From the NCBI GenBank assembly GCA_020850535.1, contig JADZEM010000118.1, positions 62,001-126,000 on the forward strand: a stretch of 64,000 bases of DNA, given 5' to 3'. Under the pieces are notes generated by a model, which was not told where the DNA came from, did not search any database, and was given only the letters and a program-made list of their open reading frames with translations. The position numbers and the translations under genes were made by a program. Shown one piece after another: positions 1 to 64,000 of the stretch; positions within the stretch are counted from its first letter, which is position 1, and the number at the start of each line of letters is the position of its first letter. The DNA is from Chloroflexota bacterium (GTDB lineage Bacteria; Chloroflexota; UBA6077; JACCZL01).

Positions 1-242
1 ACAGCATCTCGTCGGCGATCCTGGCGTCGGTCGGCCTGGAGGCGCTCGGCCTCGGCCCCATCGACTCGCCGACGCTCGGCATGACGGTCTACTGGGTGCT
101 CTTCAACGCCGCGCTGATCAACGGCTGGTGGTGGTGGTGGGCGCCGCCCATCGTGATCCTGTTCATCCTGTTCGTAGGCCTGTTCGCCGTTTCGGTCGGG
201 CTGGATGAGATCGCCAACCCGCGCCTGCGAAAGACCGTCTAA
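1..242 (+). CDS. ABC transporter permease, DppC/OppC type (3' end only)
   Basis: Only the last 79 codons are present; the reading frame begins at base 3 and stops with TAA at 240-242. The protein is the C-terminus of an inner-membrane permease of a peptide/nickel-type importer. It matches the end of the complete permease at 3508-4461 almost residue for residue: both have the block GLEALGLGP/GLEVLGLGP, a run of five tryptophans after GW, a hydrophobic helix, and the ending GLDE(I/V)ANPRLR. A second, closely related transporter cassette therefore lies upstream of the window. A hairpin follows the stop. The family assignment is firm; the substrate is unknown. Confidence 0.88.
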   Translation, partial: SISSAILASVGLEALGLGPIDSPTLGMTVYWVLFNAALINGWWWWWAPPIVILFILFVGLFAVSVGLDEIANPRLRKTV

Positions 243-274
243 ATCTGTGCGAGCGTGGATGGCCCACGTGGGGC

Positions 275-310
275 TAGCCGCGAGCGCCTGCTCGCGGCTA
301 CCCTTTCGCC
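275..310 (+). terminator. Probable intrinsic terminator after the partial permease
   Basis: An 11-bp perfect stem (TAGCCGCGAGC at 275-285, its complement at 290-300) with a 4-nt loop is followed by CCCTTTCGCC, only weakly T-rich. It lies 33 bp past the permease stop and 120 bp before the next gene, separating the two transporter cassettes. A second small palindrome, CCCACGTGGG, is at 263-272. Confidence 0.5.
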
Positions 311-422
311 TGTCATGAGGTAGCGGCCGGTCGCGACAGACCGAGGTCCGCTGCCATCCGGAGCATTGATGCTCGGGGCGGCGCGCATGTGCGCCGCCCA
401 GAAGCGCATGGAGGAGGATCCG

Positions 423-2417
423 ATGATGGATCAGCCAGTCCAGAAGCGAGCGGTGAGTCGCCGGCGATTCCTGAGCCTTGCCGTGCTGGTGGGCGCGGCG
501 GCCAGCGGTACATCGCTGCTTGCCGCCTGCGGCCAGCCAGCACCGGCCGCGCCCGCCAAGCCCGCGGAGCCGGCGAAGCCCGCGGAAGCCGCGAAGCCGG
601 CCGAGGCGGCCAAGCCCGCGGCCCCCGCTGGCAACCCGAACGCCGGCCCCCCGGCCGGGAATCCGAACGCCGGTCCGCCAGCAGGCAATCCGAACGCAGG
701 TCCGGCGGCGCAGGCCCCGGCCGCCGCGCAGAAGCCGGCCGATACGCCGTCGGGCGTCAAGCAGGTGGCGCGCAACCGGACGCTGATCCAGGTGCGCGGC
801 GGCACCCAGGGCAAGTTCATCGCGCATGAGCTGTGGAGCCCGTACGCCATCGGATCGACGCCGCAGATCGGCCTCAACGCGATCTACGAGCCGCTCGCCT
901 TCTACAGCGCCTACGCTGACAAGGAGACGATGTGGCTGGCCGAGAGCTACCAGTTCAGCCCCGACTTCAAGACGCTGACCGTCAAGACCCGGCAGAACGT
1001 CAAGTGGAGCGACGGCAAGCCGTTCAGCGCCGAGGACGTGACGTACACCCTCAACATGCTGCGGGATCTCGGCCCCAAGGTGAAGTGGGGCAAGGACGTT
1101 CAGGACTCGGTCACCGAGGCAAAGACGGCGGACCCGAACACCTGTGTGATCACGTTCCAGCGTCCATCGCCGCGCTTCTTCTATCACATGCTGTCGTACA
1201 AGTACGACATCGGTCTGCACATCGTCCCGAAGCACATCTTCGACGGGCAGGACTGGACCACCTTCACGCACTTCGACGTGGCGAAGGGCTGGCCGGTCAC
1301 CACGAGCCCGTGGCAGGTCGTGGCGGTGTCGCCGAATCAGATGATCATGGATCGACGCCCCGAGTGGTGGGGCACGGGCGTGGTCAAGGACTTCGGGCAG
1401 TTGCCGAAGGTCGAGCGGCTGGTCTGGCTGCCGGTCCAGGGCGAGCAGCAGCTCGTCCAGGGGCTGATCACGAACGACCTGGACTTCACCACCGGCATCG
1501 AGGTGGACTCGTTCGGGACGGTCTTCAAGGGCAACGCGAAGATCACCACCTACAGCGGCCAGAAGCTGCCGTACGGCAACATGGACTGGTGGCCGACCTC
1601 CCTGTACGTCCAGACCCAGAAGCCGCCGTACAACAACCCGGAGTTCCGCTGGGCGCTCAGCTACCTCATCGACCGCGATCAGTTGATCAAGGTGGGCTGG
1701 GGCGGCTCGTCTGAGAAGACCGAGCTCCCGATGCCGAACTTCCCGGCGCTGCGGCCGTTCTTCGACGCCGCGAAGCCGCTGCTGCAGAAGTGGCCGACGA
1801 ACGAGTTCAACCCCGAGAAGGGCCACGCGATGATGTCGAAGCTGGGCTGGAAGCGCGGCTCCGACAACATGTACGTGGACCCGAGCGGCGCGAAGTTCCA
1901 GATGGACATCATCGCCAACCCGGACTTCCCCTCGCCGGGGCCGGTGCTGGTGGAGCTGCTCAAGCGGCAGGGCATCGCCGCGACCTTCGCCATCCCGCCG
2001 GACTTCGGCCCGATCTTCCAGAAGGGCGAGCACCAGGCGGCGATGTTTGGGCACGGCGGCAGCATCAAGGATCCGTTCGAGACGCTGCGGCTGTACCAGT
2101 CCTCCTCCGTGAACGTGCCGGGCGGCCACCTCGTGAACCTTGCGAAGTGGAGCAACCCGGAGTACGACAAGGTGGTGGACGAGGTCTACGTGACGCCGCC
2201 GTCTGACAAGGCGAAGGTCACCGAGCTGTTCCTCAAGGCGATGGAGATCTGGCTGCCAGAGCTGCCGGACATCCCGCTGATGCAGTTCTACCATCGGCTG
2301 CCCCTCAACACGACGTACTGGACGGGGTATCCGACGCAGGAGGACTCGTACATCAACCCGGCCTTCTTCCACTCGACCGGGCCGCTGGTCTACCACAAGC
2401 TTCAGCCGACGCAGTAG
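423..2417 (+). CDS. Peptide/nickel-type ABC transporter substrate-binding lipoprotein (SBP family 5)
   Basis: Extracytoplasmic solute receptor of 664 residues. The N-terminus has a twin-arginine-like motif (SRRRF), a hydrophobic stretch and a lipobox ending LLAAC, so it should be a lipid-anchored Tat or Sec lipoprotein. After the cysteine comes about 80 residues of Ala/Pro/Lys linker, including three tandem GNPNAGPPA-type units, then the family-5 body (DGKPFSAEDV, the RPEWW and WALSYLIDR-like signatures). Start ATG 423 was chosen because AGGAGGAT lies just upstream; an in-frame ATG at 366 lacks this. It is first of a five-gene importer operon (two permeases, two ATPases). Family-5 receptors bind oligopeptides, opines, nickel or sugars; the ligand cannot be told here. 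Confidence 0.92.
   Translation: MMDQPVQKRAVSRRRFLSLAVLVGAAASGTSLLAACGQPAPAAPAKPAEPAKPAEAAKPAEAAKPAAPAGNPNAGPPAGNPNAGPPAGNPNAGPAAQAPAAAQKPADTPSGVKQVARNRTLIQVRGGTQGKFIAHELWSPYAIGSTPQIGLNAIYEPLAFYSAYADKETMWLAESYQFSPDFKTLTVKTRQNVKWSDGKPFSAEDVTYTLNMLRDLGPKVKWGKDVQDSVTEAKTADPNTCVITFQRPSPRFFYHMLSYKYDIGLHIVPKHIFDGQDWTTFTHFDVAKGWPVTTSPWQVVAVSPNQMIMDRRPEWWGTGVVKDFGQLPKVERLVWLPVQGEQQLVQGLITNDLDFTTGIEVDSFGTVFKGNAKITTYSGQKLPYGNMDWWPTSLYVQTQKPPYNNPEFRWALSYLIDRDQLIKVGWGGSSEKTELPMPNFPALRPFFDAAKPLLQKWPTNEFNPEKGHAMMSKLGWKRGSDNMYVDPSGAKFQMDIIANPDFPSPGPVLVELLKRQGIAATFAIPPDFGPIFQKGEHQAAMFGHGGSIKDPFETLRLYQSSSVNVPGGHLVNLAKWSNPEYDKVVDEVYVTPPSDKAKVTELFLKAMEIWLPELPDIPLMQFYHRLPLNTTYWTGYPTQEDSYINPAFFHSTGPLVYHKLQPTQ
630..710 (+). 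repeat. Three tandem 27-bp coding repeats in the lipoprotein linker
   Basis: Three in-frame 27-nt units (630-656, 657-683, 684-710) encode GNPNAGPPA, GNPNAGPPA and GNPNAGPAA. They lie in the disordered spacer between the lipid anchor and the binding domain, so unit number could change by slippage without harming the fold. Confidence 0.85.
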
Positions 2418-2422
2418 CGTAC

Positions 2423-2490
2423 GGTCGTGGGCCGCAGGTCGCGGATCGTGGGGAAGTCACCCCTCGACCCATGACCTGCGGCCCACGACC
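2423..2490 (+). other. 18-bp perfect stem-loop between receptor and permease genes
   Basis: GGTCGTGGGCCGCAGGTC at 2423-2440 is exactly complementary to 2473-2490, with a 32-nt loop. It starts 6 bp after the receptor stop and ends 11 bp before the permease ATG. No T-run follows, so it is more likely a transcript-stabilising or partial attenuating hairpin than a full terminator. Inside transporter operons such structures commonly raise receptor mRNA over permease mRNA; that role is inferred here. Confidence 0.7.
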
Positions 2491-2501
2491 TGGAGACCAC
2501 C

Positions 2502-3506
2502 ATGCGCCCAGACTACGTGATCAAACGCATTGGCATTTTCTTCCTCATCATGTGGGTTGCCGCCACCCTCAACTTCCTGATCCCTCGACTGGGGAGTCGG
2601 AGTCCGATCGAGGACAAGTTGATGACGCAGGCGGCCACCGGCGGCTATCTGCAGCAGGGCGTCGCGGAGATGGTCCGCGAGTACGAGGCCAAGTTCGGTC
2701 TGGACAAGCCGCTCTGGCAGCAGTACCTCGTCTATCTGTCCGACGTCGTGCGTTTCGATTTCAACTACTCGATCTCCAACTACCCGCGACGTGTCGTCGA
2801 TATCCTGCTGGAAGGGCTGCCCTGGACGATGGGGCTGCTGACGATGACGACGCTGATCTCGTTCGCCGTCGGCAACCTGCTGGGCGCGTTTCTGGGCTGG
2901 CCGCGCGCACCGAGGTGGTTGCACTTTCTGATGCCGCCGCTCCTGGCGCTGCACGCGCTGCCGTTCTTCTTGCTCGGCCTGATCCTGGTCTACATTTTTG
3001 CCTTCTCGCTGCAAATCCTTCCGCTTTACGGCGGCTTCACGACGGGCACGATCCCGCACCTGTCGTTGAGCTTCGCCCTCGATATCCTGCGGCACGCCAT
3101 CTTGCCGGCCGCCTCGATTGTGCTCGTGTCGATTGGCGGCTGGGCGCTGGGCATGCGCGCGATGATGGTGACGACGCAGGGCGAGGACTACACCAACTTC
3201 GCGGATGCGAAGGGCCTCCGCCCGAAGACGATCTTCTTCCACTACGCCATTCGGAACGCCATGCTGCCCCAGGTCACGGCGCTGGCGCTGGTGCTCGGAC
3301 AGATTCTCTCTGGGGCCGTCCTGGTCGAGGTGATCTTCGGCTACCCGGGCATCGGCACCGTGCTGTTCCAGGCGATTCGCGGGTCCGACTTCTTCCTGGT
3401 CCAGGGCATCGTCTTTATCGTGATCATCTCGATTGGCGTGGCGACGTTCGTGCTGGACCTGGTCTACCCGCTGCTCGACCCGCGCATCACGTATCAGAGG
3501 GGATGA
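2502..3506 (+). CDS. ABC transporter permease, DppB/OppB type
   Basis: Integral membrane permease of 334 residues for the importer whose receptor is encoded just upstream. It has the N-terminal helix of the family (RIGIFFLIMWVAATLNFLIPRL), several further hydrophobic helices, and a C-terminal EAA-type cytoplasmic loop (DYTNFADAKGLRPKTIFFHYAIRNA) that docks on the ATPases. ATG 2502 is preceded by GGAGA. The stop at 3504-3506 is followed after one base by the next permease start, so the two are probably translationally coupled and form the usual DppB-DppC heterodimer. Confidence 0.93.
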   Translation: MRPDYVIKRIGIFFLIMWVAATLNFLIPRLGSRSPIEDKLMTQAATGGYLQQGVAEMVREYEAKFGLDKPLWQQYLVYLSDVVRFDFNYSISNYPRRVVDILLEGLPWTMGLLTMTTLISFAVGNLLGAFLGWPRAPRWLHFLMPPLLALHALPFFLLGLILVYIFAFSLQILPLYGGFTTGTIPHLSLSFALDILRHAILPAASIVLVSIGGWALGMRAMMVTTQGEDYTNFADAKGLRPKTIFFHYAIRNAMLPQVTALALVLGQILSGAVLVEVIFGYPGIGTVLFQAIRGSDFFLVQGIVFIVIISIGVATFVLDLVYPLLDPRITYQRG

Positions 3507-3507
3507 G

Positions 3508-4461
3508 ATGAGCGCTGTATCACCAGCCTCCGGCGCGCCCGGCGCTGGACTGACCTCGCTCCCTCAGGCCGCGGACCGGGCTGAGGCCACGCGAGCCGGG
3601 GCCGGCGAGCGGGCGGGCGCCGTCTTGCGATACATGCGGCGGAACCCGTCCCTGCCGGTCGGCCTCACGATGCTGCTGATTCTGGCATTGTTCCTGATCG
3701 TCGGGCGGCTGTTCGTCGATCTGGACGAGGCGCGGGCCGTGTCGGTCGCGCCGCTCCGGCCGCCGTCAGCCGAGCTGCCGTTCGGCAGCGACCGCCAGGG
3801 CCGTAACATGTTCGCCGTCGCGGTGGCCGGCACGCCGATGACCCTGCAAATCGGCCTGACGGCCGGGCTGCTGGGCGTCGGGTTTGGCGCGGCGCTGGCA
3901 TTCGTGGCCGCCTACTACGGCGGCAAGGTGGACAACCTTATCAAGGGGTTGGTGGACACTGGCCTGACGATCCCCGGCCTGATGATCCTGATCACGGTGG
4001 CGATGAACGTGCGCGGCGGCCTCGGCGTGACGCAGATGGCGCTGGTGGTCGCATCGTTGGCGTGGCTGTACCCGACCCGGACGATCCGCTCACAGTTGCT
4101 GACGCTGCGCGAGCGCGGCTATATCCAGATCGCGCAGATGTCCGGCATGAGCGGCCCGGAGATCATCGTCAAGGAGATGCTCCCGAACCTGCTCCCGTAC
4201 CTGGTCGCCGCGCTGGTCAACTCGACGTCCGCGGCGATCCTGGCGTCCATCGGCCTGGAGGTACTCGGACTCGGTCCATTCGAGGCGCCGACCATCGGCA
4301 TGACGCTGTACTGGGTCAACTACAACGCCGCGATCATCAATGGCTGGTGGTGGTGGTGGGTTCCGCCGATCGTGGTGATCGGCACGGTCTTCATTGGCCT
4401 CTTCCTGGTCGCGATTGGCCTGGACGAGGTCGCAAATCCACGTCTACGACGGTCGGTGTGA
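3508..4461 (+). CDS. ABC transporter permease, DppC/OppC type
   Basis: Second permease of the importer, 317 residues. A cytoplasmic N-terminus rich in Ala/Glu/Arg (about 45 residues) precedes the first helix. A loop resembling the OppC periplasmic motif (PFGSDRQGRNMFA) follows, then five more helices and an EAA loop (GYIQIAQMSGMSGPEIIVKE). The C-terminus with GWWWWW and GLDEVANPRLRR is nearly identical to the partial permease at the left window edge, which marks a recent cassette duplication. ATG 3508 lies one base after the dppB-like stop. The start is well set by this coupling; another in-frame ATG at 3433 lies inside the upstream gene and was rejected. Confidence 0.93.
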   Translation: MSAVSPASGAPGAGLTSLPQAADRAEATRAGAGERAGAVLRYMRRNPSLPVGLTMLLILALFLIVGRLFVDLDEARAVSVAPLRPPSAELPFGSDRQGRNMFAVAVAGTPMTLQIGLTAGLLGVGFGAALAFVAAYYGGKVDNLIKGLVDTGLTIPGLMILITVAMNVRGGLGVTQMALVVASLAWLYPTRTIRSQLLTLRERGYIQIAQMSGMSGPEIIVKEMLPNLLPYLVAALVNSTSAAILASIGLEVLGLGPFEAPTIGMTLYWVNYNAAIINGWWWWWVPPIVVIGTVFIGLFLVAIGLDEVANPRLRRSV

Positions 4462-4467
4462 GGCGTC

Positions 4468-5472
4468 ATGGCAATTCAGGCTCCGACTGAGGAGTGGCCC
4501 CGCGTCCGGGCGGATGTCCTCGAGGTGGAGGATCTCCGCGTCTACTATCACACGCCACGCGGCGCGGTTCGCGCAGTGGACGGCGTGACGTTTACCGTCA
4601 AAGCCGGCGAGCGGCTGGGCCTTGTCGGCGAGTCCGGCTCGGGCAAGACGACCATCGCCCTGGCCCTGATGCAGCTGATCCGTCCGCCGGGCCGGATCGA
4701 AGGCGGGCACGTCTTCGTCGACGGGCAGGATCTGATCGGCCTGTCCGACGAGGAGATGCGCCAGCGGCGGCTCGCGGTCATCGCGATGGTGGCGCAGGGC
4801 GCGATGAACTCGCTCAACCCGGTCATCCGCGTGCGAGATCAGATCCTCGACGCGCTGAAGGATCATGGGATTCGGCTCGGCAAGGCCGAGATGCAGGAGA
4901 AGATCGCGGACCTGCTGACGCGCGTCGGCCTCTCACCGAAGGTCGCGGACATGTATCCGCACGAGCTGAGCGGCGGCATGAAGCAGCGCGTCTGCATCGC
5001 CATCGCCATCAGCATGTCGCCGAAGGTCATCATCGCCGACGAGCCGACGAGCGCCCTTGACGTGGTCGTGCAGCGGCAGGTGATGGAGACGCTCCGAAAC
5101 GTCCAGCTTGACCTCGGCGCGGCGATCATCCTGGTCGGGCACGACATGGGGCTGATGGCGCAGGCCGTGGACCGGCTCGGCGTGATGTACGCTGGCAACC
5201 TGGCCGAGCTGTGCGACGTGCGGGCGATCTTCGAGGACCCGCTCCACCCCTACAGCAAGCTGCTCATCGCCAGCCTGCCGTCGCTGAAGGAGAAGGGCGT
5301 CTTCCAGGGCATCCCCGGGCTGCCGCCGTCGCTGCTCAACAAGCCGAAGGGCTGTCCGTTCCGCTTCCGCTGCCCGTCCGCCTTCGCGAAGTGCGAGGAT
5401 GTCGAGCCGAAGCTGACCGAAGTGAAACCCGGGCGGTGGGTCTCCTGCCACCTGTATGAGGATGCACCGTGA
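4468..5472 (+). CDS. ABC transporter ATP-binding protein, OppD/DppD type
   Basis: Cytoplasmic ATPase of 334 residues that energises the importer. Walker A GESGSGKT is at residues 54-61, signature LSGGMKQR near 167, Walker B IIADEP near 188, and a switch histidine lies in VGHDM. The C-terminus has the oligopeptide-ATPase extension with clustered cysteines (GCPFRFRCP...KC), which in OppD/F homologs can hold an Fe-S cluster. It starts 6 bp after the permease stop and its stop overlaps the GTG of the next ATPase, so the two ATPases are coupled. Length and motifs are typical. Confidence 0.94.
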   Translation: MAIQAPTEEWPRVRADVLEVEDLRVYYHTPRGAVRAVDGVTFTVKAGERLGLVGESGSGKTTIALALMQLIRPPGRIEGGHVFVDGQDLIGLSDEEMRQRRLAVIAMVAQGAMNSLNPVIRVRDQILDALKDHGIRLGKAEMQEKIADLLTRVGLSPKVADMYPHELSGGMKQRVCIAIAISMSPKVIIADEPTSALDVVVQRQVMETLRNVQLDLGAAIILVGHDMGLMAQAVDRLGVMYAGNLAELCDVRAIFEDPLHPYSKLLIASLPSLKEKGVFQGIPGLPPSLLNKPKGCPFRFRCPSAFAKCEDVEPKLTEVKPGRWVSCHLYEDAP

Positions 5473-6509
5473 GCGTGTTGCTGGAAGCCCGCAACGCTGG
5501 CAAGGTCTTTGGCGGCGGCCTCTTCGACAAGACGAAGACCGTCGCCCTGCGCGACTTCTCGCTCGGCATCGAGACGGAGCCAGCATCGATCCTGGCCGTC
5601 GTCGGCGAGTCCGGCTCCGGGAAGACGACGCTCGCGCGGCTGCTGCTCGGGCTGGTGACGCCCAGCACCGGCGAGGTGCTCTACAACGGGACCGACCTGC
5701 GGAAGCTCAACGCCGCCCAGCGTAAGCAGTTTCTGCGCGACGTGCAGGTGATCTTCCAGGATCCGTACGAGGTCTACAACCCGTTCTACTACGTCGATCA
5801 CGTGCTGGAGACACCCGTCGCCAAGTTCAAGCTGGCGAACTCGAAGTCCGAGGCGCGCGACAAGATCGAGGAGACGCTGCGGGCGGTCGGCCTCCGCCCC
5901 GACGAGACGCTCGGGCGGTACCCCCACCAGTTGAGCGGCGGTCAGCGTCAGCGCATCATGGTGGCGCGGGCACTGCTGATCCGTCCCCGCATCATCATCG
6001 CCGACGAGCCGGTCTCGATGGTGGACGCGTCGCTCCGCGCGACGATTCTTGGGAGCCTGCGCGAGCTGAACCGGGCGTTCGGCATCTCGCTGATCTACAT
6101 CACGCACGACCTGACCACGGCGTACCAGATCAGCGAGAACATCGTGGTGCTGTACCGAGGCTCGGTGGCCGAGGTCGGGGATGTCGAGAAGGTCGTGGGC
6201 GACCCGAAGCATCCGTACACCCAGCTGCTGGTTGGCTCGGTGCCGCTGCCCGATCCCGACACGGCCTGGCACGCCGAGCCGCCGCCCAACGACGAGGCCC
6301 GCAAGGCGGCTGCCGCTCCCCATGACGGCTGCGCGTTCGCCGCGCGGTGTCCGGCCGCCATGGCGATCTGCCGCGAGAAGCGCCCGCCGCTCTACCAGAT
6401 CGACGAGTTCCGCGCCGCGTCGTGCTACCTCTACGAGGGCAGCCCGATCCTGCCGGCCGACGAGCTTGGAAAGGTGATGGTCCCGCCGACGCCTGTCGCA
6501 GCCGTCTGA
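5469..6509 (+). CDS. ABC transporter ATP-binding protein, OppF/DppF type
   Basis: Second ATPase of the importer, 346 residues. Walker A GESGSGKT is at 46-53, signature LSGGQRQR near 157 and Walker B IIADEP near 176; DPYEVYNPFYYVDHV fits the Q-loop region of the OppF branch. A C-terminal cysteine-containing oligopeptide-ATPase tail is present. The GTG start at 5469 overlaps the upstream TGA (GTGA), supporting this start. It is the last gene of the operon; a 10-bp GC hairpin follows at 6542-6574. Confidence 0.93.
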   Translation: MSVLLEARNAGKVFGGGLFDKTKTVALRDFSLGIETEPASILAVVGESGSGKTTLARLLLGLVTPSTGEVLYNGTDLRKLNAAQRKQFLRDVQVIFQDPYEVYNPFYYVDHVLETPVAKFKLANSKSEARDKIEETLRAVGLRPDETLGRYPHQLSGGQRQRIMVARALLIRPRIIIADEPVSMVDASLRATILGSLRELNRAFGISLIYITHDLTTAYQISENIVVLYRGSVAEVGDVEKVVGDPKHPYTQLLVGSVPLPDPDTAWHAEPPPNDEARKAAAAPHDGCAFAARCPAAMAICREKRPPLYQIDEFRAASCYLYEGSPILPADELGKVMVPPTPVAAV

Positions 6510-6541
6510 CGCCCCCGTCACGACCCAGGATACGCTACGCG

Positions 6542-6580
6542 GCCCGCCGATCCTCTCGGATACAATCGGCGGGCTGCTGT
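6542..6580 (+). terminator. Probable terminator of the peptide-importer operon
   Basis: GCCCGCCGAT at 6542-6551 is perfectly complementary to 6565-6574, with a 13-nt loop and TGCTGTTC after it. It lies 33 bp beyond the last ATPase stop. The loop contains TACAAT, which looks like a -10 box but is better read as part of the hairpin. Confidence 0.5.
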
Positions 6581-6654
6581 TCGTCCGGTCACCGGCGCTG
6601 CCGGCCGGCGGAGCGCCACACGAACCGGACGCCTGCGCTCCGGGCGAGGAGTGC

Positions 6655-7479
6655 ATGGTGAACGTGTCGCTGATCGAGGCCATCGTGCTGGGCATCGTCC
6701 AGGGTCTCGCCGAGTTCCTGCCGATCTCCAGCTCCGGCCACCTGATTCTGACGCCCTGGCTGCTGGGGTGGAAGGAACACGGCCTGACCTTCGACCTGGC
6801 GTTGCACCTGGGAACGTCCGCCGCGCTGCTCGGCTACTTCTGGCGGGACTGGCTTCGGCTGGCGCAGGCGGTGCTCTCGGGCCTGACGAGCGCCCAGGCG
6901 CGCGCCAGCCACGAATGGCGGCTGGCGTGGCTGATCGTGCTGGGCTGCATCCCGGCTGGCGTCGTCGGGGTGCTCTTCGAGGACAAGATCGAGGAGCTGC
7001 TGCGCTCGCCCCTCCAGATCGCCGTGCTGCTGATCGTGTTCGGCCTGATCATGCTGGCAGCAGACCGCCTCGGCAGCCAGCAGCGACGCCTGAATCAGAT
7101 CACCCTGGCGGACGCGCTGACGATTGGCTTCGCGCAGGTGCTGGCCTTGATGCCCGGGGTCTCGCGGTCGGGGATCACACTGACCGCCGGCCTCTTCCGT
7201 GGCCTGGACCGGGCGTCGGCGGCCCGTTTCTCGTTCCTGCTCTCCGCCCCGATCACGGTGGCGGCGGCGCTCTACAAGCTGCGTGGGCTGGTCAAAGCGC
7301 CGCCGGTCGGTGGGGAGCTTCTGGCGTTCGCGGTGGGCGTCGTCACAGCAGCGGTCGTGGGCGCACTGGCGATCGGCTTCCTGCTGCGCTACCTCCAGCG
7401 GCAGCCTGTGGACGTCTTCGTCTGGTACCGGGTGGCAGCAGGACTGGTAGTACTGGCGCTCGTGCTGATGGGCAAGTAG
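6655..7479 (+). CDS. uppP: Undecaprenyl-diphosphatase (UppP/BacA)
   Basis: Integral membrane phosphatase of 274 residues that converts undecaprenyl pyrophosphate to the monophosphate carrier used for peptidoglycan and surface glycans; overexpression gives bacitracin resistance in other bacteria. Both signature regions are visible: LGIVQGLAEFLPISSSGHL at about 12-30 and MPGVSRSGIT near 168, holding the catalytic Glu, Ser and Arg residues of the family. Eight or so hydrophobic segments fit the fold. ATG 6655 has GAGGAG 5 bp upstream. It stands alone and converges with the amidohydrolase at 7605; no clear terminator is seen in the 125-bp gap. It could serve the glycan island further right. Confidence 0.95.
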   Translation: MVNVSLIEAIVLGIVQGLAEFLPISSSGHLILTPWLLGWKEHGLTFDLALHLGTSAALLGYFWRDWLRLAQAVLSGLTSAQARASHEWRLAWLIVLGCIPAGVVGVLFEDKIEELLRSPLQIAVLLIVFGLIMLAADRLGSQQRRLNQITLADALTIGFAQVLALMPGVSRSGITLTAGLFRGLDRASAARFSFLLSAPITVAAALYKLRGLVKAPPVGGELLAFAVGVVTAAVVGALAIGFLLRYLQRQPVDVFVWYRVAAGLVVLALVLMGK

Positions 7480-7604
7480 CCCATCCCGAACTGCCCGCGA
7501 GTCTGCCCCGCGGCACGATCCGCCTGGGCGAGCGAACCCGGCAGGGATGTGGTCCGCTCACTCCGGCGCGAGAGGCAGGCGGTGGCCGTCGGCGGGGGTC
7601 TGCT

Positions 7605-9086
7605 TCAGCCAGGCAGCCGCACCGGCTCGTCGAACTCCAGGCGGATCTTGCCCCAGCCCGGCTCGTGCAGATGGGACTGGAGACCGGCCCGTTCGATCAG
7701 CTTCAGGCTCTCTTCCTGCCCGAGATCGAGCGCCCCACCCTCGTCAATCGAGAGCACCTTGCGATCCTCCATCAGGATCTGCCCGTCCACGATGACCGTG
7801 TCCACGTCGTTGCCGACCGCCTCGTAGATCAGGCGATGCACGACCATGACGTTGGGCGTCAGATGCGGCTGTCGGAGGTTGACGACCGTCACATCGGCCT
7901 TCTTGCCGACCTCCAGCGAGCCGATCTCGTCATCCCAGCCGAGCGCCTTCGCGGCGTCGATGGTGATCATCTCCAGGAGCTTGCCCGGCGGCAGCAGGAA
8001 CATGTCGCGGGACATCATCTGGTGGACCGTCTGGGCGCGGCGCACCGCCTGGAACAGGTCGAAGCTGACCTTCGGGGCGGTGCCGTCGGTGGTGATGGCC
8101 ACGTTCACGCCGGCCTGCATCAGCTCCGGGACCGGGCAGCGACCGCTCGCCTGATTGCTGCTGGCCGAGTGCGTGGCATGGGTTCCCGTGTCGGCCAGGA
8201 TCTGCACCTCCTGCAGCGAGATGCCGCGCAGGTGCTGGATGTGCACGTCTGGCCCCAGCAGCGCCCACTCGTCCTTGGCCGCCAGCCGCACCATGCCGGC
8301 GAAGGCGTCGGTGTGGATGCGGGTGTGGTACTTCGCCGTCAACTCGCGGACGCGGCGAGCCTGCTGGCGGTCGAAGTCGGTGAGGGTGGTGGCGGCGTCG
8401 GCGGTCGTCGGGTTGGATGGGTCCAGCGAGGCGATCATCGTGAACGGCGTCACGAAGACCCGGATACGGTCGTTTGCGCCGTGGTGCCAGGTCTGGACGA
8501 CCGCCTCGGTACCGGCCATCGCCTCGTCAAAGGTGAAGGTCAACTCCTCGCGGACTCCGCTGTCCCACCGGCTGACGGCATGCGGCCAGGGCGGTGCGCA
8601 CGGACCGACGCACACGACCTCGCGGACGCCGACCTCGCTGTACGCCTTCGCGTGGTTGTTGCCGATGCGCGGGTCGTCCGCGCGCGGCATCGAGCCCATC
8701 ACGCTGACGCCCGTCGTCACGCCGAACCGCAGCCGCTCCAGCGCCGAGACGAGACCATCGGCGTACCAGTACGCAGGCGTCGTGAAATGGAAGTAGGTCG
8801 GCGTGACGATGCGCATCCAGAAGGTCGGCGTGTCCGCGCCAATCGTCTTGATGAGGGAGTGGCCGCCGTGGCCGTGCGCGTCGACCAGCCCAGGCAGGAT
8901 CGCCTTGCCCTTGCAGTCGACGGTCTTGCGGGCGGTGTAGGTCGCCGTCAGCGCGGCAGTTGGGCCGACGGCCACGATCCGCCCGCCTTCTATTGCGACT
9001 GCCCCGTCTTCGAGGATGCGGCGGTCGGCGTCCACGGTTACCACCGTGCCGCCGGTCAGGAGAAGGTCGGCCGTTGACGTGCTCAT
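7605..9086 (-). CDS. Amidohydrolase, cytosine-deaminase/AtzA-like (metal ligands intact)
   Basis: TIM-barrel amidohydrolase of 493 residues, probably a cytoplasmic metal-dependent deaminase or ring hydrolase. The HxH metal motif is present (VDAHGH, H71 and H73), further histidines are in IHTDA and HIQHLRG, and the catalytic Asp is in TTDGTAP. The C-terminal beta-sandwich carries KADVTVVNL. Length and order fit the subgroup that includes S-adenosylhomocysteine/methylthioadenosine deaminase and s-triazine hydrolases, but the substrate cannot be inferred. Its ATG overlaps the stop of the neighbouring amidohydrolase paralog (ATGA). It is last in a coupled minus-strand series of two isomerases and two amidohydrolases downstream of a sugar-type importer. 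Confidence 0.85.
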   Translation of the reverse strand: MSTSTADLLLTGGTVVTVDADRRILEDGAVAIEGGRIVAVGPTAALTATYTARKTVDCKGKAILPGLVDAHGHGGHSLIKTIGADTPTFWMRIVTPTYFHFTTPAYWYADGLVSALERLRFGVTTGVSVMGSMPRADDPRIGNNHAKAYSEVGVREVVCVGPCAPPWPHAVSRWDSGVREELTFTFDEAMAGTEAVVQTWHHGANDRIRVFVTPFTMIASLDPSNPTTADAATTLTDFDRQQARRVRELTAKYHTRIHTDAFAGMVRLAAKDEWALLGPDVHIQHLRGISLQEVQILADTGTHATHSASSNQASGRCPVPELMQAGVNVAITTDGTAPKVSFDLFQAVRRAQTVHQMMSRDMFLLPPGKLLEMITIDAAKALGWDDEIGSLEVGKKADVTVVNLRQPHLTPNVMVVHRLIYEAVGNDVDTVIVDGQILMEDRKVLSIDEGGALDLGQEESLKLIERAGLQSHLHEPGWGKIRLEFDEPVRLPG

Positions 9087-10570
9087 GCCGGGCCTCGCTC
9101 AACCGTCTTGAAGGATGGAGGGAACAGGACATCGGTCGGCCGGCGCAGGTAGTCCCGCTCCGAGTAGGCGGCCTTATAGGTCTCGAAGTACCGTTGGGCA
9201 CGCGCCCGCATCGCCTCGACATCCTGGCCGGGGATCTGGCCGTCTTCGACGACCGTCACGCCGTCCACGATGACCGTCTTGACCTGTGCGCCGTTCGCGT
9301 TCATCACCATCGTGCGGATCGGATCGTCAATCGGGCCGGTCCGCAGCTGGCTCAAGTCTACGATGGTGATGTCGGCTTTGGAACCCGGGGCCAGCCGCCC
9401 GAGGTCGTCTCGCCCGAGCAGCTTCGCGCCGCCGAGCGTCGCCGCCCGGAACATGTCTGCCGCCGAGCCGGCCGACTGGTCGCGGACCCGCTGCTTCGCC
9501 ATGTTCGAGGCGTAGTCCATCGCTCGGATGATGTCCGGCGGGAACATGTCGGTGCCCAGCGCGACGTTGACGCCGGCCTCGCGGTAGCCGTCGAACGTGT
9601 CCAGCGAGCGCGCGTGGCGAGCGGCTGGGATCGGGCAGTGGATGACGGTCGTGCCGGTGTCCCGGAGCAGCGCCAGCTCGTCCGCGCCGTCGTCGGGTAC
9701 GCCGTTCCGGCCGCCGATGAAGAAGACGTGCGGGATGCCGACGTTCGGCCCGAGAAACCCGATCTCGCCCAGCAGCTCGATGGACCGCTTGCCGTGCCAC
9801 TGCTGGATCAGGGCAAGCTCCGGCAGCCCCTGGGCCGCGTGCAGCTTGATCGGGACGCCCAGCTCATCGGCGTACTGCTTCGTCTTGCGAAGGATGTCGA
9901 GCGTCACCGTCTCGATGCGGCAGGGCAGGAACGCGCCGCGAATCCGACCGTTGTACGCCCCGTCGAAGCGCCGCACGATGCTGGCGGCCTGCTCCAGCCC
10001 CTGCTCGCCGCAGGCCTCGTCCCAGGCCACATCGCGCGAGCCATCCGCGCGGATGATATTGATGCCGCCGCGGTAGGCCTGCCCGACGTAGAGGCGCAGG
10101 CCGAGATCGCCGGCGATCTCGGCCATGTCGGCGATCTGGTCTTCGGTCTCGCACCACTCGCGGTACGTCTCGGCGGCGATGGGCAAGGCCGTGGTGATCC
10201 CGTTCAGCAGCAGTTGCGTGAGCGCGTACCGGCGATTGAACCGCTCGTCGTCGGCGCCGAACAGCTCATGGCGGCGATGGTTGAAGTAGTCCTCGGACCA
10301 GACGTGGCCGGTCATCAGGTCGGCGGTGGGCCAGGTGTCAAGGATGCCGTGGTCGATGTCGGCCAGGGCGTTCATGTCCAGGAAGCCGGGGCTGACGAGG
10401 GCGTCGCCAGCCGCGATCTCCCGATCTACGTCGCCCGGATAGCCGTGCCCGACGAACACGACCCGGTCATCGTCGTAGACGACCTCGCCGTCACAGTAGA
10501 CGACGTGGTCACCGCCGTTGTGGGCTGCGTCGTAGCCAGCGACGAAGCGGCCGGTGATGCGGGTCTTCAT
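9083..10570 (-). CDS. Amidohydrolase-family protein with altered HxH metal site
   Basis: A 495-residue amidohydrolase-fold protein and paralog of the gene at 7605-9086. Aligning PGFLD with PGLVD of the paralog puts N67 and L69 where the metal-binding HxH should be, so that motif is lost. The later histidines (KLHAAQ, IPHVFF) and the Asp (LGTDMFPP) remain. It may use a single metal, act on another substrate, or be a partner subunit. ATG 10570 was chosen because it overlaps the upstream isomerase stop (ATGA) and starts the family N-terminus; the much longer open frame to 11089 lies over the isomerase gene. Both ends are translationally coupled to neighbours. Confidence 0.8.
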   Translation of the reverse strand: MKTRITGRFVAGYDAAHNGGDHVVYCDGEVVYDDDRVVFVGHGYPGDVDREIAAGDALVSPGFLDMNALADIDHGILDTWPTADLMTGHVWSEDYFNHRRHELFGADDERFNRRYALTQLLLNGITTALPIAAETYREWCETEDQIADMAEIAGDLGLRLYVGQAYRGGINIIRADGSRDVAWDEACGEQGLEQAASIVRRFDGAYNGRIRGAFLPCRIETVTLDILRKTKQYADELGVPIKLHAAQGLPELALIQQWHGKRSIELLGEIGFLGPNVGIPHVFFIGGRNGVPDDGADELALLRDTGTTVIHCPIPAARHARSLDTFDGYREAGVNVALGTDMFPPDIIRAMDYASNMAKQRVRDQSAGSAADMFRAATLGGAKLLGRDDLGRLAPGSKADITIVDLSQLRTGPIDDPIRTMVMNANGAQVKTVIVDGVTVVEDGQIPGQDVEAMRARAQRYFETYKAAYSERDYLRRPTDVLFPPSFKTVERGPA

Positions 10571-11574
10571 CCGCTCACTCCCGCCCCGACCGGCAGCTCG
10601 CTGCCCAGGAGCGTCGGCAGGTAGGCCAGGGTGGCCGGCAGCCGCTCCAGCACGTTCACCTGGAACGCCTCGCGGGGCGGCCGGGCGGGGTCCTTCAGCT
10701 TCTCCTCGGAGACGACGGTCAGCCGCACGACCTCGGCAAGCTCGGGCAGCCGCAGGTCGGTCTGCGCGGCGATCCACGCCCGGTCGAAGATCGGCATCCC
10801 GAACTGACCGCGATGCAGCTCGATGGTCAGGCTCGGCTCGGCGCCGGCCTCGGCCAACACGGCCAGCATGCCGGGCCAGTCCAGGATGCCATCGCCCACG
10901 GCCCGCAGCTTGCGGTCGATGCCGCTCGCCGTAAAGAAGAGGTCGGCGTCGCTCAGGAAGGCGCGGGTGCAGTACGGCCCGACGCGCCGGGCCGACTCCA
11001 CGGGCGCTTCGAGTCGGACCAGCACGTTGACCGGGTCGAACCCGATGCCCATCACGTCTGGCCCGACCTGCTCGACGATCCGCACGCACTCGTCGGAGGT
11101 GATCTCCTCGTGCGTCTTCACGTCGAGGCGCAGGTCGTGGTCGAGCAGGAACGGCCGCAGCGACTTCAGGAACGATGTCGTGGCCGCGACCTGATTGGCC
11201 CAGGGAACTGACCGGCTGAACCGGTCCACCAGTGCGCCGACGGTGAAGAACGTCGCCGAGCAGCCAAGGATCTGGGCGGCCAGGAGGACGCGCTCCAGGC
11301 CGGTCCGGAAGTCGCCGTCGCCGGCCGCCACGATATCCTCGCGCTTGCCGAAGTGGTACGGGTTGATCTGGCCGCCGGCGACATCCAGGAACAGGCCGAG
11401 CGACTCAGCGTACGCGCGGACGTCACGCAGCTCGGAGGGGTCCAGGGTCTTGCTCACGTCGAAGACGGACGCGACCATGCAGCCGCCGAGCCCGTGCCCC
11501 TTGACGACATCAAGGGTGGTGCTGATTGGCTGGGGCGTCGCGTCGAGGGTCCGCGAGTAGATCGAAACGTTCAC
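10567..11574 (-). CDS. TIM-barrel sugar-isomerase/epimerase-like protein, degenerate metal site
   Basis: A 335-residue xylose-isomerase-like TIM barrel and paralog of the gene at 11571. Shared blocks include THEEI, GPDVMGI.FD and EAPVE.A.RV.PY. Compared with the paralog, two of the four expected metal ligands differ: Glu163 is Lys153 and His216 is Phe206, while Asp180 and the late Glu are kept. Isomerase activity of the usual metal-dependent kind is therefore doubtful. The GTG start at 11574 overlaps the stop of the upstream gene (GTGA) and the sequence starts directly with the first barrel strand. It precedes the amidohydrolases in the same coupled series. Confidence 0.78.
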   Translation of the reverse strand: MNVSIYSRTLDATPQPISTTLDVVKGHGLGGCMVASVFDVSKTLDPSELRDVRAYAESLGLFLDVAGGQINPYHFGKREDIVAAGDGDFRTGLERVLLAAQILGCSATFFTVGALVDRFSRSVPWANQVAATTSFLKSLRPFLLDHDLRLDVKTHEEITSDECVRIVEQVGPDVMGIGFDPVNVLVRLEAPVESARRVGPYCTRAFLSDADLFFTASGIDRKLRAVGDGILDWPGMLAVLAEAGAEPSLTIELHRGQFGMPIFDRAWIAAQTDLRLPELAEVVRLTVVSEEKLKDPARPPREAFQVNVLERLPATLAYLPTLLGSELPVGAGVSG

Positions 11575-12644
11575 CGTGCTGCCCCTGCCGCCGCGAGCGT
11601 CTGGCCCAGGCCGTACTTCTCGCAGACCGCGCGCAGGTAGGCCGCGCTCTCCTGGATGTACCAGACCTCGCGAGCGTAGTCGAACGGGTGCGAGTCGTAC
11701 TCGTCGATGCTGACCCACTCGCCGGCCGCGATCTTCGAGGTGCACAGCTGGGCCAGCCGGATGAACTCGGCGTACTCCGAGACGCTCAGGTCGGGGTGGG
11801 AGGCGTTCCAGACCGGATCGAAGACCTGGGTCAGCGTGTGGCCGGCCGTGTTCGGGTTCTCGATGGTCAGGTGCAGCGACGGGTTGTGCTGGTACAGCAG
11901 CGGCAGGATGAACTCGAAGTCGACCATCCCCTGGCCGCACGGGCGCACCTGTCGGAGGGTGCCCTCCGGCGTCAGGACGTGGACGATGTCCTTCAGATGC
12001 GTCTGGCGGACGTAGGGCGCCACCCGCTTTGCCGCCTCGACCGGCGCTTCGCCGCGCTGGGTGACGTTCGGGATGTCGAAGGTGATGCCCATCACGTCAG
12101 GCCCGGTGGCCTCGACCAGGCGCACCACCTCAAACGAGCTGATCTCCTCGTGCGTCTCCATGTTCATGTGCATGCCGAGATCGCGCACCATCGGGGCGAG
12201 CTTCTTCAGGAACCGCCCGGTGGCTTCGAGCTGCTCGGCCCAGGTGACATCGGTGCGGAAGCGGTCATAGGCCCAGTAGCCTTTGTAGACGCCCTTGTAG
12301 TTGGCGGTCCCGATCCAGACCTCGGTGATGTCGGCGGCACGACAGGCCTCCAGCATTCGGCGGAATCCCAGGAGGATGTCGCCGTCGCCGGCTGCGCGCA
12401 GCTCGGGCGCTTCCGGCGAGGCGTACGGGTTCACCTTCCCCAGCCCGCTCTCGCAGTACATCCCGAGCGAATCGGCGTGGGCCTTGATCTCGCGCATCTC
12501 GCCGTGATCGAGCGTCGGGCTCATCTCCAGCACCGTGCGGAAGAACAGCCCCTCCAGCCCCAGCTCACGGGCGTGCGTGAAGCTCTTGAGCGGACCGTAC
12601 TCGACAGCCTTCGGGATCTTGCGACCGTCAACACCAACGCGCAT
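11571..12644 (-). CDS. Sugar phosphate isomerase/epimerase family protein (TIM barrel)
   Basis: A 357-residue AP-endonuclease-2/xylose-isomerase-like TIM barrel, likely a cytoplasmic isomerase or epimerase. The four metal ligands typical of the fold can be placed: E163 (METHEE), D190 (ITFDIPN), H216 (THLKD) and E262 (LTIENPN). Start ATG 12644 has a strong GGGAGGGGAG sequence upstream. It follows the importer permease by 107 bp and is the first of four overlapping genes. The position suggests it acts on the compound brought in by the CUT1 transporter; the substrate is unknown. Confidence 0.85.
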   Translation of the reverse strand: MRVGVDGRKIPKAVEYGPLKSFTHARELGLEGLFFRTVLEMSPTLDHGEMREIKAHADSLGMYCESGLGKVNPYASPEAPELRAAGDGDILLGFRRMLEACRAADITEVWIGTANYKGVYKGYWAYDRFRTDVTWAEQLEATGRFLKKLAPMVRDLGMHMNMETHEEISSFEVVRLVEATGPDVMGITFDIPNVTQRGEAPVEAAKRVAPYVRQTHLKDIVHVLTPEGTLRQVRPCGQGMVDFEFILPLLYQHNPSLHLTIENPNTAGHTLTQVFDPVWNASHPDLSVSEYAEFIRLAQLCTSKIAAGEWVSIDEYDSHPFDYAREVWYIQESAAYLRAVCEKYGLGQTLAAAGAAR

Positions 12645-12751
12645 GGTCTCCCCTCCCTGTGGGCGTCCGCTCGGCCGGTGCGGCACGGCGAGCGGACCGG
12701 ATTCGGCAATCGGCTGTGTGCCTGGTGCGGGTGCGACATACTGCTTGCAGG

Positions 12752-13666
12752 CTACTTCATTCCCGATACCAGCATCCCGCGCACGTAGTAGCGCTGGAGC
12801 AGGAAGAACAGGATCAGCAGCGGGATCGTGGCGGCAGTGGCAGCCGCGAACAGCTCGCCAAACAGCGGGAAGTTGGCGATGGTGCGGAACTTGGCGATGG
12901 TGACCTGGACCACCTGCTTGTTCGGATCCTGCATGATGACCAGCGGCCAGAGGTAGCTGTTCCACGACCACATGAACTGGATCAGCGCCAGGGTCACCAG
13001 GGCCGGGCGGGTGTTCGGCAGGATGATGTGCCAGAACACCTGGACCAGCGACGCGCCTTCGATGGTGGCGGCCTCGTCAAGCTCGCGCGGGATCTCCAGA
13101 AACGACTGCCGCATCAGGAAGATGCCGAACGGGCTGAAGCTGAACGGCAGGAACAGCGCCCAGTACGACGACACCAGTCCCAGGCTCCGCATCACGATGT
13201 ACAGCGGCACCACCACCACGTCGAACGGCACGAACGCCGTCAGCATGGTGAAGGCGAACAGCACATCGCGGCCGGGGAAGCGCATCCGCGAGAACACGAA
13301 CGCCGCCAGCGTCGAGGTCAGCAGCGCGCCGGTGACCTGTCCGCCGGCCGCGATCAGCGTGTTCAGCAGGTCGCGGTGAAAGCTCCAGGTGGTGAAGATC
13401 GAGACGTAGTTCTCCAGCGTTGGCGCTGGCGGGATGAACGTCCAGACGCTCAACGGCGTGGTGTAGCGAAAGACGTCGACGGTGGGCTTGAACGAGGTCA
13501 GGAACATCCAGATGAACGGCGTCAGGAAGATGAAAGCAACGGCGACCATCGCGACGTAGGACGGCACGTCTGCCAGCGACCGGTCCAACCAGGTTGGCCG
13601 CTGACCGGGCAGCGGGGCAGCCCCGGCCGTCGCCGGCGGCGGGGCGAGCGAGCTGTTTTGCATCAT
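12752..13666 (-). CDS. CUT1-type sugar ABC transporter permease, MalG-like
   Basis: Inner-membrane permease of 304 residues. Six hydrophobic helices are visible, with the loop motif EAATIEGASLVQVFWHIILP matching the EAA motif that contacts the ATPase, and a C-terminus ending in VSGMK as is common for MalG-type subunits. The N-terminus begins with a 25-residue Pro/Ala-rich cytoplasmic tail. GGGGACG precedes the start. It lies 12 bp after the MalF-like gene in the order receptor, MalF-like, MalG-like. No ATPase gene is in this operon, so a shared MsmX/UgpC-type ATPase elsewhere is likely. Confidence 0.92.
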   Translation of the reverse strand: MMQNSSLAPPPATAGAAPLPGQRPTWLDRSLADVPSYVAMVAVAFIFLTPFIWMFLTSFKPTVDVFRYTTPLSVWTFIPPAPTLENYVSIFTTWSFHRDLLNTLIAAGGQVTGALLTSTLAAFVFSRMRFPGRDVLFAFTMLTAFVPFDVVVVPLYIVMRSLGLVSSYWALFLPFSFSPFGIFLMRQSFLEIPRELDEAATIEGASLVQVFWHIILPNTRPALVTLALIQFMWSWNSYLWPLVIMQDPNKQVVQVTIAKFRTIANFPLFGELFAAATAATIPLLILFFLLQRYYVRGMLVSGMK

Positions 13667-13678
13667 CGTCCCCTCGCC

Positions 13679-14590
13679 CTAGTACTCATGGTCGGTTCGC
13701 AGCAGCCGCGCCTGCACCAGCGTGATCGCCACCAGCAGCAGGATGACCAGCATCGCCACAGCTGACGCGTCGCCCATGCGCTGGAACTTGAACGCCTGCT
13801 CGTACATGAAGTAGACGGCGTTGATGGTGGCGTCCTCCGGGCCTCCGTCAGTCATGAGTGCGATGGGGATGAAGATCCGGCTGCCGGAGATGGTCGCCAT
13901 GAAGGTGGCGAGCAGGAGCATCCGGCGCAGCAACGGCAGCGTGATGTGGACGAGCCGCGCCCATGCGCCCGCTCCGTCGATCTCGGCTGCCTCCTGGTAC
14001 TCATGTGGGATCGTCTGGAGGCCGGCCAGCAGGATCAGCGTGGTGAAGCCGATGTCCTTCCAGACGATCATCACCAGGACCGAGGGCAACGCCTGCGCCA
14101 CGCTGGTCAGGAACGGCTGGCCGGGAATCCCGACCGCTCCGAGGAAGGCGTTGAACAGGCCGTTGTCCGGGGTGTAGAGGATGTTCCAGATCAGCGCAAC
14201 CACGGCCTCGGAGGCGACCAGCGCGGCAAAGACGGCCCCCCGCACGATCCGCGTCCCCGGCAATGACCGGTTCAGGAGCAGCGCGATGCCGAGCCCGAGC
14301 GGGATTTGCAGGGCCAGCTTCCCGCCGATGTAGATCAGCGAGTTGACCGTGGCGCGGATGAACCGCTCGTTCTCGAGCAAGTTGGCGTAGTTGCTCAGCC
14401 CCACGAACGTGGCGGCACTCGGGTTCAACGGGCTGAACCGCAGCAGGCTGTTCTGAACGGCGGCTGCGAGCGGCAGCCAGTGAAAGACGATCAGTCCGAC
14501 GAACGTGGGGAACAGAAACAGGGTTGCCACGAGCAGGACATCGGCCCTGACTCGTGGTGACCTGCGAACGCGCGGCAGTGTCGCCTGCAT
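13679..14590 (-). CDS. CUT1-type sugar ABC transporter permease, MalF-like
   Basis: Inner-membrane permease of 303 residues forming the channel with the MalG-like subunit. It has six predicted helices starting with LLVATLFLFPTFVGLIVFH, and the ATPase-docking loop EAAEIDGAGAWARLVHITLP. It lacks the long MalF periplasmic loop, as in most CUT1 permeases such as UgpA or LacF. It lies 30 bp downstream of the receptor gene. The substrate is probably a sugar, polyol or related small molecule, inferred only from family and neighbours. Confidence 0.92.
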   Translation of the reverse strand: MQATLPRVRRSPRVRADVLLVATLFLFPTFVGLIVFHWLPLAAAVQNSLLRFSPLNPSAATFVGLSNYANLLENERFIRATVNSLIYIGGKLALQIPLGLGIALLLNRSLPGTRIVRGAVFAALVASEAVVALIWNILYTPDNGLFNAFLGAVGIPGQPFLTSVAQALPSVLVMIVWKDIGFTTLILLAGLQTIPHEYQEAAEIDGAGAWARLVHITLPLLRRMLLLATFMATISGSRIFIPIALMTDGGPEDATINAVYFMYEQAFKFQRMGDASAVAMLVILLLVAITLVQARLLRTDHEY

Positions 14591-14620
14591 ACTCCGACCT
14601 CTCGTCTCGGCGATGCGAGG

Positions 14621-16156
14621 CTACTTCTTGTACTGCACGAGGAGATCGTCGATCTCCTTGGCCGCCTTGTTGAGGCGAGCCTCGACGGCAGCACCCAGCG
14701 CGATGTCCTTGATGGCCGTGTTCATCACGCTGAAGTACTCCAGGTAGCCCGGAGTCACCGGCGGCGCGTATCCCACCTTCGTCAGCGCGACAGCCAGGCT
14801 CCGCGGGAACTCCTTGTACCCGGCCATCTTGTCAAACAGCGACGTTCTGGCCGGCATCGACCCCCAGTTGGTGTGGAACGCCATCCGGTTCTTGTCGTTG
14901 TGAATGAAGCCGAGGTAGGCCGCCGTCTCGGCCGGGTACTTCGTCCTGGCGTAGATGATCGGCGAGTCGCCGCTGATGTGGTTGAAGACGACGTTTCCGC
15001 GTGGCACCGGCGTGGCGCCCCACTTGAACTTCGGGGCAGAGTCCGGATTGGCGAATCGGTTGGCGAGGTTGATCGAGGAGAACCGTGTCGCGGCCTTCCC
15101 GTCCTCGAACTGGTTCGGCGTGGCGACGGAGGGCGAGAACTTCTCCTTGAAGATGCGCTGATAGAGCAGCATCCCCTTGACGGCCTCTGGCGTGTTCACG
15201 TAGCCAGTCGCGGTGAGGCCGTCGGAGCTGACGCCCGCGAACGTCTTGTACGCCGAACTGTCCTTCGGGGCGTTCGGGTCGCCCAGCGAGCGGGTGTAGA
15301 TCCCCTCGTACCAGTAGCTCGAGCCGGGACCGCCGTTGCCGTACGCCGACGAGGCCAGCGTGTAGGTCGGTCCGTCTCCACCGGGGTTGATCGACGCGTT
15401 CAGCTTCGTCCAGGCGTCCGCGATCTGGTCCCAGGTCCAGCCCCTGGTCAGGTCGTCAGTCTCAGGCGGGGTCGCGACGCCGGCCTTCTCGAAGAGATCC
15501 TTGTTGAAGTAGAGCATGACCTGGCCCTGTTCCCAGGGCATGCCGTACAGCTTGCCATTCACGCTCTGCTGATCGCGCATGGCCGGCGGGATGTCGTTGA
15601 TGTACTCGTCGGTGAGGAACTCGCTCAGGTTGAGGACGATCCCGTTGAAGACGTAGGCCTGGATGAAGTCGCCCTTCCCCATCATGGCGTCCGGTGCATC
15701 GCCGGCCGCGACGTATGTCTGGAGCTTCTGGTTGAGGTCGCCGTACGGCACAGGCTCCTCTTCGATGGCGATGTTGGGGTAGGCGGCCGCCCACTCGGCG
15801 TTCCAGGCCTTGATGGCGGCCTCGGTGACCGGGTTGAACGACTGGCGCATGAAGCGGAGCTTGATGTTCTGGCCCGTGGGCGCCGGCCCCTTGTAGCCGC
15901 CAAGATCGAGCTTGTACTGGGGCTTGCCGGCGGCGTTGGGCGCGGCGGCCGGCGCAGCGGACGCCGGTTTGGCATCGGCGGCGGCTGGCTTGGCGTCGGT
16001 GGCTGGCTTGGCGTCGGCGGCCGGCTTGGCGTCGGCGGCTGGCTTGGCGTCGGCGGGTTTGGCCGGCGCTGGCGACGCGGCCGGCGTGCAGGCTGCCGCA
16101 CCGAGGGCGCCGGCCAGCAACAGGGCCTGAGACACGAACTGGCGTCGGGTCAACAT
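14621..16156 (-). CDS. Extracellular solute-binding lipoprotein, family 1 (CUT1 type)
   Basis: Receptor of the sugar-type importer, 511 residues. The N-terminus MLTRRQF plus a hydrophobic core and lipobox ending GAAAC indicates a lipoprotein, possibly Tat-exported. A roughly 50-residue linker of repeated ADAKPA units follows. The mature domain shows family-1 features (ALLL-type N-terminal strand, WTWDQIADAWTKLN, and GSMPARTSLF near the C-terminus). A GGAGCG sequence precedes ATG 16156. It is 55 bp from the racemase gene and may share its promoter. Specificity is unknown. Confidence 0.92.
   Translation of the reverse strand: MLTRRQFVSQALLLAGALGAAACTPAASPAPAKPADAKPAADAKPAADAKPATDAKPAAADAKPASAAPAAAPNAAGKPQYKLDLGGYKGPAPTGQNIKLRFMRQSFNPVTEAAIKAWNAEWAAAYPNIAIEEEPVPYGDLNQKLQTYVAAGDAPDAMMGKGDFIQAYVFNGIVLNLSEFLTDEYINDIPPAMRDQQSVNGKLYGMPWEQGQVMLYFNKDLFEKAGVATPPETDDLTRGWTWDQIADAWTKLNASINPGGDGPTYTLASSAYGNGGPGSSYWYEGIYTRSLGDPNAPKDSSAYKTFAGVSSDGLTATGYVNTPEAVKGMLLYQRIFKEKFSPSVATPNQFEDGKAATRFSSINLANRFANPDSAPKFKWGATPVPRGNVVFNHISGDSPIIYARTKYPAETAAYLGFIHNDKNRMAFHTNWGSMPARTSLFDKMAGYKEFPRSLAVALTKVGYAPPVTPGYLEYFSVMNTAIKDIALGAAVEARLNKAAKEIDDLLVQYKK
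15967..16062 (-). repeat. Imperfect 18-bp coding repeats in the second receptor's linker
   Basis: About five tandem copies of an 18-nt unit encode ADAKPA with small variants (ATDAKPA, AADAKPA). They are in the spacer after the lipid anchor, equivalent in place but unrelated in sequence to the GNPNAGPPA repeats of the first receptor. Confidence 0.8.
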
Positions 16157-16211
16157 CTGGTCGCTCCTTTCGGATGTCGGGTCGGATGTCGCGTCGGATG
16201 TCAGGCGTGCG

Positions 16212-17009
16212 TCACAGGTCGGTGGTGCGGTTCGTCGCCGGGCCGGACGCGAGCGCCGCGGCGGCGTAGATCGAGGCGATTCCGGGCGGCAGCCCGACGG
16301 CAGGCTGCCGCTGCACCGGTCCGTACAGACCGCGCTTGCTGGTCGTCAGGCCGCTCTCGACGAGGCTCCGCGTGAGCTTGATGGCCGCCGCGACCCCATC
16401 CACCACCGGGACGCCTGTCGCGGCGCTGACGTCGGATTCCAGGCCGGCCATGCCGGCGCAGCCGAGGCAGATCACCGATGCGCCATCGCGCTGGACGGCC
16501 TCGACGGCCACCTCGCACAGACGCTGGCGAACCCGCGCCGGCGGCAGCATCCCCAGCTCCAGGACCGAGAGCCCGCTGCTCCTGACGGACGCACAGCGCC
16601 GGTCGTACCCGAGCGCGCGGACGCCTTCGCTGAGCAGCGGCTCCCAGCGCGGCGAGGTCGTCACGATGCTGAAGCGGTCGCCCAGCATCAACCCGTAGAG
16701 GATCGACGCTTCCATGATCCCGAGGACCGGCTGGACCAGCAGCTCGCGCAGGGCGGCGGTCAGCGGATGATGGCTGTAGCAGGCCACGACGACGGCGTCG
16801 TAGCGGTCGACCAGGGGCAGGACGGCATCCAGGGCCCAGTGGGCGCTGACCACCTGATCGGCCTGGCCCTCGATGGAGGCCGGGCCGCGCTCCGGCTGGA
16901 GGGCGTCCACGACGACGGCCGGGGTCGCCGCGACGGCCAGCCGCCCGACCTCAAGGATGGCAGCGGTCATGTCGCGGCTGGTGTTCGGGTTGACGAGCAG
17001 GAGGCGCAT
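16212..17009 (-). CDS. Aspartate/glutamate racemase superfamily protein, hydantoin-racemase-like
   Basis: A 265-residue cofactor-independent racemase-type enzyme. Both catalytic cysteines are present: C77 in VVACYSHHP and C184 in CLGCAGMAGL. The N-terminus RLLLVNPNTS is diagnostic of the hydantoin racemase/Asp-Glu racemase branch, where the enzyme interconverts D and L 5-substituted hydantoins; maleate isomerases share the fold. It is first in the minus-strand catabolic operon, upstream of the importer receptor. The sequence between it and the divergent M24 gene contains palindromes likely to be operators. Confidence 0.87.
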   Translation of the reverse strand: MRLLLVNPNTSRDMTAAILEVGRLAVAATPAVVVDALQPERGPASIEGQADQVVSAHWALDAVLPLVDRYDAVVVACYSHHPLTAALRELLVQPVLGIMEASILYGLMLGDRFSIVTTSPRWEPLLSEGVRALGYDRRCASVRSSGLSVLELGMLPPARVRQRLCEVAVEAVQRDGASVICLGCAGMAGLESDVSAATGVPVVDGVAAAIKLTRSLVESGLTTSKRGLYGPVQRQPAVGLPPGIASIYAAAALASGPATNRTTDL

Positions 17010-17059
17010 CCCCAGACTCCCGGCGAAACCGCCCTCAACGGGTCTGGACCGAGCATACT

Positions 17060-17096
17060 ACATGTAGCACATTACATCATGTGTGCGATACGCACA
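17060..17096. promoter_or_regulatory. Palindromic operator candidates in the divergent promoter region
   Basis: TGTGCG-ATA-CGCACA at 17082-17096 is a perfect 6-3-6 palindrome. ACATGTAG at 17060-17067 recurs at 17222-17229, near the start of the divergent gene. This is the least GC-rich stretch of the neighbourhood. On the minus strand TATGCT at about 17053-17058 could be the racemase -10. A FCD-GntR regulator is encoded at 18645 and is the natural candidate to bind here. Confidence 0.5.
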
Positions 17097-17279
17097 ATCC
17101 GCAGGTCGGATCTTGCAGCGTTCTGCATACCCCTTCCGAGTCGCCCTTTCGAGAGCGATGCCCCTCCTCAGGCGACGGCGCTCGTCGGGCTCGCGCTGGT
17201 CCGGAATGGGGGCTGGATGCAACATGTAGAATCCACTGTCCGGCCGGCCGGCCCCGTCCCCACCCAGTCAGGAGGCTTC

Positions 17280-18563
17280 GTGGCATTCCTCATCGATCCC
17301 GCCGCCTTCCCACGCCAGCAGCAGCCCGGTCCCGACCAGATCCCCGTCGATCCGTCGATCCTCCAGGCCCGCATCGAGCGGCTGCGCGCGGCTGGCGCGC
17401 AGGCTGGCCACGCGGCGCTGGTGGTCTTCGCGCAGGGCGCGCGGCAGCTATCCGGGACCAGCACGCACGGCAACCTGCGTTACCTGCTGGACTGGTTCAG
17501 CGGCGGCGGCACGGCCACGATGATCGTGCCGATGGACGGCGAGCCGGTCGTCGTGGTCCCGGGGCCGAGCGACGTGGGCGACATGCGCGAGCGTGCGCCG
17601 TGGATCGTGGATCAGCGCTGCGAGCCGTCGGGGAACCACGGGCGGCTGGTGCGGGTGGCCCTGGACGAGCGCGGGATTCGGGGACAGGTCGGGCTGATCG
17701 GGGCCGGTGAGCTGATGCACGGGGTCTACGCCGAGCTGACCGCGCCGACGCCCGACGACCGCTGGTCGTTCTCGCGGGTGGACGTCCTGCTGGACGAGCA
17801 GCGAATGGTGAAGGACGAGATCGGGCTGGCCCGGATGCGGCGCGCGGCCGCCATCTGCGATGTGATCTTCGATCAGCTTGCGGCGGCGCTGGCCGGTCAG
17901 GCCCGGCCGGTCTGGCAGCTCCAGGCCATCGCGAACGCCGTGGGCCAGCTTGAGGGCGCGGAGTTCGTCTGGAACTGGATGGTCGGCGCGCCGAGGCCAG
18001 ACCGGACGCGCCGGCGGCCCGAGGAGAACACCCGCGTCGTCCAGCCGGGCGATTGCGTCATCACCGGTCTGTACTTGATCTACGGCGGCTACTACGGGCA
18101 CGCGCTGCGGATGTTCACCGTCGGCGAACCCGACGAGTCCCATCAGCGGACCTGGCAGGCCGTCTTCGACGCGCAGAGCGCGGCCGCGGCCCTCCTGACG
18201 CCTGGGTCCAGCGCCAGGGCGCCGGGATTGGCTGCGGACGCCGAGCTGTTTCGGCACTTCCCGGAGGCGCGCGAGACCGACAGGGTCCGATTTCGGTCGT
18301 CGCACTTCATCGGCCTGGACTACTCCGAGTACCCGACCTCGAAGACCATTGCTCAGCCGGACACGGCCAGCTACCTTGGCGGCCTGTCGAGCGCGCTCGT
18401 CGATCTGCCGATGCAAGCTGACATGACGATCGAGCTGCACCCGAACATCTGCCCGCCCGGTGTGGGGCTGGGCGCGCTCGGAGACATCTTTCGCGTCACC
18501 AGAGGTGGCGGGGAGCGTTTGACAACGTTCCCCTCGGAGATCTGCGTTGTGCGCCCGGGCTGA
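17280..18563 (+). CDS. M24-fold (creatinase/aminopeptidase P-like) protein lacking metal-binding aspartates
   Basis: A 427-residue protein with the N-terminal creatinase domain (about 25-175) and a C-terminal pita-bread domain (about 180-427). In metallopeptidases of this family two aspartates bind the metals; the aligned positions here are G263 and H274 (GLYLIYGGYYGHALRMF). The catalytic-region His (SSHFIGL) and a Glu (TIELHPN) remain. Creatinase itself works without metal, so a non-peptidase hydrolase is plausible. GTG 17280 was chosen because AGGAGG is 4 nt upstream; an in-frame ATG at 17217 is the alternative. It is transcribed away from the racemase-importer operon. Confidence 0.8.
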   Translation: MAFLIDPAAFPRQQQPGPDQIPVDPSILQARIERLRAAGAQAGHAALVVFAQGARQLSGTSTHGNLRYLLDWFSGGGTATMIVPMDGEPVVVVPGPSDVGDMRERAPWIVDQRCEPSGNHGRLVRVALDERGIRGQVGLIGAGELMHGVYAELTAPTPDDRWSFSRVDVLLDEQRMVKDEIGLARMRRAAAICDVIFDQLAAALAGQARPVWQLQAIANAVGQLEGAEFVWNWMVGAPRPDRTRRRPEENTRVVQPGDCVITGLYLIYGGYYGHALRMFTVGEPDESHQRTWQAVFDAQSAAAALLTPGSSARAPGLAADAELFRHFPEARETDRVRFRSSHFIGLDYSEYPTSKTIAQPDTASYLGGLSSALVDLPMQADMTIELHPNICPPGVGLGALGDIFRVTRGGGERLTTFPSEICVVRPG

Positions 18564-18574
18564 TCGCGTACACT
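18547..18574 (+). promoter_or_regulatory. Candidate promoter of the GntR gene
   Basis: TTGTGC (18547-18552) and TACACT (18569-18574) are 16 bp apart and lie 70 bp before the regulator ATG. The -35 box overlaps the end of the upstream gene. Weak to moderate match. Confidence 0.35.
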
Positions 18575-18644
18575 CCGCACTCGCCCCGCTGCCCGAGCCG
18601 ACGCGCCGCCCACCTATCCGGCAGACATCGGAGGTCCGCACACA

Positions 18645-19409
18645 ATGACTGGTGCTGAGAAGTCGGTTCCGCCGACGCAGACGGACCCGGCCATGCTCGA
18701 CGGTATGGCAGTGGCCAGCCGCTCCAAGATGGCAGCGGCTGGTGCAGATGCCTCGGCACTGGTACGCCTTGAACGGCAGCCAAGCCTCACCGAACGGGTG
18801 TTTCGGCAACTGCGGGACGCCATCGTCAGCAATGTGCTGGCGCCTGGGCAGCCGTTCAGCATCGAGCAGTTGGCGGCGCGGCTCGGCGTCAGCCGCACGC
18901 CGATCCGCGAAGCGTTGCCGGCCCTGCAGCAGCTCGGTCTGGTGATCCAGGCGGACAACGGCAGCTTCCAGGTCGCGCCGATGGACAAGACGTACGCCTG
19001 GGAGGTGTATGCCGTCCGCAGCGCCATCGAGAGTCTGGCCGTGGAGGTCGTGGCGCCTCGGCTGACCGACGCCGACGTGAAAACGCTGCGCGCCGTCGCC
19101 CTGCCGCCCGATCTGGAACCCGAAGGCGACTATCACGAGATGTTCGGGCCGGACCTGGGCCTGCACGATTTTATTCGGCAGCAGTGCCCGCTGCCGTTCC
19201 TGAACGCCCTGATGGACTCGGTCCAGTATCACCGTTCGCGGCTGCTTCACATCGAGCACAGCCTGGGCAGCGGGTATCGAAAGGCGTCCTACGAGGAGCA
19301 CGCGGCGATTGTCGATGCATTGGCGCTTCGAGACGGGAAGCAGGCACGGCAACTGATGCAGGCTCACCTGGACCGTGTCGGCGCGGCGGTCGCTGCCCTG
19401 GTCGAGTAG
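18645..19409 (+). CDS. GntR-family transcriptional regulator, FCD subfamily
   Basis: A 254-residue one-component regulator. A 45-residue low-complexity start is followed by the winged helix-turn-helix (LTERVFRQLRDAIVSNVLAPG ... LGVSRTPIREALPALQQLGL), then an all-helical FCD effector domain (about 125-250). FCD proteins usually sense organic acids or sugar acids and repress a neighbouring catabolic operon. GGAGG lies 9-10 bp before ATG 18645. It follows the M24 gene by 81 bp and probably controls the surrounding island. The effector is unknown. Confidence 0.9.
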   Translation: MTGAEKSVPPTQTDPAMLDGMAVASRSKMAAAGADASALVRLERQPSLTERVFRQLRDAIVSNVLAPGQPFSIEQLAARLGVSRTPIREALPALQQLGLVIQADNGSFQVAPMDKTYAWEVYAVRSAIESLAVEVVAPRLTDADVKTLRAVALPPDLEPEGDYHEMFGPDLGLHDFIRQQCPLPFLNALMDSVQYHRSRLLHIEHSLGSGYRKASYEEHAAIVDALALRDGKQARQLMQAHLDRVGAAVAALVE

Positions 19410-19432
19410 TCCTCGCAGTGTGTGATGTGCGG

Positions 19433-19508
19433 TGGTGGGCCCGGCCGGGTTCGAACCGGCGACCTAAGAGTTATGAGCTCCCCGCTCTAACCGCTGAGCT
19501 ACGGGCCC
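19433..19508 (-). tRNA. tRNA with CAT anticodon, probably tRNA-Ile2 (lysidine type)
   Basis: A complete 76-nt cloverleaf on the minus strand with encoded CCA (19433-19435). The acceptor stem GGGCCCG pairs perfectly with CGGGCCC, the T loop is TTCGAAC, and the anticodon loop is CTCATAA. CAT may read Met (elongator) or, after lysidine modification, Ile AUA. C4-G69, C5-G68 and C6-G67 in the acceptor stem, with the GGTCG variable region, fit tRNA-Ile2 better than elongator Met. It is not initiator Met, because the first pair is G-C and the three G-C anticodon-stem pairs are absent. Confidence 0.93.
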
Positions 19509-19518
19509 CGACTCGGAG

Positions 19519-19524
19519 AGTATA
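19519..19524 (-). promoter_or_regulatory. -10 box of the tRNA promoter
   Basis: On the minus strand TATACT ends 10 bp before the first tRNA base. No convincing -35 box is seen. Confidence 0.55.
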
Positions 19525-19601
19525 GCGCCCGTCGTGACGTCGGGCTCCGATTGGCGACCACCCAGTCAACGGATGGCGACCCCGAAACGAGCAGGGTTGA
19601 C

Positions 19602-19621
19602 TGTCCCGAGATGTCGGGACA
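19602..19621. promoter_or_regulatory. Perfect 8-4-8 inverted repeat
   Basis: TGTCCCGA at 19602-19609 and its complement TCGGGACA at 19614-19621 are separated by GATG. It lies upstream of the structured RNA candidate and 94 bp from the tRNA. It could be an operator or a small hairpin; nothing further identifies it. Confidence 0.4.
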
Positions 19622-19654
19622 TCCGACTCGTGTTTCCGGTGCCGGGGCGCGGTA

Positions 19655-19974
19655 CGATGATGTCACCAGGAACGCAGCGGCTCCTGGATCGCGAATCAGC
19701 AGAGAGGAACCAGTGCGATGATGGCCGTCACACGAAGGGTTCCGTCCCGCTACCTCCTTCTCATGGTGCTGCAAGTGGACAGGCTCGCCTACCGCTGCAC
19801 CAGCGAGTAGGAAGAAGCCAGGGGCACCCGGGCGAGCCACACGAGCCGCCCCGTCTTGAAAGCACCCCCCGTCGACCGAAAGCATCGCAGCGGCACAGGA
19901 TCGCAGAGGATCGTGCCGAACGCCATGTGGACACGGAACGCATCGACCCCGCCGGCAACGGCGGGGTCTTTCTT
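19655..19974 (+). ncRNA. Candidate structured non-coding RNA ending in an intrinsic terminator
   Basis: This stretch has no convincing protein-coding frame but contains stacked perfect helices: CCAGGA/TCCTGG (19666-19671 with 19682-19687); GGAACC/GGTTCC (19706-19711 with 19738-19743); CCTACCGCT paired with AGCG and GTAGG around a GCACC loop (19788-19811); GGCTCG/CGAGCC enclosing that hairpin (19782-19787 with 19833-19838); and CGGCAC/GTGCCG (19891-19896 with 19913-19918). It ends with a strong terminator at 19945-19974. TACGAT at 19653-19658 could be a -10 box. I do not recognise it as tmRNA, RNase P, SRP or 6S RNA; slight resemblance to a T-box leader is not convincing. It may be a stand-alone RNA or the leader of the Crp-type gene 220 bp downstream. 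Confidence 0.5.
19945..19974 (+). terminator. Intrinsic terminator
   Basis: A 9-bp perfect stem, GACCCCGCC/GGCGGGGTC, with a GGCAAC loop is followed directly by TTTCTT. It is a typical rho-independent terminator on the plus strand; no T-run follows it on the other strand. No protein-coding gene ends before it, implying a non-coding transcript. Confidence 0.85.
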
Positions 19975-20130
19975 GTGCTCGCTGACCTGGGTCCGCCGAC
20001 GGGACTACGCGACGCCAGCGTCCGCACCCAGATGTGGGGGCTTCCGGGCACGGAACCATCGGCAACGCCGTCCGTCGTCATGAGAAACTGCTGCCAACGT
20101 CGAATCTCACGAGGCAGATGGGTCGGACGG

Positions 20131-20138
20131 TGTACACT
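20131..20138 (+). promoter_or_regulatory. Candidate extended -10 of the Crp/Fnr-family gene
   Basis: TGTACACT at 20131-20138 includes the TACACT -10-like hexamer, ending 56 bp before the ATG. No -35 match is seen at normal spacing. Confidence 0.4.
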
Positions 20139-20194
20139 AGGCGACACATCCGCATCCTGGTGTGCCACTGACGGCACGGAGGAGTTGCCTCGAC

Positions 20195-20875
20195 ATGCAG
20201 TCACCGTCTGTCCTGGCCCACTCGCCGCTGCTCGCCAATCTGCCCGCTGAGGAGCTCAACCGGCTCGGGGCCGCTGCCCGCCGGCGTTCGTATCGTCGCG
20301 GCGAGGTGATTTTCCACCAGGGCGACCCCGGCGACTCACTGCACTTCTTGATCGACGGTCGCGTCAAGGTTGTGCTCGACGCCGAGTCCGGCGACGAAGC
20401 GGTGATCGCCATTCTCGGCCCTGGAGACTGCTTCGGCGAGCTGTCGCTGATCGACGGCGAGCCGCGCTCCGCCACCGTTGAGACGCTCGAAGCCGTCCAG
20501 ACGCTCAGCCTCTCGCGCAACGACTTTATGGCGTTCGTGCGGGCCAACCCCCAGACGGCCGAACGGATGATGATCGCGCTGGCCGGCATGGTCCGGCGGG
20601 CCGACGAGAGCATGGCCGACCTCGTCTTCCTCGACCTGGAAGGCCGCCTCGTCAAGAAGCTGCTCGAACTGGCCGATGCCCACGGCCGGGACATCGACGG
20701 CGCGATTGAGATCGAGCTGCCGATCACCCAGGAAGACCTCGCCGCGATGATCGGCGCGACCCGTGCCAGCGTCAACAAGCTGCTCGGGTTCTACGAGGAT
20801 CGCGGAGCCGTGCAGCGGCGCGGGCGCAGGATCGCGATTCTGGAGCCGGAGCGACTGCGGCGTCGGATCACCTGA
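20195..20875 (+). CDS. Crp/Fnr-family transcriptional regulator
   Basis: A 226-residue one-component regulator. Residues 10-125 form a cyclic-nucleotide-binding-type beta-barrel, with the phosphate-cassette-like FGELSLIDGEPRSA at 80-93 including the conserved Glu and Arg, so cAMP or a similar nucleotide may bind. The C-terminal HTH_Crp domain has TQEDLAAMIGATRASVNKLL as its recognition region. It has no N-terminal cysteine cluster, so it is not an Fnr Fe-S sensor. GGAGGAG is 11 bp before ATG 20195. A class III nucleotide cyclase is encoded nearby at 25677 and could supply its ligand; this is inference. Confidence 0.9.
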   Translation: MQSPSVLAHSPLLANLPAEELNRLGAAARRRSYRRGEVIFHQGDPGDSLHFLIDGRVKVVLDAESGDEAVIAILGPGDCFGELSLIDGEPRSATVETLEAVQTLSLSRNDFMAFVRANPQTAERMMIALAGMVRRADESMADLVFLDLEGRLVKKLLELADAHGRDIDGAIEIELPITQEDLAAMIGATRASVNKLLGFYEDRGAVQRRGRRIAILEPERLRRRIT

Positions 20876-20943
20876 CGGCACCCAGCGGCCTCCCGGCGAC
20901 ATTCGCGCACAGCCTTTGTGCCTGATGCGCACAGCAACAAGAA

Positions 20944-20985
20944 GGGCGGTCGGCTGCGTCAGCCGACCGCCCTCGTTTGTGTCTC
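20944..20985. terminator. Bidirectional terminator between convergent genes
   Basis: A 13-bp perfect stem, GGGCGGTCGGCTG (20944-20956) with its complement at 20960-20972, and a 3-nt loop. TCGTTTGTGT follows on the plus strand and TTCTTGTTG on the minus strand, so it can end both the Crp-type gene and the SH3 protein gene. Confidence 0.8.
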
Positions 20986-20994
20986 CGACCGCCG

Positions 20995-22344
20995 TCAGGG
21001 CGCCGTTTCGAGGAACTCCCCGACGATCCAGCCCTGCTTGCCCTCGTCGTCGCGGACGTTGCGCCAGCCACGACCGTCCATCTGCTGATCCGCCCCAATC
21101 ACCTGGAGGACCGTGCCCTCAGGGACGGTCTTGACGACGGGGGCCGTCGCGCCTGGACGCTCACGCATGTTCGCGCCGGTCTCGCCCGTGTTGACGACCT
21201 TGACCTTCTCGCCGTTGGTGGGCTTTGACGCTGGCTGCCCGCCTGCCGAGGGTTGCTCGGCGGGCGCTGCCGTGGCGGGAGAGGCGGACGGGCCGGGAGC
21301 GCCGGGCGGCGAGATCGTCACGCCGGACGGCGTGCCCAACGAGCCGCCAGCCACCGCCGGCGGAGACGGGACTGCCCCAGCCCCACCAGGGGGCAAGACG
21401 GGCTTGCCAGCCGCTGGCGTGCCGATCTGGACGCCGGGCTGACCGCCTGGGACCGGCGGAAAGACGATCGGCGTCGGGGCGGCTGGAAGGCCCGTCACGC
21501 CGCCGACGCCGGGCAGGCCGCCCGGGGTCGCCATCGACAATTGCTGGCGAATCATCTGCTGGCCAAACACGGCAGCGGCGGCCGCGAACAGCACCACCAG
21601 CCCGGCCCACACGCCAATGGCCGTCTTGCGGGCCTTCAAGGGGTAGTTCCCACGGACCCACATCATCGCCAGACCGTACGGCCCGCAGAGGAGGATCAGC
21701 AGCACCACCATGGCCGGCGAGAGCCACCACGGGCGATCCGGCGGCGGCTCCGCCGGAGCCTGGACGCCAGGGCCGCGCTGTGGGCCGCCAAAGGCGTCCG
21801 GGCCATCGAAGTCGAATTCGTTCCCCGGACCGGGGCCGACGGCCGGCGATCGGGGCGCTCGCGCCGCGGCCACCTCCGGACTGGCAAAAGGAACTCCGGC
21901 AGCCGGTGCAGCCCCGGGCGTGGCAGGCACACCACTCTGAGACGGCAACTGGCGCGTCGTGACATCCTGCACGCCCGGAGCGGGCGGCGGACCCCCGCGT
22001 ACAGGCCGGCCGCCAGGGCCGCGCCTGCCGCCCTGCTGCTGGCCGCGCTGAAGCCGCTCCGCGAGCCGCCGGGCCTCCAGCAAGACCTCGTCCGCCAGCT
22101 CGTGCCGACCCTGCCGACGGTACACCCCCGCGAGCCGCTGGTAGACGCGCGGATCGCGGATGCCCTCGCGAATGTTGCTCTCAAGACATTGCGCCGCCTC
22201 GTCGAGCAGGCCGCGCTGTTCGAAGATCTGGCTCAGCCGCTCGCGGGCAACGATCTTCTGCTGACGGTCACCATCACGAAGCAAGCTGAGGCAGTATGTT
22301 GCCTCCTCGTCCTCGCTGGCGAAGCCTGCCGGATTCTGCTCCAC
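20995..22344 (-). CDS. Membrane protein with N-terminal TPR-like helices and C-terminal bacterial SH3 domain
   Basis: A 449-residue protein of unknown exact role. Residues about 10-95 are helical-repeat-like (LSLLRDG...ERLSQIFEQRGLLDEAAQCLESNI...YQRLAGVYRRQGR). A Gly/Pro-rich linker follows, then two hydrophobic segments (near 225-245 and 258-278), another long Pro/Gly/Ala linker, and an SH3b domain (about 385-449) with the typical NMRERPGATAPVVKTVPEG and GKQGWIVGEFLE. SH3b domains often bind cell-wall peptides, so the C-terminus is probably outside the membrane. It begins with GTG (22344) without a strong ribosome site, so the start is less sure. Confidence 0.75.
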   Translation of the reverse strand: MEQNPAGFASEDEEATYCLSLLRDGDRQQKIVARERLSQIFEQRGLLDEAAQCLESNIREGIRDPRVYQRLAGVYRRQGRHELADEVLLEARRLAERLQRGQQQGGRRGPGGRPVRGGPPPAPGVQDVTTRQLPSQSGVPATPGAAPAAGVPFASPEVAAARAPRSPAVGPGPGNEFDFDGPDAFGGPQRGPGVQAPAEPPPDRPWWLSPAMVVLLILLCGPYGLAMMWVRGNYPLKARKTAIGVWAGLVVLFAAAAAVFGQQMIRQQLSMATPGGLPGVGGVTGLPAAPTPIVFPPVPGGQPGVQIGTPAAGKPVLPPGGAGAVPSPPAVAGGSLGTPSGVTISPPGAPGPSASPATAAPAEQPSAGGQPASKPTNGEKVKVVNTGETGANMRERPGATAPVVKTVPEGTVLQVIGADQQMDGRGWRNVRDDEGKQGWIVGEFLETAP

Positions 22345-22362
22345 TCGTCGACCCGCCCAGAC

Positions 22363-22668
22363 TCAGGAGTACGATCGCGGGAAGACCGTGTCGGCCCGGA
22401 TCGCCACGGATGGCTCGGCAAGGCATTCCTTCGCGGCCTCGGACCAGCGCGCCAGGTGCGGCGTCTGCAGGTGGGCCTGGAAGCCGGCCTCGTCGTGATA
22501 GATCTCGTAGAAGTAGTAGCGGTCAGGATCCTTCTGATCCTGGAGCACGTCGAAGCGAACGCAGGCCGGCTCGTCCCGGACGGAGCAGATCGAGTCGTCC
22601 TCGATGACCTCCAGGAAGCGCTCTCGCATCTCCGGCTTGACCTTCACCGAGACCCACAGCGCAAACAC
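22363..22668 (-). CDS. Antibiotic biosynthesis monooxygenase (ABM) domain protein
   Basis: A 101-residue single-domain ferredoxin-like protein. Features are the first strand FALWVSVKVKPEMRERFLEVI, the conserved ACVRFDVLQDQKDPDRYYFYEIYHD core and a HLQTPHLARW helix, as in the YgiN/LsrG group. Members oxidise quinols or isomerise small signalling sugars without cofactor; most are of unknown substrate. It is 18 bp upstream of the SH3 protein gene and probably cotranscribed with it. Confidence 0.85.
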   Translation of the reverse strand: MFALWVSVKVKPEMRERFLEVIEDDSICSVRDEPACVRFDVLQDQKDPDRYYFYEIYHDEAGFQAHLQTPHLARWSEAAKECLAEPSVAIRADTVFPRSYS

Positions 22669-22735
22669 GGCGACCTCCCCAACAGACGGCTTCGCGCCGG
22701 CCGTCCGTTGCTTCGACGTACCCTAGTGGAAGAGA

Positions 22736-22761
22736 GGGCAGACGGTCAACCGGGTCTGCCC
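22736..22761. other. 8-bp hairpin between divergent genes
   Basis: GGGCAGAC (22736-22743) is complementary to 22754-22761. It sits between the ABM gene (minus) and the isomerase gene (plus). No T-run follows; it may be an operator or a remnant. Confidence 0.35.
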
Positions 22762-22823
22762 GTATCCCGCGAAACTGTACACCCTTTGTGTCCTGTTCGA
22801 TGCGTCAGAAGGGAGCACCCGCG

Positions 22824-23660
22824 ATGTCCGAGCGTCGAATCACGGTGTCGGGCTTTGGCGACGAGATCGCCGCCGAGCCATCCGAGCAGCTTCGCGTGCT
22901 CGCGGACCTCGGCATCCACCACCTCGACCTGCGAGGCGCGTGGGAGCGCAACATCCTGGACTTCACCGACGGCGACGTCCAGGCGATGCGGCGCGCGCTC
23001 TCCGAGCACGGGGCGCGCGTCGCCACGATCGCCTCGCCGATCGGCAAGAGCGCAATCGGCCAGGAACCTGCCTACGAGGCCGCGCGACTGGCCCGCGCCA
23101 TTGAGCTGGCCCAGGCGTTCGAGACCCCGCTGATTCGCCTGTTCTCCTTCTACCACGATGGCGTCGAGCACGCCGCCTGCCGCGACGAGGTGGTCAGGCG
23201 GCTGGCCGGCTGGGCGCGAACGGCCGAGCGCGTGGGCATCACGCTGCTGCTGGAGAACGAGGCCGACCTCTGGGGCGATACTCCCGAACGCTGCCGCGAC
23301 CTGCTGACGAGCGTCGACTCACCAGCCCTCCGGCTGACACTGGACGCGGGCAACTTCGCGGGACTCGGCGTCCGGCCGGCCGACGACGCCTATCCGTTGC
23401 TCAAGTCGTGGCTCGCGCACATCCAGATCAAGGACGTGGTGACGGCCACCAGGAGCGTCGTGCCGGCCGGCCAGGGCGACGGCCAGATCCGCGAACTGCT
23501 GCGGCTGGCGCTGACCGATGGGTACACCGGCTATCTGTCGCTCGAGCCGCACCTGGCGGTCGCCGGCAAGGCCGGCGGCTTCTCCGGCCCCGAGCTGTTC
23601 GGCGTGGCCGCTCGCGCGCTGGAAGCGATCCGGGCGTCGCTGGGCGCGAACGGCGCATAG
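22824..23660 (+). CDS. Sugar phosphate isomerase/epimerase family protein
   Basis: A 278-residue xylose-isomerase-like TIM barrel, probably a cytoplasmic sugar epimerase or isomerase. Likely metal ligands are Glu in LLLENEADLW, Asp in LTLDAGNF, His in AHIQIKD and Glu in LSLEPHL, so unlike the second island paralog the site looks complete. GGGAG is 8 bp before ATG 22824. An in-frame ATG 12 codons upstream has no better signal. It lies 72 bp from the GH26-like gene on the same strand. Confidence 0.87.
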   Translation: MSERRITVSGFGDEIAAEPSEQLRVLADLGIHHLDLRGAWERNILDFTDGDVQAMRRALSEHGARVATIASPIGKSAIGQEPAYEAARLARAIELAQAFETPLIRLFSFYHDGVEHAACRDEVVRRLAGWARTAERVGITLLLENEADLWGDTPERCRDLLTSVDSPALRLTLDAGNFAGLGVRPADDAYPLLKSWLAHIQIKDVVTATRSVVPAGQGDGQIRELLRLALTDGYTGYLSLEPHLAVAGKAGGFSGPELFGVAARALEAIRASLGANGA

Positions 23661-23732
23661 CCAACTCGTGCGAATCGACTGGTGCGGATCGTGCGTCCCC
23701 TCACCGGACGTGGGCAAGGAAAGGGGAGCTCG

Positions 23733-24845
23733 ATGCAGCGTCGGCGCGCAGTGAAGCTGGCGGCTGGCGCGGTCGGCGCGGGCATCGGTCTCGGCTTGCT
23801 GCGCTACGCCAGCGCTGCGCCTTCGGCTCAGCCGGCCGGTTGCGGCGGCGGCGAGCCGGCGGCACCGGTCTATCTCGGTGCGTGGATACCGGCCGCGCTG
23901 GACGATCCGCGCATCGGCACGTCCTCCGACCCGCTCGGCCAGTTCGCGGAGAAGGCCGGCAAGGGCGTCAGCGTTCTGCAGCGCTGGGAGCACTGGGGAC
24001 TCGGCCCAGGGGGCCGCATCGACACCAAGTGGCTGCGACGCGCCGCCGAGCACGGGGCGTACCCGATGATCACCTGGGTGCCGTGGGATCCGACGATCCC
24101 CGAGCCGGCCGGCCAGACCGGCTTCCTGATGCGCGATGTCGCCGGCGGCGCGCACGACGGCTACATCCGTGACCTTGCCTCCGAGGCAGCATCCTGGGAC
24201 GGCCCGCTGTTCATCAGGTTCGCCCAGGAGATGAACGGCACGTGGTACCCGTGGGGCAAGCATCAGAACGCTCCCGAGGAGTACATCGCGGCCTGGCGGC
24301 ACGTCCGTCAGCTCTTCGACGCGGGCGGCGCGGGGCACGTCACCTGGGTCTGGAACCCGAGCGAGAAGAACCACCCGGAGTCATTGCGGCTCTGGTATCC
24401 CGGCGACGACGTGGTCGATTGGGTGGCCGTGGACGGCTACAACTGGGACGCGCCGCAATACTGGCAGCAGGGTGGTAACACCTGGCGACTGCTCGACCAG
24501 GTCTTCCGCCCGTCCTTCGACGACATCAACGGTTTCGTGCCGGCAGACAAGCCGAGGATGATCGCCGAGACAGCGACCAACGAGCGCGGCGACGACCCCG
24601 GCAAGAAGGCGGCCTGGATCTGCGACGCCTTCGGTCGGGCGCTGCCAGCGGCCCTGCCCGAGGTCAAGGCGATCCTCTGGTTCGACGAGCCGACCAACGA
24701 GGGCGGCTGGATCGTGCCCTGGCCCATCGACTCGACCGAGGAGAGCCGCGCGGCGTTTCAGGCGGCTGTCTCGCCATCGGCCTATCTCGGGTCGCTGGGC
24801 GAGCGGGTGCTGACGCTCGGGCGACAGAAGATCCCTGCTCCCTGA
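23733..24845 (+). CDS. Secreted glycoside hydrolase, GH26 (beta-mannanase)-like
   Basis: A 370-residue predicted exported hydrolase. The N-terminus MQRRRAVKLAAGAVGAG is a Tat/Sec-like signal. The TIM barrel has the GH26 acid/base context RFAQEMNGTWYPWG (Glu near 167), WVWNPS, DWVAVDGYNW, and a nucleophile candidate in MIAETATNE (Glu near 281). GH26 enzymes cut beta-mannan or mixed-linkage glucan; homologs in many bacteria act on own-surface glycans. GGAAAGGGGAG lies before ATG 23733. No carbohydrate-binding module is seen. Confidence 0.85.
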   Translation: MQRRRAVKLAAGAVGAGIGLGLLRYASAAPSAQPAGCGGGEPAAPVYLGAWIPAALDDPRIGTSSDPLGQFAEKAGKGVSVLQRWEHWGLGPGGRIDTKWLRRAAEHGAYPMITWVPWDPTIPEPAGQTGFLMRDVAGGAHDGYIRDLASEAASWDGPLFIRFAQEMNGTWYPWGKHQNAPEEYIAAWRHVRQLFDAGGAGHVTWVWNPSEKNHPESLRLWYPGDDVVDWVAVDGYNWDAPQYWQQGGNTWRLLDQVFRPSFDDINGFVPADKPRMIAETATNERGDDPGKKAAWICDAFGRALPAALPEVKAILWFDEPTNEGGWIVPWPIDSTEESRAAFQAAVSPSAYLGSLGERVLTLGRQKIPAP

Positions 24846-24879
24846 GGTCGGGCTGCCAGGACTCCCGCACGGTGCCCGC

Positions 24880-25096
24880 CAGGGCGATTGCATGTTCATT
24901 GGTGTCCCCGAAGCATCATGGAACGGGCGGTCGGGGACTGAAGTCCCCGCCTACCGTCACGCCGTCGCTGCGCGACGGCCGTCGGGAACGGCAGGCACTG
25001 GTGCGACTGGAGCGTCGCGCAGCGACTGCATGCGTGTAGGCGGGGCTTTCAAGCCCCGACGCCGCCGCACGACGCGCTCAACATACGATTGCACTG
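24880..25096 (+). mobile_element. MITE-like element, copy 1 (217 bp)
   Basis: Begins CAGGGCGATTGCATGTT and ends AACATACGATTGCACTG, a decayed inverted copy of the start. Inside are two hairpins, CGGGGACTGAAGTCCCCG and CGGGGCTTTCAAGCCCCG, flanked inward by CGCCTAC/GTAGGCG, around an 81-bp palindrome-rich core (24955-25035). It has the same length as copies 3 and 4. No target duplication is visible. It codes for nothing convincing. Confidence 0.85.
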
Positions 25097-25106
25097 GTAG
25101 CAGCAT

Positions 25107-25306
25107 CAGGGCGATTGCATGTTCATTGGTGTCCCCGAAGCATCATGGAACGGGCGGTCGGGGACTGAAGTCCCCGCCTACAGTCACGCCGTCGGGCACG
25201 GCAGGCACTGGTGCGACTGGAGCGTCGCGCAGCGACTGCAGGATCGTAGGCGGGGCTTTCAAGCCCCGACGCGGCGGCACGACGACATCAACATGCAACC
25301 TGCTCG
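25107..25306 (+). mobile_element. MITE-like element, copy 2 (about 200 bp, internally deleted)
   Basis: Same orientation as copy 1 and exactly 10 bp after it. The core lacks 17 bp between two CCGTCG direct repeats, probably a replication slip. The right end is intact to AACATGCAA (25290-25298) and then diverges, so its terminal 8 bases are lost. Arms are nearly identical to copy 1. Confidence 0.82.
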
Positions 25307-25405
25307 TACTGTTGTGTGATACGGTGCGCTGGCACACTGCTTGACAGTACAGTCGTGGTGCCCCGCCAACGTCGGTGGATGACAGCCTCACCTGGAGATT
25401 GCGTG

Positions 25406-25645
25406 ATGCCGAACCGTGACTCCCGACACCCTCGTGCCTGGATGCGGGATCCGTTCCTGTTCGCGCTCGCGCTGATGTCGCTGGCGTTCATCACCGTCGT
25501 ACTGGCAATCGCCGGCCGCCTGTTCAACGATCCAGCCCTGATCGGGCTGGCGGTCGTCTCGACCTGTCCGGCCTTCTGGCTGTTCTACCAGCGGCAGCGC
25601 GTCGTCGAAGGACGCCACACGCCCGACCACTACCGCCGGCCCTGA
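25406..25645 (+). CDS. Small two-helix membrane protein of unknown function
   Basis: A 79-residue protein with a basic N-terminus (MPNRDSRHPRAW), two hydrophobic helices (about 16-40 and 46-66) with a short linker containing NDP, and a charged C-terminus ending HYRRP. ATG 25406 has GGAGA 8-10 bp upstream; a longer in-frame version from 25316 would run into the repeat region and was rejected. TTGACA occurs at 25341-25346 but no -10 box is at proper spacing. It converges with the cyclase gene. No family is recognised. Confidence 0.6.
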   Translation: MPNRDSRHPRAWMRDPFLFALALMSLAFITVVLAIAGRLFNDPALIGLAVVSTCPAFWLFYQRQRVVEGRHTPDHYRRP

Positions 25646-25676
25646 TCGACACGTACCGGCAGTCGGAGCACCGCTG

Positions 25677-27512
25677 TCAGCGCCGGTGGACGTCCTCGAC
25701 GCGCAGCCGGTACAGCCGCACGGGCTCGTCGATGCCCTTGAGCCGGGCGGTCGTCATCTCGGCGTGGACGCGCTCGCCAGCCAGCACGGCCTGGGCGTCC
25801 ACGCTTTCACAAACCTCAGCCGTCGCCGCGACCTCCCCACCCTGCGCCTCGTGCTCCACCCGCGAGGCGATGTTGACCGTCGTGCCGAAGTAGTCCAGCC
25901 GCTCATTGGCGGTGACGGCCACGCACGGACCCTGGTGGATGCCCACGCGCACCAGGGTGGACGGATCGGCCTCGCCGCGCAGGTCGAGCTGGCGGATAGC
26001 CCGCTGGATCGCCAGTCCGGCCGCCAGCGCGTCACCGCCGCTCGGGAAGGTGGCCATCACGGCGTCGCCAATCGTCTTGACGATGGCCCCGTTGTGACTC
26101 GCAATCGCCTCGCCCAGCAACGCGAACTGATCCTGCACGATCCTGAACGCCCGAGCCTGCCCGACGCGCTGGTAGAGCGCCGTCGAGCCGGTCAGGTCGG
26201 TGAACAGGAACGCCAGCCGCGAGACGCCAAGCTGCAGGCCCGGGGCCAGCACCTCCGACGAGAAGAGATCGCGGAACTCGGGCATCGTGCTGACGATGGC
26301 GGCCGTCGCCACGGTGTCCGGCCACTGCGAGTCCTCGACCACCAGTGCCGTCGGCACGTCGAGCGTGTTGACGGCCTCGAGCATCAGCTCGCCTGACGTG
26401 ACGGTCGCATGGCGCGGCGACAGGTCGTCCGAACTGACGGTGACCGCCACAGCGCCAGCGTCACCCTCGCCAGCCACCTGCAAGCTGGCTGCGCCCTTCG
26501 AGCCGCCCGCCCGCAGTCGGTACAGCCCCGGATCGAGCCGCGCCAGGACGGTCCGCCGTTCGCCGGGCTGGAGGGGCACCTGCGCCGCGATGTGGGGCGT
26601 CCGCATCGGGCCGCCCAGGCAGAACTCGCGGAGGGTCACCGAACGGATGGCCGGCGCTGGCGCGAACCTGACCTCCACCAACTGGTCGAACGAGGCATCG
26701 AAGACGATGTTGCAGGCCTCGCAGTGGGCCTCGGCGCGCAGATCTCTGAGGGTCCGCACGTCGCCCTTGCCAACCCGACAGCCAGGGCAGAGCACATCCC
26801 AGGTCATCGTCAGCAGGCCGGCCTCGGTCGCCCGGAGGAAGACGCCCAGGGCCGTCCGGCGGTCCTCGCCCCAGCGGTCGGCCAGCTCGAACGGGCGCAT
26901 CCGCTCGACCTCCTCATCGCGGGCCGAGGCGACGTGCTCGCAGAGCCGATCCACCAGCGCCTGTGGACAGCCGGCCTGCATCAACCGGCCGGCAACCTCC
27001 CAGACGCGATCTGGCGGGGCCGTCTTCGGCGCGAGCGTCGGGAACGGATCGCGGCCATGGCCCAAGAGATAGGCGTCGAACAGGCCGACTTGCTTCACGA
27101 TCTTCTCGACGTTCTGCTGACCGAACCCCGTCTTGAGGATCAACCGCCCGAGCAGGTTGCGGGGCGTGATCTCGGCAAACACCCGCACGTCGGTCCGATC
27201 GCCCTCGCGGACCATGTCCACGCCGCCCACGAACCGCTCGAACGGGCCGCCGTGGAAGTCGCGGAACGCCATCCAGCCGTACGGCTCGCGCCAGAGGAAC
27301 GGATGCTCGGTCCAGCGCGCCAGCGTGATCCCGAACATCCGGATCATCGCTTCGGCGCGCGACCCACCGGTCGGCAGTGGCGTCAGCTCGTACTCGATGG
27401 GCGGCAGGCCGATGGCCCGGTTCAGGGTGGGCGTGTCGCCGACCAGCGGCCACAGCGCCTCGGGCGTGGCCGCGAACTTCCCCCGACTCTCGAACCGCTG
27501 CGGACCACTCAT
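25677..27512 (-). CDS. Class III adenylate/guanylate cyclase with N-terminal SRPBCC and zinc-ribbon-like region
   Basis: A 611-residue cytoplasmic protein with no transmembrane segment. Residues 1-150 look like an SRPBCC/START-type ligand-binding fold. A middle region (about 165-400) has two CxxC pairs (C242/C245, C264/C267) that could bind zinc, as in DUF5939-type cyclases. Residues 430-600 are the cyclase domain: metal-binding Asp in FTDLTGS (D439) and GDAVMA (D483), K479 in the purine-specificity region, and the GTTVNIASR transition-state region with its Asn and Arg. All catalytic residues appear present. It probably makes cAMP in response to a lipid-like ligand or partner (inference). Confidence 0.85.
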   Translation of the reverse strand: MSGPQRFESRGKFAATPEALWPLVGDTPTLNRAIGLPPIEYELTPLPTGGSRAEAMIRMFGITLARWTEHPFLWREPYGWMAFRDFHGGPFERFVGGVDMVREGDRTDVRVFAEITPRNLLGRLILKTGFGQQNVEKIVKQVGLFDAYLLGHGRDPFPTLAPKTAPPDRVWEVAGRLMQAGCPQALVDRLCEHVASARDEEVERMRPFELADRWGEDRRTALGVFLRATEAGLLTMTWDVLCPGCRVGKGDVRTLRDLRAEAHCEACNIVFDASFDQLVEVRFAPAPAIRSVTLREFCLGGPMRTPHIAAQVPLQPGERRTVLARLDPGLYRLRAGGSKGAASLQVAGEGDAGAVAVTVSSDDLSPRHATVTSGELMLEAVNTLDVPTALVVEDSQWPDTVATAAIVSTMPEFRDLFSSEVLAPGLQLGVSRLAFLFTDLTGSTALYQRVGQARAFRIVQDQFALLGEAIASHNGAIVKTIGDAVMATFPSGGDALAAGLAIQRAIRQLDLRGEADPSTLVRVGIHQGPCVAVTANERLDYFGTTVNIASRVEHEAQGGEVAATAEVCESVDAQAVLAGERVHAEMTTARLKGIDEPVRLYRLRVEDVHRR

Positions 27513-27848
27513 CTCCGCCCCTCGATCTACTCACCCTGATGCTGGCACACCGCCACGACGCCCCGGACGGCAGGGTACTCCCTCCAGCATACGGCCAGAA
27601 GGAGCAGACGGATCAGGGTCGGCGAAACCAGACCGGCCCTCCGGCAGTTGCCGTGCTGGTACAGTACGCTCGCAAAGAGATGCAGCCAGGCGCGCACCAT
27701 CCGTGGCCCACGCACCAGCGTGTGTCGCGGGGGATCTCTCGGCGAGCCGGCGGGCGGCTCGCAATCCGTCGCCAGCGACGGGCGAACAACGGCAGGGGGC
27801 CACCGGGCCGCGAGCGGCCGCATGGCAGCCCACCGGGAGGACGAGCAG
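27513..27848. other. 336-bp divergent intergenic region
   Basis: It separates the cyclase gene (minus) from the dehydratase gene (plus). An extended -10-like TGGTACAGT is at 27657-27665, about 180 bp before the dehydratase start, with no -35 partner. No coding frame or structured RNA is convincing. Confidence 0.4.
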
Positions 27849-29027
27849 ATGAAGATCACTGAGATGAAGCTGACGCCGATCGCGGTGCCGGATCCGCCGT
27901 TGCGGAACTCGTGGGGCATCCACGAGTCGGTCTACCTCCGCGTCATCATTCAGCTCAAAACCGACAGCGGTCTCGTCGGCCTGGGCGAAGCGCCCGGCGG
28001 TGGCGCGATGGCCGCGTCGCTGGAGTCGGTGCGCAGCCACATCATCGGCATGGACCCGTGGCAGCTTGAGCCGCTGCGGATCACGCTCCGCAACTCGCGG
28101 GTCTACTCGGCGCTCGAAGAGGCCCTGCTCGACATCCTCGGCAAGGCGACCAACCAGCCGGTGGCCAACCTGCTCGGCGGCATCGTGCGGAAGAAGGTGC
28201 CGTGGTCGGCGTACCTGTTCTACAAGGAGGCCGGCGACGACGAGTGGGGTGAGGTGCTCTCGCCCGAGTCGATGGTCGAGCTGGCCCAGAAGTGGGTCGA
28301 CCGCTGGGGCTTCCAGTGCATCAAGGTCAAGGGCGGCGTCCTCCCGCCCGACGAAGAAGTCGAGACCATGATCCAGCTACGGAAGCGCTTCGGCCCGTCG
28401 ATGCAGCTCCGCATCGATCCGAACGCCATCTGGTCGGTCGAGACCTCGCGGCGGGTGGCGTACAAGCTCAAGGACATCGACCTGGAGTACCTCGAAGACC
28501 CGACATCGGGCATCACCGGGATGTCGGAGGTCGCGAAGGCGACGCACACGCCGCTCAGCACCAACATGTGCGTCACGGCATTCGACCACATTCCGGAGGC
28601 GTTCCGGTGCGGCGCGATCTCGGTCATCCTGGCGGACCACCACATCTGGGACGGCCTGACCGGCTGCGTCAAGATGGCTCGCTTCTGCCAGACGCTCGGG
28701 TGGGGCGTGGGACAGCACTCGAACAGCCACCTCGGTATCACGATGGCCGCGATGATCCACCTGGGCGCCGCGGTCCCGAACATGCTGTACGCGAGTGACA
28801 CGCACTATCCCTGGAACCCGGACGACATCATCAAGGGACCGATGTTCGAGATCAAGGACGGCTACCTTGAGGTGCCGACTGGCCCGGGCCTCGGGGTGGA
28901 GCTTGACGAGGACAAGCTGGCCAAGTACGCCGAGGCGTACCAGCAGCGGCGCAGCCTGGCCCGCGATGACGTATCGGCAATGCGCGAGCGATACGCAGAT
29001 TGGGTACCGCTGAAGCCGCGCTGGTAA
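27849..29027 (+). CDS. Enolase-superfamily dehydratase, glucarate dehydratase-like
   Basis: A 392-residue mandelate racemase/muconate lactonizing-type enzyme. Seen motifs are the KxK base (IKVKGG), metal ligands in LRIDPNA, EYLEDP and STNM, and the Asp/His dyad in ADHH and QHSNSHLG, plus the DTHYPW segment. These fit the glucarate dehydratase subgroup, which removes water from D-glucarate or L-idarate to give 5-keto-4-deoxyglucarate; related acid sugars are possible. GGGAGG lies 8 bp before ATG 27849. An upstream in-frame extension to 27648 has no coding character. It is a single gene without the aldolase or kinase partners nearby. Confidence 0.88.
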   Translation: MKITEMKLTPIAVPDPPLRNSWGIHESVYLRVIIQLKTDSGLVGLGEAPGGGAMAASLESVRSHIIGMDPWQLEPLRITLRNSRVYSALEEALLDILGKATNQPVANLLGGIVRKKVPWSAYLFYKEAGDDEWGEVLSPESMVELAQKWVDRWGFQCIKVKGGVLPPDEEVETMIQLRKRFGPSMQLRIDPNAIWSVETSRRVAYKLKDIDLEYLEDPTSGITGMSEVAKATHTPLSTNMCVTAFDHIPEAFRCGAISVILADHHIWDGLTGCVKMARFCQTLGWGVGQHSNSHLGITMAAMIHLGAAVPNMLYASDTHYPWNPDDIIKGPMFEIKDGYLEVPTGPGLGVELDEDKLAKYAEAYQQRRSLARDDVSAMRERYADWVPLKPRW

Positions 29028-29053
29028 GCGCCACACTCGAAGTCGAGCCAAGG

Positions 29054-29062
29054 TGGTATACT
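29054..29062 (+). promoter_or_regulatory. Extended -10 promoter of the bactofilin gene
   Basis: TGGTATACT is a perfect extended -10 (TG-N-TATACT). It lies 52 bp before the bactofilin ATG and just after the dehydratase stop. No -35 box is needed or seen. Confidence 0.6.
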
Positions 29063-29114
29063 GGCCCGCCAGCACTGCGCGGCCGTTGCCACCCAGGCTC
29101 GCGCCGGAGGAAGC

Positions 29115-29738
29115 ATGGGAAGCATGTTCGGCAAGAAGTCTGAAGAATCCGAGTGGACTCGCTTCTCGCGGGCGCTCGGTGGCGCACCGGCTGCGCCAGA
29201 TGCCGCGCCGGCCGATGGCCCGGCCGAGCCAGAGACGATGGTGCAGATCCCGCCGACCGCGCCAGAGGTGTATCAGCCGCCGGTCGCGCAGGCACCGCCT
29301 GCACCGACGATCCAGCAGGCGCCGTCGCCCGACCCGGAGCCGGCCGCTCCTGCCTACACGCCGCCGCCTGCGCCGATCAACGCCCCGCTGAGCCGCATGC
29401 CGGACCTCGAACGTGGCGAGACGGTCATCGGCGAGGGCGCCAGCGTCGAGGGCGCGGTCCGCTCCGACCGCTCCATCCGCATCCGTGGCAACGTTCAGGG
29501 TGAGGTCGAGAGCAAGCAGCGCGTCACCGTCGAAGAGTCGGCGCAGGTGCAGGCGCGAATCTCAGGCGAGCACGTGACGGTCCTGGGCGAAGTCAACGGG
29601 GCCATCGACTGCACGGGCCGCCTGGAGATCGCTTCGAGCGGCAAGGTGACCGGCGAGGTGACTGCTGGCACCCTGGTGATTCAGGAAGGCGCGTTCTTCG
29701 AGGGCCAGTTGAAAATGACCGGTCCGCAGCGCGACTAG
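29115..29738 (+). CDS. Bactofilin (polymer-forming cytoskeletal protein)
   Basis: A 207-residue protein. The first 95 residues are a disordered Pro/Ala/Gln-rich tail. Residues about 98-200 form the bactofilin right-handed beta-helix with its regular Gly/Val/Ile spacing (GETVIGEGASVEGAVRSD, IRIRGNVQGEVES, VTVLGEVNGAI, LEIASSGKVTGEV). Bactofilins polymerise without nucleotide on the inner membrane and help shape or wall placement. The N-terminus MGSMFGKKSEE may touch the membrane. It has its own promoter and appears to stand alone; a MITE-like element follows 38 bp downstream. Confidence 0.92.
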   Translation: MGSMFGKKSEESEWTRFSRALGGAPAAPDAAPADGPAEPETMVQIPPTAPEVYQPPVAQAPPAPTIQQAPSPDPEPAAPAYTPPPAPINAPLSRMPDLERGETVIGEGASVEGAVRSDRSIRIRGNVQGEVESKQRVTVEESAQVQARISGEHVTVLGEVNGAIDCTGRLEIASSGKVTGEVTAGTLVIQEGAFFEGQLKMTGPQRD

Positions 29739-29766
29739 CCCGCACGGGCGGCGCGGGCGCTCGTCC

Positions 29767-30003
29767 CGCTGCTGCCCAGGGCGATTGCCTGTTCATTGGT
29801 GTCCCCGAAGCATCAGGGAACGGGCGGTCGGGGACTGAAGTCCCCGCCTACACGCATGCAGTCGCTGCGCGACGCTCCAGCCGCACCAGTGCCTGCCGTT
29901 CCCGACGGCCGTCGCGCAGCGACTGCAGGATGGTAGGCGGGGCTTTCAAGCCCCGACGCGGCGGCACGACGACATCAACATGCAATCGCCCTGCGCTGCT
30001 GCC
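29767..30003 (+). mobile_element. MITE-like element, copy 3 with 10-bp target duplication
   Basis: The 217-bp element is 29777-29993, from CAGGGCGATTGCCTGTT to AACATGCAATCGCCCTG (16 of 17 bases complementary). CGCTGCTGCC directly flanks both sides (29767-29776 and 29994-30003), a clear target-site duplication. The arms match copies 1 and 2 in the same orientation, but the 81-bp core (29852-29932) is the reverse complement of the copy 1 core. Confidence 0.92.
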
Positions 30004-30070
30004 GCCAACGGTGGCGTGAGCACGCCGCCGCCGCCTACAATCGGCGCAGATCCCTGAGGAGTGTGTCAGC

Positions 30071-30172
30071 GTGGTCGTCAGTGAGGGCATGGAGCTGATC
30101 ATCGTCCTGCTCGTCATCCTGGCGAACCTCGGCATCCTGGTTGGTCTCCAGAAGTGGTCTGGTCTGACCTGA
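30071..30172 (+). CDS. Single-helix membrane microprotein (33 residues)
   Basis: A GTG-started frame encodes a short peptide with one hydrophobic helix (ELIIVLLVILANLGILVGL) and the tail QKWSGLT. GAGGAG lies 11 bp before GTG 30071; ATG 30089 is a closer alternative start. A terminator-like hairpin follows 25 bp after the stop, and TACAAT at 30036-30041 may be the -10 box. The gene sits directly after the MITE copy. No family is recognised; such peptides often tune larger membrane proteins. Confidence 0.5.
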   Translation: MVVSEGMELIIVLLVILANLGILVGLQKWSGLT

Positions 30173-30197
30173 TCGTCGTGGTCCCGAGATGATGGAG

Positions 30198-30221
30198 AAG
30201 GCCCGCCAGTTGGCGGGCCTT
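30198..30221 (+). terminator. Hairpin terminator candidate after the microprotein
   Basis: A 10-bp perfect stem AAGGCCCGCC/GGCGGGCCTT with loop AGTT. The downstream tract TCGCCGTTGCT is only moderately T-rich. It also lies 3' of the minus-strand lipoprotein gene, so it may serve both. Confidence 0.55.
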
Positions 30222-30271
30222 CGCCGTTGCTGGTGAGAACCAACCCGCCAAGGCGATGTCCGCCGACGCGG

Positions 30272-30751
30272 CTACTCGTCGTAGATCACGCCCGCGCAGT
30301 TCTCGTCGGCCGGTTGCGGGCCGCGCACCCGGCGCGGCTCGTCTGAGACCGGCCCGATAGCGTCGCCGTCTATCCAGAACTGCCCCCGCCCGAACGGGTT
30401 CACCACGAACAGGCGCGGCCCCTCCTGGGGCAACAGCACCTGAAAGACGCAGAACTGGTCGGAGGTCACGCCGAAGGCGACCACGCCCGGCTGCCCCGAT
30501 TGGCCGCTCCACATCTCCGTCTGGCGATGGTTCTTGACCCAGTACGGGCGGAACGGCTCCGGGGTCTCGGTCGGCTCGACCACCACCGGCGTCGGCGTGG
30601 GCGGGATATCCGAGACGCGCGTGGGCGTGGTCCGGAACGGGTTTGGCGGCAGCCCGGGCACGATCTCGCAGCCGGCCAGCACGCTCAGCAGCAACACGGC
30701 GAGCGCCGAAGAGACCGCGCCACGCTTCAAGGAATCACTCGTCCAGACCAC
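30272..30751 (-). CDS. Hypothetical lipoprotein with Pro/Thr-rich linker
   Basis: A 159-residue predicted lipoprotein. The signal ends in the lipobox LSVLAGC (about residues 22-28), followed by a Pro/Thr/Glu-rich spacer (TPTPVVVEPTETPEP) and a small globular domain of about 85 residues with two cysteines. No family is recognised. The start is GTG at 30751, with TACAAT on the minus strand only 6 bp away and no ribosome-binding site, so the mRNA is probably leaderless. Confidence 0.72.
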   Translation of the reverse strand: MVWTSDSLKRGAVSSALAVLLLSVLAGCEIVPGLPPNPFRTTPTRVSDIPPTPTPVVVEPTETPEPFRPYWVKNHRQTEMWSGQSGQPGVVAFGVTSDQFCVFQVLLPQEGPRLFVVNPFGRGQFWIDGDAIGPVSDEPRRVRGPQPADENCAGVIYDE

Positions 30752-30757
30752 GCGCGG

Positions 30758-30763
30758 ATTGTA
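30758..30763 (-). promoter_or_regulatory. -10 box 6 bp before a GTG start (leaderless promoter)
   Basis: On the minus strand TACAAT is followed by six bases and then the GTG of the lipoprotein gene. Transcription would begin at or next to the start codon. Confidence 0.5.
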
Positions 30764-30989
30764 CTGACCGGCCCATCTCGCGCGGCGGGCAGGCCGCGGC
30801 TACAAGCCCGACCGACAACCGGGCATGTTGAAGGTGATCGGCCGCGCACATCGCGGCCGATCACGTGAGGTGATGCGGATGACTGCGCCGTGGTCCGGTG
30901 CGCCACTGAGCCGTTCGGGGTCGAGTTGGCGACTGAGGAACAGCACGAACAGCCCCAGGAGCGCGGCAAGCAGGTCGGCAACCATCGAG

Positions 30990-31280
30990 TCGGGGCTGGC
31001 GGACGACGGCGAGCGTGTCCGAGAAGGTCGGGGCGGACTTGGCGTACCAGGCGGCCTGACGGACCGGGAGGGGCTGGCCGTCGAGGCGCGCCTGGGCGAA
31101 GAGGGCGACCAGCGAGAAGAGCCCGAGCGGGGCCGGGGTGGTGCGGAGGATCGCGCGGTCCGACCATTGGCGCTGGGTCTCGACGCGAGATGAGCGCGGG
31201 CTTCTTGGAAGGTGACTTCGAGCGGCTGGCCCGGCGTCAGTATCGCCCCGACCACCAACACCTGACCCAGTCCCATACAC
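30990..31280 (-). pseudogene. Transposase remnant (DDE, IS4-superfamily-like C-terminus), frameshifted
   Basis: Two minus-strand frames join into a familiar transposase C-terminus: PLEVTFQEARAHL in one frame, then VETQRQWSDRAILRTTP, LGLFSLVALFAQ, PVRQAAWYAKSAPTFSDTL in the next. The third catalytic Glu is probably that of EVTFQE. Restoring a single missing base near 31184-31187 (CTCGCGTCG should read CTCGGCGTCG) makes the frame continuous as HLGVETQ. The N-terminal catalytic part is absent and the end is scrambled. It is a dead fragment with no terminal repeats visible. Confidence 0.62.
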
Positions 31281-31464
31281 GCTCGCTGAACACCTCCTCA
31301 ACCACCCGCGGCTCGCGTACAACCTCTCTCGGCAGGGCTTCCATGGCTCACCCTTTCTGGCAAGTGGCGTGTGAGTCCAAGGTACCCTGCCATTCTTATT
31401 CCGTCTTTCAAATGGACAAAGCCGAGTTCAGAGCGGTAGATCGCTGACGCGCGGTCCGCCAGGC

Positions 31465-32280
31465 CTACCCGTCCAGCTCACCCTTCAGGAAGGCGATGAC
31501 CCGCTCAAAGGCGCGCGCGTCTTCCTGCAAGAAGGCGTGCCCGCCCTCGAACAGCTCCAACCGGGCGTTCGGGAGCTGCCGCAGCAACGCCTCCTGATTG
31601 GAGATCGGCGCGATGCCGTCGTACTTGCCGCCGCAGATGAACGTCTTCGCCGTGACGCCTGCGAGCCGCTCGAATGTGTCCAGGCCCTTGCGGGCCATGA
31701 GCTGGCGACGGTAGCCATCGGCGCGGCCGGGCTCGTCGGCTCCGACGCTTGCGCCGGCAAGGCCCTGCTCGACCAGTGTGGCGTACTCGTCGGGGTTGGC
31801 GGCTCGCCAGGCGGCGTCGCGGCGGGTATCTGCCAGGGCCAACTGCCGCTCGACGCGCTCCCGCGGCGTGTCGTTCAGGTGTTTGTGGAGTGGGTACGAT
31901 GCCCCACCGGCACCGCCGGTGCTGGTGCAGGCCAGGACGAGGCGGTCCACCCGCTCGGGATAGCGAATCGCCATCTCCTGGGCCACCATGCCGCCAAACG
32001 ACACGCCCATCACGTGGCAGCGATCCCAGCCCGCCGCGTCCAGCAGGGCAGCGGCGTCGGTGCCGTAGTCCGCCATGGTGTAGTCAGCCTCGGGCTTCGA
32101 CGTCTGGCCGAGGCCGCGCTGGTCGAAGGTCAGGATCTCGAACTCCGCGGCGACTGGCCGCTCAAAGATGCTCGGCTTGCGGCGAAGGTCGCCGCCGGTC
32201 CCGCTGATGTAGAGCAGGCGTGGGCCGCTGCCGGCCTGCTCGTAGTACATGGTGAGATCGCGAACCTGGATGAACGGCAT
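31465..32280 (-). CDS. Alpha/beta hydrolase
   Basis: A 271-residue alpha/beta-hydrolase-fold enzyme, probably cytoplasmic. The nucleophile elbow is GVSFGG (S94), the acid is probably D221 (GGKYDGIAP) and the base H248 (EGGHAF). The oxyanion-region motif differs slightly from HGxx, reading ISGTGGD. Related to 3-oxoadipate enol-lactonase-like and general esterase groups; the substrate is unknown. It lies 103 bp downstream of treZ on the same strand and may be the last gene of that transcript. A minor feature is an Ala/Gly-rich lid segment (GLAGASVGADEPG). Confidence 0.87.
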   Translation of the reverse strand: MPFIQVRDLTMYYEQAGSGPRLLYISGTGGDLRRKPSIFERPVAAEFEILTFDQRGLGQTSKPEADYTMADYGTDAAALLDAAGWDRCHVMGVSFGGMVAQEMAIRYPERVDRLVLACTSTGGAGGASYPLHKHLNDTPRERVERQLALADTRRDAAWRAANPDEYATLVEQGLAGASVGADEPGRADGYRRQLMARKGLDTFERLAGVTAKTFICGGKYDGIAPISNQEALLRQLPNARLELFEGGHAFLQEDARAFERVIAFLKGELDG

Positions 32281-32383
32281 GTCACCCCTCCCGTGCCGAG
32301 GTCGGCAGTGGGCAAGCGTAGGCCGCGAAGCAGGGGGCCGGCAAGCGGGCGTCCTGGGAGCGCGGATGTCCGCGCCCCAGACG

Positions 32384-34213
<1,830 letters not shown>

Positions 34214-34283
34214 GCCGACCACCCGGGCTGGCGCCCCCCGCTCCGACTTCGAGATGGGCGAAGGGGGGGTGAGGTCAGGGCGC

Positions 34284-35915
34284 TCATGCGTCTGTCTCCT
34301 CGGGTTCGGCTTCGACCACTGTCTCGGCCGCGTCCTCATCCTCTTCGGCGGGTGGCTCGGGCGCGGCCCAACGGGCCGTGGCCGCTGCAAGGTCGGCCAG
34401 CCAGGCGGCGTGATGGGGGTGGATCATGCCGTCAGTGAAGCGCCAGGCCCAGTTGTGCTCGGGCTGCCCGGGCACGTTCATGCGCCCCTCAGACCCCAGC
34501 TCGAGCAGATCCTGCAGCGGTGTCACCGCGATCTCGGCCACGCTCTGGTAGGCCAGCCGCGTCAAGTCCTGCGCGATCCTCGTGCCGTCCGTGCCGATGT
34601 ACCGCAGCACGGCCCGCTGCTCCTCGTGACTCAGACTGTGGAACCAGCCGACCGTGGTGTCGTTGTCGTGCGTCCCGGTATAGACGACGTAGCTGGGGTC
34701 GTAGTTGTGCGGGAGGTACGGATTCCTGCCCTTCGGCGTCCCGTGCACGTCGTCGCCAAACGCGAACTGGAGCACCTTCATGCCCGGGAAGGCCAGCGCC
34801 TCGCGCAGGGCGATCACGTCCGGGGTGATCTCGCCGAGGTCTTCCACGATCAGCGGGATGTGCCCGAACTCGGCCTCGACGGCGTCGAAGAGGTCCTTGC
34901 CGGGGCCGGGCACCCAGACGCCGTTGATGGCGGTCTCCTCGTCCGCCGGCACGCGCCAGTAGGCCGCGAAGCCCCTGAAGTGGTCGAGCCGGACCGTATC
35001 GACCAGCTCCAGCGTGGCGCGGAAGCGGTCGAGCCACCACCGATAGCCGTTCGCGGCCATCTTCTCCCAGTGGTAGAGCGGGTTGCCCCAGCGCTGGCCG
35101 GTCTTGCTGAAGGCGTCCGGCGGCACGCCGGCGACGGCGGTCGGGACGGCCCCCGCCATCTGGAACTGCTCCCGATGCACCCACACGTCCGCGCTGTCGA
35201 GCGCCACGAAGATCGGGATGTCGCCGACGATGATGATGCCGCGCTCGTTGGCGTACTGACGTACCGAGGCCCACTGTCCAAAGAAGATCCACTGGACCCA
35301 CTGGTGGAAGCGGACATCCTCGGCCAGCCGCTCGCGGGCAGCAGCCAGCGCGGCCGGCTCACGAAGCGCCAGCGGCTCCTCCCAGTCCATCCAGCCCGCG
35401 CCGCCGTGATCGTCCTTCAGGGCCATGAACAGGGCGAAGTCGTCCAGCCACGCGGCGTGACGCTGACCGAACTCAGCCAGCGACGCGCGCTCCTCATCCA
35501 CAGCCTGCCGTTCAAACCGCGCGAACGCCTTCCGCAGCCGCTCCTGCTTGAAGCTGTTCGCCGCCTCGAACTGGACCTTCTCGGGCGGGAAGTGCGGCGC
35601 GCGCAGGTCCGGCTCGTCGAGCCAGCCCCGCCCCATCAACTGATCGAGCGCGATCAGCAGCGGAAAGCCGGCGAACGCCGAGCTGGCAGCGTACGGTGAG
35701 TTGCCGAGGCCGACCGGTCCGAGCGGCATCATCTGCCAGACGGACTGCCGAGCCGCCTCCAGAAACTCCACGAAGCGGTACGCTGCCGCGCCGAGGTCGC
35801 CGACGCCGTGCGGCCCCGGCAGCGAGGTCGGATGCAGGAGGATGCCGGCCTTTCGAACCGTCGCCTCAGGCCCGGTGGTCGGCTGGTCAATGGTCAGGTC
35901 AGACGGCGACGTCAT
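34284..35915 (-). CDS. malQ: 4-alpha-glucanotransferase (amylomaltase)
   Basis: A 543-residue GH77 enzyme that transfers maltosyl/maltooligosyl units and lengthens short glucans. Motifs are GILLHPTSLPGPHGVGDLG at the N-terminus, the nucleophile in TVRLDHFRGF (D311), the acid/base in LIVEDLGEI (E358), and VYTGTHDNDTT. An acidic C-terminal tail (EEDEDAAETVVEAEPEE) is unusual. ATG 35915 overlaps the treY stop (ATGA), fixing the start and implying coupling. Placed between treY and treZ, it probably rebuilds chains too short for TreY, so that more glucan ends become trehalose. Confidence 0.95.
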   Translation of the reverse strand: MTSPSDLTIDQPTTGPEATVRKAGILLHPTSLPGPHGVGDLGAAAYRFVEFLEAARQSVWQMMPLGPVGLGNSPYAASSAFAGFPLLIALDQLMGRGWLDEPDLRAPHFPPEKVQFEAANSFKQERLRKAFARFERQAVDEERASLAEFGQRHAAWLDDFALFMALKDDHGGAGWMDWEEPLALREPAALAAARERLAEDVRFHQWVQWIFFGQWASVRQYANERGIIIVGDIPIFVALDSADVWVHREQFQMAGAVPTAVAGVPPDAFSKTGQRWGNPLYHWEKMAANGYRWWLDRFRATLELVDTVRLDHFRGFAAYWRVPADEETAINGVWVPGPGKDLFDAVEAEFGHIPLIVEDLGEITPDVIALREALAFPGMKVLQFAFGDDVHGTPKGRNPYLPHNYDPSYVVYTGTHDNDTTVGWFHSLSHEEQRAVLRYIGTDGTRIAQDLTRLAYQSVAEIAVTPLQDLLELGSEGRMNVPGQPEHNWAWRFTDGMIHPHHAAWLADLAAATARWAAPEPPAEEDEDAAETVVEAEPEETDA

Positions 35916-38900
35916 GGCGTCTCCCGTTGGAGCAAGATCACGGGGAAATCCGCCAACAGCGTACCGATTGGAAGCATTGAACGGGTACTCTCGGCCATGC
36001 GGCCACTGGCTCGCGCCGCGCCGCGCGTGCGGATGCGTTCGCCAGTCAGCAGGTTGCGGTACTGCTTGCCGCCAGCGTCTGGCAACAGCAAGTAGGTGTC
36101 GTCCCAGGCGCCCGGCTGGAAGGTCAGCGGAGCGTGGCCCCGGCTGCCGTCCCACTGATCGTCTGGTTCCAGCAGCCGGGTCACTATCCTCGGCACGGCC
36201 ACGATGATCTGATCGCCGTCGTGCTCCCGTGCGAAAGCGCAGAGGTGGTCGCCGAGCGGCCCATCGACGCGCAGCGGCAGGTACTCCCCGTGCGCCAACA
36301 ACTCGGGAAGGTCGCGCCGAAGCTGGAGCGCCTTCCAGGTCAGGTACAGCTTGGGGCGGCCGTCGTCCCAGTGGTCACGCAGCCGCCGTGCCAGACCCCG
36401 AAGCGGCGGCTCGCCATCGCGCTCGCTGGCATCGGCGGCTTCGGCCCTGGCCGCCGCGCGCTGCAACGAACCGAGACGCCGCTTGCGGAGGGCGTAGTCG
36501 ACCGGGCGTCGGTTGTCCGGGTCCACGAGGCTGAAGTCCCAGAGCTCGTTACCCTGATAGGTGTCAGGGACGCCTGGGACTGTCAGCTTCAGGAGCGCCT
36601 GCCCGAGGCTGTTGACGGCCCCGCTTCGCGCCACGATTCTCGCCAGCGACGCCAGGTCGTCGAGAAAACGGCGGCTGCGCTTCGGGTCGAGGATCGCCGC
36701 GACGAACCGCTGGATGGCCTCGTCGTAGGCCTCGTTCGGATTGATCCAACTGGTGTGGACTTTGGCCTCGCGCGTCGCCTTCGCCATGTACTCCTGGATG
36801 CGGTTCACGAAGGCTGCGCGGTTGTCGTCGGTCAGCCCCTCGAGCGGCCACGCGCCGAGGATGATCTGGTAGAGCAGATACTCGTCGTTGCTGGACGGCG
36901 CGTCATTGCCGTCAGCCGTGCCCTTGTGGCGCTGGTTGAGCTTCGACCAGCGGTTGATCGCGGTGCCCCACTCGCGCGGCAGCTCGGACAGGACCGAGAT
37001 GCGCGCCCGCACGTCCTCGCTGCGCTTGGTGTCGTGGGTTGAGGTCGACAGCATGGCATGCGGCCAGAGGCGCAGTCGCTCGGCGTTCTCGTGGTGGAAC
37101 TCTGGCACCGTGACGCCGAAGGCGTCTGGCTCGCCGCCGACCTCGTTGAGAGAGGCGAGCCGATTGTAGATGTAGAACGAGGTGTCCTCGACGGCCTTCG
37201 CCGTGACGGGACCGGTCGTTTGCTGCACCTTCTGGACGAACTCGAGCTGCTCCGCCTGGGCCGGCCAGTCCTCGGGGTCCATCGCTTCGAGCAGCAGGAT
37301 GCCGCGAATGAACTCGAAGATCGACGGCTCACTGGCCGGGTTGCGCCGCTTCGCCGTGGCGATGGCGACGTCGATGTGTGCCCGGTCCGTCTCGGAGATC
37401 GGCTGGCTGGTGATGTACGTCCTGTAGACCGGGAAGCAGGCGATCACCTCGCGGAGGGCGTCGCGCAGGGCAAACAGGGTGAAGTCGCGGTAGCGTCGCT
37501 CGCGCTCGGACAGTCGGTTGAGCTGCCACGCCAGCACGTTGATCTCGCTGGCGAGGCTGAGCGTCATGATCTGACGCTTCGAACGATAGATGAGGTCAGA
37601 GTACCGCACGCGGTCGCCGGTGAAGCGGCTGTACAGGTCGTCGAAGCGGGCGCGGTTCGACCGATCGACGAAGAGGCCGCCCACCGCGGTCATGAACTCG
37701 TAGCCGGTGGTGCCGTGCGCCGCCCAATCCGCTGGGAGCGACTCATTCTTCGCCAGGATCTTCTCGACCACCACGTACAGCGGCCGGTCCGCCGAGGTCA
37801 GCGCTTCTTCTTCGGCATCGTCGACGCCGTCGCCCAGGCGCTGGACGCAGTACTCTGACTGGAGCCTGACGAGATACTGGGCCGGATCGCGCAGGCCGTC
37901 CGGGTGGTCGATCCGCAGCCCGTGCGCGTCGCCCTGGCGCAGGATGTCGAAGATCAGTCGATGGGCCGCCGCGAACACGTCCGGCTGCTCCATCCGCAGC
38001 GCCGCAAGGGTGTTGACGTCGAAGAAGCGCCGGTAGTTGATCTCCTGGGACGCGACGCGCCAGTAGGCCAGCCGATACGCCTGGACTTCCAGGATCTCGT
38101 GCAGCAGATCGAAGGTGCGGGAGTCGCCCACGCGGCCGTTCAGCCGCCCGATCTCCAGCTCGATCTCGTCCTGCACCTCACGGTCGGCCAGCGCGAGCGC
38201 GTTCAGGCGTCGCTTGACCACGTCTTTCTCACGGTTGTGCTCGGAAACCTGATCGGGCGTCGGGTCGTGGTGTGAGGGCAGGTACGAGATCGCGGTCAGG
38301 ATGCTCTGCAGCTCGACCAGGGACTCGTCGTCGATGGACCGGACTCGCCCCAGCCGCTCGCACGGACTGGTGAGAATCATCGCGTAGCTGGTCGGCGCGA
38401 CCGGCAGGATGTGCTCGTAGTATTCGACGAAGAACGCGCCGTCACGGAACGCCAGCCGCAGCTCGCCGTTCTCCAGCACGCGCCCGTACTGATCCCCGAG
38501 GATCGGCAACAGCACCTTGTTGCGCAGCTCGGCCTGGAGCGGCGACCAGTCGATGTCGAAGTACGAGGCGTAGGTCGAGATCGGCCCGTTTTCGAGGACG
38601 TCGTTCCACCAGCTGTTGAGGTTGGACCCGACGCCCATGTGGTTTGGCACCACGTCGAGCACCTGGCTCATGCCACGCTCGCGCAGGGCGGCCGCGAGCG
38701 CCGCGAATTGCTCGGGCGTGCCGATAGCCGGGTTGATCTCGCTGTGGTCCGACACGTCGTAGCCGTGCAGGCTGTCCGGACCGGCCTTCAGAAACGGTGA
38801 GGCGTAGACGTCCGAGATGCCGAGATCGTCCAGGTACGGGACGATCTTGAGGGCGTCTCGGAAGGTGAACAGATGGTTGAACTGCAGGCGATAGGTTGCT

Positions 38901-38926
38901 CGGGGGATGCGGAGCGGTTCGGTCAC
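35912..38926 (-). CDS. treY: Malto-oligosyltrehalose synthase
   Basis: A roughly 1004-residue GH13 enzyme that turns the reducing-end alpha-1,4 bond of maltooligosaccharides into alpha,alpha-1,1, giving maltooligosyltrehalose. Diagnostic features are RIPRATYRLQFNHLFTFRDA at the start, DVYASPFLKAGPDSLHGYDV, LDVVPNHMGV, the nucleophile region GLRIDHPDGLRDP, VEKILAKNE and the C-terminal PGVPDTYQGNELWDFSLVDPDNR. GTG 38926 is the likely start since homology begins there; in-frame ATGs at 39010 and 39037 would add unconserved residues. It is the first gene of treY-malQ-treZ. The product pair TreY/TreZ makes trehalose from glycogen or starch. Confidence 0.94.
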   Translation of the reverse strand: MTEPLRIPRATYRLQFNHLFTFRDALKIVPYLDDLGISDVYASPFLKAGPDSLHGYDVSDHSEINPAIGTPEQFAALAAALRERGMSQVLDVVPNHMGVGSNLNSWWNDVLENGPISTYASYFDIDWSPLQAELRNKVLLPILGDQYGRVLENGELRLAFRDGAFFVEYYEHILPVAPTSYAMILTSPCERLGRVRSIDDESLVELQSILTAISYLPSHHDPTPDQVSEHNREKDVVKRRLNALALADREVQDEIELEIGRLNGRVGDSRTFDLLHEILEVQAYRLAYWRVASQEINYRRFFDVNTLAALRMEQPDVFAAAHRLIFDILRQGDAHGLRIDHPDGLRDPAQYLVRLQSEYCVQRLGDGVDDAEEEALTSADRPLYVVVEKILAKNESLPADWAAHGTTGYEFMTAVGGLFVDRSNRARFDDLYSRFTGDRVRYSDLIYRSKRQIMTLSLASEINVLAWQLNRLSERERRYRDFTLFALRDALREVIACFPVYRTYITSQPISETDRAHIDVAIATAKRRNPASEPSIFEFIRGILLLEAMDPEDWPAQAEQLEFVQKVQQTTGPVTAKAVEDTSFYIYNRLASLNEVGGEPDAFGVTVPEFHHENAERLRLWPHAMLSTSTHDTKRSEDVRARISVLSELPREWGTAINRWSKLNQRHKGTADGNDAPSSNDEYLLYQIILGAWPLEGLTDDNRAAFVNRIQEYMAKATREAKVHTSWINPNEAYDEAIQRFVAAILDPKRSRRFLDDLASLARIVARSGAVNSLGQALLKLTVPGVPDTYQGNELWDFSLVDPDNRRPVDYALRKRRLGSLQRAAARAEAADASERDGEPPLRGLARRLRDHWDDGRPKLYLTWKALQLRRDLPELLAHGEYLPLRVDGPLGDHLCAFAREHDGDQIIVAVPRIVTRLLEPDDQWDGSRGHAPLTFQPGAWDDTYLLLPDAGGKQYRNLLTGERIRTRGAARASGRMAESTRSMLPIGTLLADFPVILLQRETP

Positions 38927-39045
38927 GCGGCCACCAGTGGACGCCGCGCCGGCCCAAAAGCCGTCTGGCGTCGAATGAGCGAGAGCGCGGTGCTCATGCG
39001 AGGGCTGCATATGACGCAAGAGACGTGCCACGAGCAAGGGCCCGG

Positions 39046-39282
39046 CCTATCCAGCCAGGGCGATTGCACGTTGAGCTTGCCGTGCAGCGTGGTCGGGGCT
39101 TGAAAGCCCCGCCTACCATCCTGCAGTCGCTTCGCGACGCTCCAGTCTCGCCCGTCGATGCTCTGCCCGGCGTCCGTCGCGCAGCGACGGAATGACTGTA
39201 GGCGGGGGTTTCAATCCCCGACTGCGCGTTTCACGATGATATGGGAACACCGACGAACGTGCAATCGCCCGGCCTATCCAGG
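39046..39282 (-). mobile_element. MITE-like element, copy 4 with near-perfect target duplication
   Basis: The 217-bp element (39056-39272) has ends CAGGGCGATTGCACGTT and AACGTGCAATCGCCCGG (16 of 17 complementary). The flanks CCTATCCAGC (39046-39055) and CCTATCCAGG (39273-39282) match at 9 of 10, and a longer 15-bp direct repeat (39040-39054 and 39267-39281) is shared. The arms are in the opposite direction to copies 1-3. When the whole element is flipped, its core orientation agrees with copy 1, not copy 3. It is the most diverged copy, with hairpins CGGGGCTTGAAAGCCCCG and CGGGGATTGAAACCCCCG. Confidence 0.88.
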
Positions 39283-39664
39283 TGCGGTCGTCGCCCGTTC
39301 GTGGGCGCCGTTCTCGCCCATTCGTGGGCCTTGCCCCGTGCGTCCCCCGCACCGCCCTCCACGTGTGCACACTGTACCGCGCGTCCCGGGCGGCACGCTG
39401 GCGGCTGGTTGTATCATCCTGGCCGGCCGCCCTGGTTCGCACTGGTCGTGGTTCCTCGGGCAGCCCACCATCCGACGCTGGCCTTTCACCATGCACGCAC
39501 CCCGGATCGTTTTGCCCGCGCCGCGCCCTGTGGATCCGATCTGCCAGGCCGGCGCTCAGGTGCTGGTGGCGACCCATCCGACGCCGTCCATGCGCGGGCG
39601 CGCTCGGCCACCCAGGAGCAGAGTTGAATCGACCGACGAGTAGCCCGACCGCCGAGGTGCCGGT
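39283..39664. other. 382-bp intergenic region before the glycan island
   Basis: Two 16-bp direct repeats TCGCCC(G/A)TTCGTGGGC (39291-39306 and 39314-39329) lie 23 bp apart start to start, each with self-complementary GCCC/GGGC ends. A TATCAT at 39412-39417 could be a -10 box. No convincing gene is present. It probably holds the promoter of the GT2-SDR gene. Confidence 0.45.
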
Positions 39665-41419
39665 GTGAGCGACCCCCAGAGCCAGCGGACGGCGATCCCC
39701 TGGGCCACGCGGTCGCTGAGCGTCTTCGTCGCGGCCTACAACGAGCTGGAGAACCTCGCGCCGACGGTCGAGACGATCTTGCGCTCGCTGCGCGTCTCCA
39801 TCGAAGACTACGAGATCATCATCGTGGACGACGGCAGCACCGACGGCACCTACGAGGTCGCCGACGATCTCGCGGCCCGCTACCCGACCGTGCGCGTCGT
39901 GCACAACGAGCGCAACATGGGGCTGGGGTACGGCTTCATGCGGGCGATCCAGGTCGCCACGAAGGAGTCGTGGGTCTTTGTGCCCGGCGACAACACCTGG
40001 CCGTATCGTTCGCTGCACGAGCTGTTCGGGAACCTCGGCAAGGCCGACGTCGTCACGACGTACACCACCAATCCCGAGATCCGGTCGTTGCCGCGCCGGC
40101 TGCTGTCGACCACCTACACCACCGGCCTGAACGCGGCGTTCGGGCTGAACATGCGCTACTACAACGGGTTGACGATCTACCCGACCGCCTGGCTCCGTGC
40201 GAACGCCCCGAGCTCCTACGGCTTTGCGTCGATGGCCGAGACGCTGCTCAAGGCGGTTCACCAGGGTCTCTCGTTCATCGAGGTGGCGTGCGCCATCGAG
40301 GAGCGGGCAAGCGGCCGGTCGAAGGCCGTCACGCTGAGCGGCGTCAAGGGCATCCTCACGACCATCGGGAAGGTGTGGATCGATCTGCGGCTCCGCTCGC
40401 GGCGCGGCCCGCACGCCACGCTCGGGATGCTGGGTCCGGCCGGCGCGCGGCCCCACGAGACCGGCCTCGACGGCTTCAGCACGAACGGTACGGCCGACGC
40501 CGCGCACCACGCGCCGCTGCTGCCGCCCGCCGAGAAGCCGTTGACGGTGGTGGTAGCTGGCGGCAGCTCGGGTATCGGCGCGGAGCTGACGACATCGCTG
40601 GCGAAGGCCGGCCACGCCGTCTACGTCTGCGCCCGCCGCCAGGATCGACTCGACGCCGTGACTGATAACAACACCGTGGCGCAGGGCTACGTCTGCGACG
40701 TCGCGGACGAGTCTCAGGTGCAGGCGTTCGCGCGATGGCTGGCGGGGCGGACGTCGACCGTTGACGTGTTGCTCAACTGCGCCGGCACCTTCGGGCCCAT
40801 CGGTCCGCTCGACCAGACCGACAGCGCCGAGTGGCTGGATACCATCAAGACGAACCTGTTCGGCACCTATCTGGTCACCAAACACCTGATGCCGCTGCTG
40901 GCCGGCTCCGACGACCCCCGCATCCTGAATTTCTCCGGCGGCGGTGCGTTCAGCCCGTTCCCGAACTACAGCGCCTATGCCTGCTCCAAGGCGGCCGTCG
41001 TCCGGCTCACCGAGTGCCTGGCGGCGGAGTTGGCCCCGCGCGGGATCACCGTCAACGCCGTGGCGCCCGGCTTCGTCCCGACCGAAGCCCACCACAAGAC
41101 GCTGGCGGTCGGCGCAGAGAAGGCCGGGGCGCTCCACTACCAGCGCACGAAGGCGGTGCTGGCGGAGGGCGGCGCGTCGCTGGCGACGGTCGTCCAGTGC
41201 GTCGGGCTGCTGCTGTCGGCCAGGATGCGCGGGCTGACTGGCAAGACGATCAGCGCCAACTTCGACCCCTGGCGCACCCAGGCGTTTGCCGAGCGGCTGG
41301 CCGACATCACCCGGTCGGATCTCTGGACGATGCGCCGCGTGAACATCGTCAACCTGCCGGAAGGCTCGCTGCGGACCGCCCTCAGCGAGGCCTGGGCCAA
41401 CTTCGGGGCGCGCCGATGA
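39665..41419 (+). CDS. Fusion of GT2 glycosyltransferase and short-chain dehydrogenase/reductase
   Basis: A 584-residue two-domain protein. Residues about 15-250 are a GT-A glycosyltransferase of the DPM1/GtrB type (FVAAYNELEN, IIIVDDGSTDGT at 52-62). The usual DxD is replaced by VPGDN near 106-110, as in the GT2 at 47190. Residues about 290-584 are an SDR with GGSSGIG in the NAD(P)-binding turn, NCAG, and a YxxxK pair in YACSK. The C-terminal extension (GKTISANFDPW...SDLWTMRRVN) is shared with the SDR at 42632. It may modify a lipid-linked sugar and reduce or epimerise it. The GTG start at 39665 has GAGG 7 bp upstream. Its stop overlaps the next gene. Confidence 0.85.
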   Translation: MSDPQSQRTAIPWATRSLSVFVAAYNELENLAPTVETILRSLRVSIEDYEIIIVDDGSTDGTYEVADDLAARYPTVRVVHNERNMGLGYGFMRAIQVATKESWVFVPGDNTWPYRSLHELFGNLGKADVVTTYTTNPEIRSLPRRLLSTTYTTGLNAAFGLNMRYYNGLTIYPTAWLRANAPSSYGFASMAETLLKAVHQGLSFIEVACAIEERASGRSKAVTLSGVKGILTTIGKVWIDLRLRSRRGPHATLGMLGPAGARPHETGLDGFSTNGTADAAHHAPLLPPAEKPLTVVVAGGSSGIGAELTTSLAKAGHAVYVCARRQDRLDAVTDNNTVAQGYVCDVADESQVQAFARWLAGRTSTVDVLLNCAGTFGPIGPLDQTDSAEWLDTIKTNLFGTYLVTKHLMPLLAGSDDPRILNFSGGGAFSPFPNYSAYACSKAAVVRLTECLAAELAPRGITVNAVAPGFVPTEAHHKTLAVGAEKAGALHYQRTKAVLAEGGASLATVVQCVGLLLSARMRGLTGKTISANFDPWRTQAFAERLADITRSDLWTMRRVNIVNLPEGSLRTALSEAWANFGARR

Positions 41420-42441
41420 GCGGGCGGCTGGGGACCAGTATCAAGATCGGCCTCGGCTTCGTGGTCAGCGCCATCTGCCTCTGGCTTGCCATCCGCAACG
41501 CCCCGATCTCCGAGCTGTCGGCGGCGGCGACGCAGGTCAACTGGGCCTGGGTTGCCGTGGCCGGCCTGACCGTCGCCATCTCGCTGTGGGCGCGCGGCTG
41601 TCGCTGGAAGGTGCTGTTGGGCGGGCGCGGCACCAGCATGGAGTACTTCTGGGCACAGTCTATCGGCAGCCTGCTGACGAACGTCTTCCCACTGCGGGCC
41701 GGCGAGGCCGGCCGCGTGGTGATCGTCAGCCGGCAGGTGGGCATCCCGCTGGTGCAGGTCGGGGCCAGCCTCGTGCTGGAGCGGGCGGTAGACCTCGCCG
41801 TCATCCTGACGCTGATGACCGTGCTGCTGCTGGTCATGGATGTGCCCTGGCAGGTTACTGCGACCGGCCTCGCGCTGGGCGCGGCGATGGCCGTGGCCTG
41901 GATCGGCGTGGTCGTCCTGCTGATCTTCGGCGGCCGCCTGACCGGGCTGGTCGAGTCGATTGCAGATCGCCTGCCCGGCCGCTTCCAGCAGCTGGCGTTG
42001 GACTCATGGAGCCACCTGCTCGTCGCGCTCGACCCCCTGCGCGATGTTCGGGTCGTCGGACAGATCGTGCTCTGGTCGGTGCTGATCTGGGCGATGGGCG
42101 TCGGCGGATTCTGGGCGGCCATCGAGGCGGTCGTGCCCGGCGCAGGCCCGATCGAGCCGGCCTTCGCCCTGGTGGCCGTGGCGCTGGGCGTGGCCCTGCC
42201 CTCCAGCCCCGGGTTCATCGGCGTCTTCCACTTGATCGGGCAGCAGGCCCTCGCCGCGCCGTTCCCCGAGCGCTACAACGACACGCAGGCCGTCCTCATC
42301 GCCATCCTGAATCACGCGGCCTACTACCTGACCTCGACGCTCCTGGGGGTGATCGGGCTGGCCCGGCTCGGCATCTCACTTGGCGCCGTGCGACATGCAG
42401 CCCCGACGGCCGAAGCCGAGGCAGCCCCGACCCGACCGTAG
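41416..42441 (+). CDS. Lysylphosphatidylglycerol synthase TM-domain/AglD-like (UPF0104) membrane protein
   Basis: A 341-residue polytopic protein with seven or eight helices. Family features are ARGCRWKVLL near the first loop, LLTNVFPLRAGEAGRVVIVSRQ, LVLERAVDLAVIL, and LPSSPGFIGVFHLIGQQAL. Proteins of this group are fused to or near glycosyltransferases and are thought to move or present lipid-linked substrates; the exact function is unsettled. ATG 41416 overlaps the stop of the GT2-SDR fusion (ATGA), so the two are coupled, which supports a common lipid-linked glycan step. Confidence 0.88.
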   Translation: MSGRLGTSIKIGLGFVVSAICLWLAIRNAPISELSAAATQVNWAWVAVAGLTVAISLWARGCRWKVLLGGRGTSMEYFWAQSIGSLLTNVFPLRAGEAGRVVIVSRQVGIPLVQVGASLVLERAVDLAVILTLMTVLLLVMDVPWQVTATGLALGAAMAVAWIGVVVLLIFGGRLTGLVESIADRLPGRFQQLALDSWSHLLVALDPLRDVRVVGQIVLWSVLIWAMGVGGFWAAIEAVVPGAGPIEPAFALVAVALGVALPSSPGFIGVFHLIGQQALAAPFPERYNDTQAVLIAILNHAAYYLTSTLLGVIGLARLGISLGAVRHAAPTAEAEAAPTRP

Positions 42442-42585
42442 TTCGTCGCGGAGCGGCCGCCGGTTGCATCAGGACTGTCGTCGGCCGCGTCCGGTACGAA
42501 TGGCCGACGCGCGGGCGATCCCGTATCGCCTGGGCTGCCCGTTTCTCCCCGTATCGTGACGACTCCGGTCGTCGGTCAGGGATGC

Positions 42586-42608
42586 GTGGCGAGCGCGACG
42601 CTCGCCAC
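42586..42608. other. 10-bp perfect hairpin
   Basis: GTGGCGAGCG (42586-42595) with loop CGA and its complement at 42599-42608. It lies 24 bp before the next start codon, so it could affect translation or be a terminator without a T-tract. Confidence 0.4.
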
Positions 42609-42631
42609 GACGTGAGTGCGGGAGATGCGCC

Positions 42632-43570
42632 GTGCGTCGGACGGTCCTGGTCACTGGCTGCTCGCGTGGGATTGGCCTTGCCGTCGCCCAGACCCTGCTC
42701 GAAGAGGGGGCGCGCGTGATTGGCGCGGCCCGCTCCGCGCCGGATCTGACGCATGAGCGCTTCACCTTCGTTCCCACGGACGTTGCCGACCTCGCCAGCG
42801 TCGAGGCCCTGAGCGACACGGTCAGCGCCGCCCTTGGCGACGCGGCCCTCGACGGCATCGTGCACTGCGCTGTCGTCCAGAACCCGATTGGCCCATTGGA
42901 AGACACTGACCCCCTGGCCTGGGCCGAGGCGATTCAGATCGGGCTGGTCGGCGCGTACCACGTCGTTCGCCTGCTCCTGCCGTTCGTGCATCGGTCAGCG
43001 GATGGCCGCATTCTCCTGTTCGCCGGCGGCGGCGCGTTCGGTCCGCGCGTCCGCTTCAGCGCGTACGCTTGCGCCAAGGCCGGCGTGGTACGGCTGGCTG
43101 AAACGCTGGCCGAGGAGCTGGCGGGCTCCACGGTCACCATCAACTGCGTGGCGCCGGGCTTCGTGCCGACGCCGATCCACGACCAGACACTGGAGGCCGG
43201 TCCCGAGCGCGCCGGCCCAGAGTACGAGCGTGTCATCCGCGACGTGGCCCACGACGACGGCTCGCGGCTGGCGCAGGTGGTCGCCTGCGTCCACCACCTG
43301 CTCTCGCCGTCCGCCCGTGGTCTGTCTGGCAAGACGGTTGCCGCCCAGTACGACGATTGGGAGCACCTGACCCCGTTCACGGTGCCCGGCGTCATGGCGA
43401 CTGACCTCTGGTCGGCCCGCCGTGTCAATCAGGTGCCGCTCGACGCCGCCCCGACCATGCCCGTCGACCTCCCGTTGCGGACCTCCTGCTCCCGCCCGTC
43501 ATCCGGCCAGCGCCGCGCGCCACGCGATGGACGCCTGCGCCGGTTCCGGGCATCCACCAACCACGGCTAG
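42632..43570 (+). CDS. Short-chain dehydrogenase/reductase, paralog of the fused SDR domain
   Basis: A 312-residue SDR. The cofactor motif is TGCSRGIG at 9-16, and the catalytic pair is in SAYACAK (Tyr and Lys near 145-149). The NAG-like motif reads HCAVV, which is unusual. Its C-terminal part (GLSGKTVAAQYDDWEHLTPF...TDLWSARRVNQV) matches the end of the GT2-SDR fusion two genes upstream, so the two SDRs are paralogs and may act on related sugar or lipid substrates. GTG 42632 has GGGAGAT 6 bp upstream. A Ser/Pro/Arg-rich tail of about 35 residues follows the domain. Confidence 0.85.
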   Translation: MRRTVLVTGCSRGIGLAVAQTLLEEGARVIGAARSAPDLTHERFTFVPTDVADLASVEALSDTVSAALGDAALDGIVHCAVVQNPIGPLEDTDPLAWAEAIQIGLVGAYHVVRLLLPFVHRSADGRILLFAGGGAFGPRVRFSAYACAKAGVVRLAETLAEELAGSTVTINCVAPGFVPTPIHDQTLEAGPERAGPEYERVIRDVAHDDGSRLAQVVACVHHLLSPSARGLSGKTVAAQYDDWEHLTPFTVPGVMATDLWSARRVNQVPLDAAPTMPVDLPLRTSCSRPSSGQRRAPRDGRLRRFRASTNHG

Positions 43571-43765
43571 CGCGGGGCGATACGCCTGACCGACGATCCT
43601 GAGCGAATTCCGTACGTAGCGATGGAGCGAGGTTTGTGGCCGTCTCCACGCCAGTCAGGTGGCGAGGACGCCGGGGGCTACGGCGGTCGGCAGCCCCGGT
43701 GAGCTTGCACATCGAGGTGCGGCGGACGCGTGCGAGCGTGCATACTTGCGCTGGCCGAGACGCAC

Positions 43766-46252
43766 ATGTTGTACGGAACGTCGCGCGAAGATCGTCCGAG
43801 TTCGCCAGACGAGCGAGCCGCTGCAAGGTCGCTGCGTCGGAGGTCCATGCTCGCAGACCTTGGCGTCTTCGTCGTCACCGGCAGCGTACTCCTGACGCCG
43901 ATCACCGCCCTCTGGCTCCTGGGACTGTCCCAGGTCGGCATGACCGAAGAGAGCACCGGCTACCGCTACTTCCACAGTCTGCGGCTGCTCTTCACCGCTG
44001 ACGAGCGTCCCTGGCTGCCGCAAGGTCAGGTTATGACCGTGCTGCACATGGGCGTGCAGCTGCTGGTTGTGGCGCTCGGGCACCCGGTGACCGAGATCAC
44101 GCCTCGGATGGAGATCTGGGCGTATCTTGCGGCCGGCATCTGCGGCCTCGCGACCGCCCTGGCCGCCGCCTGGGCGCTCCGCCCGATTCGCTCGCTGGCA
44201 GGCCGCCTGCTGATCCTCGTACCGCTGCTCTGCGCGATCTTCGATGGCTCCTTTGCGTTTGGGTACTCGGTGATCCTCCCGGACTACTACCCGTGGATCT
44301 ACGCCCTCGCGCTGGTCGTGCTCGGCCTGACCCTTCGACTCGCCCGCCGCCCCGAGCCAGGCGGGCTGGGCTGGGCCATCCTGGTCGGGGTGCTGGCCGG
44401 GGCAGCACTCGGACTCAAAGTCACGCTGGCGATCTTCATCGGACCGCCGCTGCTCTTGCTGCTCGCGCGGGCACGGGGCTGGCCTGAGCGCATCATGGCG
44501 GTTACCGTGGTCGCATTCCTCGCACCGGTGCTCATGGTGGCATGGATCTGGGCAGGAAATGCCGGTGACGCCGCGTCCATACCGCGCTTCTTCGAGATGC
44601 TGCGCGGCTTTGCCGGCGCCAATGAGAGCGGAGAGCGTACGACGTTTCTGGCCTGGTACCTGGGACGCTTGGGTGGGCCGCAGGCCGTCTGGACGTCACA
44701 GTGGCTCGCGGTTGCGCCGGTCGTGCTGGCGGTCTCCGCGCTGCTCCTGCGGCCTCGGTCAATCGCGCTCGTCTGCTTGCCCGGTTGCGCGGCGTCGTTG
44801 TTGTTTCTCTGGCGACGCGACGGGCCGACGTCCTTTATCGAGGTGTTCAGCTACGCCTGGACGGTACTGGCGCTCTGGGCCGTGTGTGTTGGCGCGCCGG
44901 CCTGCCGCAACCGCTGGCTCGCGCTGCGGCTACCAGACCCTCGAAGGCTGGCAGGCGCGCACGGCCCTGCGCTTGCATCCGCCATCGTCGGCGGGGGAGC
45001 GCTGGCGATGGTCGTCCTCTGGGTGTTCACCGGGATGCAGGTCACGCTCGAATCCTTCCGGCGCTCGACGGCGGTGCAGCAGGCACTGGACGATTTCGAG
45101 CGGGCGCATCCTGGCCGCACGGCGATTCTCACCGTCTCGAATTCGCAGCGTCCGCTGACCCGAGACAGCGCCATCTTCAAGGGCGGCACCGATATCGGGG
45201 TGTCGAGCGTGTGGGGCGCCAGTCTGTTCGTGGCGTCGCTCGTGCCGGACCGCGCGTACTTTCTGGGTGGGACGCCGATTCAGCTACCCGTCGATCTCGA
45301 TCCATTCGAGAAGGTGCTGTACACACTGCTTGCGCCGCCCGATCAGCCAACGGGCGGCGAACCGTTGCTGACGCAGACGTTCGGCGTGTCGCTGGCCGGT
45401 TTCGACTGTCCGCTGCGGCTTCCAGTTGCAGATGTCGTCCAGGTCGCCTGCTATCGCGTGTCTGACGAGCCGCTCGACGTGCCGCCTGCCCAGATCGCGT
45501 TCGCCACCTCGGCGGCCGGTCTGCGTGCGAGGCAGCCGGCCAACTGGCGCAACGAGCCACGCCGACCGCTGCAGGCCGGCGAGGTCGCCTTCGCCGCCGA
45601 CAGCCATGAGCTCTGGCGTATGGACCCAGACGGGCGGCTCGTGCGCTTGCGCGCAGAGGATGGGCGCTCGGTTCGGGTGTCGGCGGCCGGGCGCAGCGAG
45701 GCTGGCGTGATCCTGACCCGCCGGGATGGTCGCTGGGTGCTGGACCAGCAACCACGAGCGATGAACCGCAACCCGTCGCTGCGTCTCCAGGACGACAGCT
45801 CGATTCGCGGCTGGGATGTCCTCGCACGGCCGGAGACGGTCGTCGAGCGCGGCGCCGGACCGGACGACGGCCGTGGCGTGACAAGCTGGCTGCAACTGTC
45901 GGGTCGTGCGGCTGACCGGCGACTGGGCGTGCGGGCCGGCTTCGATCGCGACGACCTTGACGACGGCGGCACGGCAACGGTCGTGGCGATGGTTCGGGCG
46001 ACGGGGCTGGGCAGAATCGAACTGCGCGTCGGCGGGGCCGCATCCGGGAATTCGGTCGCCGTTACCACGTCGTCTGGCGACGACGTTGCCGCGATCCCGG
46101 CCACCGGGCAGTGGGCGCGGCTGGTTGTCCACCTCGAAGGCGACCAGTACGACGGTGAGCGCGTGGCAACGCTGGTCGAGCTGGTCGGCGGCCGCCCGGG
46201 CGACCGGCTCGACATCGGATCCGTTGAGGTGTACGCGGGCCGCTATCCGTAA
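43766..46252 (+). CDS. Large polytopic membrane protein with exported C-terminal domain
   Basis: About 828 residues. Some ten hydrophobic segments fill the first 430 residues (first helix LGVFVVTGSVLLTPITALWLLG), followed by a roughly 390-residue soluble part. That part may include a beta-sandwich near the end (TATVVAMVRATGLGRIELRVGG). The architecture resembles GT-C enzymes or polysaccharide-associated proteins, but no catalytic motif is certain. Start options are ATG 43766 (chosen), ATG 43847, which has GGAGG only 3 nt before it, and GTG 43730. It lies between the SDR and the convergent methyltransferase, in line with an envelope-glycan role. Confidence 0.65.
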   Translation: MLYGTSREDRPSSPDERAAARSLRRRSMLADLGVFVVTGSVLLTPITALWLLGLSQVGMTEESTGYRYFHSLRLLFTADERPWLPQGQVMTVLHMGVQLLVVALGHPVTEITPRMEIWAYLAAGICGLATALAAAWALRPIRSLAGRLLILVPLLCAIFDGSFAFGYSVILPDYYPWIYALALVVLGLTLRLARRPEPGGLGWAILVGVLAGAALGLKVTLAIFIGPPLLLLLARARGWPERIMAVTVVAFLAPVLMVAWIWAGNAGDAASIPRFFEMLRGFAGANESGERTTFLAWYLGRLGGPQAVWTSQWLAVAPVVLAVSALLLRPRSIALVCLPGCAASLLFLWRRDGPTSFIEVFSYAWTVLALWAVCVGAPACRNRWLALRLPDPRRLAGAHGPALASAIVGGGALAMVVLWVFTGMQVTLESFRRSTAVQQALDDFERAHPGRTAILTVSNSQRPLTRDSAIFKGGTDIGVSSVWGASLFVASLVPDRAYFLGGTPIQLPVDLDPFEKVLYTLLAPPDQPTGGEPLLTQTFGVSLAGFDCPLRLPVADVVQVACYRVSDEPLDVPPAQIAFATSAAGLRARQPANWRNEPRRPLQAGEVAFAADSHELWRMDPDGRLVRLRAEDGRSVRVSAAGRSEAGVILTRRDGRWVLDQQPRAMNRNPSLRLQDDSSIRGWDVLARPETVVERGAGPDDGRGVTSWLQLSGRAADRRLGVRAGFDRDDLDDGGTATVVAMVRATGLGRIELRVGGAASGNSVAVTTSSGDDVAAIPATGQWARLVVHLEGDQYDGERVATLVELVGGRPGDRLDIGSVEVYAGRYP

Positions 46253-46309
46253 CGTTGAACTGGTTGGCAGCGCCGAGACGGCGCGGCCGGCGGCCGCGGC
46301 CGTCGTCAG

Positions 46310-46990
46310 TCAGGCGTCGCGCGCGGTCGAGACGCAGACGAGGTTCGTCCGCAGCAGGGGCAGTCCGGCCTGCACCATCGTGGTGTCACGACTGTTCGGG
46401 AACAGGCTGAGGAAGGTCTTCTCGTCAAGCGGGTTCAACTGTTCGACGCTCGCAAGCTCGTTCTGCCCGATGGCCTTGAGGACCGCGTAGAACTGCTCGC
46501 CGGGCAGCCAGTGTGCCAGCGGCACGAACGTGTGCACCTCGACGGGGAAATCCTTGTTCGGGGTGGTGAACATCACTTTCCTGGCGACGCGGCAGACTTC
46601 GCGCACGAGCGCCACCTGCTGCTCGTAGACGCCGGCGTGCTCGACCACGGCGTTGCAGATGCCGATATCAAAGTGGTTGTCCGGCACCGGGATCGAGCGC
46701 AGGTCCGCTTCGAGGAAGGTCAGGCCGGGGAACTGCTCTGGAAACCAGCTGGCATCTTCGGCGGCCTGCCCGATGGCCGTCAGCCTGTCTTTCCAGGGGT
46801 AGAGGCTCTCGAAGAAGTAGTGAGCCGGGTGGTCGCGGTGGCCGGAGACGCCGAAATCGGCGACGCGCAGGTTCGGAGTCGGCTGCATGATCCGCCAGAA
46901 CTGCCGAAACACCCTGCGCCGCACGCTCATCGCGAGGTCGTTCTTCCAGGTGTCGAGCGCACCGAGTCTGGCGCTGTACTTGATCGGCAT
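46310..46990 (-). CDS. SAM-dependent methyltransferase (class I)
   Basis: A 226-residue methyltransferase. Motif I is degenerate (LRVADFGVSGHRDHPAHYF), but the downstream pattern is typical: acidic strand end (LTFLEADLRSIPVPDNHFDIGICNAVVEHAG), then VALVREVCRVARKVMFTTPNKDFPVEVHT. It is of the type found in glycan clusters, acting on sugars or lipid carriers. ATG 46990 was chosen for the GAGGAG 10 bp upstream. The gene converges with the large membrane protein and follows the GT2 gene by 199 bp on the same strand. Confidence 0.82.
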   Translation of the reverse strand: MPIKYSARLGALDTWKNDLAMSVRRRVFRQFWRIMQPTPNLRVADFGVSGHRDHPAHYFFESLYPWKDRLTAIGQAAEDASWFPEQFPGLTFLEADLRSIPVPDNHFDIGICNAVVEHAGVYEQQVALVREVCRVARKVMFTTPNKDFPVEVHTFVPLAHWLPGEQFYAVLKAIGQNELASVEQLNPLDEKTFLSLFPNSRDTTMVQAGLPLLRTNLVCVSTARDA

Positions 46991-47189
46991 TGCGTGAGCG
47001 ACTCCTCTAGGCTGGCGCTGGCTTGCTTCTGGATGAGCGACCGGCGGTACGGCTCGCCAGCGCCGACGTGTCGTCTCGTCCGTAGTCCAGACGGGCATGA
47101 TGTGTGTCTGACCGCGCGCGCCCGACGACCCGCCCGACACGAGGCGTGCGCCGCCGGGTTCGGCCGCGGGCGAGCGCCCTGCCGGTGCT

Positions 47190-47960
47190 CTAAGTGCGCA
47201 CCGTTCTCGCCGTCGGCGCCGCTGGCGTCTCATCTTCAAGCTGTGGCCGAGCCATCGTGTCGCCACGCACCCGCAGGTTCCACCAGAGCCGCAAGATCGT
47301 CATCTGCGCGTTCACGATATTGGACCCACCTACCGCCTTGGACTGACCGTAGGTCCGCTCGCGGTGGATCAGCGGCACCTCGACGATCGAGTATCCCAGC
47401 ATCAGGGCATTGACCAGCATCTCGGTCGCGAAGAAGAAGCCCTTCGTCTGATTCGGCAGCACTCGCGCCAGCTTCGTCGGGTAGACCGCCGGCCCCTGGT
47501 AGTACTTGAGCCGCCGTCCGAACGCCACGTTGAGCTGTGTCGTGCAGATCCAGGTCAGGATGCGGCGGTGCCAGGCGCGGTTCCAGGGCGTGCCGTGGTA
47601 GGGGACGACGATATCGGCCTTCCCAACGGCGTCGAAGATCTCGACAACCGACTCAACAGCGACTTCGTGATCGCCCGGCACGAACGTGACGTACGACATG
47701 CTGGCGCTCCGCAGGCCGGCGCGATACGACTCCGAGAAGCCCTTGTTGGTCTCGTGGTGGATGACGCGGACGTTCGGCAGACTCGCAGCCAGCCGGTCGG
47801 CGACTTCTTTCGTGCCGTCGTTGCTGCCATCGTTGACGATGATGACTTCGTATTCGTCAAACGACCGCAACGCGTGCACGACATCGCGCACAGCACCTTC
47901 GAGGTTTCCCATCTCGTTGTACGCTGGCACGACTACCGAAATCGAGCGCGCTCGACCCAT
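47190..47960 (-). CDS. GT2 glycosyltransferase, dolichol-phosphate-mannose-synthase-like
   Basis: A 256-residue cytoplasmic GT-A enzyme without C-terminal helices. It has VVVPAYNE, VIIVNDGSNDGT and, in place of DxD, FVPGDHE. HRERTYGQSKAVG near the C-terminus is the HRxR...K-type region. It is homologous to the GT domain of the fusion at 39665 over its length. Such enzymes load a sugar onto undecaprenyl phosphate. GGAGG lies 4 bp before ATG 47960, and a good promoter is just upstream. Confidence 0.9.
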   Translation of the reverse strand: MGRARSISVVVPAYNEMGNLEGAVRDVVHALRSFDEYEVIIVNDGSNDGTKEVADRLAASLPNVRVIHHETNKGFSESYRAGLRSASMSYVTFVPGDHEVAVESVVEIFDAVGKADIVVPYHGTPWNRAWHRRILTWICTTQLNVAFGRRLKYYQGPAVYPTKLARVLPNQTKGFFFATEMLVNALMLGYSIVEVPLIHRERTYGQSKAVGGSNIVNAQMTILRLWWNLRVRGDTMARPQLEDETPAAPTARTVRT

Positions 47961-47986
47961 CTCGCCTCCGCCCCGGTCGGTCGAGT

Positions 47987-48016
47987 ACGATACGGTCTGT
48001 ATTCTCCTCCTGTCAA
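47987..48016 (-). promoter_or_regulatory. Promoter of the GT2 gene
   Basis: On the minus strand a consensus TTGACA (48011-48016) is 18 bp from TATCGT (47987-47992). Transcription would start near 47979, leaving a leader of about 20 nt before the ATG. Confidence 0.65.
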
Positions 48017-48219
48017 CTGCGCGGCTGGTCGCGCCGTCGCCGTGGGCCGGGACGCGCTGCTCGTGCGCGCCGTCCTGAGCAGGTGCCGGCACACGGTGAG
48101 TGTGTCTCGTCTGCGTCACGCATGCACCTTCACGCGGCCCGTTGTTCCGCTGTTGCTCGTTGTCACCAACGAGGGCGGCCCTCGGGCTCTGCCCTACGCC
48201 TCTTTGGAGACCTTCGCCC

Positions 48220-49353
48220 ATGGCCGTGGCGACTGGCACCCGAATCCCACTCGTCGATCTTGGCGCCCAGTTCGCAGCGATTCGCCATGAGGTCCTGCCG
48301 GCCGTCGAGGCCGTGATGAGCCGGAGCGCGTTCATCCACGGGCCATACGTCGACGCATTCGAGCGGGAGTTCGCCAGCTTCACCGGCCGCGCGCACGCCA
48401 TCGGGGCCGCCAACGGCACCGAGGCGATCTTCGTGGCCCTCAAGGCGCTGGGAGTCAGGCCCGGCGATGAGGTGATCACCGTTGCGAACACGTTCACGTC
48501 GACGGCGGAAGCCATCGAGTGGACCGGCGCCCGCCCGCGGCTCGTCGAGATCGATCCGCGCGATCACCTGATCGATCCCTCGGCAGTCGAGGCGGCCATC
48601 GGTCCGCGCACGGTCGGGATCGTGCCGGTTCACCTGTTCGGCCAGCCTGCGCGCATGCGGCAGATCCAGCGAATCGCCCAGCGGCACGGGCTGTTCGTGG
48701 TCGAAGATGCTGCCCAGGCCCACGGTGCGTCGGAGGACGGCCGCCCCGTCGGCGAGGGCAGCGCGGCGGCCACCTACAGCTTCTATCCTGGTAAGAACCT
48801 CGGGGCCTATGGCGACGCCGGAGCTGTGACCACCGATGATGCCGTCCTGGCCCAGAGGATTCGGCTGGTGTCGGACCACGGGCGCGTCGGCAAGTACGAG
48901 CATGCCGTGGTCGGGTACGGCAGCCGGCTGGACGGCCTGCAGGCGGCGATCCTGTCGGTGAAGCTGCGCCATCTGCCGGCCTGGACCGAAGCCCGCCGCC
49001 GGCTCGCCGCCCGCTACGACCGGCTGCTGGCCGCGCTTCCTGGCGTGCAGCCCGTTCTTCCACGAGCCGACGTGTACGCGGTGTACCACCTGTACGTGGT
49101 GGAAGTGGACGCGGCGCCGCGGGACGACCTCCGAGCCTGGCTTGACGGGCGCGGCATCGACACCGGCATTCACTACCCGATCCCGCTGCACTTGCAGCCG
49201 GCCTACGCCCACCTGGACTTGCAGCGCGGCGCGTTCCCGATCGCCGAAGCCAAGGCCGAGCGGATCGTGTCGCTGCCACTCTATCCCGAGTTGTCCGAGC
49301 AGCAGCAGAACTGGATCGTCGAGTCGGTCGGCGAGTTCTTCCGCCGCCGGTAG
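48220..49353 (+). CDS. DegT/DnrJ/EryC1/StrS-family PLP aminotransferase
   Basis: A 377-residue sugar aminotransferase. Motifs are IPLVDLGAQ at the start, GTEAIFVALKALGVRPGDEVITVANTF, VEDAAQAHGA, the PLP lysine in SFYPGKNLGAYGD (K near 192), GYGSRLDGLQAA and the C-terminal GIHYPIPLHLQPAY. These enzymes transfer an amino group to C3 or C4 of dTDP- or UDP-keto sugars for surface glycans. ATG 48220 has GGAGA about 10 bp upstream; the longer frame from 48100 was rejected. It is transcribed divergently from the GT2. Confidence 0.93.
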   Translation: MAVATGTRIPLVDLGAQFAAIRHEVLPAVEAVMSRSAFIHGPYVDAFEREFASFTGRAHAIGAANGTEAIFVALKALGVRPGDEVITVANTFTSTAEAIEWTGARPRLVEIDPRDHLIDPSAVEAAIGPRTVGIVPVHLFGQPARMRQIQRIAQRHGLFVVEDAAQAHGASEDGRPVGEGSAAATYSFYPGKNLGAYGDAGAVTTDDAVLAQRIRLVSDHGRVGKYEHAVVGYGSRLDGLQAAILSVKLRHLPAWTEARRRLAARYDRLLAALPGVQPVLPRADVYAVYHLYVVEVDAAPRDDLRAWLDGRGIDTGIHYPIPLHLQPAYAHLDLQRGAFPIAEAKAERIVSLPLYPELSEQQQNWIVESVGEFFRRR

Positions 49354-49481
49354 TGTTCCCTTCATCTGCTTCCTCGCCTGGCGCCCGCGCCGCCGGACCG
49401 TCGGGTCGGGTGGCGCTCTCAATGTCATGTCGGTGTCACGTATCTGGCCGGAAATCAGGGCGCATGGCAGGAGCTACTCCG

Positions 49482-49487
49482 TATACT
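49482..49487 (+). promoter_or_regulatory. -10 box 8 bp before a GTG start (leaderless promoter)
   Basis: TATACT within CCGTATACTCGC is followed by eight bases and then the GTG of the large membrane protein. The same 12-bp block and the same spacing occur before the paralog at 52323. No ribosome-binding site can fit. Confidence 0.6.
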
Positions 49488-49495
49488 CGCGCCTC

Positions 49496-52264
49496 GTGTC
49501 GATACGTCTCGCACCGGCGCCAGAACCCGCCTCGCCGACGCCATCCGCTGCAATTCGCCAGTGGCGCGGCGCGCGCGCCGGGTTCGCAACTGTCCTGGTT
49601 GCGTTCCTGGTGCTGTACGGGTGGATGCTCGTCGCGTCGGACTTCCTCCCGTACGTCTTCGACAACAACGAGTCGTTCTCCAGCCTCTGGCACGCCTACA
49701 ACCTCTATCACTTTGATGTCCGCCAGAGCGCCGGTCTGACGGACGAGGCGTCCAGCCCGCATCCAGACGCCCACCCGTTTGTTCACACGCACCAGGGCAA
49801 CATGCCGCGCCTGTTCGCCTTCGTGCTCTACGTCCTGGGCGCGCGCAGCATCGAGACCCAGATCGCGTTCACCACCCTGCTGATCGGGCCACTGGTGATC
49901 GCGCTGGCCTTTCGCCTCTTCTGGCGGCTGGTGGGACCGCTCTTCGCGACGATTGCCTGCCTCGTCCTGCTGACCGACTACTTCTTTGTCGGTCAGTGGC
50001 TTGTCGTCACCTATCGTATCTGGCATTTCGTCTTCGTCTTTGGCGCGCTGCTGTGCGCCTACGAGCTGGGCGGACCCCGGCCCCTCCGATGGGCGTTGGG
50101 ACTGCTCACGCTCTGCGCCCTGACCTTCTACTACGAGCTGGTATTCGCGGGCTTCGTGACCGTCTTCACGGGGCTGTTTGCCCTCTGGCAGCACTGGCGT
50201 CGGCCGGTCCGGCTCATGCTGACCTGGACGCTCCAGGTACTGGGCGCGGTGCTCGGCGTGGGAACGCTCGCCGTTCAACTGTCGCTGCACTTCGGGCCCG
50301 ACGTGGCGCTGGAGGATTTCCGCCTGACGTTTGGCGCGCGGAACGCCGCCGCGATGGACCCCGTCGTGCGCGACACGATGACGGCGTTCTTCCGCGATCA
50401 CCACATCGTCTTCTGGCAGAACATCGTCGATGTGCGCTGGATGCGGACCGTCGAGCAGTTCTTCTCGCTGCTGAGCACCTGGCATCTGCAGTGGTACAGC
50501 CCCCTCATCACACTCCTGGCCGTGCTGCTGATGGCCGGATGGACACTGGGCGTCTGCGGTGACCTGTTCCTATCGTGGCTTGGACACCGCCCGCCAAACC
50601 TTGATGCCGATGCTTCACGCATCGACGGAGACCGCTGGGCCGGCGCGCGCTCACTTGAATGGATCGTGCTCACGGCGATGGTGATGGGCGTCGGAGCCGT
50701 GGCCCTGGGCGTGGCTGTGTTCTGGGACGGCGCGTTCCTCGGACTCCGCGGCACCGGCTGGTCGCTGGTCGAGCGGACGCGCGGCCTCGGCTGGCTGCTC
50801 TTGCTGCCGATACTTGCGGGCGCGGCGTTGGCCGGCTGGACCGGTGCACGGCATCGTCGTGGAGTGATGGCAGCCATCGGATCAGTGCGCCCGACGCGGT
50901 TGGTAGCGGGGGCGATCTTGCTGTACGGGGCGCTGCCGATCATCCGCGGCCAGCCGAGCTGGTACGACGCCGAGTATGAGCCGCTCTGGCACGGTTTCTT
51001 CCAGGACAGGATGCCTGCCGTGGTGAATATCGCCGGCGCGGCGCTCGTCATCGGACTGGCCGTCGCCCTGGCGCTCGGCGGACCGAAGCGTGTGCTCGGC
51101 CTTGCCGAGGGGACACGGCTTCGGGGCATCGTCGGGTATCTGGTGTGTGGGTCGCTGGCCTATGCCGCCGTCTACGTGATCTCTCCTGGGTACGTGTTGA
51201 GCGGCTATCTGACCCGCCTTGCTCCGCTGCCCGTCTTCGTGCTGAACGTCCTGGTGGCAGTGGCCGTCTATCTGGTGGCAGGCGCGACGATCCAGGCTGT
51301 GCGGGCCTTGCAGACTGCCAGGCGCTCGGCGGCGCTTGTTCCGAACGGCGAGCTGCAGATGCGTCTGATTCGCGCAGGCATGGCGGCGGCCGGGGCGACC
51401 TTCCTGGTCGGCTCGTGGATCCACGTCCAGGTGGAACAGATCGCGCTCGTCCCCCCGACGGGCTACCTCTTCCTCAAGAAGCTCGGTGAACCGCCGCTGA
51501 AGGGTCTCTCGCTGGTATCCAATTCATACATCGCGCCGGCGACGTGGTATACGGGCCAGTGGGGCTACATCGACGAGGAGCTGGCCGCGAGCAGCTTCGA
51601 GCTGACCGATCGTGGCTACACGTTCACCCGTGGAACGGGGACGTACCTCTGGCTGCGCGACGCGGCGACGAACCCCGCCTACGCCTCCCCGGACCTGTTC
51701 GTCTGTATGCGTTTGCCGAGCCTTGCGGCCGTGCTGCAGCGCGAACAAGGCACGGTCGCGAAGAATTACACCTGCGGTGCGTCCGGGATCGTGGAGATCG
51801 CCGCCGGTGAGCGGTCGTCGCCGTTCCAGTTCGAGCTGATCGACCGCGATCCCTCGCCGCGCGACGCCTGGGCCATTGTGCGAACGCGCTGGGACGTGCC
51901 GCCGTACCTCTCTCCGCTCGGTGACGGCGCCAACCGCCGCTTCGTGGATGTTGAGCGCGTGGAGATCGGCGACCAGATGACGTTGCGCCTCCGGTACCAG
52001 TATATGCACCAGGAGGCTGTGCCTGAGTCCGGCACGCGGATCGTGCTGGAAGGTCTTCGGCGCGATGGTGCCGTCTGCACGCTGCTCGAATCTGGCCCGA
52101 CAGAGACGCTGTTCCCGACGTCGAGTATGCGCGGGCGCATGCGGGTGGTCGTCACGCCGAGCACGGCGGCGGTGGCTGGCCCGAGCTACGACAGCGCTCG
52201 ATTCGTCCTCGGACGCGATTCGAACGCCGATCCCTGTCGGGGCAAGACCGTGCGGCCCGAGTAG
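49496..52264 (+). CDS. Large GT-C-like polytopic membrane protein, paralog A
   Basis: A 922-residue protein. After a 29-residue cytoplasmic tail comes helix 1 (FATVLVAFLVLYGWMLVA), then a loop with FDNNES (D56, E59), a position where GT-C glycosyltransferases carry catalytic acidic residues. At least eleven further helices run to about residue 640. The C-terminal 280 residues form an exported domain with SLVSNSYIAPATWYTGQWGY and several cysteines. The next gene is a full-length paralog. Polyprenyl-phosphate-sugar transfer is plausible but unproven. GTG 49496 was chosen because a -10 box ends 8 bp upstream, giving a leaderless mRNA. Confidence 0.7.
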   Translation: MSIRLAPAPEPASPTPSAAIRQWRGARAGFATVLVAFLVLYGWMLVASDFLPYVFDNNESFSSLWHAYNLYHFDVRQSAGLTDEASSPHPDAHPFVHTHQGNMPRLFAFVLYVLGARSIETQIAFTTLLIGPLVIALAFRLFWRLVGPLFATIACLVLLTDYFFVGQWLVVTYRIWHFVFVFGALLCAYELGGPRPLRWALGLLTLCALTFYYELVFAGFVTVFTGLFALWQHWRRPVRLMLTWTLQVLGAVLGVGTLAVQLSLHFGPDVALEDFRLTFGARNAAAMDPVVRDTMTAFFRDHHIVFWQNIVDVRWMRTVEQFFSLLSTWHLQWYSPLITLLAVLLMAGWTLGVCGDLFLSWLGHRPPNLDADASRIDGDRWAGARSLEWIVLTAMVMGVGAVALGVAVFWDGAFLGLRGTGWSLVERTRGLGWLLLLPILAGAALAGWTGARHRRGVMAAIGSVRPTRLVAGAILLYGALPIIRGQPSWYDAEYEPLWHGFFQDRMPAVVNIAGAALVIGLAVALALGGPKRVLGLAEGTRLRGIVGYLVCGSLAYAAVYVISPGYVLSGYLTRLAPLPVFVLNVLVAVAVYLVAGATIQAVRALQTARRSAALVPNGELQMRLIRAGMAAAGATFLVGSWIHVQVEQIALVPPTGYLFLKKLGEPPLKGLSLVSNSYIAPATWYTGQWGYIDEELAASSFELTDRGYTFTRGTGTYLWLRDAATNPAYASPDLFVCMRLPSLAAVLQREQGTVAKNYTCGASGIVEIAAGERSSPFQFELIDRDPSPRDAWAIVRTRWDVPPYLSPLGDGANRRFVDVERVEIGDQMTLRLRYQYMHQEAVPESGTRIVLEGLRRDGAVCTLLESGPTETLFPTSSMRGRMRVVVTPSTAAVAGPSYDSARFVLGRDSNADPCRGKTVRPE

Positions 52265-52308
52265 CCTGCCGGGGGCGGCAACGCGCAGTGGGTGTTTGGC
52301 CTTTCCCG

Positions 52309-52314
52309 TATACT
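52309..52314 (+). promoter_or_regulatory. -10 box 8 bp before a GTG start (leaderless promoter)
   Basis: TATACT in CCGTATACTCGC, eight bases, then GTG 52323: the same layout as at 49482-49498. No -35 box is recognised. Confidence 0.6.
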
Positions 52315-52322
52315 CGCCGGCC

Positions 52323-55088
52323 GTGCCTGAGGTCGTCGCGTCCAGGGCCGGGTCACCGCTGATGCCAGGCGGCCCCCGCTCGCCAGCCCGAGTCGTATCG
52401 CTTGCCTCCATCGGGCCGCTGGCGGTTGCCGTCGCCTTCCTGGCCATCTTCGGGTGGATGCTGCTCGCCAGCGACTTCCTTCCCTATGTCACCGACAACA
52501 ACGAGTCATTTTCCAGCCTCTGGCACGCCTACAACCTCTACCACTTCGATATCCGTGGAACGGCCGGCCTGACCGACGAGGCGTCCAGCCCGCACCCGGA
52601 GGCGCACGCCTTTCTGCACACCCACCAGGGCAACGTGCCGCGGCTGTTCGCGTTCGTGCTCTATGTGCTCGGCGCGCGGACCATCGAAAGCCAGATCGGC
52701 CTGACGACGCTGCTCGTCGGCGGCCTGACGTTTGCGTTGGTGTATCGCCTCTTCTGGCGTCTGGTTGGGCCGCTCTTCGCAACGGTCGTGTGCCTGGTGC
52801 TGGTAACGGACTACCTGTTCGTGGCGCAATGGATCGCCGTCACGTACCGCGTGTGGCACTTCGTCTTCGTGTTCGGGGTGCTGGCCTGCGTCTGCGAGCT
52901 TGGCGAGGCGAGGGCGCGCCGGGCGGCCCTGGCGCTGGCGGCGTTGTTTGCGGCCGTCTTCTACTACGAGCTGGTCTTCGCCGGTTTCGTCGCGGTCTTC
53001 GCCGGCCTGTTCGCCGGCTGGCGCTACCTGCGGCGGCCGAAACTCCTGCTGCTGAGCTGGACGCTCCAGGCGCTCGGCGCGGCGGTCGGCGTCGGGGTGC
53101 TGGCCGCGCAGCTCACCCTCCATTTCGGGTGGGCCGTGGCCGTCGAGGACTTTCGCCTGACCTTTACGGCACGCAACGCGGCGGCCTCCGACCCGGCGCT
53201 GATGGCCTACATGGTGGACTTCTTCCTGCGCCACAAGATCGTCTTCTGGCAGAACGTCGTGGATGCCCGCTCGTTTCGAACGGTCGAGCAGTTCACGCTG
53301 TTGCTCACCACGCTGCATCTCCAGTGGTACAGCCCGTTCGTGGTGTTTCAGGTGGGGATCGTGCTGGCCGGGTGGGGCGTCGGACTGGCTGGGGATGCTG
53401 TCGAGTGGGTGCACGCGCGGATGGGCCGGCGTGCTCGCCTCCCAGAGCGCCCGAACGAGGCGTCCGCCAGCATGCTGGCGCGCGGGGGCGTCGTGCTGGC
53501 CGCGCTTGGATCGACCACCGTCTTCGTGCTGCTCGCAGTCCTCCGCGACGAGGCGTTTCTGGCCCAGGGGATGACCGGGGCCTCGTTCGCGCAGCGGACG
53601 GGCGGCCTGGGCTGGGTGGTGCTCGGCGGCCTGGTTGGCGTGGTCGGGCTGGCCGCCTGGGATGGGCAGCGCGGTTGGCGCTCGCTGCTGGCGGAGCTGG
53701 GGCGATTGTCGCTGCCGCGGGTGGCGCTCACCGTGGCGCTGCTGCTGACCATTGTCCTGGTGATGCGCCAGCAGCCGTACCTCTACCTGGAGAGCAACCT
53801 CCCGATCTGGCATCGCCTGATGCACCTCGCCGCGCCGGTCTGGCTGCTGCGCCTGACCACGCTGATCCTGTGCGCGTTGGCAGCGGCCCTGGCCCTGCTC
53901 GGGCCGGGCCGCGTGCTCGGGCCGGAATGGGCGGCTCGACTCAAGGGCGTCGGGTCATACGTGGTCTGCGGGCTGCTGGCCTACTCGGCGGTCTACCTGA
54001 TCTCGCCAGGATACGTGTACAGCGGCTACCTGAGCCGCTACGCACCGCTTGCCGTGTTCGTGTTCAATGTAGCCGTGGGGATCGGCATCTGCCTGCTGCT
54101 GGCGGCGACGCTCCGCACCGCAGCGTTCGCGCGGCGCCGGCTGTCCGGCGCGACCGTTCCCAGGGCGCCGCTCTCACACATCGCCCCGCTGGTCCGAGCC
54201 GGGTTCCTGGTGGTTGCGCTCGCCGTCCTGGTCGGGTTCTGGCTCCACGTGCAGCTCGTACAGGTGCGGCTCTTTCCGCCAGACGCATTCTTGTGGGTCA
54301 AGCTGCTGGGTCAGCCGCCGTTCAAGGGGCAGAGCCTCGTGTCGAACAACTACGTCGCCCCGTTCACCATCCTCACCGGTGAGTGGGGCTACATCAACAC
54401 GACGCTTGCCCTGGACGAGATCGAGCTGACGGACGATGGGTATCGTGTCGACGTCGGCAGGCAGGAGTATCTCTGGCTGGCCGATGGTAGAACGAATCCC
54501 GCCTACCTCAAGCCTGACCTGTTTGTCTGTGCGCGCCCGCCGGTCACGTTCACCATCCTGCAGCGTGTCACCGATCAGGCCGACGAGATCGACGGGTGCG
54601 GCAGCGTCCCACTGGTCGCCAACGCCGCGGCGGGCGGCCAGCCGTACCTTCAGCACCAGCTGGTGGCCCGCGACACCTCGCCCTACGACTCCTGGGCCAT
54701 CGTGCGCCTGGATTGGGACTTCCCGCCCTTCCTCGCGCCGCTCGGAGGCGGGGCCGGCCGTCGGCGTGTCGACGTGACCCCCGAGGTGCGCAACGGTCAG
54801 ACCGTCCTGCGTGTGCGCTACGAGTACCGTCACCAGGAGGGCGTGCCAGAGCGGGGCACGCGGCTCCGCCTTGAAGGGGTGACTGGTGACGGCGGCGTCT
54901 GCACACTGGCCGAGGCTGCCGCCGCCGACTCGCTCACTGTCCCCGCCGACGTTCGTGGCCGCGTGCGGGTGCTGGTGACGCCGGCCACGGCCACGAAGGC
55001 CGGCGTGTCCTCCGCGAGCGAGGCGTTTGTTCTCGGCTCGGATCCGGCCGCCGACCCCTGCGGTGGGCGAACGGTCCGCCGGGAGTAG
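52323..55088 (+). CDS. Large GT-C-like polytopic membrane protein, paralog B
   Basis: A 921-residue tandem paralog of the preceding protein. It shares FLPYVTDNNESFSSLWHAYNL-type sequence (D58, E61), the THQGN(M/V)PRLFAFVLYVLGAR block, FYYELVFAGF, and the exported domain with SLVSNNYVAPFTILTGEWGY. Helix count and length are the same, while the middle helices have drifted more. The D..E pair in the first external loop and the block around THQGN are the best active-site candidates. GTG 52323 follows the paralog stop by 58 bp and has its own promoter, so A and B may be made independently or as alternatives. Confidence 0.7.
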   Translation: MPEVVASRAGSPLMPGGPRSPARVVSLASIGPLAVAVAFLAIFGWMLLASDFLPYVTDNNESFSSLWHAYNLYHFDIRGTAGLTDEASSPHPEAHAFLHTHQGNVPRLFAFVLYVLGARTIESQIGLTTLLVGGLTFALVYRLFWRLVGPLFATVVCLVLVTDYLFVAQWIAVTYRVWHFVFVFGVLACVCELGEARARRAALALAALFAAVFYYELVFAGFVAVFAGLFAGWRYLRRPKLLLLSWTLQALGAAVGVGVLAAQLTLHFGWAVAVEDFRLTFTARNAAASDPALMAYMVDFFLRHKIVFWQNVVDARSFRTVEQFTLLLTTLHLQWYSPFVVFQVGIVLAGWGVGLAGDAVEWVHARMGRRARLPERPNEASASMLARGGVVLAALGSTTVFVLLAVLRDEAFLAQGMTGASFAQRTGGLGWVVLGGLVGVVGLAAWDGQRGWRSLLAELGRLSLPRVALTVALLLTIVLVMRQQPYLYLESNLPIWHRLMHLAAPVWLLRLTTLILCALAAALALLGPGRVLGPEWAARLKGVGSYVVCGLLAYSAVYLISPGYVYSGYLSRYAPLAVFVFNVAVGIGICLLLAATLRTAAFARRRLSGATVPRAPLSHIAPLVRAGFLVVALAVLVGFWLHVQLVQVRLFPPDAFLWVKLLGQPPFKGQSLVSNNYVAPFTILTGEWGYINTTLALDEIELTDDGYRVDVGRQEYLWLADGRTNPAYLKPDLFVCARPPVTFTILQRVTDQADEIDGCGSVPLVANAAAGGQPYLQHQLVARDTSPYDSWAIVRLDWDFPPFLAPLGGGAGRRRVDVTPEVRNGQTVLRVRYEYRHQEGVPERGTRLRLEGVTGDGGVCTLAEAAAADSLTVPADVRGRVRVLVTPATATKAGVSSASEAFVLGSDPAADPCGGRTVRRE

Positions 55089-55153
55089 CCGGCCGGGCTA
55101 GACTATCGCCGTGGGCAGCGGCCGTGTCAGCGCCGACTGCTGGGAGAAGTGTG

Positions 55154-56320
55154 ATGGCCGGTCAGCTCGACGACGTGGTGATCGTGGAGGCCGTGCGGAC
55201 GCCCATCGGACGACGGAATGGATCGCTCAAGGACGTGCGGCCTGACGAGCTGATGGCGCAGACGCTCTCGGCGCTGGTGGCGCGCGCCGGCATCGATGCC
55301 GGCCTGGTGGATGATGTGATCCTCGGCTGCGTGGCGCAGATCGGGGAGCAGGGCGCGAACGTCGCGCGGCTGGCTGTGCTGGAGGCCGGGTTCCCTGTCG
55401 AGGTGCCGGCCGTGAGCCTGGACCGGATGTGCAGCTCGGGTCAGCAGGCTGTCCACTTCGCGGCGCAGGCTATCGCCAGCGGACAGGCCGACGTGGTCAT
55501 CGCCGGGGGCGTCGAGTCGATGTCGCGGGTGCCGCTGGCCGCCGACTACCCCCAGACCTGGAGCCAGAAGCTGTCCGGGCGCTCGGATGTCGAGATCAGC
55601 ACCAACCAGGGCACCTCAGCCGACCTGATCGCCGAGCGCTGGGGCCTGTCGCGGCAGGAGCTGGACCAGTTCGCCTTCGAGAGCCACTTGAAGGCTGGCG
55701 CAGCCCGCGCGGCCGGCCGCTTCGCGTCGCAGATCGTGACCGTGGACGTGGCCGGGCCGGACGGCGCAGCTGTCCCCTTCCAGCAGGACGAGGGCATCCG
55801 GATGCCGCCCTCGCTGGAACGGATGGCGGCGCTGCAGCCGGCCTTCGACGCCGGCGGCACCGCGACTGCAGCCAACGCCAGCCAGATCTCGGACGGGGCA
55901 GCGGCGCTCCTGCTGACCTCTCGACAGAAGGCGGCCCAGCTCGGGCTGCGTCCGCGCGCCCGGCTGCGCTCGACGGCCGTCGTCGGCTCGGACCCGCTGC
56001 TGATGCTGACCGGCCCGATCCCCGCCACCCACAAGGTGCTGGACCGGGCCGGCATGGCGCTGTCGGACGTGGACGTCGTCGAGATCAACGAGGCGTTTGC
56101 GTCGGTCGTGCTGGCCTGGGCGCGCGAGTTGGAACCCGACATGGCGAAGGTCAACCCGAACGGCGGCGCGATTGCACTCGGGCACCCGCTGGGGGCCACC
56201 GGCGCGATCTTGCTGACCAAGCTGCTCTACGAGCTGGAGCGGCAGGACAAGGCGGTGGGCTTGCAGACCATGTGCGTCGGCTTCGGGCAGGCGACGGCCA
56301 CCATCGTCGAGCGCGAGTAG
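55154..56320 (+). CDS. Acetyl-CoA acetyltransferase (thiolase family)
   Basis: A 388-residue thiolase. The nucleophile is C93 in LDRMCSSGQQAV, the His is in ALGHPLGATGA (near 345), and the second Cys is in MCVGFGQATA (near 375); NEAFASV is also present. It condenses two acetyl-CoA or cleaves 3-ketoacyl-CoA. ATG 55154 has GGGAGAAG just upstream and begins the family N-terminus; GTG 55124 is a less likely start. It is a single gene between the glycan island and a convergent VOC gene. Length and residues are normal. Confidence 0.93.
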   Translation: MAGQLDDVVIVEAVRTPIGRRNGSLKDVRPDELMAQTLSALVARAGIDAGLVDDVILGCVAQIGEQGANVARLAVLEAGFPVEVPAVSLDRMCSSGQQAVHFAAQAIASGQADVVIAGGVESMSRVPLAADYPQTWSQKLSGRSDVEISTNQGTSADLIAERWGLSRQELDQFAFESHLKAGAARAAGRFASQIVTVDVAGPDGAAVPFQQDEGIRMPPSLERMAALQPAFDAGGTATAANASQISDGAAALLLTSRQKAAQLGLRPRARLRSTAVVGSDPLLMLTGPIPATHKVLDRAGMALSDVDVVEINEAFASVVLAWARELEPDMAKVNPNGGAIALGHPLGATGAILLTKLLYELERQDKAVGLQTMCVGFGQATATIVERE

Positions 56321-56383
56321 GTCGGCGGCGCGCAGCGACGTTGCTCGCGCCCGGCGGCGAACGGCGGATGCCGGACCCCGGAC

Positions 56384-56410
56384 CCCCCTCTCCCGTCGAC
56401 GGAGAGGGGG
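56384..56410. terminator. Hairpin between convergent thiolase and VOC genes
   Basis: CCCCCTCTCC (56384-56393) pairs with GGAGAGGGGG (56401-56410), with loop CGTCGAC. There is no T-tract on either strand, but the position between convergent genes suggests a two-way termination or REP-like role. Confidence 0.5.
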
Positions 56411-56431
56411 CGGGGGTCTGGGGGATCTGAC

Positions 56432-56809
56432 CTACTTCGCGTTGCTGTCCATCTCGAAGACGCCGAACATGTTGCCGTCCAGGTCGAGCGCGTAGGCCAC
56501 CCAGCCCATGCCGGGCACCGGCATCTTCTCCAGGCAGATCGTCCCGCCAGCGGACCTGATGGCCTCGACAGCGGCGTCTACCGAGGGGACGCCCATCGTG
56601 TTGGTGGTCCCCGGCGGCATGCCGTCCTGGCGGATCAGCATGCCGCCGTTGATGCCGGCCTCGCCGTCCGGGCCGGTGGTGACCATCCAGTACTTCATGT
56701 TCGGGTCACCCGAGAATTCCTGGAACCGCCAGTCGAAGAGCTTTGAGTAGAACGCCTGGGCCTTCTCCGGGTCCGACACGCTGAGCTCGAAATGAACAGG
56801 TCGGGGCAT
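56432..56809 (-). CDS. VOC-family (glyoxalase/bleomycin-resistance-like) protein
   Basis: A 125-residue vicinal-oxygen-chelate protein with two beta-alpha-beta-beta-beta units: VHFELSVSDPEKAQAFYSKLFDW and MGVPSVDAAVEAIRSAGGTI ... GWVAYALDLDGNMFGVFEMD. The metal-type residues are His in VHFEL, a Glu late in the chain (FGVFEMD), and others less clear. It belongs to the small stand-alone group of unknown substrate. GGAGG lies before ATG 56809; the longer frame to 57538 overlaps the MarR gene and was rejected. Confidence 0.87.
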   Translation of the reverse strand: MPRPVHFELSVSDPEKAQAFYSKLFDWRFQEFSGDPNMKYWMVTTGPDGEAGINGGMLIRQDGMPPGTTNTMGVPSVDAAVEAIRSAGGTICLEKMPVPGMGWVAYALDLDGNMFGVFEMDSNAK

Positions 56810-57048
56810 GGAGGCCTCCACAGCGCGCCGCGAGGAGTGCGGCGACCACGCCACGAGGATGGAGTAGCTGCATGGTCGTGGCCGCCGCGGCGGCGTGCAT
56901 ATGCACACTCCCAGCCTACGATACGAACAGATGTTCTGCAAGCCCCTGAGCGTTACGGATAGATCACACGTTCTACTGGCTGGTGTGACTGCCTGCCCTT
57001 GCCCGCGGCGCTGCTGCGCGGCGATCTTGGCGGGCGGCGGCCGGTGAC

Positions 57049-57618
57049 TCAGCCGGAGCGGCTCGGCGCCCCGATCGCCTGAACGCCTCGGCGTGCGGCA
57101 CCCGCGCCTGCCAGCGCCTCTGTATCCGACCCGAGCGCCAGCGTGCCCTTCACCAGCCGGCCCAGTTCCTGCACCATGCCGGGCCACTGGGTGTCGCCAA
57201 ACGCCTGAACGATGCCGTCCTGGGCGTCGCGCCAGCGGGGGATCGCCCGTGCCAGCAGGTCGCGCCCGGGATCGCTCAGGCCAAACTGAATCTGGCGGCT
57301 GCCCTGGGCGGGGCGGGCCTCGATCAGCCCATCGGTCCGCAGCAGCTTCAGATTCCGGGTCAAGGTCGTCCGATCCATGACCAGCCCGTGCGCCAGGTCG
57401 TTGGTGGTCACCCAGCCGGCGAGCGCCAGGGCGCTCAGAATGGTGAACTGGGTGGAGCGGATGCCGACCGCGGCCAGGGCGCGATCGAAATGCTGGGTCA
57501 CGGCTCGGGAGGCCCGGCGCAGATTGAATCCTGCGCACGTCGAGGCGATGCCGAGGCTGATCTGCCGCAGGGTCTCAGGGTCGCTTGACGGAAATTCTGG
57601 CGGGAGTGAGTCGACCAC
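57049..57618 (-). CDS. MarR-family transcriptional regulator
   Basis: A 189-residue winged-helix dimer-type repressor. Helix 1 and core (NLRRASRAVTQHFDRALAAVGIRSTQFTILSALALAGWV) are followed by the recognition helix (MDRTTLTRNLKLLRTDGLIE) and the wing (RPAQGSRQIQFGLSDPG). MarR proteins usually bind their own promoter and release it on phenolic or oxidant ligands. GTG 57618 is the start. An inverted repeat TAGTCTTT...AAAGACTA lies directly upstream. The VOC gene 239 bp downstream on the same strand may be its target. Confidence 0.9.
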   Translation of the reverse strand: MVDSLPPEFPSSDPETLRQISLGIASTCAGFNLRRASRAVTQHFDRALAAVGIRSTQFTILSALALAGWVTTNDLAHGLVMDRTTLTRNLKLLRTDGLIEARPAQGSRQIQFGLSDPGRDLLARAIPRWRDAQDGIVQAFGDTQWPGMVQELGRLVKGTLALGSDTEALAGAGAARRGVQAIGAPSRSG

Positions 57619-57620
57619 GG

Positions 57621-57656
57621 TAGTCTTTCTAAAAGAGCATCACTCTACAAAGACTA
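57621..57656. promoter_or_regulatory. Inverted repeat upstream of the MarR gene
   Basis: TAGTCTTT (57621-57628) and AAAGACTA (57649-57656) are exact complements 20 bp apart, in a short A/T-rich patch 3 bp from the MarR start codon. The position fits an autoregulatory operator. Confidence 0.5.
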
Positions 57657-57753
57657 GTGTACCGCTGAACGTGGGCGCGCGGCGTTGACGTGAGCGGACC
57701 ATCCTGCTACGCTCACGGCGCGGCGGTGGCCAGCCCGGCATGCCCGGGGGCCG

Positions 57754-57788
57754 TTGCCCACGTCTGTGAGGCAGGTCTATACTGCCTC
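57754..57788 (+). promoter_or_regulatory. nuo operon promoter with overlapping palindrome
   Basis: TTGCCC (57754-57759) and TATACT (57778-57783) are 18 bp apart. A perfect inverted repeat GAGGCAG-N7-CTGCCTC (57768-57774 and 57782-57788) covers the -10 box, a repressor-like position. The leader to nuoA would be about 125 nt. Confidence 0.6.
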
Positions 57789-57914
57789 GGAAACGAGCGA
57801 TGAAGGGGCTCTCCAGGCGAGTCCAGCCGGCATTGGTGCACGGAAGGACACTGGCCGTTCAACGCGCGGCACGCGTGGCGTCCCCGACGACGAGCCAGTT
57901 TCGAGGTTCCTTCA

Positions 57915-58268
57915 GTGTCTGACTACACCGGGCTGTTCGTGTACCTGTTCCTGGCGGCGGCAATTGTCACCGTCATCGTCGCCATCTCTGGTCTGCTTTC
58001 CCCGAGGCGTCCGTCCGAGGCGAAGTATCGCCCGTACGAGTGCGGCGTCTCCGAGGTCGAGAGCACCGAGCACCGATGGCCCGTACGCTTCGCGCTGGTC
58101 GCGATGCTGTTCCTCGTGTTCGACGTGGAAGCGCTGTTCTTCTACCCCTGGGCCATCCTCGTTCGCGAGCTGCGGTGGACCGGGATCATCGCCATCGCCG
58201 GGTTCTTCGCAGTGCTCGGCGTTGGATACGTCTACGCACGCGCCCGTGGCGCGCTGAAATGGCGGTAA
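57915..58268 (+). CDS. nuoA: NADH-quinone oxidoreductase subunit A
   Basis: Membrane subunit of complex I, 117 residues with three helices. The conserved loop [14 protein letters not shown] and the [12 protein letters not shown] segment, with its acidic pair, lie in the loop near the quinone site. The GTG start at 57915 has GAGG 8 bp upstream. It is first in nuoABCDEFG; nuoB follows 4 bp after its stop. Confidence 0.96.
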
Positions 58269-58272
58269 CCGC

Positions 58273-58764
<492 letters not shown>

Positions 58765-58766
58765 CG

Positions 58767-59264
58767 ATGACCGTTGCCGAAGAGTCGCTGACCGAGGCGT
58801 TTCCCGACGCCGTGCATGGGGTCTCCCAGGACGGCATCCCCTACCTTCTGGTGCGGCCAGATCAGCTTGTCGAGACGCTGCGCCGCCTGCGCGACGATCT
58901 CGACTACGTGCGCTGGCTGGATGTGACGGCGGTGGACGAGCCGAACGTCGAGCCGCGCTTCGAGTTGCAGTACCTGCTCTATTCGATGGTGGACCGCCGC
59001 TGGGTCCGTATCAAGACGCAGACGGACGACGCCGTGCCAACGGTCACCGAGGTCTTCCCGGGAGCCGACTGGTACGAGCGCGAGGTTTTCGACCTCTTCG
59101 GGATCACCTTCGAGGGGCACCCGAACCTGACGCGCCTGATGATGCCGGACGACTGGGAAGGTCACCCCCTGCGCCGTGACTACCCGATAGGCGGCGAGCA
59201 GGTCGATTTCACCGTCACCCGTGAGGTCTACGGGACCGGCGGCGGCAACGAGCTGCGAGGCTGA
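58767..59264 (+). CDS. nuoC: NADH-quinone oxidoreductase subunit C
   Basis: A 165-residue 30-kDa-type subunit of the complex I connecting module. The signature region WYEREVFDLFGITFEGHPNL...RLMMPDDWEGHPLRRDYP is complete. Separate nuoC and nuoD genes, not the fused enterobacterial form. It starts 2 bp after nuoB and ends 2 bp before nuoD. Confidence 0.96.
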   Translation: MTVAEESLTEAFPDAVHGVSQDGIPYLLVRPDQLVETLRRLRDDLDYVRWLDVTAVDEPNVEPRFELQYLLYSMVDRRWVRIKTQTDDAVPTVTEVFPGADWYEREVFDLFGITFEGHPNLTRLMMPDDWEGHPLRRDYPIGGEQVDFTVTREVYGTGGGNELRG

Positions 59265-59266
59265 CG

Positions 59267-60454
59267 ATGGCAATCGAAGCGCGGCGCACGAGCAACACGC
59301 TGCACATCAACATGGGGCCGCAGCACCCCAGCACCCATGGCGTGCTGCGCCTGGAGCTGGAGCTGGACGGCGAGGTCGTCGTCTCGTGCAAGCCGGTCAT
59401 CGGCTACCTGCACACCGGCATCGAGAAGACGTTCGAGGCGAAATCGTACCTGCACGGCCTGACGCTCACGGATCGGATGGACTACCTCAATCCGATGGGC
59501 AACAACCTGGCCTACTGCCTCAGCATCGAGAAGCTGTTCGACTGCGAGATCCCCGAGCGGGCGACGGTCGGTCGGGTGCTGCTGGCCGAGCTGACGCGGA
59601 TCAACTCGCACCTCGTGTTCGTCGGAACGGCCGGCTTCGACCTGGGGGCGAGCTCGGTCTTCCTCTACTGCCTCCGCGAGCGCGAGAAGCTGCTGGATCT
59701 CTTCGAGTGGCTGACCGGCCAGCGGATGATGACCAGCTTCATTCGGCCGGGCGGCCTCGCCTCGGACTTCGAGCCGGAGTGGCTGACGGCCTGCGAGGCG
59801 TTCCTGGACGAGATGCCGAAGAACATCGACGAGTACGAGTCGCTGTTGACCAACAATCCGCTCTTCAAGGAGCGGATGATCGGCGTCGGCATCCTCAAGC
59901 CGGAGGACGCGATTGCCTGGGGCGTCAGCGGACCGCCGCTGCGGGCGTCAGGTGTCGCGCAGGACTTGCGGAAGACAAACCCGTACCTGGGCTACGAGAC
60001 CTACGACTTCGACGCTATCGTGGCGGACGGCGGCGACTGCTACTCCCGCTACAAGGTGCGGGTGGCCGAGCTGCGCGAGGCGGTGAAGATCGCCAAGCAG
60101 GCGCTGAAGCGGATGCCGGGCGGCTCTGTGCGGACCTCGAACCGCAAGGTGATGCCGCCGCCGCGTGAGGAGCTTGGCACGTCGATGGAGTCGCTGATCC
60201 ATCACTTCAAGCTGTTCACCGAGGGCATCAAGCCGCCGGCCGGCGAAGCGTACGTGCCGGTTGAGTCGCCGCGCGGCGAGCTCGGCTTCTACATCGTGAG
60301 TGACGGCTCTGGAAAGCCGGTCCGCGTGCACGAGCGGGCGCCGACTTTCGCGAACGTGCAGGCTATCCCGCTTATGGCCAGGGGGGCGCTGGTGGCAGAC
60401 CTGATTGCCGTCATCGCGAGCATGGACCCGGTCATGGGCGAGGTCGATAGATAG
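59267..60454 (+). CDS. nuoD: NADH-quinone oxidoreductase subunit D
   Basis: A 395-residue 49-kDa subunit that forms the quinone cavity with NuoB. The N-terminal NMGPQHPSTHGVLRLELELDGE, including the quinone-contact His, and the C-terminal end DPVMGEVDR, a relic of the NiFe-hydrogenase fold, are intact. Length is normal. It lies between nuoC (2 bp) and nuoE (14 bp). Confidence 0.97.
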   Translation: MAIEARRTSNTLHINMGPQHPSTHGVLRLELELDGEVVVSCKPVIGYLHTGIEKTFEAKSYLHGLTLTDRMDYLNPMGNNLAYCLSIEKLFDCEIPERATVGRVLLAELTRINSHLVFVGTAGFDLGASSVFLYCLREREKLLDLFEWLTGQRMMTSFIRPGGLASDFEPEWLTACEAFLDEMPKNIDEYESLLTNNPLFKERMIGVGILKPEDAIAWGVSGPPLRASGVAQDLRKTNPYLGYETYDFDAIVADGGDCYSRYKVRVAELREAVKIAKQALKRMPGGSVRTSNRKVMPPPREELGTSMESLIHHFKLFTEGIKPPAGEAYVPVESPRGELGFYIVSDGSGKPVRVHERAPTFANVQAIPLMARGALVADLIAVIASMDPVMGEVDR

Positions 60455-60468
60455 GCGGCGAGCGCTCG

Positions 60469-60987
60469 ATGCTGCTTTCAGAAGAGACCCGCGACAAGAT
60501 CCTGATCGAGGTCAGGAAGTATCCCCAGACCCGCACGGCGCTCCTGCCAGCCCTCAAGCTGGCGCAGCGCCAGGTCGGCTGGCTGCCGCCCGAGGCGATC
60601 TCCGAGGTCGCCGACCTGGTTGGCGTGTCCTCGGCGTCGGCCAACGAGCTGGCCACGTTCTACTCGATGCTCAACACCGAGCACCGTGTGGATATGAAGG
60701 TCGAGGTCTGCGTGCAGTTGCCGTGTGCGCTGCGCGGCGCGGACACGCTGCTCGAAGCCCTCTCCCAGGGGCTGGGCATTGGCGTCGGCGAGACGACGCC
60801 GGACGGCAAGCTGGAGCTGCACCGCACGCACGAGTGCTTCGGCTCCTGTAATCGTGCGCCGATGTGCCGCCTCAACGACGAGTACCGCGAGGACTTGACG
60901 CCCGAGGCCACTCGCGCGCTGATCGACGAGCTGAAGGCGGCGCGCGGCGTCAACGGGCGGGCCACACCGCCAGCGGCGGGGGCGTAG
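60469..60987 (+). CDS. nuoE: NADH-quinone oxidoreductase subunit E
   Basis: A 172-residue 24-kDa-type subunit with thioredoxin-like fold. The four [2Fe-2S] N1a ligands are C81 and C86 (CVQLPC) and C123 and C127 (CFGSC). It pairs with NuoF in the NADH-dehydrogenase module. The start lies 14 bp after nuoD; nuoF follows by 6 bp. Confidence 0.96.
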   Translation: MLLSEETRDKILIEVRKYPQTRTALLPALKLAQRQVGWLPPEAISEVADLVGVSSASANELATFYSMLNTEHRVDMKVEVCVQLPCALRGADTLLEALSQGLGIGVGETTPDGKLELHRTHECFGSCNRAPMCRLNDEYREDLTPEATRALIDELKAARGVNGRATPPAAGA

Positions 60988-60993
60988 CACACG

Positions 60994-62324
<1,331 letters not shown>

Positions 62325-62328
<4 letters not shown>

Positions 62329-64000
62329 CTGCATCGCCTCCCCCGAGCGATCTCGTCACGCTCACGATCAACGGGCGTGAGGTGAAGGTGCCGAAGGGTA
62401 CGCTGGTCGTGGAAGCGGCCAAGACCGTCGGCATCGAGATCCCGATCTTCTGCTATCACCCCAAGCTGAAACCGGTCGGCGCGTGTCGGATGTGTCTCGT
62501 CGAGATCGAGAAGATGCCGCGCCTGCAGACGGCCTGCACCTCGCCGGTCGGCGAGGGGATGGTCGTCAACTCGGCCAGCCCGAACGTGATCGCGGCGCAG
62601 AACGGCGTCCTCGAACTGCTGCTGGCGAATCATCCGCTCGACTGCCCGATCTGCGACAAGGGCGGCGAGTGCCCGCTCCAGGACAACACCTTCAAGTTCG
62701 GCCTCGGCGCGAGCCGATTCACCGAGGAGAAGCGGCAGAAGGACAAGGCGTACATCCTGTCTGACCGCATCGTGCTGGACCGCGAGCGGTGCATCATGTG
62801 CTACCGCTGTGTGCGCTTCCAGGCGGAGATCCCCGGCGACGAGGCGCTGGCCGCCGTCGACCGAGGCGGCTTCAGCGAGATCGGCGTGCTCGAAGGCGAC
62901 ACGTTCGACTCGCCGTTCAGCGGCAACACCATCGAGCTGTGCCCCGTCGGGGCGCTCACCAGCCGCCAGTACCGGTTCAAGTCTCGACCGTGGGACTTGC
63001 AGCGGACGCCGAGCATCTGCGCGGGCTGCTCGCTGGGCTGCAACACCGAGATCCACGCCCGCGACGGGCAGATCCTGCGCCTGTGGGGCCGAGACAACCC
63101 GGCCGTCAACGACGGCTGGCTTTCCGACCACGACCGCTTCGACACGTTGCCGCTGTTGCGCGACAAGCGCCTGGCGACCCCGCTGGTGCGCCAGGGCGGT
63201 CGGTTGCAGCCGGCATCCTGGGAGGCGGCGTACTCGCGCGCGGCTGAGCTGCTGAAGGGTGGCAACAGCGCCGCGCTCGCGTCGCCGAAGCTCACCAACG
63301 AGGCGATGTGGCTGGTGGCGGACGGCCTCCGAGCGGCGCTGCCCGGCCTGAGCGTCGGGTTCACCCCGCGGGCGGCTCCATCCTGGACCGTCACCGGCAA
63401 GGTGGCGGATCTGCCCTCATGCAAGACCATCGTCCTGGTCGGCTTCGATCCGTGGACGGAGGTCTCGGTGCTGGCGCTCTGGCTCCGCAAGGCGGTGGTC
63501 GGAGGCGGCACGCTGCTGGCCATCGGGCCGGACAACGGCCTCTACCGCGACACGGCTCACTGGCTGCGAGTGGCGGCCGGCGAGGAGATCGGCGTCGTCG
63601 AGAAGTTGCTGGCGGCCCACGAGGCCGGCACGCAGGCGGATCGGTTCGACGCCGTCACGGGGCGGCAGGCCAACGCTGGCACAGCCCCGACCGACAAGGC
63701 CATCGCAGCGGCTGCCGCCGCGGTCGGAACTGGCCCGGTCGCGTTCCTGGTCGGGGCGCGGCTCGCCGACGATGCCAAGGCGCGGGCGACGTTGGAGAAG
63801 CTGGCGGCGGCCCTGGGCGCCAACGCCGAGAGCGGGATGGTCGGCGCGCCGTCCACGACGGTGAACGGCCGGGGGGCGCTGAACCTCGCCGGCGACATCG
63901 TCGCTGCCGACCGCACGTCGGACGGCGCAGCGGGAAGGGCGGCGGGCGGCGCGTTCTCGACGGTGCTGCTGCTCGGCGACGAGGCGTGGCCCGCGACCGG
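62325..64000 (+). CDS. nuoG: NADH-quinone oxidoreductase subunit G (5' part, runs off the window)
   Basis: The first 558 codons of the large Fe-S subunit are present with no stop before the edge. Cluster ligands are C43, C54, C57, C71 ([2Fe-2S] N1b); H103, C107, C110, C116 (N5, with its His ligand); the following CIMCYRC and late CPVG (N4); and a further CAGCSLGC four-cysteine site near 227-235, beginning the molybdopterin-oxidoreductase-like domain that is catalytically empty in complex I. The extra CxxCxxxC cluster (N7 type) is kept in only some bacteria. ATG 62325 overlaps nuoF (ATGA). Confidence 0.95.

Follow-up and report, generated by a model that had tools for sequence, protein, structure and literature searches.

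Short inverted repeats can turn round the DNA that lies between them. In yeast, template switching between such repeats is reported to invert the spacer when the arms exceed 9 bp, and 9 of 10 spacer inversions were found without homogenization of the arms (Abraham and Hazkani-Covo 2021; PMC8604942). For plastid genomes, PMC12928735 cites Kim and Lee (2005) for inversions of 5–50 bp between repeats of 11–24 bp. The case described here is a known rearrangement, for which these yeast genes and plastid genomes provide the precedents, in an element of a known kind, a bacterial MITE. It lies in a 64,000-nucleotide stretch of a Chloroflexota draft genome (contig JADZEM010000118.1), hereafter the window.

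Anatomy of the Element

The window contains four copies of one element. The third is a 217-bp MITE on the plus strand (29777–29993), which starts with CAGGGCGATTGC, finishes with GCAATCGCCCTG, and is flanked by a perfect 10-bp TSD, CGCTGCTGCC, at 29767–29776 and 29994–30003 (10/10 identity). A bactofilin gene (29115–29738) precedes this insertion site. From the outside inward, the MITE is made of the terminal repeats (CAGGGCGATTGCAT), two dissimilar arms, two outward-facing GTAG-led hairpins, a 9-nt tag on either side, and a stem that encloses a 35-bp loop. Its centre forms a long, imperfect palindrome, in which hairpin, tag, and stem (14 to 18 bp) lead up to the loop and recur in mirror image beyond it. 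Pattern and repeat searches placed the left subterminal hairpin of copy 3, GTCGGGGACTGAAGTCCCCGCCTAC, at 29827–29851 (minus strand) and the right one, GTAGGCGGGGCTTTCAAGCCCCGAC, at 29933–29957 (plus strand). As had been annotated initially, nested inverted repeats bound the core: CCCCGCCTAC ends at 29851 and GTAGGCGGGG starts at 29933, leaving a core of 81 bp at exactly 29852–29932. The stem, generally 14 bp long, reaches 18 bp in copy 3, where TGCAGTCGCTGCGCGACG (29857–29874, plus strand) and CGTCGCGCAGCGACTGCA (29910–29927, minus strand) form a perfect inverted repeat (I8) round the loop, the breakpoint interval considered below. Folded as a single strand, copy 3 reaches −76.9 kcal/mol (z = −8.2 against shuffles).

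Copy 1 (24880–25096, plus strand, right end approximate) is the first unit of a tandem dimer and has a forward core (24955–25035) with an atypical right tag. Copy 2 (25107–25294, plus strand) is also forward, with a 64-bp core and a degenerate right end, and copy 4 (39056–39272) lies as a whole on the minus strand; read in reverse, its core agrees with that of copy 1 (62/81 direct vs. 44/81 reverse). The initial view that copies 1, 2, and 4 have one core orientation in common therefore holds, with the reservation that 17 bp of one stem are missing from copy 2. Direct repeats of CCGTCG border this gap (25182–25245), a pattern such as slippage at a hairpin leaves when it deletes DNA. An Rfam scan of the window returned only a tRNA.

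An ISAs1-Type MITE Family

Dozens of copies have terminal inverted repeats beginning with CAGGGCGATTGCATG at either end, and some 25 monomers, as well as several tandem dimers of 444 bp, are flanked by exact or 9/10 TSDs of 10 bp. Together with the high copy number (about 400 hairpin matches per strand in the 7.65-Mb draft genome), these features bear out the identification of the element as a MITE; its 217 bp have no coding capacity and contain no transposase gene. Among the ISAs1-family loci of other genomes that we measured, most start with CAGGGC (CAGGGCAATCGCAT being typical) and have a 10-bp TSD. Because its terminal repeats and 10-bp TSDs match those of the measured loci, we assign the element to the ISAs1-type MITEs. 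In a scan of the PF01609 (DDE_Tnp_1) loci no matching ends were recognized, and the ISAs1 model then led to transposase fragments with matching ends in the same genome, on C136 and C187. These are broken copies only; an intact ISAs1 copy was not seen in this draft assembly, from which one may be missing. The ISAs1 copy at L189 (C136:21107–27873) is fragmented, and genes for reverse transcriptase and serine recombinase interrupt it. Membership in the RAYT-dependent REP/BIME families was ruled out, because PF01797 (Y1, TnpA-REP) had no match in the genome while the controls were positive. A 213-bp query found no copy in 40 related genomes, where one weak 31-bp match was the only one.

The family also comes in composite and shortened forms. 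Tandem dimers made of two units and a 10-bp spacer have outer 10-bp TSDs of their own (L090:13828–14271, L092:4915–5358, L106:17994–18438, L057:5310–5753, and others), and the spacers GTAGCAGCAT and GGTTCGTGACT recur at many loci; because of these outer TSDs and recurring spacers, dimers appear to transpose as units. Short elements of 108 bp, which have these terminal repeats too and are flanked by perfect TSDs of 10 bp, lie at L077:7180–7287, L091:5853–5960, and L091:16825–16932.

Extent of the Inverted Segment

The core of copy 3 (29852–29932) is turned relative to that of copy 1, as the initial annotation had recognized: 76 of its 81 positions match in reverse complement, against 47 directly. 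For the inner 36 nt, the contrast sharpens to 35/36 in reverse complement vs. 8/36 direct, and shuffled controls gave a mean of 11.6 and a maximum of 23 in 20,000. The arms of copies 1 and 3 do align directly, and almost perfectly on the left (74/76); the same had been said of the right arm, which agrees at only 51 of 60 positions.

A closer forward relative places the breakpoints more precisely. The nearest to copy 3 elsewhere in the genome, C142:34058, has the same two tags and the same left-end variant, GCCTGTT. The two differ at 28 of 217 sites, 25 of which fall inside the 35-bp loop (29875–29909, minus strand), and the spacer is thus inverted between inverted-repeat arms with its flanks unchanged. 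Re-inverting the loop alone reduces the differences to 5, whereas re-inverting the 81-bp core leaves 13. On this sequence comparison, the turned segment of copy 3 is best placed as the 35-bp loop bounded by the 18-bp perfect inverted repeat, and not as the whole 81 bp first proposed. The impression of an 81-bp extent arose because the right core end of copy 1 bears a rare tag, ATGCGT. One base separates the loop of copy 3 from the commonest forward loop (the one found in copy 1), and two bases separate it from the loop of its arm-sister C142:34058.

Both Orientations across the Genome

Both orientations recur genome-wide. When copies with both arms identified are considered, 126 are forward and 6 reversed; this count comes from 1.9 Mb (about a quarter of the genome) and targeted loci, and because some of the sampled contigs were picked for similarity to copy 3, the reversed fraction is, if anything, too high. 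By pattern search of the whole genome, the forward junction has about 250 matches and the reversed junction 12 exact ones, 9 of which proved truly reversed after their arms were read: two on C19, two on C166, and one each on C31, C118 (copy 3), C139, C195, and C222. Apparent reversed junctions on C13, C29, and C204 combine right-type arms with a left-type hairpin and hence were not counted. The copy on C31 may be the other half of that on C139 or C195, because the host repeat around GCTCGTTCCT is of one kind for all three; the total is accordingly 8–9 reversed copies at 6–7 loci among about 250 of this subtype. Some of them have intact TSDs. In a collection of genome contigs that possibly excludes the window's own genome, the reversed-junction pattern had 0 matches.

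At the contig ends of C139, C195, and C31 (L191, L192, and L121), the reversed-core element lies within another dispersed repeat, GCTCGTTCCTCGCCGCGGTCGGGATGACGG; this repeat has apparently brought the element to at least two loci.

Orientation is tied to the arms in about 95% of copies. In forward copies, the tag sets of the left and right core ends are nearly disjoint; ordinary tandem dimers are all concordant in core state, as are both dimers with two reversed units. Shuffling and conversion between copies are nonetheless rife and blur any count of events: 95 distinct loops occur among 123 forward copies. The elements at L068:5811 and L175:225, with two left-type or two right-type arms, are what a single exchange between oppositely oriented copies would be expected to give.

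Origin of the Reversed Copies

We favor the view that the spacer of the inverted repeat was inverted on rare occasions, through template switching or recombination between short repeats, and that transposition then spread the products; we give this reading a probability of about 0.7. The segment between two inverted arms would now and then be copied or recombined the other way round. A polymerase could switch templates on a hairpin that has been extruded, or a short tract could be recombined with, or converted by, a reverse-aligned copy, be it the same copy or a different one. The inverted sequence could also derive from another copy read in reverse, given that the copy 3 loop is closer to the commonest forward loop than to that of its arm-sister. 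In copy 3, the loop would have been inverted between the 18-bp stem arms, and in a second reversed type, the whole core between the 10-bp arms CCCCGCCTAC and GTAGGCGGGG. An ISAs1 transposase acting in trans would then have spread the reversed elements; in one instance, a second repeat would have been the carrier. The initial annotation had offered an invertible segment, a by-product of cruciform or template-switch events, and a part of the transposition mechanism; a by-product of template switching or recombination fits best, and nothing links the inversion to transposition itself.

The breakpoints vary between copies. For the 131-bp centre of copy 3, a loop-only inversion requires 2 differences vs. 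5 for the whole core, whereas C31 and C166:20171 are explained with 2–3 differences by whole-core inversion vs. 6–7 by loop-only inversion; the C19 pair is ambiguous between the two. Variable as they are, the breakpoints always lie in inverted-repeat arms some 10 to 18 bp long. This pattern disfavors a site-specific recombinase and favors template switching or recombination between short repeats. The strong fold of the copy 3 strand and the elements with two like arms at L068:5811 and L175:225 also speak for the preferred reading. Stem arms within forward copies show no homogenization (2224 matches vs. 2226 expected). This absence counts against template switching, which predicts homogenized arms, a frequent but not strictly required companion of the inversion. 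Because the breakpoint fits differ and three of the four loop alleles of reversed copies also occur unchanged in forward ones, at least two inversion events are favored.

Fewer events plus spread are conceivable because a single loop group, to which only 33 of 122 forward copies belong, takes in every reversed loop for which both arms are known. In its strictest form, this view puts one ancestral whole-core inversion at the root of a reversed sublineage, which transposition would have multiplied; the differences among reversed copies, including the tags of copy 3, would stem from conversion by forward copies at a later stage. Copy 3 and the C19 pair do have the left-arm variant CATCAGGG and the tag ACGCATGCA in common, and the concordance of both dimers with two reversed units also speaks for common descent. 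However, CATCAGGG occurs in forward copies too, the reversed copies span at least two arm haplotypes, and the loop-only fit of copy 3 is at odds with the whole-core fit of C31 and C166:20171. With conversion between copies so rife, one event with later conversion is conceivable, and we regard the single ancestral inversion as an unlikely origin that nevertheless retains appreciable weight. As for copy 3 being a lone ancient rearrangement, which the initial annotation had envisaged, the presence of both orientations at several loci speaks against it.

That inversion of loop and core is recurrent and still ongoing at single loci, giving an orientation polymorphism within the population, appears very doubtful. 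An artefact or chimera of assembly, also raised at the outset, would be a natural concern in a repeat-rich draft of 227 contigs, where many copies are located at the ends of contigs and three of the reversed ones break off within the core because the contig stops there. Yet tiling with the sampled forward copies at k ≥ 20 does not reproduce any of the six reversed centres for which both arms are known, which makes a de Bruijn chimera unlikely. Copy 3, with its perfect TSD, is embedded in a long contig and has unique flanks, and the same is true of the C19 and C166 pairs; we consider such an artefact highly improbable. The proposal that the core can flip in living cells through a recombinase or cruciform processing, as in a phase-variation-like switch, could appeal to the nested inverted repeats, the very stable fold, and the existence of both orientations at several loci, but is scarcely credible given the ratio of 126 forward to 6 reversed copies, the nearly disjoint forward tag sets, the lack of ordinary mixed dimers, and breakpoints that differ between copies, unlike the fixed sites of a site-specific recombinase, the strong tie between orientation and arms making a rapid switch in particular unlikely.

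Under the preferred reading of rare spacer inversion, the hundreds of paralogous copies with a palindromic centre record rare inverted-repeat spacer inversions and provide many natural replicates of a process usually observed one site at a time. They also call for caution, since what looks like a flipping module within a repeat may go back to an old copying accident that transposition has spread. In other respects, the significance of the finding is modest. A limited search, restricted to the open-access literature, found no description of a bacterial MITE with an inverted core.

Comparison with Described Systems

The MITE resembles the REP/BIME of RAYT (Y1) transposases in its GTAG-led hairpin pairs in inverted orientation and its hundreds of copies; in contrast to these, it has terminal inverted repeats, makes TSDs, and resides in a genome without a Y1 transposase. 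With ISAs1 insertion sequences and their non-autonomous derivatives it has in common CAGGGC-starting terminal repeats, the 10-bp TSD, and transposase remnants in the same genome, but unlike the insertion sequences themselves it is only 217 bp long and non-coding. The MITE has internal palindromic hairpins.

As to the rearrangement, the plastid hairpin-loop inversions, as cited in PMC12928735, likewise concern segments present in both orientations, and their range of 5–50 bp covers the 35-bp loop; they affect intergenic loci compared between species, whereas here paralogous copies of a mobile element are compared. The yeast inversions (PMC8604942) have spacers of a few base pairs, lie in genes, and are mixed with arm homogenization, whereas the segment turned here is a 35-bp loop, or an 81-bp core, in a multicopy transposon in which arm homogenization is undetectable. 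Both, however, involve short inverted repeats whose spacer is turned while the arms are kept, in a recurrent and reversible manner.
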